Shown piece after piece: positions 1 through 33,060 of a stretch of 33,060 nucleotides of DNA. Position numbers and translations under genes: made by a program. Origin of the DNA: an uncultured Paraprevotella sp. (GTDB taxonomy: Bacteria > Bacteroidota > Bacteroidia > Bacteroidales > Bacteroidaceae); NCBI GenBank assembly GCA_944321565.1, contig CALULT010000035.1, positions 1-33,060 on the forward strand. Direction: 5' to 3'. The notes below the pieces were generated by a model, which did no database searches, had not been told where the DNA came from, and saw only the letters and a list, made by a program, of their open reading frames with translations. Every line of letters begins with the position of its first letter. Within the stretch, counting starts at the first letter, position 1.

Positions 1-17
1 TGTAATAGAATTGCAAG

Positions 18-578
18 TTAATCGTTTCTTTTGCTATATCCTTCGTAATAATACGATTGCTCAATCCCTTTGAAGATGACTTCCCTGTCATTGATTTTAT
101 CAGTCAGAGCAGGTTGGAGCAATACCCGAAGTTCCAAATCATTGATGGGGCTTCGCTCCATGGCTTGCAGATAAAGATCTTTGTCAACGGTTTGCCAGTC
201 CACCACTTTGCCGAGATTCTTCTTCAACATCATATCCAGCCAGATGCGGGTGGCACGGCCATTTCCCTCCATGAAAGGATGGGCGATATTCATTTCCACA
301 TATTTGGCAATGATTTCCTCGAAGGAATTTTCCGGCATCTTCTCAATGACAGGCAGGATGGCTTCCAGATACAGGCTGTTGGCAAAACGGAATCCGCCTT
401 TGGCTATATTCAGGCTGCGTATCTTGCCCGCGAAGTCATAAAGCCCGTCAAAAAGATATTGGTGGATGTCGCACAATCCTTTTGTGGTCCCGACTTCCAT
501 CTTGTCTATATCTCCGGTCTCGAATAACTTTTGGGCTTTTTGAAAGCTCAGTCCGTCTATCTGATATGTCTTATTCAT
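18..578 (-). CDS. fic: Fic family protein, NmFic-like (class III, self-inhibited)
   Basis: Predicted AMP-transferase (adenylyltransferase) that would transfer AMP from ATP to a hydroxyl side chain of a target protein. The full Fic core motif [12 protein letters not shown] is at residues 100-111, with catalytic H100 and the anion-binding GNGR. The flap that positions targets is around residues 63-75. The C-terminus carries SYYYEG (S175-G180), matching the S/T-xxx-E-G inhibitory helix, here C-terminal as in the class III Fic of Neisseria meningitidis (about 190 residues); in that family the protein is held inactive in an oligomer and is released by dilution and by auto-modification of a tyrosine in this helix. 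The length of 186 residues fits. Known class III targets include DNA gyrase and topoisomerase IV; the target here is inferred only. It lies 27 bp after a 45-codon antitoxin-like ORF and is probably co-transcribed with it. Confidence 0.9.
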
Positions 579-605
579 TTTGCTATAGAATTTAGCGGTT
601 CAGAT

Positions 606-743
606 TCATATTTTTAACAACCCATTTCCCGCTTTTTCCCATACTCTTTCCTGTGCTATCTGTTTGAGATTGTCTATGGTAATGCCACCTTCTATATGCC
701 TATCGGGTTCGCCTTGCCGGATGTATTTGTCGAAGTCGGCCAT
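606..743 (-). CDS. Small antitoxin-like protein upstream of fic (45 aa, possibly shortened)
   Basis: A 45-codon ORF starting at ATG 743 and ending with TGA at 606-608. The start reads MADFDKYIRQGEP, followed by RHIEGGITIDNLKQI and a tail ending in GNGLLKI. From memory of the family, the first block and the HIEG-ITID block resemble the two ends of the VbhA-like antitoxin domain that precedes or is fused to class I Fic proteins in Bacteroidota; those usually have roughly 25-30 residues between the blocks, including the inhibitory helix. That middle part is absent here, which suggests an in-frame internal deletion or a decayed relative. It sits directly before fic in the same direction. No TAnnTTTG promoter is seen just upstream. 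It is a predicted ORF only; its function as an antitoxin is doubtful because fic carries its own inhibitory helix. Confidence 0.5.
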   Translation of the reverse strand: MADFDKYIRQGEPDRHIEGGITIDNLKQIAQERVWEKAGNGLLKI

Positions 744-847
744 ATTATTCTGCTATATTGTTATTTGACGGTTTGCTTGAGCATTTGGTACGGTCGCCTC
801 AATTTTGCGTCCCCTTCCATATATATAAGGTATAGGGCAGCGAGGGG

Positions 848-3052
848 TTACTCTGCCGGGGCGGGCTGCAACAGGTCGTGCATGAGGTCGATGTCGAGGG
901 AGGGGATGCCGTGTTGGAGCAGTTCTTCCCGGTCGTCGTCGAAAGGCTTGAGCGGGGACGCGCCTTCCGCGTTCTTTTTCTGCCGGTAGCGTTCGATGTA
1001 TTGCCGGTAGAGCGCGACGGCTTCGGGTGTTTGCTTGCGGCACCACGCCGTGTGCCCCGCGTTGAGGTAGTCTTCCCATGTGGCCTTTTCGTGTTGCAGG
1101 ATTTTCCGGTAGTATTTGTCGGCTTGTTCCAGCTTGCCCATCTTGAAGTTGCACCATGCGATGGCCCGCCATGACGGGAGCACACGTTCTCCTTTGTATT
1201 CCAGTTCGTAGAAACGGTTGGCGGCTTCTTCGTAGCGGCCGAGCTGCATCAGGCACAGGCCGGTTTCCGAAATCAGGCGGGCATCCCCGGGATTGATTAT
1301 TACGAGCTTCTCCAAACAGCCTAGTTCCAGTTCGTGGCGGCCGAGGGCGGCATGGCACAGGTACATCTGTTTCAGTATCCATTCGTTGTCCGGGTTCAGC
1401 AGGTCGGCTTGCTGGTAATAGTAAATCGCCTTGCTGGGATTGCCCGTGTGTTGGTAGCAGAACGCCACTTTCTGCAGTGTTTCTGCGTCGGCTGTTTCGT
1501 GGCGCAACACCTCTTCGAGGTATTCGATGGCATCCTGGTGGCACTCCCGTCGGATGAGGAACGAAGCCATGTCGGCCAGGTAGCGGCTATCTTTCAGCAT
1601 CGTGCCCAGCACGTCATGGCGTGTGAAGAGCAGGTCGTGGCGGAATGGGTCGTTGAATTGGTTGCGGCTCGGAAAAAGTTTATAGAAGCGGTACAGGTCT
1701 TGCAGACAGCTGCGATAAATGTGCACGGTGTCCAGGCTTTCCTTGGCCGCGTCCTTCAGTGTCTCTTCGTGGCCGCCAATCTGTGTCCCGATTTGGGACA
1801 TCATCATCTCTTTTTGCGAGGCCGGTATTTGGTTGAACATCATGCAAAGCGAATATTTGTCCGAATCGCAGAAAGCACCGGTGTCCATGAGCAGGCGGAC
1901 GGGATTGTTGTTGCTGCCTTGCGGGAAGATGCTTGCCACTTCGGGGCGGTGCTCGTCGAAAGGCGCGAACCAATGGGCCGGCTTTTGGAAGAATGGGAAT
2001 CCTTTGAGGGCGGAGAATGTGCCGATGTTGATGTCCACGCCTTCCTGTCCCATGGCGATGATGGCTTTCATGTTGTCGGCCAGTTGCTTGTTTCCTTTCG
2101 ACTTTTCCCATTCCGCGTTGGGTTCTCCTTGCAGGGCTTTGGCCAGGTCTTCTTCTATTTGTCCGAACCCCATTTTGTTGCGTTGGTAATTGCTGTGCTT
2201 GAGCAGGTCGGGGAATATTTCGTCTTGCAGTTTCTTTTTTGCCTTGTCGGTGTCGCGGCTGAGCAGCAGTTGGCGTTGCAACAGGATGAGCTCGTCCTTC
2301 AGCCGTTCGTCCTGTGCGAGCATGGCCAGCCCGTCGCACAGGTCGGGATAGTTGCGGAAGCGCGGGGCATATTGAATGTAGGCCAAGACGGCTGCCGTGA
2401 GTGCACGTGCCCGCACGGTGGCATCTTCCGCGCGGCAGAAGTGGAGCAACAGGCGGAACTTCTGCGGGTCGAAGTATTGCTGCACACTTAGCATGACGGC
2501 TCCGATGAGCATGGCTTGTTGCATCGGGGCTTGGCGTTCGATGAACGAAGTCAGTTTCTCCGCCTCTTCCTTATTGGAAATGGGGGAAGTCCAGATGCAG
2601 TCGAACAGCAGGTCGTATGACTCATGGAATGCCTTTTCCCTGTCCTCGTCCGTTGGCATGCCTCCTTCCCGGCTCTCTCGCAGCAAGTCGGCTTTGGTGC
2701 TCAGGCTGTCAAAATCCCCGTCGGGCATGCTTCCCAGGCGGCGGAGGGTTTCCGTATAGATGTCGTGTGCGGTTGAAATCCGGAAATTCCGGGCAGACTT
2801 GTCCAACAGTACGGACGCGCGGTTGAGCAGGCTGCGGTGGATGAGGTCGCGTTGCGGGTCGTCTCCGCCTTGGCGCATGAAAGCGAGCATCATGCCATAA
2901 TCCTGCCGGATGGATTCCAGTTCGTTTTTCAGTTCCATGCTGTCGGCATTGAACAAAAGGCCGCGGATGCACGTGAGCGCGTCGGTCAGGTGGTTCTGGC
3001 CGAGGGCTTTCCCGGCATCTTTATAAAGGAGTTCGAAACTGTTCTTGTCCAT
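848..3052 (-). CDS. Large cytoplasmic TPR-repeat protein
   Basis: A 734-residue protein with no signal peptide or membrane segment, so probably cytoplasmic. The N-terminal half (to about residue 500) is helical and matches no enzyme family I recognise. The C-terminal part from about 508 to 690 consists of consecutive tetratricopeptide units, visible as repeats such as NPSKAIYYYQQADLLNP, GRYEEAANRFYELEY and GKLEQADKYYRKILQHE. TPRs are protein-binding scaffolds, so a role in assembling or regulating a complex is likely, but the partner is unknown. It begins 6 bp after the stop of the substrate-binding lipoprotein gene and is probably translated from the same mRNA. Several long ORFs on the opposite strand within it are shadows of this gene. 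Confidence 0.85.
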   Translation of the reverse strand: MDKNSFELLYKDAGKALGQNHLTDALTCIRGLLFNADSMELKNELESIRQDYGMMLAFMRQGGDDPQRDLIHRSLLNRASVLLDKSARNFRISTAHDIYTETLRRLGSMPDGDFDSLSTKADLLRESREGGMPTDEDREKAFHESYDLLFDCIWTSPISNKEEAEKLTSFIERQAPMQQAMLIGAVMLSVQQYFDPQKFRLLLHFCRAEDATVRARALTAAVLAYIQYAPRFRNYPDLCDGLAMLAQDERLKDELILLQRQLLLSRDTDKAKKKLQDEIFPDLLKHSNYQRNKMGFGQIEEDLAKALQGEPNAEWEKSKGNKQLADNMKAIIAMGQEGVDINIGTFSALKGFPFFQKPAHWFAPFDEHRPEVASIFPQGSNNNPVRLLMDTGAFCDSDKYSLCMMFNQIPASQKEMMMSQIGTQIGGHEETLKDAAKESLDTVHIYRSCLQDLYRFYKLFPSRNQFNDPFRHDLLFTRHDVLGTMLKDSRYLADMASFLIRRECHQDAIEYLEEVLRHETADAETLQKVAFCYQHTGNPSKAIYYYQQADLLNPDNEWILKQMYLCHAALGRHELELGCLEKLVIINPGDARLISETGLCLMQLGRYEEAANRFYELEYKGERVLPSWRAIAWCNFKMGKLEQADKYYRKILQHEKATWEDYLNAGHTAWCRKQTPEAVALYRQYIERYRQKKNAEGASPLKPFDDDREELLQHGIPSLDIDLMHDLLQPAPAE

Positions 3053-3058
3053 GCTTTA

Positions 3059-4024
3059 TTATTGAATGATTTGGGTGTTGACGAGGGTGTCGCCTGTGTA
3101 TTGCGGCGAGATGAGGCCCCGGTAAGTCAGGAAATGCAAGGCCATGTCCACACAGTCTCCATTGGGCTTTTCGTAAGGTTTATATTGGGGCAACTTCAGG
3201 GAGTCGGCCGTTTCCGCCTTCACGGGATAGGAGAGCAGGATGCGGCGTATGCTGTCGGGGTTTTCCTTGCGGTTGATTTGCTCCACCGCCTTGTCGTAGC
3301 CCTGGAACAGGCGTTGCAGCTGTTCCTTTTTCCGCTTGTCCTGTGTGGCCTGGCTGGTGGCCATGAAGGCCATGAGACGGATGTGCTGGCGGCGGCTGTC
3401 GTAGATGCCGAGGTCGCCCTCCATGCGGGCTTGGGTGGCGTAGGGTTCGGGCAGGAAGGCTGCGTCGAGCGTGGCGTTCCGCAACATGTCGTAGCGGAGC
3501 ACGATGTCGTTGATTTGGGGGTGATATACGGTGGACGGGTCGAGACCGGACTGGGCCACCACGGTGTCCAGTAGCAGGTCGGTGACGGAATGGCGGGCGA
3601 TGGCCACCATTTTTTCTTTCAGTTGCTTGGTGTTGCGGACGCGCTTGCTTCTGGCTGTCAGCAATTCATGGTAGCTATCCGTCTGCATGATGACATAGAG
3701 TCCCGTTCCTTGGCTCTGGAGCAAGGCGGCCCGAATCAGGTCTGTGTAGGAAAAGTCCACATGCCCCCGGGCAAAAGCGGTGTCACAGTCCATTTGCGCG
3801 TTGAACGTGTGCAGGCGGACATCTAGTCCTAAGTCTTTGAATATGCCGCAACGGTCGGCGTAATAGAATGGCAGGCAGTCGAGCGTGGGCATCAGGGCCA
3901 CTTTCAGGGCAAGGGAGTCTTGCCGCGCCGTTTCGGCCGGGTCCGCCGTTTCGGTATGGGAACCGCAGGCGCCGCACAAGCCTGCAAGGAGGAGAAAGAG
4001 ATGGGGTAGGCGTAGTTTTTTCAT
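3059..4024 (-). CDS. NMT1/THI5-like substrate-binding lipoprotein
   Basis: Predicted solute-binding protein of the NMT1/THI5-like group of ABC-transporter receptors. The chosen start is ATG 4024, giving MKKLRLPHLF followed by a hydrophobic stretch and Cys20 in LCGAC, a lipoprotein-type signal; a start 13 codons upstream is possible but would place charged residues before the signal. After the lipid anchor the mature domain begins VALMPTLDCLPFYYADRCGIF, typical of the first lobe of this fold, and later has AAFLPEPYATQA, where the family contacts ligand. No permease or ATPase gene is nearby, so its transport partner is elsewhere or absent. The ligand is not predictable; characterised family members bind pyrimidine precursors of thiamine or alkyl sulfonates. 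The TPR gene follows 6 bp downstream. Confidence 0.8.
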   Translation of the reverse strand: MKKLRLPHLFLLLAGLCGACGSHTETADPAETARQDSLALKVALMPTLDCLPFYYADRCGIFKDLGLDVRLHTFNAQMDCDTAFARGHVDFSYTDLIRAALLQSQGTGLYVIMQTDSYHELLTARSKRVRNTKQLKEKMVAIARHSVTDLLLDTVVAQSGLDPSTVYHPQINDIVLRYDMLRNATLDAAFLPEPYATQARMEGDLGIYDSRRQHIRLMAFMATSQATQDKRKKEQLQRLFQGYDKAVEQINRKENPDSIRRILLSYPVKAETADSLKLPQYKPYEKPNGDCVDMALHFLTYRGLISPQYTGDTLVNTQIIQ

Positions 4025-4040
4025 GAAATGTCTTGGAATG

Positions 4041-4077
4041 AAGAAGGGCAACCCGTATTCCACAAGTCGCCCTTCTT
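4041..4077 (-). terminator. Hairpin downstream of pgk, possible weak terminator
   Basis: The arms AAGAAGGGC (4041-4049) and GCCCTTCTT (4069-4077) pair perfectly around a 19-nt loop. The hairpin lies between the stop of pgk and the start of the lipoprotein gene, both on the minus strand. There is no clear T run after it, so it may only attenuate transcription; no TAnnTTTG promoter for the lipoprotein gene is visible in this gap. Confidence 0.4.
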
Positions 4078-4103
4078 GTCTTGTTTATGTGTCCAAAAGA
4101 GGA

Positions 4104-5354
4104 TTAACCCTTGATGGCTGCAATACCCGGCAGGATTTTCCCTTCGATGGCTTCGAGCAGGGCGCCGCCGCCGGTGGAGATGTAAGACACTTGGTCGGCC
4201 ATGCCGAACTTGTTGATGCAAGCCACGGAGTCGCCGCCACCGATGAGGGAGAATGCGCCGTTCTTCGTAGCTTCGGCAATGGCTTCGGCAATGGCGCGCG
4301 AACCGGCTGTGAAGTTGTCGAACTCAAACACGCCGGCGGGGCCGTTCCACAGGATGGTCTTCGCGCCCTTGATGGCTTCGGCAAATGCCTTTTGGGTCTC
4401 GGGGCCAGCGTCCAAGCCTTCCCAACCGTCGGGGATGTTGTTGGCCGGGACGATTTGCGTGTTGGCATCGTTGGAGAAGGCATCGGCTGCCACGCAGTCT
4501 GTGCCCAGTACCAGGTTCACGCCTTTGGCCTTGGCTTTGGCGATGATGTCGAGGGCCAGATCCAGTTTGTCGTCTTCGCAGATGGAGTTACCGATTTTGC
4601 CACCTTGTGCCTTGGCGAAGGTGTAGGTCATGCCGCCGCAGAGGATCAGGTTGTCCACCTTGTCCATCAGGTTCTCGATGATGCCGATCTTGGTGGAAAC
4701 CTTGGAACCGCCCATGATGGCGGTGAACGGACGCTTGATGTTGCTCAGCACGTTGTCCACGGCCTGCACTTCTTTCTCCATCAGGTAGCCCAACATCTTG
4801 TTGTCGGCATCGAAATAGTCGGCGATGACGGCGGTGGAAGCATGTTTGCGGTGAGCCGTGCCGAATGCGTCGTTCACATAGCAGTCGGCGTAAGAGGCCA
4901 ATGTCTTGGCAAATTCTTTCTGTGATTCCTTCATGGCCTTCTTGGCTGCTTCGTAGGCCGGGTCTTCCTTGTCGATGCCCACGGGCTTGCCTTCTTCTTC
5001 AGGATAGAAACGGAGGTTTTCCAGCAGGAGCACTTCTCCCGGCTTCAGGGCTGCGGCTGCGTCGCCGGCCTTGGCGCAATCGGGAGCGAACTTCACGGGC
5101 ACACCCAGCTTTTCGGATACGGCGTCCACGATCTGGCTCAGGGAGAATTTCGGGTTCACCTTGCCTTTGGGCTTGCCCATGTGGCTCATGATGATGAGTG
5201 CGCCGCCGTCGCCCAAGATTTTCTTCAGCGTGGGCAACGCGCCGCGAATGCGCGTGTCATCGGTGATTTTTCCGTTTTCATCCAAGGGGACATTGAAGTC
5301 CACACGTACGATTGCCTTTTTGCCGGCAAACTTGTAGTTGTCAATCGTCATCAT
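4104..5354 (-). CDS. pgk: Phosphoglycerate kinase
   Basis: Catalyses the reversible transfer of phosphate between 1,3-bisphosphoglycerate and ADP in glycolysis, in the cytoplasm. The 416-residue protein has the usual family length. Seen in it: [11 protein letters not shown] (about 16-26), the substrate-binding MSHMGKPKG (56-64), GGSKVSTKI in the hinge region, and the C-terminal nucleotide-phosphate loop with GGGDSVA. Two adjacent ATG codons (5354 and 5351) could each start translation. A promoter-like TAATTTTG lies on the minus strand at 5422-5429. It is flanked by nth upstream and the lipoprotein-TPR pair downstream, all in one direction but probably with its own promoter. Confidence 0.97.
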
Positions 5355-5421
5355 TTCAATTTTTATTTAAAGGTCAAATTTCACTTTCCAATCATTAGGT
5401 AAGGACTACTTAAGTCCCTTG

Positions 5422-5452
5422 CAAAATTAGTTCTTTTTGTCCGGATTTGCAA
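5422..5452 (-). promoter_or_regulatory. Predicted Bacteroidota-type promoter of pgk
   Basis: On the minus strand TTGC (5452-5449), 19 nt, then TAATTTTG (5429-5422), matching the -33/-7 layout of Bacteroidota housekeeping promoters. It lies about 70 bp before the pgk start, in the gap after nth. Confidence 0.6.
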
Positions 5453-5460
5453 GCTTGTGC

Positions 5461-6183
5461 CTACTTATTTTCTTCTTGTTTTTCCATGCCCTCTCCGCCG
5501 GCTTCGGGGCTCGGGCGCAAAGTGTCGGCGGGCTTGGGGTTGCCATGGGTGTGGCGGTAATGCCGGCAGAGCATCTTCAGTCCGCACGTTTCGCATTTCG
5601 GAGTCCGTGCGGTACAGGTGTAGCGTCCGTGCAGGATGAGCCAGTGGTGGGCTTTGGGGATGAGTGTTTCAGGGAAGTGGCGCACGAGTTGTTTCTCCAC
5701 GCTGTAGGGCGTGGTGCAGGTGGACGGGACGAGGCCGATGCGGTGGCTCACGCGGAACACGTGGGTGTCCACGGCCATGGCGGCCTTGTCGAACACCACG
5801 GCCTGGATGACATTGGCTGTTTTCCGTCCCACGCCGGGCAGCTTGACCAGTTCGTCCAGCTCGGACGGCACTTGGCTGTGATAGTTTTCCACCAACATGC
5901 GCGCCATGCCCACGAGGTGTTTGGCTTTGTTGTTGGGGTAGCTCACGCTGCGGACGTATTCGAAGATGACTTCCGGCGAGGCGGCGGCCATGGCTTCGGG
6001 CGTGGGGTAGTCGCGGAAGAGCGGCGGCGTGATCATGTTGACCCGTTTGTCCGTGCATTGCGCGGAAAGGATGACGGCCACCAGCAGTTGGAATGGGCTG
6101 TCGTAGTGCAATTCGGTTTCGGCCACGGGCATGGCCTTTTCAAAATAGGCCGCGACGCGGTCGTATAGTTCTTGTTTCTTCAT
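5461..6183 (-). CDS. nth: Endonuclease III
   Basis: DNA glycosylase/AP lyase that removes oxidised pyrimidines in base-excision repair. The 240-residue protein shows the helix-hairpin-helix LPGVGRKTANV (115-125) with catalytic Lys121, the catalytic Asp139 in VDTHV, and the four cysteines of the [4Fe-4S] cluster with spacing C-x6-C-x2-C-x5-C (C190, C197, C200, C206). A polar tail of about 28 residues after the cluster is longer than in E. coli Nth (211 residues) and looks disordered. Upstream lies a triplicated promoter-containing repeat, whose nearest copy has a complete promoter core about 60 bp before the ATG. pgk follows downstream behind its own predicted promoter. Confidence 0.97.
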   Translation of the reverse strand: MKKQELYDRVAAYFEKAMPVAETELHYDSPFQLLVAVILSAQCTDKRVNMITPPLFRDYPTPEAMAAASPEVIFEYVRSVSYPNNKAKHLVGMARMLVENYHSQVPSELDELVKLPGVGRKTANVIQAVVFDKAAMAVDTHVFRVSHRIGLVPSTCTTPYSVEKQLVRHFPETLIPKAHHWLILHGRYTCTARTPKCETCGLKMLCRHYRHTHGNPKPADTLRPSPEAGGEGMEKQEENK

Positions 6184-6243
6184 GTTCGTCTTTGCTGCTC
6201 AATATTGTTTGACTTTGATGTTGAGATTCCTTTTGTCTTGCAA

Positions 6244-6314
6244 GCAAAGATAGTGCAAACCGAGCGCAGAACAAAACAAACCCGTTTGTTTTTTATGCCG
6301 AGGTGCCGCTTATC
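6244..6314 (-). promoter_or_regulatory. 71-bp promoter element, nth-proximal copy
   Basis: On the minus strand this stretch contains TTTG (6275-6272), exactly 19 nt, and TATCTTTG (6252-6245): a full Bacteroidota promoter core oriented to nth, whose ATG is 62 bp further on. The spacer holds the block CTGCGCTCGGTTTGCA. A palindrome AACAAA-CGGG-TTTGTT overlaps the -33 TTTG. The same 71-bp element, with 60 of 71 positions identical by eye, lies before lepA. Confidence 0.75.
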
Positions 6315-6452
6315 TTATGGAAAGATAGTGCAAACCGAGCGCAGAACAAAACAAACCCGTTTGTTTTTTATGCCGAGGTGCCGCTTATCTTATGGAAAGA
6401 TAGTGCAAACCGAGCGCAGAACAAAACAAACCCGTTTGTTTTTTATGCCGAG
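6246..6452. repeat. Tandem 75-bp repeat, 2.76 perfect copies
   Basis: The units start at 6246, 6321 and 6396; the first two are identical over all 75 bp and the third is identical for 57 bp before diverging. Each unit contains most of the promoter element described for nth. In the second and third units the junction changes the last base of the -7 motif, so they read TATCTTTC rather than TATCTTTG on the minus strand and may be weaker. Perfect identity points to recent expansion by slippage or unequal exchange. Confidence 0.95.
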
Positions 6453-6531
6453 AGTCTTCCTGCGCGAGGTGCATGGTGTTTTTCTGCGGGAAAAGCTTTT
6501 TGAATCGCCGGGAATGGCGATTCGGAGCCAG

Positions 6532-6735
6532 GCTTCAAAGTTTCAGAGCCCGGAACACCCAGTTTCAAGGCCTGAAACACCCAGTTTCAAAGCCCGGAAC
6601 ACCCAGTTTCAAAGCCTGAAACACCCAGTTTCAAGTGCCTGAAACACCTAGTTTCAAGTGTCTGGAACACCCAGTTTCAAGTGCTTGGAACACCCAGTTT
6701 CAAGGCCTGAAACACCCAGTTCCAAGGCTTGAAAC
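6532..6735. repeat. 22/23-bp minisatellite with alternating inverted hexamers
   Basis: About eight units with starts at 6552, 6574, 6596, 6618, 6641, 6664, 6687, 6709 and a last partial at 6731, so the period is 22 or 23 bp. Each unit reads roughly TGAAACACCCAGTTTCA followed by AGG, AAG or AGTG and two or three further bases. TGAAAC and its complement GTTTCA alternate along the array, so each hexamer can pair with the next one on either side. The central block CACCCAGTTTC is the best conserved. There are no unique spacers, so it is not a CRISPR array. Confidence 0.9.
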
Positions 6736-6775
6736 AAAAAAAGAAGAGGATGCACCCTTTTCGGGGCACATCCTC
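6735..6775 (-). terminator. Intrinsic terminator of gdhA
   Basis: On the minus strand a 12-bp stem pairs GAGGATGTGCCC (6775-6764) with GGGTGCATCCTC (6757-6746), including two G-T wobbles, around a 6-nt loop, followed by TTCTTTTTTTG. It lies about 30 bp after the gdhA stop and directly beside the minisatellite. Confidence 0.85.
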
Positions 6776-6804
6776 CTTGCTTGTCGTCCTATTGAATGGC
6801 AGGA

Positions 6805-8139
6805 CTATACGATACCCTGTGCCATCATGGCCTTGGCCACCTTCATGAAGCCGGCCACGTTGGCGCCTTTCACGTAGTTGACGTAGCCGTCGGGTTCCGT
6901 ACCGTACTTCACGCAGTTCTGATGGATGTTCTCCATGATGGAGTGCAAGCGGTTGTCCACTTCTTCGGCTGTCCAAGACAGACGCTCTGAGTTTTGGCTC
7001 ATTTCGAGGCCGGATACGGATACGCCGCCGGCGTTAGCTGCCTTGCCCGGAGCATAGAGAATCTTGGCTTCCTGGAACACGCGGATGGCTTCCGGAGTGG
7101 AAGGCATGTTGGCACCTTCGCTCACGGCCATCACGCCGTTGGCCACCAACTTGCGGGCATCGTCACCGTTGATTTCGTTCTGCGTGGCAGAGGGCAGCGC
7201 GATGTCGGCCTTTTCGCCCCAAGGACGTGCGCCTTCCACGTATTTGCAACCGTATTTCTCGGCATATTCGCGGATGCGTCCGCGGTAGAGGTTTTTCAGC
7301 TCCATGATGTAGTCGAGTTTCTCGCGGTCGATGCCGTCCGGGTCATAGATATAGCCGTTGGAGTCGGACATGGTGAGCACCTTGCCGCCCAGTTGCAGCA
7401 CCTTCTCGGCCGTGTATTGGGCCACGTTGCCCGAACCGGAGATGAGGACGGTCTTGCCCTTGAGGTCCGTGCCTTTGGTCTTCAGCATTTCCATGAGGAA
7501 ATACACGTTGCCGTAACCCGTGGCTTCGGGACGGATGAGTGAGCCGCCGAACTCGATGCCCTTGCCCGTGAGCACGCCGCTGAATTCGCGGGTCAGTTTC
7601 TTGTACATGCCGAACATGTAGCCCACTTCGCGTCCGCCTACGCCGATGTCGCCGGCCGGTACGTCGATGTCCGGGCCGATGTGGCGTCCCAGTTCCAGCA
7701 TGAAAGCCTGGCAGAAGCGCATCACCTCGGCGTTGCTCTTGCCGCGCGGGGAGAAGTCGGAACCACCCTTTGCACCGCCCATGGGCAACGTGGTCAGTGA
7801 GTTCTTGAAGGTCTGCTCGAAGGCGAGGAACTTCAGGATGCCCAGGTTCACGGAGCTGTGGAAGCGGATGCCGCCTTTGTAGGGGCCGATGGCGTTGTTG
7901 TGCTGTACGCGGTAGCCCATGTTGGTCTGGATTTGGCCTTTGTCGTCCATCCAAGTCACGCGGAATTGATATACGCGGTCGGGGATGCAGAGGCGTTCGA
8001 TGAGGTTGGCCTTCTCGAACTCCGGATGTTTGTTGTATTCTTCTTCGATGGTGCTGAGCACTTCTTCTACTGCCTGGTGGTACTCAGGCTCGTTGGGGAA
8101 ACGACGTTTCAAGTCTTCCAAAACTTTTTTTGCGTCCAT
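6805..8139 (-). CDS. gdhA: Glutamate dehydrogenase, probably NADP-dependent
   Basis: Catalyses 2-oxoglutarate + ammonium + NAD(P)H to glutamate, the low-affinity route of ammonium assimilation, in the cytoplasm. The 444-residue length fits the hexameric small-subunit family. Substrate-site lysines are visible in GPYKGG (K88), FKNSL (K112) and the catalytic loop LPMGGAKGG (K124), with the catalytic Asp164 in PAGDIGVGG. The Rossmann motif is ISGSGNVAQ (233-241). The residues after the second strand (SDS) suit NADP, but cofactor choice is inferred. It has its own promoter (8235-8265) and a terminator, so it is probably monocistronic. It is divergent from lepA. Confidence 0.96.
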   Translation of the reverse strand: MDAKKVLEDLKRRFPNEPEYHQAVEEVLSTIEEEYNKHPEFEKANLIERLCIPDRVYQFRVTWMDDKGQIQTNMGYRVQHNNAIGPYKGGIRFHSSVNLGILKFLAFEQTFKNSLTTLPMGGAKGGSDFSPRGKSNAEVMRFCQAFMLELGRHIGPDIDVPAGDIGVGGREVGYMFGMYKKLTREFSGVLTGKGIEFGGSLIRPEATGYGNVYFLMEMLKTKGTDLKGKTVLISGSGNVAQYTAEKVLQLGGKVLTMSDSNGYIYDPDGIDREKLDYIMELKNLYRGRIREYAEKYGCKYVEGARPWGEKADIALPSATQNEINGDDARKLVANGVMAVSEGANMPSTPEAIRVFQEAKILYAPGKAANAGGVSVSGLEMSQNSERLSWTAEEVDNRLHSIMENIHQNCVKYGTEPDGYVNYVKGANVAGFMKVAKAMMAQGIV

Positions 8140-8234
8140 GTAATGAAACAGTTTAATTAATAATATTTGTTGGTTTTCGCTCTCTTTTTATCGCAGGCTT
8201 GGGCGTTTTCCCCTTTGCCTTTGTTTTCAGTCGC

Positions 8235-8265
8235 CAAAGTTAGGCATTTAATGTCAAACTGCCAA
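8235..8265 (-). promoter_or_regulatory. Predicted promoter of gdhA
   Basis: On the minus strand TTGG (8265-8262), 19 nt, TAACTTTG (8242-8235). It leaves a leader of about 95 nt before the gdhA ATG at 8139, in which I see no riboswitch-like structure. The 8140-8488 gap between the divergent gdhA and lepA genes holds this promoter, the lepA promoter element, and about 130 bp of A/T-rich sequence with nothing else recognised. Confidence 0.6.
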
Positions 8266-8396
8266 TAAAATCGCGAAAAAAAATCTTTTTGCTATGTTTT
8301 TTTGTTTAAGTGCGAACAAATGCTCTTTGTGGACGGTTCGCGCCAAAATGGGTTCCATGGTTTTGTTTTTCTTTGACTTGCATCCTGTTTTGATAG

Positions 8397-8467
8397 GAAA
8401 AGCTTCACCTCAGCATGAAAAATAAGCGTGTTTATTTTGTCCTGCGCTCGGTTTGCATTATCTTTGC
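8397..8467 (+). promoter_or_regulatory. 71-bp promoter element, lepA copy
   Basis: Single copy of the element that is triplicated before nth. The core is TTTG (8436-8439), 19 nt, TATCTTTG (8459-8466), about 22 bp before the lepA ATG. The spacer block CCTGCGCTCGGTTTGCA is unchanged except at its first base. Relative to the nth copy, the palindrome reads AATAAG-CGTG-TTTATT: one C-G pair has become T-A by changes in both arms, and one A-T has become G-T, so the pairing is kept. Confidence 0.75.
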
Positions 8468-8488
8468 ATAGCATTTTTTTGTTTTAAG

Positions 8489-10270
8489 ATGAAGAACATC
8501 CGAAATTTTTGTATCATAGCACATATTGATCACGGGAAGTCCACACTGGCTGACCGTTTGCTTGAATATACAGACACCATAAAGATTACCGAAGGGCAAA
8601 TGCTTGACGACATGGACTTGGAGCGGGAGCGTGGCATCACCATCAAGAGCCACGCCATCCAGATGGAGTACATGCACGGGGGCGAGAAGTACGTATTGAA
8701 CCTGATAGACACGCCGGGACACGTGGATTTTTCCTACGAAGTGTCGCGTTCGATTGCGGCCTGCGAGGGGGCGTTGCTCGTGGTGGATGCCACGCAAGGC
8801 GTACAGGCGCAGACGATTTCCAATCTGTATATGGCCATTGACCATGACTTGGAAATCATCCCGGTGATTAACAAGTGTGACATGGCCAACGCCATGCCCG
8901 AGGAAGTAGAGGACGAGATTATCGACCTGCTGGGTTGCAAACGCGAGGAAATCATTCGTGCTTCCGGGCGCACGGGGCAGGGCGTGGACCAGATATTAGA
9001 GGCCGTGGTGGAGCGCATCCCTTGCCCGAAAGGTGACGAAGACGCGCCGTTGCAGGCCTTGATTTTCGACTCCGTGTTCAATTCCTTCCGGGGCATCATT
9101 GCCTATTTCAAAATCGTGAACGGCAGCATCCGTTCGGGCGACCGTGTGCAGTTCATCAACACGGGGAAAGAATACACGGCGGACGAAATCGGCGTGTTGA
9201 AGATGGACATGTCGCCACGCGAGGCTTTGCACTGCGGCGACGTGGGCTACATCGTCTCCGGCATCAAGACGGCCACGGAGGTGAAGGTGGGCGACACCAT
9301 CACGCATGTGGCCCGCCCGTGCAGCGAGGCCATCGCAGGTTTCGAGGAAGTGAAGCCGATGGTGTTCGCCGGGCTTTACCCCATTGAGACCGAGGATTTC
9401 GAAAACCTCCGTGCATCGTTGGAAAAGCTGCAGCTGAACGATGCCTCGCTCACGTTCCAGCCGGAGTCTTCCGTGGCCTTGGGTTTCGGCTTCCGTTGCG
9501 GGTTCCTGGGCTTGCTCCACATGGAAATCGTGCAGGAGCGTCTTGACCGCGAGTTCAACATGGATGTCATTACGACGGTGCCCAACGTGTCCTACCTTGT
9601 TTATGACAAGCAGGGCGGGGTAAAGGAAGTCCACAACCCGGCGGGGATGCCCGACGTGACGTTGATAGACCACATTGAGGAGCCCTATATCCGGGCTTCT
9701 GTCATCACGACGGCCAACTTCATCGGCCCCATCATGACGTTGTGTCTGGGCAAGCGGGGGGAATTGGTGAAGCAGGAATACATCAGCGGCAACCGGGTGG
9801 AACTGATTTTCAACCTCCCGTTGGGCGAGATTGTCATAGACTTCTACGACAAGCTGAAAAGCATTTCCAAGGGATATGCCTCTTTTGATTACCACCAGGA
9901 TGGTTTCCGGCCTTCCAAGCTGGTCAAGTTGGACATCCTGCTCAACGGCGAACCGGTGGATGCACTGTCCACGCTGACTCATAACGACAATGCCGTGGAT
10001 TTCGGGCGCAGGATGTGCGAGAAACTCAAGGAACTTTTGCCACGCCAGCAGTTCGACATTGCCATCCAGGCCGCCATCGGCGCAAAGATTATCGCCCGCG
10101 AGACGGTGAAACAGTTGCGCAAGGACGTGACGGCCAAGTGCTATGGCGGCGACGTGAGCCGCAAGCGCAAGTTGCTGGAAAAGCAGAAGCGGGGCAAGAA
10201 GCGGATGAAGCAAATCGGCAACGTGGAGGTGCCGCAGAAAGCTTTCCTTGCCGTGCTGAAACTGGATTAA
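8489..10270 (+). CDS. lepA: Elongation factor 4 (back-translocating GTPase LepA)
   Basis: Ribosome-dependent GTPase, paralogue of EF-G, implicated in translation under ionic stress and in initiation or 30S assembly; cytoplasmic or membrane-associated. The start was set at ATG 8489, giving [20 protein letters not shown], because an upstream in-frame ATG would fall inside the promoter. The 593-residue protein has G1 AHIDHGKS (11-18), G2 RGITI (48-52), G3 DTPGH (74-78) and G4 NKCD (128-131). The C-terminal end has the LepA-specific domain with [16 protein letters not shown]. Transcription is expected from the 71-bp element just upstream. The Crp/Fnr gene follows after 30 bp. Confidence 0.97.
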
Positions 10271-10300
10271 CCTATAATTAACCTTTATAAACAGCCTACT

Positions 10301-10942
10301 ATGGATTTGAGACGTGACGTGGCTCGTGAGATAGCCCGTATTTACTGCCGCCTTTCCCCGCCCGGGGTGGAAGCTTTGTCCGAGATTCTCGTGCCTTTCA
10401 AATACGCGAAAGGCGACGTGGTGTTGCCCGAGGGGGAGACGTGCAAGTACATGTATTTCGTGGAGCGCGGAATGGTGAGGCAATACTATTATAAAGGAGG
10501 CCGTGATGTGACGGAACATTTCTCCTACGAGGGCCGCATCGTGATTTGCATCGAAAGTTTCCTCAAGCAGGAACCGTCGAGGCTGATAGTGGAGGCGTTG
10601 GAGAACAGCCGTCTTTATGGCATCCCTTATGACGCGTTGCATGAATTGGCGGACGAGAACAAGGAAATAGAGCTCTTGTTCCGGAAAATCATGGAACACG
10701 CACTCATCAGTTCGCAAGTGTATGCCGACAGCCAACGTTTTGAGAACGCCACGGAGCGTTATTTGCGTCTGTTGAACACGAAACCCGAAATCTTGTTGCG
10801 TGCACCGATGTTGCACATCGCTTCCTACCTGCAAATGTCGCCCGAGACGTTGAGCAGGGTGCGTGCCGCGCATTTGGCGGAAGAAGCAAAGAAGGACAAG
10901 GACAAGGCGGGTGAAAAAGGAGGGAACGTGCAGGAAGCGTGA
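10301..10942 (+). CDS. Crp/Fnr family transcriptional regulator
   Basis: A 213-residue regulator with an N-terminal cyclic-nucleotide-type beta-barrel (about 25-115; PEGETCKYMYFVERGMVR is the turn and strand pattern of the fold) and a C-terminal helix-turn-helix around 170-190 (LHIASYLQMSPETLSRVRA). The conserved cAMP-contacting Arg-Ser pair of E. coli Crp is not evident, and there is no N-terminal Fnr cysteine cluster, so its effector is unknown. A Lys/Glu-rich tail of about 25 residues follows the DNA-binding domain. It lies 30 bp after lepA with no separate promoter seen, so it may be read from the lepA transcript. It converges on the AraC gene. Confidence 0.88.
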   Translation: MDLRRDVAREIARIYCRLSPPGVEALSEILVPFKYAKGDVVLPEGETCKYMYFVERGMVRQYYYKGGRDVTEHFSYEGRIVICIESFLKQEPSRLIVEALENSRLYGIPYDALHELADENKEIELLFRKIMEHALISSQVYADSQRFENATERYLRLLNTKPEILLRAPMLHIASYLQMSPETLSRVRAAHLAEEAKKDKDKAGEKGGNVQEA

Positions 10943-10966
10943 CCGCTTTGTGGATATATGGATTGG

Positions 10967-11011
10967 AATACCGGAAGTCGCAAGCCCGTCAGGCTTGCGA
11001 CTTCCGGTATT
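10967..11011. terminator. Perfect 20-bp inverted repeat between convergent genes
   Basis: AATACCGGAAGTCGCAAGCC (10967-10986) and its exact reverse complement (10992-11011) flank the 5-base loop CGTCA. The right arm is coding sequence for the last residues of the AraC protein, and its stop codon lies in the loop. No T run follows on either strand, so a simple intrinsic terminator is not proven, but the position suits a bidirectional terminator or mRNA 3' end stabiliser. Confidence 0.7.
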
Positions 11012-11888
11012 CGCGGGGAGTGCATCCCGCATTTTTCTTGAACAGACGGTTGAAGTGTTGTGAATACTGGAAGCCCAGCTCGTAGGCAATTTGGCTGACC
11101 GTCATTTCTGTGCCTGCGATCAGGTCTTTGGCTGTGTCCATGATTTTGTTCTGGATGTGTTCTTGGGCTGTCTTCCCGGTTTCTTTTTTGACCAGGTCGC
11201 CGAAATAGTTGGGGGAGAGGCACACTTTGTTTGCGAAATACTTCACGGTGGGCAACCCGTTCGTTTCGCCCATGTTGTTGCGGAAGTATTCGTCGAGCAG
11301 GTCTTCGAAACGCACCAAGACATTCCTGTTGGCTTCCGAGCGGGTGGCGAATTGCCGTTCGTAGAACCGCATGCAGTAGTCCAACAGTAGTTCGATGTTC
11401 CGTGAGATGAGCCGCTTGCTGTGCTTGTCTGCCGGATGTCGCAGTTCGATGCTGATTTTGTCCAAACAGTCGGTGAATATTCCTTTCTCTTCCTCAGACA
11501 GGTGCAAGGCCTCGTTGGATTGGTAGGAGAAGAAGGAATATTGCTTGATGGCCTTCCCGAGCGATGTGCCCCGGATGAGGTCGGGGTGGAAAATGATGCC
11601 TTGTGCCTGGGCTTTTGTGCCTGGGGGCATATCCATTTGTGCCACTTGTCCCGGAGCGAAGCAGACCACGGTGCCTTCCTGGTAGTCGTAGGTGTTCCTG
11701 CCGTAGCGGATGTCCCCGCACTTGACTTGTTTCAGGAAAACCGCATATACACCGTAACTGAGGGTAAATCTTGTGGGGGATTTGGTTGCCTGGCTCAAAT
11801 CCACCACGCTGACCAACGGGTGCGGCGTTTCCAACCCGAACAGGTCATTGTATTGCCCCACGCTGTCTATTCTGATGACATCTTCCAT
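10989..11888 (-). CDS. AraC family transcriptional regulator
   Basis: A 299-residue DNA-binding protein. The N-terminal part (to about 180) has the cupin-like effector domain pattern (YGRNTYDYQEGTVVCFAPGQ), and the C-terminal 100 residues have two helix-turn-helix units, with the signatures FANKVCLSPNYFGDLVKK and IAYELGFQYSQHFNRLFKK, ending TPREYRKSQA. Closely similar regulators are common in Bacteroidota, but no ligand or target can be assigned. It begins 33 bp after the acyl-CoA ligase stop, so the two are probably co-transcribed and the ligase or its pathway is a plausible target. The last codons form one arm of a perfect inverted repeat. Confidence 0.92.
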   Translation of the reverse strand: MEDVIRIDSVGQYNDLFGLETPHPLVSVVDLSQATKSPTRFTLSYGVYAVFLKQVKCGDIRYGRNTYDYQEGTVVCFAPGQVAQMDMPPGTKAQAQGIIFHPDLIRGTSLGKAIKQYSFFSYQSNEALHLSEEEKGIFTDCLDKISIELRHPADKHSKRLISRNIELLLDYCMRFYERQFATRSEANRNVLVRFEDLLDEYFRNNMGETNGLPTVKYFANKVCLSPNYFGDLVKKETGKTAQEHIQNKIMDTAKDLIAGTEMTVSQIAYELGFQYSQHFNRLFKKNAGCTPREYRKSQA

Positions 11889-11921
11889 TCTTGCTTTTTT
11901 GTAACTTTTTCGAGCCTTGGG

Positions 11922-13589
11922 CTATATTTCCACGTTGTCGTAGAGGTAACGCTTGATGCTCCGCTTGGGTGTCTTCTCGAACTCTTCGCGCATGATTTTG
12001 ATGCCGGAGAGCTGCGAGTATTTCGGGAGCATGGCGTTCAATTCGGCGCGGTTATGCTCCATGACCTCGGTCAGGTCTTCTTCCTGCAGGCCGAGGTTGT
12101 GTGCTTCGTCGTAATCCGGATGTACCAGTCCGTAGAGCTTTTCTCCCCGTTGTACGACGATGCATTCGGCCACCAGGCTGAGGTTGTTGAGCAAATCCTC
12201 GATTTCTTCCGGATAAATGTTTTGCCCGCTGGCACCGAGGAGCATGTTTTTGCTTCGCCCTTTGATGAACAGGTTGCCCTCTTCGTCCATGATGCCGAGG
12301 TCGCCCGTGTGGTACCAGCCGTCGCGCAGCGTTTCGCGAGTGGCTTCCTCGTTCTTGTAATAGCCTAGCATCACGTTCATGCCTCTGGCCAGGATTTCGC
12401 CCACGACATTTTGCGGGTCGGGGCTGTCAATCTTGATTTCCATGCGCGGCGCGGGCCTTCCGCAAGAACCGGGTTTGAATGTGGTCCAATCGGCATAGGT
12501 GAGGATGGGGGCGCATTCAGTGGCACCGTAGCCCACGGTGTAGTTGAACCCGATGTCGTGGAGCAACATTTCTATTTCGCTGTTGAAGGCGGCCCCCCCG
12601 ATGATGATTTCATGGAAATTGCCTCCGAAGGCGTTCTGCAGCTGTTCACATACCTTGTCTTTGATTTTTTGCCGCACAACGGGAATCTTCAGGAGCATCT
12701 TTACCGTGGTGCCCTGGATTTTGGGAAGCACGGCTTTGCGGATGATTTTCTCGATGATGAGCGGCACGGCGATGACGATGCGCGGTTTCAGGTCGCCAAA
12801 GGCGGCGAAGAGCACATTGGGTGACGGGTTCTTGGTGAGGAAGTTGATGTGGCATCCCGTGCAGAACTCGTATAAGAATTCAAATGCCATGCCGTACATG
12901 TGGGCCATGGGCAACATGGACAGCACGTTGTCGCCGGCTTTCAGGTAAGCTCCCAACACTTCTTGCGCAAACGCCACGTTGGACCACAGGGCCCGGTAGG
13001 GAATCATCACGCCTTTGGAGCGGCTTGTCGTGCCCGAGGTGTAGTTGAGCACGGCCATTTCTTCAGGTGAATCCTTGTAGTAAGAGATGTGGTGCTTGCG
13101 GAAGTTCATGGGGTAGCGTTCACCGAAAAGTTGGTTCAGGTGTTCGCGGGCGTAGGTCACTTTTTCCGTCCGTCCAACCAAAAGGGCGTAGTCGGCGATG
13201 CCGATGATGCCTTCCAACCCGGGCATCTCGTCTGCATTGAGTTCCTTCCACACCGTGTCGCCCACGAATAGCAGTTTGGCTTCGCTGTGGTTCACGATGT
13301 GGTGGATTTGTTCGGCCTTGAATTCATGCAGGATGGGGACGGCCACGGCGCCGTAGGTCAGCGTGGCGAAAAACACAGCCCCCCAGTGTGCACTGTTCCG
13401 TCCGCAGATGGCTATCTTGTCGCCTTGTTGCACATTGCTGTGTTCAAAGATGATATGGAGCTTTTCGATGAGGCGGGCGATGTCTTTGTATTGGAAATTT
13501 TCTCCTTTATAGTCGGACAAAGCATCAAGATCCCAGTGTTCCTTGATGCTTTGTTCTACCATTTCGTTGAAGCTTGGGCTTTGTTGCAT
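11922..13589 (-). CDS. AMP-binding acyl-CoA ligase, long-chain type
   Basis: Member of the ANL adenylating superfamily that activates a carboxylic acid, probably a fatty acid, with ATP and joins it to CoA. The 555-residue protein shows the phosphate-binding loop YTSGTTSRSKG (183-193), YGATE (354-358), WYHTGDLG (425-432), the hinge FIKGRSKNM and the C-terminal catalytic lysine region KTPKRSIKRY. No peptide carrier-binding domain is attached. The closest general class is long-chain fatty-acid-CoA ligase (FadD-like), but chain length is not readable from sequence. It has its own promoter in the short gap after the YggS gene and is followed by the AraC gene. Confidence 0.9.
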   Translation of the reverse strand: MQQSPSFNEMVEQSIKEHWDLDALSDYKGENFQYKDIARLIEKLHIIFEHSNVQQGDKIAICGRNSAHWGAVFFATLTYGAVAVPILHEFKAEQIHHIVNHSEAKLLFVGDTVWKELNADEMPGLEGIIGIADYALLVGRTEKVTYAREHLNQLFGERYPMNFRKHHISYYKDSPEEMAVLNYTSGTTSRSKGVMIPYRALWSNVAFAQEVLGAYLKAGDNVLSMLPMAHMYGMAFEFLYEFCTGCHINFLTKNPSPNVLFAAFGDLKPRIVIAVPLIIEKIIRKAVLPKIQGTTVKMLLKIPVVRQKIKDKVCEQLQNAFGGNFHEIIIGGAAFNSEIEMLLHDIGFNYTVGYGATECAPILTYADWTTFKPGSCGRPAPRMEIKIDSPDPQNVVGEILARGMNVMLGYYKNEEATRETLRDGWYHTGDLGIMDEEGNLFIKGRSKNMLLGASGQNIYPEEIEDLLNNLSLVAECIVVQRGEKLYGLVHPDYDEAHNLGLQEEDLTEVMEHNRAELNAMLPKYSQLSGIKIMREEFEKTPKRSIKRYLYDNVEI

Positions 13590-13612
13590 TGCACGTTTCT
13601 TTTATGATTGTG

Positions 13613-13643
13613 CAAAACTAAGGAAAAAAGGCGACACAGGCAA
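13613..13643 (-). promoter_or_regulatory. Predicted promoter of the acyl-CoA ligase gene
   Basis: On the minus strand TTGC (13643-13640), 19 nt, TAGTTTTG (13620-13613), in the 67-bp gap between the YggS gene stop and the ligase start. Its presence suggests the ligase and AraC genes form a transcription unit separate from the YggS gene. Confidence 0.55.
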
Positions 13644-13656
13644 GTTTCTAGCCGTT

Positions 13657-14361
13657 TTAATACACCCGTTCTCCAAATATCTTGCTGCCTACGCGGATAA
13701 GTGTGCTGCCTTCGGTGAGGGCGATGGGGTAGTCGTGGCTCATTCCCCAAGAACATTCCTTGAAATAAGGCGCATCGGCAAAAGCGCCGGCTTTCAATTC
13801 CAAGAAAAGTTGATAGGCTTGGTGGAACTCCGCCCGCACCTGCTCCATGTCATCGGTGTTGGAGGCCATGCACATGAGGCCGCACAACCTGACGTGTTCC
13901 AGTTTCCGCCATTCACCGGCTTCCGCCATGGCGCGGCATTCTTCGGGTGTGAAGCCGTATTTTGTGGCTTCACGGGCCACGTGGAGTTCCCACAGGCACG
14001 GGATGACCCGCCCGCATTTGGCTGCCTGCTTGTCAATCTCCTGCAGGAGTTTCATGGAGTCCACGGCATGGATCATGGACACGTAGGGGGCGATGTATTT
14101 CACCTTGTTGGTCTGCAGGTGGCCGATGAAGTGCCATTCGATGTCTTTGGGGAGCGAGGCCTGTTTGCGCTGCAGCTCCTGCACGTGGCTTTCCCCGAAA
14201 ATCCGTTGCCCGGCGGCGTAGGCTTCCTCGATGCTGCCTTCCGGATGGAACTTGGAAACGGCGACGAGCCTGACGCCTTGGGGAAGCGAAGAGGTGATGG
14301 CGCTGATTTCTTCTTGGATGTGTGTCATGTTGCTGTTTGCTTTCCTTATTGGGGTGCTCAT
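13657..14361 (-). CDS. YggS family pyridoxal-phosphate-binding protein
   Basis: Member of the PLPBP (YggS/ProsC) family, which binds pyridoxal 5'-phosphate and maintains PLP and amino-acid homeostasis; no enzymatic reaction is established. The 234-residue protein has the PLP lysine K37 in LVAVSKFHP, HFIGHLQTNK (the family hallmark) and, near the end, GMSHDYPIALTEGSTLIRVG, which includes the phosphate-binding region. The start at 14361 is supported by an ATGA overlap with the stop of the DUF4494 gene; an internal ATG at 14328 would give a shorter N-terminus closer to family length, so the first 11 residues are uncertain. Confidence 0.93.
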   Translation of the reverse strand: MSTPIRKANSNMTHIQEEISAITSSLPQGVRLVAVSKFHPEGSIEEAYAAGQRIFGESHVQELQRKQASLPKDIEWHFIGHLQTNKVKYIAPYVSMIHAVDSMKLLQEIDKQAAKCGRVIPCLWELHVAREATKYGFTPEECRAMAEAGEWRKLEHVRLCGLMCMASNTDDMEQVRAEFHQAYQLFLELKAGAFADAPYFKECSWGMSHDYPIALTEGSTLIRVGSKIFGERVY

Positions 14362-14828
14362 GCTTCGGGGAATTCCGGTTTCTCGGCTATTTCCGCTTTG
14401 TAGTGGAACACATCCATGAGCGGCGTTTCCGCGATGGATGCGATTTCATAATCGGCCATGGTGCCCTCCATGCCTTTGTCCAGCCGTCGCACGGCATCGC
14501 GCAGGTCTGAAGCCTGGATGAGCATGTTTTGGTTGCTTTTCTTTTCGGCTCCGCTTTTTTCATCCAAGGTGATGAAGGCCACTTTGGCCTTGAACCACTT
14601 GTCGGCCGCGTCTTCCGTCGTTTCAAACAGTTCGGCGTATTTGGCCCGTTTGATGTCCGTCACTTGGAACTCGCCGGACATGAACGGGGTGATTTCCTCG
14701 ATGAAGCGCCGTTCGGCTTCCGTGAAGCTCAAGGCGTCCACGAGATAGGGTTCCGTCACCTTCTTGACCAGTCCGTTTTCCAAGGTCTTTTCGTATTTCA
14801 CTTTGCATTCAAACCATTCGTTCATCAT
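14358..14828 (-). CDS. DUF4494 domain protein
   Basis: A 156-residue protein recognised as the Bacteroidota family DUF4494 from the N-terminal pattern WFECKVKYEKTLENGLVKKV and the following YLVDALSFTEAERRFIEE. It has no signal peptide or membrane segment and is mixed alpha/beta and acidic, so it is probably a soluble cytoplasmic protein. Its function is unknown. Translation is coupled to the YggS gene by a 4-bp ATGA overlap, which suggests a joint role, perhaps connected with PLP or amino-acid homeostasis; that is inference. A promoter-like TAACTTTG lies about 30 bp upstream of its start. Confidence 0.85.
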   Translation of the reverse strand: MMNEWFECKVKYEKTLENGLVKKVTEPYLVDALSFTEAERRFIEEITPFMSGEFQVTDIKRAKYAELFETTEDAADKWFKAKVAFITLDEKSGAEKKSNQNMLIQASDLRDAVRRLDKGMEGTMADYEIASIAETPLMDVFHYKAEIAEKPEFPEA

Positions 14829-14858
14829 GATGTTTTGTTTGTTCGGTTAAAAACTACG

Positions 14859-14866
14859 CAAAGTTA
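14859..14866 (-). promoter_or_regulatory. Predicted -7 element for the DUF4494-YggS operon
   Basis: TAACTTTG on the minus strand, about 30 bp before the DUF4494 ATG. The -33 region at 19 nt spacing does not match TTTG well. The divergent 14829-15130 gap (302 bp) also holds the map promoter; I see no other structure in it. Confidence 0.45.
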
Positions 14867-15099
14867 CGTGATAATTCTTAGAAACTGTTTTGAATTTCCC
14901 TAAAAAGTATTTTTTTGATTAATGTTGTTGGGTTTTCGCGTGTGCTTGGGCCATTTTGCGGCTATTTGCATGGGAAACAGTCTTGGATTGTCGCGGTAAA
15001 TCTAAAACCTCAATATATGGGAATAGGGCAGAGATGATAAACAAATGTCAAAACGAAAGATTTACTCCCTGTTTGCACTGCAAAATGATTTTTTTATCG

Positions 15100-15107
15100 T
15101 ACTTTTG
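15100..15107 (+). promoter_or_regulatory. Predicted -7 element for map
   Basis: TACTTTTG, about 24 bp before the map ATG at 15131. A TTTG occurs upstream at 15072-15075, but at 24 rather than 19 nt spacing, so the -33 assignment is uncertain. Confidence 0.45.
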
Positions 15108-15130
15108 CATGGTAAAAAACGGATACGGAG

Positions 15131-15991
15131 ATGTTTAAAAAGAGAATAAGAAGGAATTGGTTTGTGCCCAAAGGTGAGGAAATGACGGAATTGGACAAGA
15201 AAGTCCTGTCGTTTCAGAACAGAGGGTGCCTGGTGCCTTCGCGTAAACTGATAAAAACTCCCGAGCAAATAGAAGGCATCCGCCGGAGTGGCGTGGTGAA
15301 CACAGGGGTGCTCGACCTCGTGGCGCAGGAAATCCATGCGGGGATGACCACGGAAGAAATAGACAAGCTAGTGTATGATTATACCGTGAGCCACGGGGCT
15401 ATCCCGGCTCCGTTGAATTACGAGGGATTTCCGAAGAGCGTGTGTACGTCGGTGAATGAAGTTGTGTGCCACGGCATTCCGAACGAATTCGAGGTGTTGG
15501 AGGAAGGCGACATCATCAACGTGGATGTCTCGACCATTTTGGACGGTTATTACAGTGATGCGTCGCGTATGTTTGTCATAGGGCAGACCACGCCGGAGAA
15601 GCAGAAGCTGGTGGATGTGGCCAAGGAATGCCTTGAAATCGGCATGAAGGCGGCGCAGCCTTTCGGTTTCGTGGGCGACATAGGCAATGCCATAGAGAAG
15701 CATGCCAAGAAGAACGGGTTCAGCATTGTGCGCGACTTGTGCGGTCATGGCGTGGGGTTGGAGTTTCACGAAGACCCCGAAGTGGAGCATTTCGGGCGCA
15801 AGGGCACGGGCATGTTGTTGGTGCCCGGCATGGTGTTCACGATAGAGCCGATGGTGAACATGGGCGACTGGCGCGTGTTCGTGGACGAGGAAGACGGGTG
15901 GACGGTAGTGACAGAAGACGAGCTTCCGAGCGCACAGTGGGAGCATACATTCGTGATGACCGAACATGGGCTTGAGATTCTAACTTATTGA
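15131..15991 (+). CDS. map: Type I methionine aminopeptidase with N-terminal extension
   Basis: Removes the initiator methionine from nascent proteins at the ribosome. The pita-bread core carries all metal ligands: D132 (NVDVS), D143 (YSDAS), H206 (CGHGVG), E239 (FTIEPM) and E271 (QWEHT), with substrate histidine H114 in VCHGIP. The 286-residue protein is longer than the usual 250-265 because of about 40 residues before the core, beginning with the basic stretch MFKKRIRRNWFVPKG. I recall a similar extended paralogue in other Bacteroidales. The extension may contact ribosomal RNA, but this is inferred. tsaD follows after 3 bp, and pncC after that, so they form an operon. Confidence 0.96.
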   Translation: MFKKRIRRNWFVPKGEEMTELDKKVLSFQNRGCLVPSRKLIKTPEQIEGIRRSGVVNTGVLDLVAQEIHAGMTTEEIDKLVYDYTVSHGAIPAPLNYEGFPKSVCTSVNEVVCHGIPNEFEVLEEGDIINVDVSTILDGYYSDASRMFVIGQTTPEKQKLVDVAKECLEIGMKAAQPFGFVGDIGNAIEKHAKKNGFSIVRDLCGHGVGLEFHEDPEVEHFGRKGTGMLLVPGMVFTIEPMVNMGDWRVFVDEEDGWTVVTEDELPSAQWEHTFVMTEHGLEILTY

Positions 15992-15994
15992 GCA

Positions 15995-17029
15995 ATGGAG
16001 AAGCAAAAGGACATTATTATATTAGGTATAGAGTCTAGTTGTGACGACACGTCGGCGGCGGTAATCCGCAATGGCATCTTGTTAAGTAATGTCACGGCCA
16101 GCCAGGCCGTGCATGAGGCATATGGCGGTGTGGTGCCAGAGTTGGCTTCGCGCGCGCATCAGCAGAACGTGGTGCCGGTGGTGGACCAGGCGTTGAAACG
16201 GGCGGGAGTGTCGAAGGAAGAACTCTCGGCTGTGGCTTTCACGCGCGGTCCGGGCTTGATGGGCTCATTGCTTGTCGGCGTTTCTTTTGCCAAGGGGTTT
16301 GCCCGTGGCTTGGGAATTCCAATGATAGAGGTCAACCACCTGCAGGGGCACGTGTTGGCGCATTTCATCAAAGAGCACGAAGAAGATCACGACCAGCCTG
16401 ATTTCCCATTTCTCTGCCTGTTGGTGAGTGGCGGAAATTCGCAAATTATCAAGGTGAATGCCTATAACGACATGGAAGTGTTGGGGCAGACTATCGATGA
16501 CGCGGCAGGCGAAGCGATAGACAAATGTTCGAAAGTAATGGGGTTGGGCTATCCCGGCGGTCCGATTATCGACAAGTTGGCGCGCCAGGGGAATCCGTTG
16601 GCTTATACTTTTGCCAAGCCGCACATCGACGGCTATGACTACAGCTTTAGCGGGCTGAAGACATCGTTCTTATACTCCTTGCGCGATTGGTTGAAAGAAG
16701 ATCCGGACTTCATCGAACACCACAAGGAGGATTTGGCGGCTTCGTTGGAGCATACCATTGTGGATATCTTGATGAAAAAACTGCGGCAGGCAGCCAAGGA
16801 CACAGCCATCAAGGAGGTGGCTGTGGCGGGAGGCGTGTCGGCAAATAACGGATTGCGTAATGCTTTTCGCGAACATGCGGAAAAGTATGGATGGAAAATC
16901 TTCATCCCTAAGTTCAGTTATACGACGGACAATGCCGCGATGATTGCCATCACTGGATATTTCAAGTATCAAGACCAGGATTTTTGCACGATAGACTTGC
17001 CAGCTTATTCAAGAGTAACATTAAAATAG
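15995..17029 (+). CDS. tsaD: tRNA N6-adenosine threonylcarbamoyltransferase
   Basis: Transfers the threonylcarbamoyl group to A37 of tRNAs that read ANN codons (t6A modification), acting with TsaB and TsaE. The 344-residue length is typical. The ASKHA ATPase fold shows GIESSCDDTS at 11-20, RGPGLMGSLLVG around 84-95, and the metal-binding histidines H115 and H119 in NHLQGHVLAH. Near the end, SYTTDNAAMIA carries the third ligand (Asp). TsaB and TsaE are not encoded in this window. Translation follows map after 3 bp. Confidence 0.97.
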   Translation: MEKQKDIIILGIESSCDDTSAAVIRNGILLSNVTASQAVHEAYGGVVPELASRAHQQNVVPVVDQALKRAGVSKEELSAVAFTRGPGLMGSLLVGVSFAKGFARGLGIPMIEVNHLQGHVLAHFIKEHEEDHDQPDFPFLCLLVSGGNSQIIKVNAYNDMEVLGQTIDDAAGEAIDKCSKVMGLGYPGGPIIDKLARQGNPLAYTFAKPHIDGYDYSFSGLKTSFLYSLRDWLKEDPDFIEHHKEDLAASLEHTIVDILMKKLRQAAKDTAIKEVAVAGGVSANNGLRNAFREHAEKYGWKIFIPKFSYTTDNAAMIAITGYFKYQDQDFCTIDLPAYSRVTLK

Positions 17030-17037
17030 CATAAAAA

Positions 17038-17544
17038 ATGATGAACGTAGAATCTAAAATCATAAGCCGTGAGATTAGCCCGCTGTTGTGGCGGGCGGGT
17101 GAGACTGTATGTACAGCGGAAAGCTGCACTTCAGGGCAGATTTCAGCAGCCATCACAAGCGTACCGGGAAGTTCAACTTATTTCAAGGGCGGGATTGTCT
17201 GTTACACGAATGAAATAAAGACCCGTTTTCTCGGGGTGCCGGAAGGCTTGTTGGCCGAAAAAGGACCGGTGAGCGAAGAGGTGGTGCGCGCCATGTTCGA
17301 CGGGGCGTTGAAATCCATGGAGACCACATATGCCATCGCCATAACTGGTTATGCCGGCCCCGGTGGCGGAAGCGAGGCTCCTGTGGGCACAATTTGGATT
17401 GCCGTGGGCGACAAAGACGAGGTCGTGGTGGAGAAACTTGAAGGCGACGACGGGCGTGACATGAATTTGGCGAAGGCGACTTTGGTGGCCTTGCAGCTTT
17501 TGCTTGACTTGCTGAAAAAACGTCATCCGGCGGAAGAAGAGTGA
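17038..17544 (+). CDS. pncC: CinA C-terminal domain protein (nicotinamide-nucleotide amidase)
   Basis: Predicted to hydrolyse nicotinamide mononucleotide to nicotinate mononucleotide and ammonia, recycling NAD. The 168-residue protein is the stand-alone amidase domain found at the C-terminus of CinA. The family signature TAESCTSGQISAAIT is near residue 22, with the following PGSSTYFKGGIVCYTNEIK, and AITGYAGPGG is around 101-110. There is no N-terminal MoaB-like domain. Two ATG codons (17038 and 17041) are adjacent. It lies 8 bp after tsaD and is probably the last gene of the map operon, since rpmB has its own promoter. Confidence 0.88.
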   Translation: MMNVESKIISREISPLLWRAGETVCTAESCTSGQISAAITSVPGSSTYFKGGIVCYTNEIKTRFLGVPEGLLAEKGPVSEEVVRAMFDGALKSMETTYAIAITGYAGPGGGSEAPVGTIWIAVGDKDEVVVEKLEGDDGRDMNLAKATLVALQLLLDLLKKRHPAEEE

Positions 17545-17561
17545 TTTTTTTGCCGAAATAC

Positions 17562-17592
17562 TTGGATGTTCGGTTTTTAAGTAGTAATTTTG
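17562..17592 (+). promoter_or_regulatory. Predicted promoter of the rpmB operon
   Basis: TTGG (17562-17565), 19 nt, TAATTTTG (17585-17592), about 50 bp before rpmB. It separates the ribosomal-protein genes from the map-tsaD-pncC unit. Confidence 0.6.
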
Positions 17593-17643
17593 CACTCTGT
17601 TTGAAGGAAGTTAATAGAAGTAGAAACAAAAAGGAAGATAGAA

Positions 17644-17904
17644 ATGTCGAGAATTTGTCAAATTACGGGGAGAAAGCCCGCCGTGGGTAACAATGTGTCC
17701 CATTCCAAGCGTCGGACGAAGAGACGTTTTGATATCAATTTGTTCACGAAGAAGTTCTACTATGTGGAGCAGGATTGCTGGATTAGCCTGAAAATTACGG
17801 CTGCCGGTCTTCGTTACATCAACAAGGTGGGTCTTGACGCTGCGTTGAACAACGCGGTTGCCAAGGGTTATTGTGATTGGAAAAGCATTAAGGTTATTGC
17901 CTAA
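17644..17904 (+). CDS. rpmB: 50S ribosomal protein bL28
   Basis: The 86-residue ribosomal large-subunit protein starts [21 protein letters not shown], the bL28 signature, followed by basic KRRTKRRF. There is only one cysteine near the start and no CxxC pair, so this is the zinc-free (C-) form. rpmG lies 20 bp downstream and the DUF4295 gene after it, forming a three-gene ribosomal unit ended by a terminator at 18311. Confidence 0.97.
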
Positions 17905-17924
17905 AAACGAGGAGGATAAGATTT

Positions 17925-18113
17925 ATGGCAAAGAAGGCTAAAGGCAACAGGGTGCAGGTGATTTTGGAATGCACCGAGATGAAAGAAAGCGGTCTTCCCG
18001 GCACGTCTCGTTACATCACGACGAAGAACAGGAAGAACACTCCGGAAAGAATGGAGCTGAAGAAGTATAATCCCATTTTGCGGAGGATGACGATTCACAA
18101 AGAAATAAAATAA
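17925..18113 (+). CDS. rpmG: 50S ribosomal protein bL33
   Basis: The 62-residue basic protein begins [18 protein letters not shown] and has [21 protein letters not shown], the bL33 pattern. The two CxxC zinc motifs of the C+ form are missing (one Cys only), as in the zinc-independent form. AGGAGG-like sequence occurs upstream (ACGAGGAGGATAAG before the ATG), which is unusual for this phylum, where Shine-Dalgarno use is weak. Confidence 0.97.
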
Positions 18114-18126
18114 ATTAGGATATACT

Positions 18127-18285
18127 ATGGCAAAGAAAACCGTGGCGACCTTGCAGACTGGTAAGACTGACGGCCGCTCTTATACGAAAGTAATCAAGAT
18201 GGTGAAGAGTCCTAAGACCGGTGCGTATGTTTTTGATGAACAGATGGTGCCGAACGAAGCCGTGAAAGACTTCTTCAAGAATTGA
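18127..18285 (+). CDS. DUF4295 small protein, likely ribosomal protein of Bacteroidota
   Basis: A 52-residue basic protein, starting MAKKTVATLQTGKTDGRSY and ending NEAVKDFFKN, too short for many gene finders. It is 13 bp after rpmG in the same unit. The family DUF4295 is restricted to Bacteroidota and is nearly always beside rpmB-rpmG; I recall a Flavobacterium ribosome structure in which a phylum-specific protein of this kind was assigned as a ribosomal protein (bL38), but I cannot verify that here. A ribosomal role is the simplest reading. Confidence 0.9.
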   Translation: MAKKTVATLQTGKTDGRSYTKVIKMVKSPKTGAYVFDEQMVPNEAVKDFFKN

Positions 18286-18310
18286 TTGGAAACAAAGAAA
18301 CAATAAATAG

Positions 18311-18342
18311 TCCCTTCCACGGAGTTGTGGAAGGGATTTTTT
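18311..18342 (+). terminator. Intrinsic terminator of the rpmB operon
   Basis: A perfect 10-bp stem TCCCTTCCAC/GTGGAAGGGA around the loop GGAGTT, followed by TTTTTT. It lies 25 bp after the DUF4295 stop. Confidence 0.93.
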
Positions 18343-18376
18343 GTAAAGTGATGCCCGTTTTTTAAAAAACTTGTGC

Positions 18377-18384
18377 TATCTTTG
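18377..18384 (+). promoter_or_regulatory. Predicted -7 element for ftsY
   Basis: TATCTTTG, 29 bp before the ftsY ATG and after the rpmB-operon terminator. The -33 region shows T/A runs but no clear TTTG at 19 nt. Confidence 0.5.
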
Positions 18385-18413
18385 TGTCAATGAAGCACAT
18401 TAAATAGGAGCGT

Positions 18414-19376
18414 ATGGGATTTTTTAGCTTTTTCTCAAAAGAAAAGAAAGAAACGCTGGACAAAGGACTGGAAAAGACAAAAGAAAGCTTTTTCGGGAAG
18501 CTGACACGTGCCGTGGCCGGAAAATCGAAAGTGGATGATGAAGTCTTGGATAATTTGGAAGAGGTGTTGGTGACTTCGGACGTGGGCGTGGATACGACGC
18601 TGGACATCATAGACAGGATAGAAAAGCGTGTGGCGCGTGACAAATATGTGACTACGACGGAGTTGAATGGTATTTTGAGGGATGAAATCGCTTCGCTGCT
18701 CACGGAGAACAATACGGGCGACACTGAAGGTTTTGATATCCCGGAAGGGAAGAAGCCGTACGTGATTATGGTGGTCGGCGTGAACGGCGTGGGCAAGACG
18801 ACGACCATCGGCAAGCTGGCTTATCAGTTCAAAAAGGCCGGGAAGAAAGTTTTTTTGGGCGCTGCGGATACCTTTCGTGCGGCAGCCGTGGAGCAATTGG
18901 AAATCTGGGCGGAACGTGTGGGAGTGCCCATCGTGAAGCAACAGATGGGGAGCGATCCGGCTTCGGTGGCGTTCGACACGCTGAGTTCGGCCGTAGCCAA
19001 TGGGGCGGATGTGGTGTTGATAGACACGGCCGGGCGTTTGCACAACAAGAAGGGGCTGATGGACGAATTGTCTAAAATCAAGCGGGTGATGCAGAAGGTG
19101 GTGCCGGATGCCCCGCATGACGTGATGCTGGTGCTTGATGGCAGCACGGGGCAGAATGCATACGAGCAAGCCAGGCAGTTTACGCTAGCCACAGATGTTA
19201 CAAGCATGGCGATTACCAAGCTCGACGGCACGGCTAAGGGCGGTGTGGTAATCGGCATTTCCGCCCAATTCAAGATTCCGGTGCGTTACATCGGTTTGGG
19301 CGAAGGCATGGAAGACATGCAGCCGTTCAACCGAAAAGCTTTTGTGGATTCGCTTTTTGGAGACAATAATCGATAG
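18414..19376 (+). CDS. ftsY: Signal recognition particle receptor FtsY
   Basis: SRP-GTPase that docks SRP-ribosome complexes at the membrane translocon. The 320-residue protein has a short N-terminal A region only (MGFFSFFSKEKKE, an amphipathic start), the N domain to about residue 105, and the G domain: G1 GVNGVGKTT (122-130), the DTFRAAAVEQLE insertion motif, G3 DTAGRLHN, and G4 TKLDGTAKGG. The closing motif is GLGEGMEDMQPF. It lacks the long acidic N-terminal domain of E. coli FtsY, as is usual in this phylum. rimO follows after 24 bp. Confidence 0.97.
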   Translation: MGFFSFFSKEKKETLDKGLEKTKESFFGKLTRAVAGKSKVDDEVLDNLEEVLVTSDVGVDTTLDIIDRIEKRVARDKYVTTTELNGILRDEIASLLTENNTGDTEGFDIPEGKKPYVIMVVGVNGVGKTTTIGKLAYQFKKAGKKVFLGAADTFRAAAVEQLEIWAERVGVPIVKQQMGSDPASVAFDTLSSAVANGADVVLIDTAGRLHNKKGLMDELSKIKRVMQKVVPDAPHDVMLVLDGSTGQNAYEQARQFTLATDVTSMAITKLDGTAKGGVVIGISAQFKIPVRYIGLGEGMEDMQPFNRKAFVDSLFGDNNR

Positions 19377-19400
19377 GTTTAATTTAGCAGAGAGTTCGTT

Positions 19401-20723
19401 TTGCGGAAGAATACGATAGATGTCATTACGTTGGGCTGTTCCAAGAATCTGGTAGATTCGGAAAAGCTGATGAGACAATTGGAAGCCAATGGTTATAAGG
19501 TGACACATGACGCCGAGGCACCCAATGGTGAGATTGCCGTAATCAATACTTGCGGCTTTATTGGAGATGCCAAAGAGGAGAGCATCAACATGATTTTGGA
19601 GTTTTGCCAGGCTAAGGAGGAAGGAAAACTCAAGAAGTTGTATGTCATGGGGTGCTTGTCGGAACGTTATTTGAAGGAATTGGGTGAAGAAATACCCCAA
19701 GTAGATAAGTTCTACGGGAAGTTCAATTGGGATGAGTTGTTGGCGGACTTGGGAAAGGCTTATCACCCGGAGTTGAATTTGGAACGCAAACTGACAACTC
19801 CTTCGCATTATGCGTATTTGAAAATTTCGGAGGGGTGCGACCGGCATTGTTCCTATTGTGCGATACCGATTATCACGGGGCATCATGTGTCTCGTCCGAT
19901 GGAGGAAATCGTGGAAGAAGTCCGGATGCTGGTGGCGCGTGGCGTGAAGGAATTTCAGGTCATTGCCCAAGAACTGACTTATTATGGGCTGGATTTGTAT
20001 CACAAGCAGATGTTGCCCGAATTGGTGGAGCGGATATCCGATGTGCCCGGTGTGGAATGGATTCGTTTGCATTATGCTTATCCGGCCAATTTTCCCGAAG
20101 ACTTGTTTCGCGTGATGCGCGAAAGGGAAAATGTCTGCAAATATATGGATATAGCCTTGCAACATATCAGTGACCGCATGTTGCAAATGATGCACCGCCA
20201 TGTGGACAAGCAACAGACTTATGAGCTGCTTGCACGTTTCCGCAGTGAAGTGCCAGGAATCCACTTGCGCACGACGTTGATGGTGGGGCATCCGGGAGAA
20301 ACGGAAGAGGACTTTGCGGAGCTATTGGACTTTGTCCGCGAGGCAAAGTTCGACCGAATGGGTGCATTTGCTTATTCGGAGGAGGAAGGAACTTATTCGG
20401 CAACGCATTACAAAGACGAAATCCCTGCGGAAGTCAAACAAGCCAGGTTGGACAAGCTGATGGCTTTGCAGCAAAAGATTTCGGCAGAACTGACCGCACG
20501 GAAGATAGGTCAGGCCTTCAAGGTTGTCATAGACCGGATAGAAGGTGATTATTATGTGGGGCGGACAGAGTTTGACTCTCCTGAAGTTGATCCGGAGGTT
20601 TTGGTGCCTGTATCCGATGGAGAATTGGAAATAGGGAGTTTTTATTGGATGAAAGTTACGGATACGGATGATTTTGACCTTTATGCTGTCCGGGCTGATA
20701 GGGGGGGACGTTATGAACAATAA
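19401..20723 (+). CDS. rimO: Ribosomal protein S12 methylthiotransferase RimO
   Basis: Radical-SAM enzyme with two [4Fe-4S] clusters that methylthiolates the conserved aspartate of ribosomal protein uS12. The N-terminal MTTase domain has C13, C51 and C85; the radical-SAM motif is CDRHCSYC (C146, C150, C153); a C-terminal TRAM domain binds substrate. The start is TTG at 19401: an in-frame TAA at 19380 leaves no ATG, and RKNTIDVITLGCSKNLV fits the family N-terminus. TTG starts are rare in this phylum. The last 11 bp overlap the HU gene, so those two are translationally coupled. Confidence 0.95.
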   Translation: MRKNTIDVITLGCSKNLVDSEKLMRQLEANGYKVTHDAEAPNGEIAVINTCGFIGDAKEESINMILEFCQAKEEGKLKKLYVMGCLSERYLKELGEEIPQVDKFYGKFNWDELLADLGKAYHPELNLERKLTTPSHYAYLKISEGCDRHCSYCAIPIITGHHVSRPMEEIVEEVRMLVARGVKEFQVIAQELTYYGLDLYHKQMLPELVERISDVPGVEWIRLHYAYPANFPEDLFRVMRERENVCKYMDIALQHISDRMLQMMHRHVDKQQTYELLARFRSEVPGIHLRTTLMVGHPGETEEDFAELLDFVREAKFDRMGAFAYSEEEGTYSATHYKDEIPAEVKQARLDKLMALQQKISAELTARKIGQAFKVVIDRIEGDYYVGRTEFDSPEVDPEVLVPVSDGELEIGSFYWMKVTDTDDFDLYAVRADRGGRYEQ

Positions 20724-20985
20724 GGAATTTATAGCGGAGCTTTCACGCCGCATGGGTTATACGATGAAAGATACGTCATCGTTGATGAGTGCGTTGGTAA
20801 CGGAGATGACGGCACAGCTGGAGGAAGAGAATGTTGTGTCCGTGCAGAATTTTGGCTCGTTCGAGGTGAAGAAAAAGCAAGAACGGGTGGTGGTGAATCC
20901 GGCGACTCAACAGCGTATGTTGGTGCCTCCAAAGTTAATTATCAGTTTCAAACCTACGGCCTCTTTTAAGGAAAAAATGCAATAA
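20713..20985 (+). CDS. HU-family DNA-binding protein, short form
   Basis: A 90-residue histone-like protein that bends or coats DNA as a dimer. Start ATG 20713 lies inside the end of rimO (11-bp overlap) and is preceded by a run of seven G; an earlier start at 20668 would add 15 residues encoded in the rimO frame region and is less likely. The body and arm are recognisable (VVSVQNFGSFEVKKKQ, RVVVNPATQQRMLVPP); the arm differs from canonical HU, where RNPATGE would be expected. It is followed by a second HU gene 11 bp later, which encodes a membrane-spanning fusion. Confidence 0.88.
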   Translation: MNNKEFIAELSRRMGYTMKDTSSLMSALVTEMTAQLEEENVVSVQNFGSFEVKKKQERVVVNPATQQRMLVPPKLIISFKPTASFKEKMQ

Positions 20986-20996
20986 TCTGATGGGTG

Positions 20997-22493
20997 ATGG
21001 ATAAGAAAGTCTTATTGCAAGATTTGGCAGACGGGGTCGCACGGAAACGGAATATCCCGAAGAAGGATGCGGAAAACTTTTTGCGCGTGGTATTTGACGT
21101 GATTGGTGAATTCCTGCAGACAGACAAAATTGTAAAAGTCAGAGGGCTGGGCACATTTAAGCTGGTGACGGTGGATAGCCGTGAGAGCGTGGATGTGAAT
21201 ACAGGTGAGCGAATCACGATTAAGGAATATACAAAGGTTAATTTTACGCCGGATCCGGTGTTGCGGGATGCGGTCAACAAGCCTTTTGCCCAATTTGAAA
21301 CGGTGGTTTTGTATGACGGCACAAAATTGGAGGATATGGAGCGGATGGACTTCCCGGATTTGCCGGAACCGGAGGCTGCAGAAACAGGCATGGTTCCATC
21401 CTTAGAGGAGAGGCCTGAAGTAGATTTGCCCGCGACAGAAAATGTGGAAATGGAGAATCCGGCAAATCTTTCGAATGGCACTGTGGATGATTTTTCTATT
21501 GAGACGGCTTCAATAGAAGAAGGTTGGGAGGAAGCCGGGGAAGAGACACCGGAAAATCAGGCTATCCGGGATGATGAAACCTCATTGGGTGAAATGGCCG
21601 ATGAGCCAGAAAATGTCGTGGATTCTAATCCGGTTGCAGAAGAAGGCGAGGATGTAGGGAAGGAGGCGTCGGACGAAGTTGGGGAAACACTCGACGGTTC
21701 CAAGGATTTCGAGCCGGAAGAAGCGGATGTACGAAATGCGGCAAATGAAACGGGAAATCCAAAAGAAGAGATGCCTGCAGCCCAATCTTTGACTTCTTCA
21801 TCGGACGAAGATAACGGCATGGGGCAGGAGCCTGTGCAGACAGAAGTCCGCGATGTGCATGTGGAAAAACAACAGATAGAGGTTCAAAAGGTTGAACATC
21901 AAACTGTAAACAATCAGCATATCGTCCAAATGTTGCCGAAAGATGACCGTAAGCGGGTTTATCTGACGCCTTGGATGATTTTTTTCCTCGTGTTATTGGT
22001 CTTGGCGATGATGGGCATCAGCTATTATGTGGGTTATAACCATTTGTTGACCAATGTGGAAGTGAAGGAGGAGGCCGGGAAAACGGTGCTTCCTAAGCAG
22101 GAAAAGGCAATTGTTGACAAAAAAAGTAATATTGTCGTGGATTCCATGCCGGAAAAGCCGGATACAACCCGTCAGGTTGTTCGAGACAGCTTGCCTTCAA
22201 AAAAAGGAGAAGCCCCATCCGCTGTTACTAAAGCGGCATCCCCTAAGAAGAATCCCGTGACTTCCACAAAAGAAGTTTATCCGCAAGTAAAAAATGGCGC
22301 ATACGAAATCGTGGGGACACAAGAAGAACACCGCCTGCGCCGTGGGGAGACGTTGCGTGGATTGGCTTTGCGATATTATGGCTCTAAAGATTTCACGGTA
22401 TATATTGTGGCCTACAACAAGATTGCCAATCCGGATGTTGTGCCGGAAGGTATGGTGCTGAAAATGCCCAAATTGGAATTAAAACGCCGTTAA
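20997..22493 (+). CDS. HU-transmembrane-LysM fusion protein
   Basis: A 498-residue protein with three parts. Residues 1-100 are an HU-type DNA-binding domain (IVKVRGLGTFKLVTVDSR, arm residues around VNTGERITIKEYTKVNF). Residues 105-315 are low-complexity and strongly acidic. One hydrophobic segment follows at about 323-348 (TPWMIFFLVLLVLAMMGISY), preceded by KDDRKR, which by the positive-inside rule puts the HU part in the cytoplasm. The C-terminal part (about 437-493; RRGETLRGLALRYYGSKDF, VPEGMVLKMPKL) is a LysM-like domain, normally a peptidoglycan binder, then periplasmic. Start ATG 20997 is preferred over GTG 20994. A possible nucleoid-to-wall tether is inferred. A terminator follows directly. 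Confidence 0.88.
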   Translation: MDKKVLLQDLADGVARKRNIPKKDAENFLRVVFDVIGEFLQTDKIVKVRGLGTFKLVTVDSRESVDVNTGERITIKEYTKVNFTPDPVLRDAVNKPFAQFETVVLYDGTKLEDMERMDFPDLPEPEAAETGMVPSLEERPEVDLPATENVEMENPANLSNGTVDDFSIETASIEEGWEEAGEETPENQAIRDDETSLGEMADEPENVVDSNPVAEEGEDVGKEASDEVGETLDGSKDFEPEEADVRNAANETGNPKEEMPAAQSLTSSSDEDNGMGQEPVQTEVRDVHVEKQQIEVQKVEHQTVNNQHIVQMLPKDDRKRVYLTPWMIFFLVLLVLAMMGISYYVGYNHLLTNVEVKEEAGKTVLPKQEKAIVDKKSNIVVDSMPEKPDTTRQVVRDSLPSKKGEAPSAVTKAASPKKNPVTSTKEVYPQVKNGAYEIVGTQEEHRLRRGETLRGLALRYYGSKDFTVYIVAYNKIANPDVVPEGMVLKMPKLELKRR

Positions 22494-22500
22494 CTGCCGT

Positions 22501-22538
22501 AAAAAGTTTCTTAAATAGCCATTTGGGAAACTTTTTTT
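22501..22538 (+). terminator. Intrinsic terminator after the HU-LysM gene
   Basis: AAAAAGTTTC (22501-22510) pairs with GAAACTTTTT (22527-22536), with an AAAT/ATTT inner pairing, and a T run follows. It ends the ftsY-rimO-HU unit before the moxR promoter. Confidence 0.78.
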
Positions 22539-22551
22539 AATAGGTATAATG

Positions 22552-22582
22552 TTGGCTGTGCGTGTCAAAAAGCTTAATTTTG
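22552..22582 (+). promoter_or_regulatory. Predicted promoter of the moxR-bat operon
   Basis: TTGG (22552-22555), 19 nt, TAATTTTG (22575-22582), 46 bp before the moxR ATG. No further TAnnTTTG promoter is seen in the gaps of the downstream nine-gene block. Confidence 0.6.
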
Positions 22583-22628
22583 GCTTCCGAAAAAGCAGAG
22601 TATAAATTCATAAACAAATAAAACAGAT

Positions 22629-23624
22629 ATGGCTGAAGCGATAGATATTCGCGAGTTGAACGAGCGAATCGAAAAGCAGAGTGCTTTTGTAACGAATTTG
22701 GTGACTGGGATGAACCAGGTAATCGTGGGGCAGAAGCATTTGGTGGAATCTCTTTTGATAGGTTTGTTGAGTGACGGACATGTGTTGTTGGAAGGTGTGC
22801 CGGGATTGGCAAAAACTTTGGCCATCAAGACACTTGCTTCTTTGATTGACGGACAGTTCAGCCGGGTGCAGTTCACTCCGGACTTGTTGCCTGCGGACGT
22901 GATGGGTACGATGATGTATAGTCAAAAGGATGAGACCTTCATAGCCCAGCGGGGACCCGTTTTTGCAAATTTCGTCTTGGCGGATGAAATCAACCGTGCC
23001 CCTGCGAAAGTGCAGAGTGCTTTGCTTGAGGCGATGCAGGAGCGCCAGGTGACCATCGGCAAGGAGACTTATAAGCTTCCGGAGCCGTTCTTGGTGCTGG
23101 CCACGCAAAACCCGATTGAGCAGGAAGGAACTTATCCGTTGCCGGAAGCCCAAGTGGACCGTTTCATGCTGAAAGTCATCATTGATTATCCGAAACTGGA
23201 GGAGGAAAAGAAAATCATCCGCCAGCAGATTACGGGTGAGAAGGCGGTCGTGCGCCCCATTATGGGTACCGATGAAATCCTGGCAGCAAGAAACGTGGTG
23301 CGCGAAGTCTATTTGGACGAGAAAATAGAGCAGTATATTGCCGACATCGTGTTTGCGACCCGTTTTCCGGACCAATATGGCTTGAAAGACTTGAAAAATT
23401 ACATCGAATTTGGCGGTTCTCCCCGTGCTTCCATTAATTTGGCATTGGCAGCCCGGGCATATGCCTTTATCAAACGCCGTGGCTATGTGATTCCGGAAGA
23501 TGTGCGTGCCGTGGCACATGACGTGCTCCGCCATCGCATCGGCTTGTCATACGAAGCCGAAGCCAACAATGTCACGAGCGAAGAGATTATCAGTCAAATT
23601 TTGAATAAGGTTGAAGTGCCTTAA
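22629..23624 (+). CDS. moxR: MoxR-type AAA+ ATPase
   Basis: AAA+ ATPase of the MoxR family, chaperone-like partners of von Willebrand factor A (VWA) proteins. The 331-residue protein has Walker A GVPGLAKT (56-63), Walker B VLADEIN (116-122), ATQNPIEQEGTYPLPEAQ and the arginine-bearing DRF motif around 177-179. It is cytoplasmic. It leads the operon that continues with a DUF58 protein and the Bat genes; by analogy it may remodel or activate the VWA proteins BatA and BatB. Downstream gene starts 15 bp later. Confidence 0.95.
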   Translation: MAEAIDIRELNERIEKQSAFVTNLVTGMNQVIVGQKHLVESLLIGLLSDGHVLLEGVPGLAKTLAIKTLASLIDGQFSRVQFTPDLLPADVMGTMMYSQKDETFIAQRGPVFANFVLADEINRAPAKVQSALLEAMQERQVTIGKETYKLPEPFLVLATQNPIEQEGTYPLPEAQVDRFMLKVIIDYPKLEEEKKIIRQQITGEKAVVRPIMGTDEILAARNVVREVYLDEKIEQYIADIVFATRFPDQYGLKDLKNYIEFGGSPRASINLALAARAYAFIKRRGYVIPEDVRAVAHDVLRHRIGLSYEAEANNVTSEEIISQILNKVEVP

Positions 23625-23639
23625 TGGTTTGGGGCCGGT

Positions 23640-24509
23640 ATGGATACGAGTGAAATTTTGAAACGGGTCCGCCAAATCGAGATTAAGACGCGGGGACTGT
23701 CCAACAATATCTTTGCCGGAGAATACCATTCGGCGTTCAAAGGGAGAGGTATGGCCTTTTCCGAGGTGCGCGAATACCAATATGGCGATGATATCCGTGA
23801 TATTGATTGGAACGTGACGGCGCGGTTCAACCGTCCCTTTGTGAAAGTCTTCGAGGAAGAACGGGAATTGACCGTGATGTTGCTGATAGACGTGTCCGGA
23901 AGCTTGAATTTCGGCACGGTATCCCAGACCAAGCGGGACATGGTGACAGAAATAGCTGCCACATTGGCTTTTTCGGCAATTCAGAACAATGATAAGATTG
24001 GGGTCATTTTCTTCTCGGACAGGATAGAGGAGTTCATTCCTCCCAAGAAAGGGCGGAAGCATATCCTGCGTATTATCCGTGAGTTGCTTGACTTCAAACC
24101 TCAAAGCCGGCTGACCGACGTGGGGCAAGCCGTGGAATATTTGACGCGGGCCATCAAGCGGCGTTGCACGGCTTTCCTCATGAGTGACTTTATCGACCGG
24201 AAAGATTACCTGACGGCATTGACTGTGGCCAATCAGAAGCACGACGTGGTGGCGATTCAGGTATTCGACCGCCGTATGGCGGAATTGCCGGATGTGGGGT
24301 TGATGAAGGTGCATGATGCGGAGACCGGACACGAGCAGTATATCGACACGTCAAGCCGCAAGGTGCGCCAAGCTCATCGCGAATGGTGGAGAAACAGGCA
24401 AAACGTGTTGCAGGATGTCTTTACGAAGAGTAATGTCGATTCGATTTCTGTCCGTACGGATCAAGATTACGTGTCTTCCTTGAAGACCTTGTTTGCCAAA
24501 CGAAGTTAG
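23640..24509 (+). CDS. DUF58 domain protein
   Basis: A 289-residue soluble protein with the DUF58 pattern, a VWA-like fold found beside MoxR. Characteristic stretches are GRGMAFSEVREYQYGDDIRD, IDWNVTARFNRPFVK and the metal-site-like MLLIDVSGSLNFG (DxSxS, MIDAS-type). It has no signal peptide, so it probably acts in the cytoplasm with MoxR. Its stop codon TAG is directly followed by the ATG of the next gene. Confidence 0.9.
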   Translation: MDTSEILKRVRQIEIKTRGLSNNIFAGEYHSAFKGRGMAFSEVREYQYGDDIRDIDWNVTARFNRPFVKVFEEERELTVMLLIDVSGSLNFGTVSQTKRDMVTEIAATLAFSAIQNNDKIGVIFFSDRIEEFIPPKKGRKHILRIIRELLDFKPQSRLTDVGQAVEYLTRAIKRRCTAFLMSDFIDRKDYLTALTVANQKHDVVAIQVFDRRMAELPDVGLMKVHDAETGHEQYIDTSSRKVRQAHREWWRNRQNVLQDVFTKSNVDSISVRTDQDYVSSLKTLFAKRS

Positions 24510-25613
24510 ATGATGAAGAGTAATAATCGTAAATATGGGTGGCTGTGCCGCATGGCGGTGTTAGGGGCAATGATAGGATTTGCCTGTGGTGCACAGGCGC
24601 AGGTCACCGTGGATGCAAGGATAGATTCCCTTGAACTTTTTGTGGGGGAACAGACCCATATCACGTTGGAAGTGAGTGCGGATGCAAAGTCGGAGTTGTC
24701 TCTTCCGCAATTCAAGGCGGGCGACATGCTTACGCCAGGAGTGGAGATTGTGGATGTGGCCAAAGCCGACACGCAGCGGCTGAATGAGAATGCAAGGGTT
24801 TTGGTCTCGCAGCGTTACAATGTGACTTCGTTTGATTCCGCGCTCTATTATCTTCCGCCTTTTGTGGTGAAAGTCGATGGGAAAGAATATCAATCGAAGA
24901 ATTTGGCTCTCCGCGTGTTGTCCATTCCTGTTGACACGGTGCATACCGACCAGTTCTATGGGCCGAAGGAAATCATGAAGGTGCCGTTCTCTTGGGATGA
25001 TTGGTCGCCGATATTTTGGTTGTCGGTGCTTTTGCTCGTATGGACGTTCCTGTTGGCTTATCTCTATATCCGTTATCGTGACAATAAGCCGATTATCAAA
25101 ATCATCAAGCTTGCACCGAAAATCCTGCCACACACCAAGGCCATGCAGGAAATCGACCAGATAAAGGCCGAAAAGGCTTGGGCGAAAGAGGATTCAAAGG
25201 AATATTACACGCGCCTGACGGCCATTTTGCGCACCTATATTGAGAAACGCTATGGGTTTAACGCCATGGAAATGACTTCTGCCGAAATCATAGACCGCCT
25301 GTTGACGGAGAACACAGAGAGTCTTGATGAGTTGCGCTCACTGTTCCAAACGGCCGACTTGGTGAAGTTTGCCAAATATAGTACTATGATTAATGAGAAT
25401 GACGCAAATTTGGTGAATGCGATAGAGTTTATCAACCAAACCAAGATGGAAGCCGATCCTAAAGCGCAGGCCGTGCCGGACGAGGTGGTGGTGGAACAGA
25501 AGCGTAGCCGCCGCACTTTGTTGGGCATGCGGATGGGATTGGCCGTGGCCACGTTGGCCGGAGTGGCTTTGTTGGCATGGATTTGTTGGATGGTATTCGA
25601 ATTAATAGCATAA
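24510..25613 (+). CDS. Bat-operon membrane protein with signal peptide
   Basis: A 367-residue protein. It begins with a signal peptide (cleavage likely at AQA-Q near residue 30), an extracytoplasmic region to about 165, a membrane segment at about 167-187, a cytoplasmic helical part, and a second hydrophobic segment at about 344-365. The family is the unnamed membrane component between DUF58 and BatA in Bacteroidota; it somewhat resembles the short relatives of BatD (DUF4381-like). It has no enzymatic motif. Its topology suggests it connects the soluble MoxR/DUF58 pair with the periplasm-facing VWA proteins; this is inferred from position. Confidence 0.8.
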   Translation: MMKSNNRKYGWLCRMAVLGAMIGFACGAQAQVTVDARIDSLELFVGEQTHITLEVSADAKSELSLPQFKAGDMLTPGVEIVDVAKADTQRLNENARVLVSQRYNVTSFDSALYYLPPFVVKVDGKEYQSKNLALRVLSIPVDTVHTDQFYGPKEIMKVPFSWDDWSPIFWLSVLLLVWTFLLAYLYIRYRDNKPIIKIIKLAPKILPHTKAMQEIDQIKAEKAWAKEDSKEYYTRLTAILRTYIEKRYGFNAMEMTSAEIIDRLLTENTESLDELRSLFQTADLVKFAKYSTMINENDANLVNAIEFINQTKMEADPKAQAVPDEVVVEQKRSRRTLLGMRMGLAVATLAGVALLAWICWMVFELIA

Positions 25614-25625
25614 AAATAGGAAAGG

Positions 25626-26627
25626 ATGATAACGTTTGCGAATATAGAATATTTCTTCTTGCTGTTCCTGCTTATACCTTATATATTATGGTATGTGCTT
25701 AAAAACAAGCAGAAGGAACCGACCTTGCAGGTGCCCGACACGACGGCCTACCGTTATGCCCCCAAGAGCTATAAGAACCATTTGATTCATGCGCCTTTCA
25801 TCTTGCGCCTGATTACGTTTGTCATGATTGTCGTGGTGCTGGCCCGGCCGCAGACGAGCAACAGTTGGAAGAACACTCAGGTGGAAGGCATTGATATCAT
25901 GTTGGCGATGGATGTGTCCACCAGCATGTTGGCGGAAGACTTGAAACCGAACCGCCTGGAGGCTGCCAAGCAAGTGGCTTCGGAATTCATTGCCGGACGC
26001 CCGAACGACAATATCGGCCTGACCATTTTTGCGGGTGAGGCTTTCACGCAATGCCCCATGACGACTGATCATGCCGTGCTGTTGAATCTCTTTCATGGAC
26101 TGAAAACGGATATGGCGCAGACGGGTATGATTGAAGACGGTACGGCTGTGGGCATGGGTATTGCCAACGCCGTGTCGCGTCTGAAAGACAGCAAGGCCAA
26201 GAGCAAGGTGGTCATCCTGCTGACGGACGGGACGAATAATGCCGGGGATATCTCGCCCATGATGGCGGCCGAGATTGCCAAAAGCTTTGGCGTGAGGGTA
26301 TATACGATTGGCGTGGGCACCAACGGGCTGGCACCTTATCCGATGCCGGTGGCTGGAGGAGTGCAGTATTTGAACATACCGGTGGAGATTGACACCAAGA
26401 CGTTGGCGGCCATTGCCGGAAAAACCGATGGCGAATTCTATCGTGCTACGGACAATAAGAAGTTGGAGGAGGTCTATAAGGATATAGACAAGTTGGAAAA
26501 AACAAAACTGAATGTCAAGCAATATAGCAAGCGTTATGAAGCTTACGCCTTGTTTGCCTGGATTGCGGTGGTGAGCTTGTTGTTGGAGATATTGTTGCGT
26601 ATGACGATTTTGAAGAAAATACCATAA
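25626..26627 (+). CDS. batA: BatA, VWA-domain membrane protein
   Basis: A 333-residue inner-membrane protein with N-terminal hydrophobic segments (about 7-25 and 58-74), a VWA domain, and a last membrane segment (about 311-327). The MIDAS metal site is DVSTS (D96, S98, S100), with the later threonine in EDGTAVG and LTDGTN. In Bacteroides fragilis the Bat (Bacteroides aerotolerance) operon was linked to survival in oxygen; the molecular function is not settled. The next gene, batB, is a paralogue 12 bp downstream. Confidence 0.94.
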   Translation: MITFANIEYFFLLFLLIPYILWYVLKNKQKEPTLQVPDTTAYRYAPKSYKNHLIHAPFILRLITFVMIVVVLARPQTSNSWKNTQVEGIDIMLAMDVSTSMLAEDLKPNRLEAAKQVASEFIAGRPNDNIGLTIFAGEAFTQCPMTTDHAVLLNLFHGLKTDMAQTGMIEDGTAVGMGIANAVSRLKDSKAKSKVVILLTDGTNNAGDISPMMAAEIAKSFGVRVYTIGVGTNGLAPYPMPVAGGVQYLNIPVEIDTKTLAAIAGKTDGEFYRATDNKKLEEVYKDIDKLEKTKLNVKQYSKRYEAYALFAWIAVVSLLLEILLRMTILKKIP

Positions 26628-26639
26628 TCAGTTCTGCTT

Positions 26640-27665
26640 ATGTTTCGTTTTGAAGAACCATTATATTTGTATTTGCTCCTGCTCGTTCCTGTATTGGCAG
26701 GTTTGCATTATGCCACAAACTATTTCCGCAAGCGGAGGCTGGCCCGTTACGGAGATGTGCATCTTTTGAAAGATTTGATGCCCGAGGTGTCTGCGGCGCG
26801 TCGCGAGGTAAAGGTGTGGTTGATGTTGCTGGCGTTTGCCATGCTGGTGTTTGTATTGGCGCGTCCGCAGTTCGGCACGAAGGAAGAGACGCGCAAGCGG
26901 CAGGGTATAGAGGCCATTATTGCGATGGACGTATCTAATTCCATGTTGGCAGAGGACGTGACCCCCAACCGATTGGAGAAAGCCAAGATGTTGGTGAGCA
27001 GCATTGTGGACAAGATGACAGACGACAAAATCGGTTTGATTGTGTATGCCGGGGAGGCATATACCCAATTGCCCATCACCAGCGACTATGTGTCGGCCAA
27101 GATGTTTTTGGAAACGATTTCACCCGCGATGATTTCCACGCAAGGCACGGACATCAAGCAGGCCATTGACTTGGCGATGAAAAGTTTCACGCCCAATCAG
27201 CAGGTGAGCAAAGCCATTTTCGTCATCACGGATGGTGAGGACAACGAAGGCGGTGCCATGGAAATGGCCAAGGCGGCTGCGGAAAAGGGGATTAAAGTAT
27301 ATGTGCTTGGCATCGGTTCTCCCCAGGGCGCGCCGATTCCCATGCCGGGGAGCGGTTCGCAATACATTGTGGACAACAGCGGAAATGTGGTCGTGTCCAA
27401 GCTGAATGAACAGATGTGCCGCGACATTGCTGCGGCAGGACAAGGTGCATATATTTATGTGGACAACAGCTCTTCGGCGCAGGAACAGTTGTCGGGGTAT
27501 GTGGACAAGTTGGGTAAGACGGAGATGGAAAGCAAAGTGTTTTCCGAATATGACGAACAGTTTCAGGCGGTTGCTTTGCTCGCTTTGTTTTTCCTGATAT
27601 TCGAAGTGTGTGTGATTGAGCGGAAGAATCCGTTATTTAAAGGTATCAAATTATTTCGGAAATGA
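26640..27665 (+). CDS. batB: BatB, VWA-domain membrane protein
   Basis: A 341-residue paralogue of BatA with the same layout: membrane segments at about 8-24 and 58-74, VWA domain with MIDAS DVSNS (D97, S99, S101), the threonine loop STQGTDIKQA and ITDGEDNEGG, and a C-terminal membrane segment around 315-332. BatA and BatB probably arose by duplication. The stop overlaps the batC ATG by 4 bp (ATGA), indicating translational coupling. Confidence 0.94.
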   Translation: MFRFEEPLYLYLLLLVPVLAGLHYATNYFRKRRLARYGDVHLLKDLMPEVSAARREVKVWLMLLAFAMLVFVLARPQFGTKEETRKRQGIEAIIAMDVSNSMLAEDVTPNRLEKAKMLVSSIVDKMTDDKIGLIVYAGEAYTQLPITSDYVSAKMFLETISPAMISTQGTDIKQAIDLAMKSFTPNQQVSKAIFVITDGEDNEGGAMEMAKAAAEKGIKVYVLGIGSPQGAPIPMPGSGSQYIVDNSGNVVVSKLNEQMCRDIAAAGQGAYIYVDNSSSAQEQLSGYVDKLGKTEMESKVFSEYDEQFQAVALLALFFLIFEVCVIERKNPLFKGIKLFRK

Positions 27666-28408
27666 GGAATAGGGATATGTTTCGTTTGGTGATGAAATGT
27701 GGAATGGTGCTCTGCCTTTGGATGGTGGCCGTTTCCGCGTTTGCGCAAGAAAAGGCGGGGCGCGATTACCTGAGGAGCGGGAACCGCCTGTATCGTGACA
27801 GCATGTACACCGAAGCCGAAGTGGATTACCGGAAAGCGATAGAAGCCGACGGGCGGATGCCTCAGGCTTATTTCAACTTGGGCAACGCGCTTTTGAGGCA
27901 ACAAAAGCCTAAAGATGCCATGCAGGCCTACGAGGAAGCGGTCAAAGTGGAAACCAACAAGGGGCGTTTGGCTTCGATGTACCACAATATGGGTGTGATT
28001 CTGCAGAGCCAAAAGCAGTTCGGCCCGGCTATAGAGTGTTATAAGAACGCGTTGAGGAGGAACCCTGCGGACAATGAGAGCCGTTATAATTTGGTGTTGT
28101 GCCAACATCAGTTGAAGAACAATCCGCAGCAGAACCAACAGAACGACGACAAGGAGAACAAGGACGGGCAAAACCAAAACAAGGAAGAGGAAAAGGAAAG
28201 CCAGAAACAAGACAAGGAGCAGGATAAGGACAAGAAGGACGAGCAACAACAGCAACAGCAGCAGCAACAACAGAACTCGGATGACATGTCGAAGGAAACA
28301 GCCGAACAACTGTTGAATGCGGCCATGCAAGAAGAAAAACAGACGCAGGAACGCATCAAGAAGGCTGCGGAACAGCCGCAACGCAGACGGTTGGAGAAAC
28401 AATGGTAA
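27662..28408 (+). CDS. batC: BatC, periplasmic TPR protein with poly-Gln linker
   Basis: A 248-residue protein with a signal peptide (cleavage likely near AFAQ, residue 28), TPR repeats at about 33-150 (AYFNLGNALLRQQKPKDAMQ, YHNMGVILQSQKQFGPAIEC), then a highly charged Lys/Glu/Gln/Asn linker with ten glutamines at 195-204, and a short C-terminal motif RRRLEKQW that resembles the conserved C-terminus of the family. The linker is low-complexity and probably disordered. The CAA/CAG repeats at 28244-28273 can slip, but the gene is in frame here. batD starts 28 bp later. Confidence 0.9.
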   Translation: MRNRDMFRLVMKCGMVLCLWMVAVSAFAQEKAGRDYLRSGNRLYRDSMYTEAEVDYRKAIEADGRMPQAYFNLGNALLRQQKPKDAMQAYEEAVKVETNKGRLASMYHNMGVILQSQKQFGPAIECYKNALRRNPADNESRYNLVLCQHQLKNNPQQNQQNDDKENKDGQNQNKEEEKESQKQDKEQDKDKKDEQQQQQQQQQQNSDDMSKETAEQLLNAAMQEEKQTQERIKKAAEQPQRRRLEKQW

Positions 28409-28435
28409 TTATGCGATAAAAAAACATAGCAGAAG

Positions 28436-30265
28436 ATGATGAAGAGATACGTATTGATATTTTGGTTATGTTGGTTAGGGATGTGTGCCCGTGCGGCCAT
28501 ACAGATTAAGGCCTCGGCTCCGGACATTGTGGAGGAGGGTGAGCAGTTCCGCCTGAGTTTCACGATAAATTCACAGGATGTGAGCAATTTCCGCTTGCCC
28601 GAGTTGAAAGGTTTCAGCATCGACATGGGGCCGAGCCGTTCTTCGCAGTCTAGCTTCCAAATCATTAACGGGCGTACCACGCAGAGCAGTTCGATTACTT
28701 ATACTTATATATTAAGTGCGTTGGAGGAGGGAGACTACACGATTCCTTCGGTGACGGCCACGGTGGAGGGAAAGCAATATCGCTCCAATTCATTGCAAAT
28801 AAAAGTGCTGCCCGGAAATGGCGGAGGAGCAGGACAAAGCGGACGTGGAGGCTCGCAGGGCGGGCGGATGCAGATGCAGGACGCCGGCACGAAAATCACG
28901 GGGAAAGACTTGTTCATCACGGTCACGGCCGACAAGAAACAGCTTTATGAACAAGAGGCTGTGGTGCTGACCTACAAGGTGTATTCCCTGGTCAACCTAT
29001 CCCAATTGGCCGGTGGCATGCCGGATTTGGACGGCTTCCATGTGCAGGAGATTGAGCTTCCGCAGCAGAAGAGCTTGAAGATGGAGCGGCACAACGGGCG
29101 AAATTACGGGACGGTCGTGTGGCGGCAATACGTGTTGTTCCCGCAACGTAGCGGAAAGCTGACCATCCCTTCCATTAAGTTTGAAGGCATCGTGATTCAG
29201 CAAAACCGGAATATCGACCCGATAGATGCTTTCTTCAATGGGGGAAGCACGATGGTGGAGGTGCGCAAGACCATCGTGGCACCGTCGCTCACGTTGCAGG
29301 TCGATCCGCTTCCGTCGCCGAAGCCTGCCAATTATTCGGGCGCGGTGGGTAAGTTCAATATCAGTGCGTCGCTGACTCCTGAAGAGATTAAGGCCAATGA
29401 TGCGTTGACCTTGCGTGTCACGGTGTCCGGCAATGGGAACATGAAGCTGATGAAAGCTCCCGAGGTGAAGTTCCCGAAAGACTTCGAGACTTACGATGCC
29501 AAGATTACGGATAAGACCAAGGTGGGACGCAATGGCGTGTCCGGCAACAAGGTGTTCGACTATTTGGCAGTGCCGCGTCATGCGGGGAAATACACTGTGC
29601 CGGCTGTGGAATTCTGTTATTTCGATACGGACGAGAAGGCATATAAGACCGTCCGCACGGAGAGCTTCGATGTGGATGTGGCAAAGGGGAAAAACACCGG
29701 AGGGCAGAGTGTGAACTACACGAACAAGGAGGACGTGGAGCTGTTGGCTTCCGACATCCGTTACATCCATTTGGGCGATGTGGCCTTGCGGGCTAGGGGA
29801 GAAGCTTTCTATGGCACGTCCGGTTACGTTTGGAGCTACGTCATTCCTTTCCTGCTGTGTGTAGGCCTGGCCGTGGTGTTCCGCAAGAAAGCGTTGGAGA
29901 ATGCCAACGTGGCCAAGATGCGCAACAAGAAGGCCAACAAGGTGGCTTCCAAGCGTCTGAAGCAAGCAGCGGAACTTCTGAAAGCCAACCGGCCTGAAGA
30001 TTTCTATGACGAAGTGTTGAAGGCTTTGTGGGGATATGCCGGCGACAAGTTGGACATTGCCGTGGCCGAACTGAACAAGGACAACATCCGCGAGAAGCTT
30101 TCTGCCAAGGGAGCCGGCGAAGATGTGGTGAACGCTTTGGTGGACACGATGAACGAATGCGAGTTTGCGCGTTATGCCCCAGGCGACCCGGCACAGGCTA
30201 TGGACAAGATTTATGCGGCGGCCACGGATGTGATCAACAAGATGGAAAATTCAATTAAACGGTAG
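28436..30265 (+). CDS. batD: BatD, oxygen-tolerance family protein
   Basis: A 609-residue protein with an N-terminal signal sequence (about 1-21), a long extracytoplasmic region made of beta-rich immunoglobulin-like domains (EEGEQFRLSFTINSQD and EEGDYTIPSVTATVEGKQY near the start), a Gly/Ser-rich linker around 130-145, one membrane segment near 463-485 (SYVIPFLLCVGLAVVF), and a cytoplasmic helical tail of about 120 residues. This is the BatD family layout. It probably binds BatA, BatB or cell-surface material; this is not shown by sequence. batE starts 6 bp after its stop. Confidence 0.93.
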   Translation: MMKRYVLIFWLCWLGMCARAAIQIKASAPDIVEEGEQFRLSFTINSQDVSNFRLPELKGFSIDMGPSRSSQSSFQIINGRTTQSSSITYTYILSALEEGDYTIPSVTATVEGKQYRSNSLQIKVLPGNGGGAGQSGRGGSQGGRMQMQDAGTKITGKDLFITVTADKKQLYEQEAVVLTYKVYSLVNLSQLAGGMPDLDGFHVQEIELPQQKSLKMERHNGRNYGTVVWRQYVLFPQRSGKLTIPSIKFEGIVIQQNRNIDPIDAFFNGGSTMVEVRKTIVAPSLTLQVDPLPSPKPANYSGAVGKFNISASLTPEEIKANDALTLRVTVSGNGNMKLMKAPEVKFPKDFETYDAKITDKTKVGRNGVSGNKVFDYLAVPRHAGKYTVPAVEFCYFDTDEKAYKTVRTESFDVDVAKGKNTGGQSVNYTNKEDVELLASDIRYIHLGDVALRARGEAFYGTSGYVWSYVIPFLLCVGLAVVFRKKALENANVAKMRNKKANKVASKRLKQAAELLKANRPEDFYDEVLKALWGYAGDKLDIAVAELNKDNIREKLSAKGAGEDVVNALVDTMNECEFARYAPGDPAQAMDKIYAAATDVINKMENSIKR

Positions 30266-30270
30266 GAAGA

Positions 30271-31026
30271 ATGAAAGGACTTGGAAAATTCTTTTTGGTG
30301 ATAGTGGCGGCCATGATGGGATTGTTGCCCGCACAGGCCCAAACCAAGGCCGAGGCCGACAGCGCATACGCCGCAGGACGGTATGACGAGGCCATATCCG
30401 GTTATTCCGCGTTGTTGAAAAAAGGAGAGAGCGCGGAAGTGTATTACAATCTGGGAAATTGCTATTACAAGACCGACCATATCGCATCGGCCATTCTGAA
30501 CTATGAACGGGCGTTGCTATTGGATCCGGGCAGTTCGGATGTACGTTTCAATTTGGAACTGGCACGTTCGAAGACCATCGATAAGATTACGCCAGAAAGC
30601 GAGATGTTCTTCGTCACGTGGTTCCGGGACATGGTGGACCTGACGGGCATGGACGGCTGGGCGCGCACGGGGGTTGTGGCTTTCGTCCTGTTGTGTGTGT
30701 TAGTGTTGTTATACCTGTTTTCCAGCAAGGTGTCGTTGAAGAAGGTTGGCTTTTTCGGGGCAGTGCTGATGTTGCTTGTCGTGGTGTTGGCCAATGTGTT
30801 TGCATGGATGCAGCACCGTGATTTGTATGAACGCTCCGGTGCGGTGGTCATGGATTCCTCCGTGGTGGTGAAGAGCACTCCCGACGAGTCGGGCACCGAC
30901 CTTTTCGTGCTCCACGAAGGCACACGGGTGGAAATCATAGACAATTCGATGAAGGAATGGAAAGAGATACGTCTGGCGGATGGCAAGATTGGCTGGATGC
31001 CGGCTAAAGCGATGGAGGTGATTTGA
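30271..31026 (+). CDS. batE: BatE, TPR-membrane-SH3 protein
   Basis: A 251-residue protein: signal peptide (cleavage near AQA, residue 23), two or so TPRs at 25-100 (AYAAGRYDEAISGYSALLK, YYNLGNCYYKTDHIASAIL), two membrane segments (132-150 and 159-180), and a C-terminal bacterial SH3-like domain (189-251; VVKSTPDESGTDLFVLHEG, WKEIRLADGKIGWMPA), predicted to be extracytoplasmic. The combination fits BatE. The PAP2 gene follows after 1 bp. Confidence 0.93.
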   Translation: MKGLGKFFLVIVAAMMGLLPAQAQTKAEADSAYAAGRYDEAISGYSALLKKGESAEVYYNLGNCYYKTDHIASAILNYERALLLDPGSSDVRFNLELARSKTIDKITPESEMFFVTWFRDMVDLTGMDGWARTGVVAFVLLCVLVLLYLFSSKVSLKKVGFFGAVLMLLVVVLANVFAWMQHRDLYERSGAVVMDSSVVVKSTPDESGTDLFVLHEGTRVEIIDNSMKEWKEIRLADGKIGWMPAKAMEVI

Positions 31027-31027
31027 A

Positions 31028-31720
31028 ATGATGGGATTGGAAGATTGGATTGCGTTCGACCAGCAACTTCTGTTGCGCCTGAACGGTAGCGACTCTTTGT
31101 TTTGGGACAACCTGATGGAAGGCATCACGAGCACGGTGGCTTGGCTTCCGGTGGGCATGGTGTTGATTTACGTGGTCATCAAGAACAACACCATGCGCGA
31201 GGCCGGGCTGGTCGTTTTGTTCTTTGCGTTGACCATCTTGTTGGCCGACCAATTCTCTTCTTCTTTCTGCAAGCCCTATTTTGCGCGTTTCCGTCCCACG
31301 CAGGACCCGTTGTTGATGTACTTGGTTGATGTGGTGGACGGTTACCGTGGCGGCCGTTATGGTTTCATCTCAAGCCATGCGGCCAACACCTTTGGCGTGT
31401 GCATGTTCCTCTCGTTGCTGTTGCGCAACCGTTGGATGACCTTTTCCTTGGTGCTTTGGGCTGCGTTGTGCTCCTATTCCCGCATCTATTTGGGCGTCCA
31501 CTATCCGGGCGACATCTTCTTCGGCACGTTGTGGGGGCTGGTGTCGGGTGCTTTGTGCTATCTGCTCTATGCTTACCTGCATCGCAAGATAGCTCCCGAA
31601 AGGCGGCTCGTTTCCACGCAATACACGCCCAGCGGCTATGCCGTGGCCGACCTGGATGTGTTCCAGTCTGTGCTTTACCTCACTTACCTCGTGCTGGCCA
31701 TACGTGCCGTGGCGGTGTAA
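31028..31720 (+). CDS. PAP2-family membrane phosphatase
   Basis: A 230-residue integral membrane phosphatase of the type 2 phosphatidic acid phosphatase family. The three motifs are K82-x6-RP (KPYFARFRP), SSH at 115-117 (equivalent of PSGH), and S151R152...H158...D162 (SRIYLGVHYPGD). Several hydrophobic helices surround them. Likely substrates are lipid phosphates such as undecaprenyl pyrophosphate, but specificity is not readable. Placement at the end of the bat operon, 1 bp after batE, suggests that envelope lipid recycling is co-regulated with Bat. Confidence 0.92.
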   Translation: MMGLEDWIAFDQQLLLRLNGSDSLFWDNLMEGITSTVAWLPVGMVLIYVVIKNNTMREAGLVVLFFALTILLADQFSSSFCKPYFARFRPTQDPLLMYLVDVVDGYRGGRYGFISSHAANTFGVCMFLSLLLRNRWMTFSLVLWAALCSYSRIYLGVHYPGDIFFGTLWGLVSGALCYLLYAYLHRKIAPERRLVSTQYTPSGYAVADLDVFQSVLYLTYLVLAIRAVAV

Positions 31721-31736
31721 GGATGACATGTTCCAT

Positions 31737-31756
31737 CATTGCGGAGAAACGCAATG
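31737..31756 (+). terminator. Hairpin after the bat operon
   Basis: CATTGCG and CGCAATG pair perfectly around GAGAAA, 16 bp after the PAP2 stop, with a loose T-rich stretch some bases later. It may end the operon transcript, but the T run is not adjacent. Confidence 0.4.
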
Positions 31757-31788
31757 TGTAATGATTTTATTAATCAATTAGGGCTGTG

Positions 31789-32886
31789 ATGAAACATATA
31801 GGGGCTTTTTGTGGCATGATTGTCGCGCTGTATGCCTGCGGCGGTCAGAATGGAGCACCGCACGTCCGTGATTTGGACGATGTGGACAAATCCATATCCA
31901 CCAGTTCTTTCGTCAGCCAAGTGGATTTTTTGCCTCTTCTTGAGCGGGATTCCTTTTTATTAGGGGAGATAGGGGGCATACGCAAGTATGGGGACTTTTG
32001 GTATGTCCTGGACAACAAGCAGCGGGAGGCCGTTGTGGCTTTTGATTCGTCGGGGCATCCCATGCACTTATATGACAGGCGCGGCCATGCGGAGGGGGAA
32101 TATGCGGATATTGCAGGTTTCGACGTCTCTCCCCAGACGGGTGACGTTTGTTTGCTATGCGGCTCTCCTAAGATTATTGTTTTAGACAAGGAGCTGAAGT
32201 TCAAGAGGGAGATAAACCTGCCCGATTTCTATTGGCGGATAGCTTGGTACGGGGATGGCTTTCTCTTGTATTCTGCGGAGCATGCGACAGTGGACTACCT
32301 GGATTTGGCGAAGGATGGCAAAGTGAGACGAATCTTTCAAGCCGGAAGCGACAAATATAACGTCGCGGGGACGGAGCCTGTTTTTATGCGGGATGGGGAC
32401 AGGCTGTATTTCCATACAGAACAATCGGACGCTTTGTATGAGATTCGGGACTTCGATTTTGTGCCTGTATTGTCTTTGGACTATGCTTTGAAAGAAGAGA
32501 CGAACCGGGTTTTGCAGACTCGGTTTTATGGCGACCTGAGCCTTCAGGAACGGATGAAATATGCAAGGCCTTCGGTCAATTGCGTCATGACCAAGGATTC
32601 TTGCGTTTCCTTCATTTACAGCCGCATGTTGTATTACATCAACATGCCCTACAATCACCGTTATGTCAATTCCGTGTTGAAGATTGATTGTGGGAAATCA
32701 ACGGTGAAGGTCGGCGACCAGCTCGTAAGTTGGAAATATATGTATGGCTATGACCCGGAAATGTACGCGCAAAACCATTTGTATGACGGGGTCAAAGTAA
32801 ACCATTTCGTGTTGACCGACAGCCTGAAGAAATCGGGAAATCCCATGCTGGTGCTTTACACGTTGAAAGAGAATTTTGGGGAATAG
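31789..32886 (+). CDS. Six-bladed beta-propeller lipoprotein
   Basis: A 365-residue protein with a short signal and lipobox LYAC (Cys17), then a beta-rich chain with repeated strand patterns such as YGDFWYVLDNKQREAVVAFD and GRGEY-like turn DRRGHAEGEYADIAGFDVS. This fits the six-bladed beta-propeller lipoproteins common in Bacteroidales (DUF4934-type). Function is unknown; members often lie beside small secreted peptides. The start at ATG 31789 is chosen over GTG 31786. The hairpin at 31737 separates it from the bat operon, and I see no clear TAnnTTTG promoter. Confidence 0.85.
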   Translation: MKHIGAFCGMIVALYACGGQNGAPHVRDLDDVDKSISTSSFVSQVDFLPLLERDSFLLGEIGGIRKYGDFWYVLDNKQREAVVAFDSSGHPMHLYDRRGHAEGEYADIAGFDVSPQTGDVCLLCGSPKIIVLDKELKFKREINLPDFYWRIAWYGDGFLLYSAEHATVDYLDLAKDGKVRRIFQAGSDKYNVAGTEPVFMRDGDRLYFHTEQSDALYEIRDFDFVPVLSLDYALKEETNRVLQTRFYGDLSLQERMKYARPSVNCVMTKDSCVSFIYSRMLYYINMPYNHRYVNSVLKIDCGKSTVKVGDQLVSWKYMYGYDPEMYAQNHLYDGVKVNHFVLTDSLKKSGNPMLVLYTLKENFGE

Positions 32887-33034
32887 GAGCAGGCTTCCTT
32901 GCACATGTCCGAGGAGGCATAAAATAGGATGAAACTGTCCAGCTGCGTGCTTCCATGGAATTTGCTTCGTGAAAGATGTCTTATACTGACATAGGTAGAC
33001 ACATTTATAAGTAATAACTAAATGTGTTTTTATT

Positions 33035-33060
33035 ATGGAAAAGAAGAATCGTCCTCAAAA
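33035..33060 (+). CDS. Start of an unidentified gene, cut by the window edge
   Basis: ATG at 33035 opens a frame reading MEKKNRPQ before the sequence ends. In related genomes a short secreted peptide often follows the propeller lipoprotein, but these residues are too few to tell. The 148-bp gap before it (32887-33034) has no recognised promoter or hairpin. Confidence 0.35.

Follow-up and report, generated by a model that had tools for sequence, protein, structure and literature searches.

A hairpin-forming, putatively mobile promoter element before nth, lepA and other genes of Paraprevotella and its relatives

Two genes in the genome of an uncultured Paraprevotella sp., nth and lepA, are preceded by almost the same sequence. 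What is this sequence, and how did it come to stand before both genes? We address these questions from a window of 33,060 nt, by which we mean the whole stretch of DNA analysed, and from comparison with the rest of the genome, the genus and the order. We conclude that the sequence probably belongs to a family of non-autonomous mobile promoter elements, 75 bp long here and of other lengths elsewhere, aimed at -7 boxes. The aim at -7 boxes is drawn from empty sites, which show insertion immediately behind a native -7 box or what remains of one, save at prfA in G017.

The units before nth and lepA

The earlier note on this DNA described a 71-bp repeat at 6244-6314 (minus strand) and 8397-8467 (plus strand), and its observations hold: 60 of 71 positions are equal, both stretches contain TTTG-19 nt-TATCTTTG, and the palindrome changes from AACAAACGGGTTTGTT to AATAAGCGTGTTTATT. 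The near-invariance of the spacer block CTGCGCTCGGTTTGCA is likewise upheld; with 3 mismatches permitted it occurs 4 times in the window, each time exactly (chance expectation 0.49). One correction concerns its extent: the full unit measures 75 bp (6245-6319, minus; 8392-8466, plus), starting a few bases upstream of the claimed start, at about (N)ATAAGATAAGC. Each unit comprises a left box (L), a variable hairpin, and a right box (R) that ends in the -7 sequence TATCTTTG just before the gene. A tandem array lies upstream of nth (period 75, 6246-6452, 2.8 copies), its farthest unit cut on the left, and a single unit lies upstream of lepA. Rfam, applied at the gathering score, gave 0 matches in the window. 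The features are as follows, with bit scores from covariance model R1.

5464..6183, minus strand: nth (HhH-GPD; Pfam PF00730), behind the array
6245..6319, minus strand: gene-proximal nth unit; 99.3 bits, pattern match, TAnnTTTG; L 6298-6316, hairpin 6265-6297, R 6245-6264, -7 box TATCTTTG 6245-6252
6320..6394, minus strand: second tandem nth unit, its -7 box with a final C (TATCTTTC); 97.4 bits, 100% identical 75-bp repeat
6395..6469, minus strand: third nth unit, left end truncated, array homology to 6452; 69.9 bits, 83% over 75 nt
8360..8391, plus strand: probable decayed native lepA promoter, pushed upstream by the insertion; by-eye alignment with the sister species G017, and of G017 with G005 (GATTTTGATTTTCCTTTGG)
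8392..8466, plus strand: single lepA unit; 91.2 bits, absent from 7 alignable relatives; L 8395-8413, hairpin 8414-8446, R 8447-8466, -7 box TATCTTTG 8459-8466
8489..10270, plus strand: lepA (Pfam LepA_C), behind the single unit

We take the conserved spacer to be, most plausibly, the R end of the element. R terminates in a -7 box of the Bacteroidales housekeeping type, and transcription would start from it; we infer this because R fits the Bacteroides housekeeping sigma-ABfr consensus, -7 TAnnTTTG and -33 TTTG, as given in PMC7366714. Of 83 hairpins, 56 have TTTG at a spacing of 17-21 nt, where control windows give 0-2; the -7 box in copies from named genomes is present by construction of the search. 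The PM2 motif of B. thetaiotaomicron was considered as a match and set aside: as published it is a -30/-10 motif tied to ECF sigma factors, and it differs.

The family and its hairpin

The family reaches well beyond nth and lepA, with about 46 copies in the genome that holds the window (G000, a 3.04-Mb draft of 105 contigs). The pattern CTCGGTTTGCANTATCTTTG, with at most 3 mismatches, matches 45 places against 0 for the reversed pattern, and a covariance model built from 31 copies reaches 47 matches at E up to 1, two of which cover one site on opposite strands. Fuller copies, single or arrayed, have a common left edge, ATAAGATAAGC, and right edge, TATCTTTG; weaker copies lack L, and R is the best conserved part. 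The array period is 75, rarely 74. The genomes are drafts only, so array lengths are perhaps misassembled. An ORF starts within 200 nt downstream of 32 of the 34 terminal copies (29 of these at 5-61 nt), where the remaining 2 touch contig ends and 1 of the 34 is a chance 4-mismatch match inside a coding region. The 20 downstream genes put through Pfam assignment are mostly unrelated, three of them without a family; among them are lepA, nth, prfA, recR, purH-type, ksgA-type and nadC-type genes, a uracil-DNA glycosylase, an amidase, an alcohol dehydrogenase, two PDDEXK_2 genes, and others. Homologous sequence of putative promoter character thus precedes non-homologous genes of one genome, the defining feature of putative mobile promoters.

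Many Bacteroidales genera carry the family. With each species represented by one genome, CTCGRYTTGCAYTATCTTTG occurs exactly in at least 118 stretches, and the 80 matches listed all bear names of genera that we take to be Bacteroidales. L, with up to 4 substitutions, accompanies 86 of 127 R boxes, compared with 4 of 127 in a reversed-upstream control. Allowing 6 was too lax (42 of 127 in the control); even so, 26 of the 127 R boxes had no L, and a further 7 stood too close to the end of their contig. The 83 distinct L-to-R hairpins range from 22 to 46 nt and differ widely in sequence, and most still pair. Copies of one genome tend toward mutual likeness, while array periods (75, 77-80, 88) and variants differ between species of the genus. 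G003, G006, and G012 contain a second subfamily, whose R is CTCRCCTTTCACTATCTTTG and whose L matches that R; CTCGCCTTTCACTATCTTTG is an example of R among other subfamilies.

Copy number is uneven. Over the genus the general model, R2, detects at least one copy in 15 of 18 genomes at E up to 0.001, with totals per genome between 0 and 47: 33 in G012, 32 in G017, 22 in G008, one match in 4 genomes, and none in 3, copy-free genomes including G004 and G009. Across the order, R2 with strict filters at 1e-6 matches at least 29 of 295 genomes (at least 19 of 178 genera), counts that are lower bounds because at most 16 candidates per genome were scored and the filters were strict. This patchy distribution is as expected of a mobile element.

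The palindrome seen in the window is indeed kept by compensation, as the earlier note held; it is not confined to the -33 region, for L, hairpin, and R pair as one long hairpin that spans the whole unit, with strong covariation within and between genomes. L and R are inverted repeats around the variable hairpin, resembling the terminal inverted repeats of a MITE, though imperfect. Double changes rise above shuffles in both sets of copies tested. Within G000 there are 18 double-changed cells (3.8 shuffled) and 8 double-changed pairs (3.0 shuffled); in A3, a between-genome alignment of 55 copies, there are 173 double-changed cells (56.5 shuffled) and a covariation score of 0.310 (0.127 shuffled), each at 0 of 500, in counts that relatedness among copies inflates and in a pattern of selection that template switching can mimic. 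Two of five A3 measures are weak: further pair types, 38 against 38.7, and pairs changed on both sides, 14 against 11.7 (38 of 500). When the partner is slid, pairing in A3 falls from 89% to 38-52%, a comparison that favours both structures, since they were drawn after reading the sequences.

Single positions illustrate the point. Two A3 pairs are free of mismatches, L13/R6 (A-U 29, G-C 24, G-U 2) and L14/R5 (C-G 40, U-A 13, U-G 2), and L7/R12 has G-C 46, A-U 8, and 1 other. The first hairpin pair is A-T 33, C-G 28, G-C 9, or T-A 3 times among 83 copies, Watson-Crick in 73 of 83 where 28.1 are expected. At a purH-type gene, the palindromes of G000 and G017 differ by compensated changes, and the rest of the unit is almost identical. 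Unpaired features, a GCK/A loop and a TT bulge, are conserved too. Folding energy is -5.28 for a copy's own halves and -2.58 for chimeras. Single-strand DNA folding of five copies is modest, with z of -1.5 to -3.3 in four, and the lepA copy folds no better than shuffles (z 0.33). The outer hairpin pairs gave no signal in the register first tried (3.39 self, 3.30 chimera); the correct register was chosen with the sequences already in view. There is also a small second hairpin, hp1, with a stem of at least 3 pairs in 60% of 52 copies, against 27% of chimeras and 35% of shuffles, and its position is the expected transcription start from an upstream box.

Empty sites and the point of insertion

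Where does a new unit go? Three genes, lepA, the purH-type gene, and prfA, have an unadorned native promoter in relatives whereas G000 and G017 carry one to four units there; the element is present in 2 of 17, 2 of 15, and 2 of 17 genomes, respectively, each time in G000 and G017. These three empty sites thus all come from one pair of sister species, and the sites shared with G017 are no fair sample because its stretches were picked for holding elements. At nth, flanks align with G017 only, and G012 and G014 have sequence that by eye resembles a diverged element.

Among the 17 lepA orthologues read, seven besides the two carriers have a unit-free, alignable native promoter (G001, G002, G005, G008, G012, G014, G015), and by eye the remaining eight have no unit within 170 nt. 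G017 reads GATTTTGATTTTCCTTTGG-decayed -7-unit-CATAGCATTTTTTG where G005 reads GATTTTGATTTTCCTTTGGTTTGCACTATCTTTG-CACTACATTTTT; the two agree throughout their first 19 bases, and the unit starts at what would be the end of the native -7 box. The register rests on those 19 bases because the box itself is decayed. At the purH-type gene, TTCGTATCTTTG stands immediately 5' of the leader in G001, G002, G004, G009, G012, and G015; G017 has one unit after TCGTATCTTTT, G000 two after TTCGTATTTTTG, and the unit is absent in 13 of 15 genomes, one of which (G014) is readable for 57 nt only. At prfA, G000 carries four units behind an intact GCTATCTTTG and G017 three, before the first of which no -7 box is visible and the flank resembles the end of a coding region; no unit was seen within 190 nt in the remaining 15 of 17 genomes. 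The units stand after TATCTTTG (prfA, G000), TATTTTTG (purH-type, G000), TATCTTTT (purH-type, G017), or a decayed box (lepA, both). Leaders hardly change in length. With the element they measure 22 and 21 nt at lepA, 30 and 27 at the purH-type gene, and 20 at prfA; without it, 23 and 22, 30 and 29, and 21 and 19, an agreement to within 3 nt over three or four genomes per gene.

The wider set of copies points to the same target. Of 83 distinct copies from named genomes, 29 have an exact TAnnTTTG within 40 nt 5' of L; windows farther upstream have one in 0-7 of 74-83. Upstream TAnnTTT boxes number 47; R-like sequence, the trace of an older unit, precedes 19 of them, and the other 28 are native-like, including TACCTTTG, TAACTTTG, TAAATTTG, and TATATTTG. 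The first copies in G000 have an exact TAnnTTT within 8 nt of L in only 4 of 19, and several others show by eye a CTTT or TTTG remnant. A -7 box on both sides of a unit is also what a target-site duplication would leave, though one of the two is possibly the element's own R end.

The base that follows TATCTTT is informative as well. Among distinct copies of G000 it is a G in 30 of 32 terminal ones but in 3 of 11 internal ones; in G017 the figures are 23 of 24 and 3 of 7. This comparison excludes the named-genome copies, those having been chosen for the final G. C, T, or A takes the place of G in 8 of 11 internal G000 units and 2 of 32 terminal ones. The gene-proximal unit thus usually keeps a full box, which suggests a cut between TATCTTT and G. 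Arrays themselves vary between sister species: nth has 3 units in G000 and 2 in G017, and the G000 nth units have common substitutions absent from G017.

These observations are consistent with the following course. A new unit inserts behind a native -7 box, as the three genes show, with the native leader then following the unit, and further units are added at the R end of an existing one, building 75-bp arrays. Transcription would then start from R, and the old -7 box, now redundant, would decay. The folded hairpin, as single-stranded or extruded DNA, may be the substrate of a putative recombinase or transposase; its structure would be kept since only foldable copies spawn new ones, and the promoter part would be kept by the gene. 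We also consider, as a rather doubtful refinement, that the putative enzyme inserts a folded single strand into the promoter stretch melted by RNA polymerase, the open promoter complex being the target. This idea comes from the units at lepA, the purH-type gene, and prfA of G000, which sit at the 3' end of the -7 box and nowhere else in the leader; an element with its own promoter might be tolerated elsewhere in the leader as well.

Competing explanations and known relatives

The earlier note proposed a mobile or gene-converted cassette with a maintained hairpin, and copy number, covariation, and empty sites all support that proposal. Spread could also be enzyme-free, through gene conversion or template switching among short -7 boxes of identical sequence, an account that we judge unlikely and yet the main rival. 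TATCTTT bounds an array unit on both sides, and a repair tract entering one and leaving the next would insert one unit; covariation would need no selection because template-switch mutation perfects palindromes. The sequence shared at the insertion point (roughly the 8-mer in the purH-type case, some 17 nt in that of lepA) would serve such copying, as would the shifting array lengths and the species-specific substitutions at nth. Against it, several native-like upstream boxes have only TAnnTTTG in common, the unpaired loop and bulge are conserved, and L/R covariation across genera goes beyond what palindrome correction alone would give.

Searches for a mover covered Y1_Tnp and PDDEXK_2, and their outcome also favours enzyme-free copying. 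A RAYT/Y1 transposase was rejected: Y1_Tnp is found in 1 of 18 genomes of the genus (E up to 0.001) and not in the copy-rich G017, G012, and G008, so that element-bearing genomes generally lack the RAYT of a REPIN/RAYT system, and the 3.2 kb surrounding the single Y1/RAYT gene of G000 hold no element. By coordinates, an element immediately precedes 2 of the 13 genes for PD-(D/E)XK (PDDEXK_2) nucleases in G000 and 6 of the 12 in G017. This nuclease was rejected as well, since its gene numbers do not follow those of the element: G001, with 10 such genes, has 1 element, and none was found in G006, G007, G010, G013, and G016, yet each has 5-9 elements. L boxes without R within 90 nt, as might flank a parent transposon, number 11 of 165. 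A phage or plasmid origin was likewise set aside. Exact L-R patterns had 0 matches in viral_contigs; plasmids gave none for the first subfamily (E up to 1) and one, in Phocaeicola, for the second; and a phage collection gave 14 and 10 records, all 'Bacteriophage sp.' from faecal samples, of which the one examined is marked UNVERIFIED and unannotated.

It is improbable that the palindrome or the L and R boxes bind a host regulator whose regulon the copies mark. R is the best conserved part in G000 and copies face genes, as such a site would require; set against this, the downstream genes are unrelated, three have no element in congeneric species, only some orthologous promoters bear the element, genomes of one genus run from no copy to 47, and the hairpin changes its sequence and keeps its pairing. 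Most improbable of all is an RNA structure acting in the 5' leader after transcription of L-hairpin-R from the upstream box: the covariation is compatible with RNA pairing and a -7-like box is often present upstream, but these boxes are often broken (TTGCACTACTTTG, and the loss of the final G from internal units), and the place of hp1, at the very start of such a transcript, points to DNA.

How does the mobile element that we favour compare with known systems? Matus-Garcia, Nijveen, and van Passel reportedly described putative mobile promoters, near-identical promoter sequences before unrelated genes of one genome; PMC8049555 cites Matus-Garcia 2012 and van Passel 2014. The present family is like putative mobile promoters in this respect, and by that description unlike them in its defined ends, covarying hairpin, insertion point at the -7 box, and empty sites. 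Integron attC sites have GTTRRRY and RYYYAAC boxes and are recombined by IntI in single-stranded form. The layout here is attC-like, with a 7-bp outer stem, internal loop, bulge, and variable terminal hairpin; the ends, AAGATAR and YTATCTT, contain no such boxes, and no gene cassette was seen. REPINs and BIMEs, which are mobilised by RAYT according to PMC8049555, share inverted conserved ends, a variable hairpin middle, extragenic location, and sequence populations peculiar to each genome; unlike REPINs as described there, the element carries a putative promoter, sits at promoter boxes, and has Y1/RAYT beside it in the genome so rarely. BrickBuilt and other MITEs of Porphyromonas gingivalis are also multi-copy intergenic sequences of Bacteroidales with internal repeats and reported promoter capability; BrickBuilt has 23-nt repeats and IS5-type ends such as GAGACCTTTGCA in PMC4596501, and on reading our copies we see neither, the ends being AAGATARGC...GCAYTATCTTTG. 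Searches of the open-access literature by element k-mers and by topic, a scope outside which most subscription papers lie, returned no published description of the family.

The usual view is that promoters change through point mutation. In this order of gut bacteria, a single structured element appears to take the place of native promoters at housekeeping genes, and to do so in bursts that differ between species of one genus. The finding poses the question of what recognises the hairpin, and why insertions occur at the -7 box. It also means that regulatory rewiring in the Bacteroidales would be traceable copy by copy.

Variants of the element

A second subfamily of the 75-bp element, with CTCRCCTTTCACTATCTTTG as its right box and a left box similar to AAGATAGGATGCGGCTCGG, occurs in 3 other genomes of the genus (G003, G006, and G012; DNA stretches L280, L279, L293, and L291), and 1 match to it, at 84.6%, lies on a plasmid of Phocaeicola massiliensis.

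Upstream copies of the right box frequently carry a −7 box that is one base short, e.g., TTGCACTACTTTG (stretches L093, L094, L110, L117, L126, L165, and L175).

A minisatellite near the nth array

Two repeat arrays neighbor each other in the window:
6245-6469, minus strand: tandem units of the element before nth
6539-6736: minisatellite of about 9 copies of AGTTTCAAGGCCTGAAACACCC, period 22-23 bp

The minisatellite is upstream of the nth array and distinct from the element. By eye, a similar repeat adjoins another copy of the element in stretch L043.

Enzyme families considered as movers

A single Y1_Tnp (RAYT-like) gene was found in the own Paraprevotella genome (G000), in stretch L209 (G000:C1:22268). 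Because the reading frames surrounding this gene are repeats of one another, we suggest that it has its own repeat family, unrelated to the 75-bp element.

Judged by coordinates, 2 of the 13 genes of the PD-(D/E)XK (PDDEXK_2) nuclease family in G000 (contigs C16 and C7) and 6 of the 12 in the sister genome G017 (contigs C5, C11, C15, C26, C71, and C97) have the element immediately in front of them; here, the element was perhaps brought along through gene duplication.
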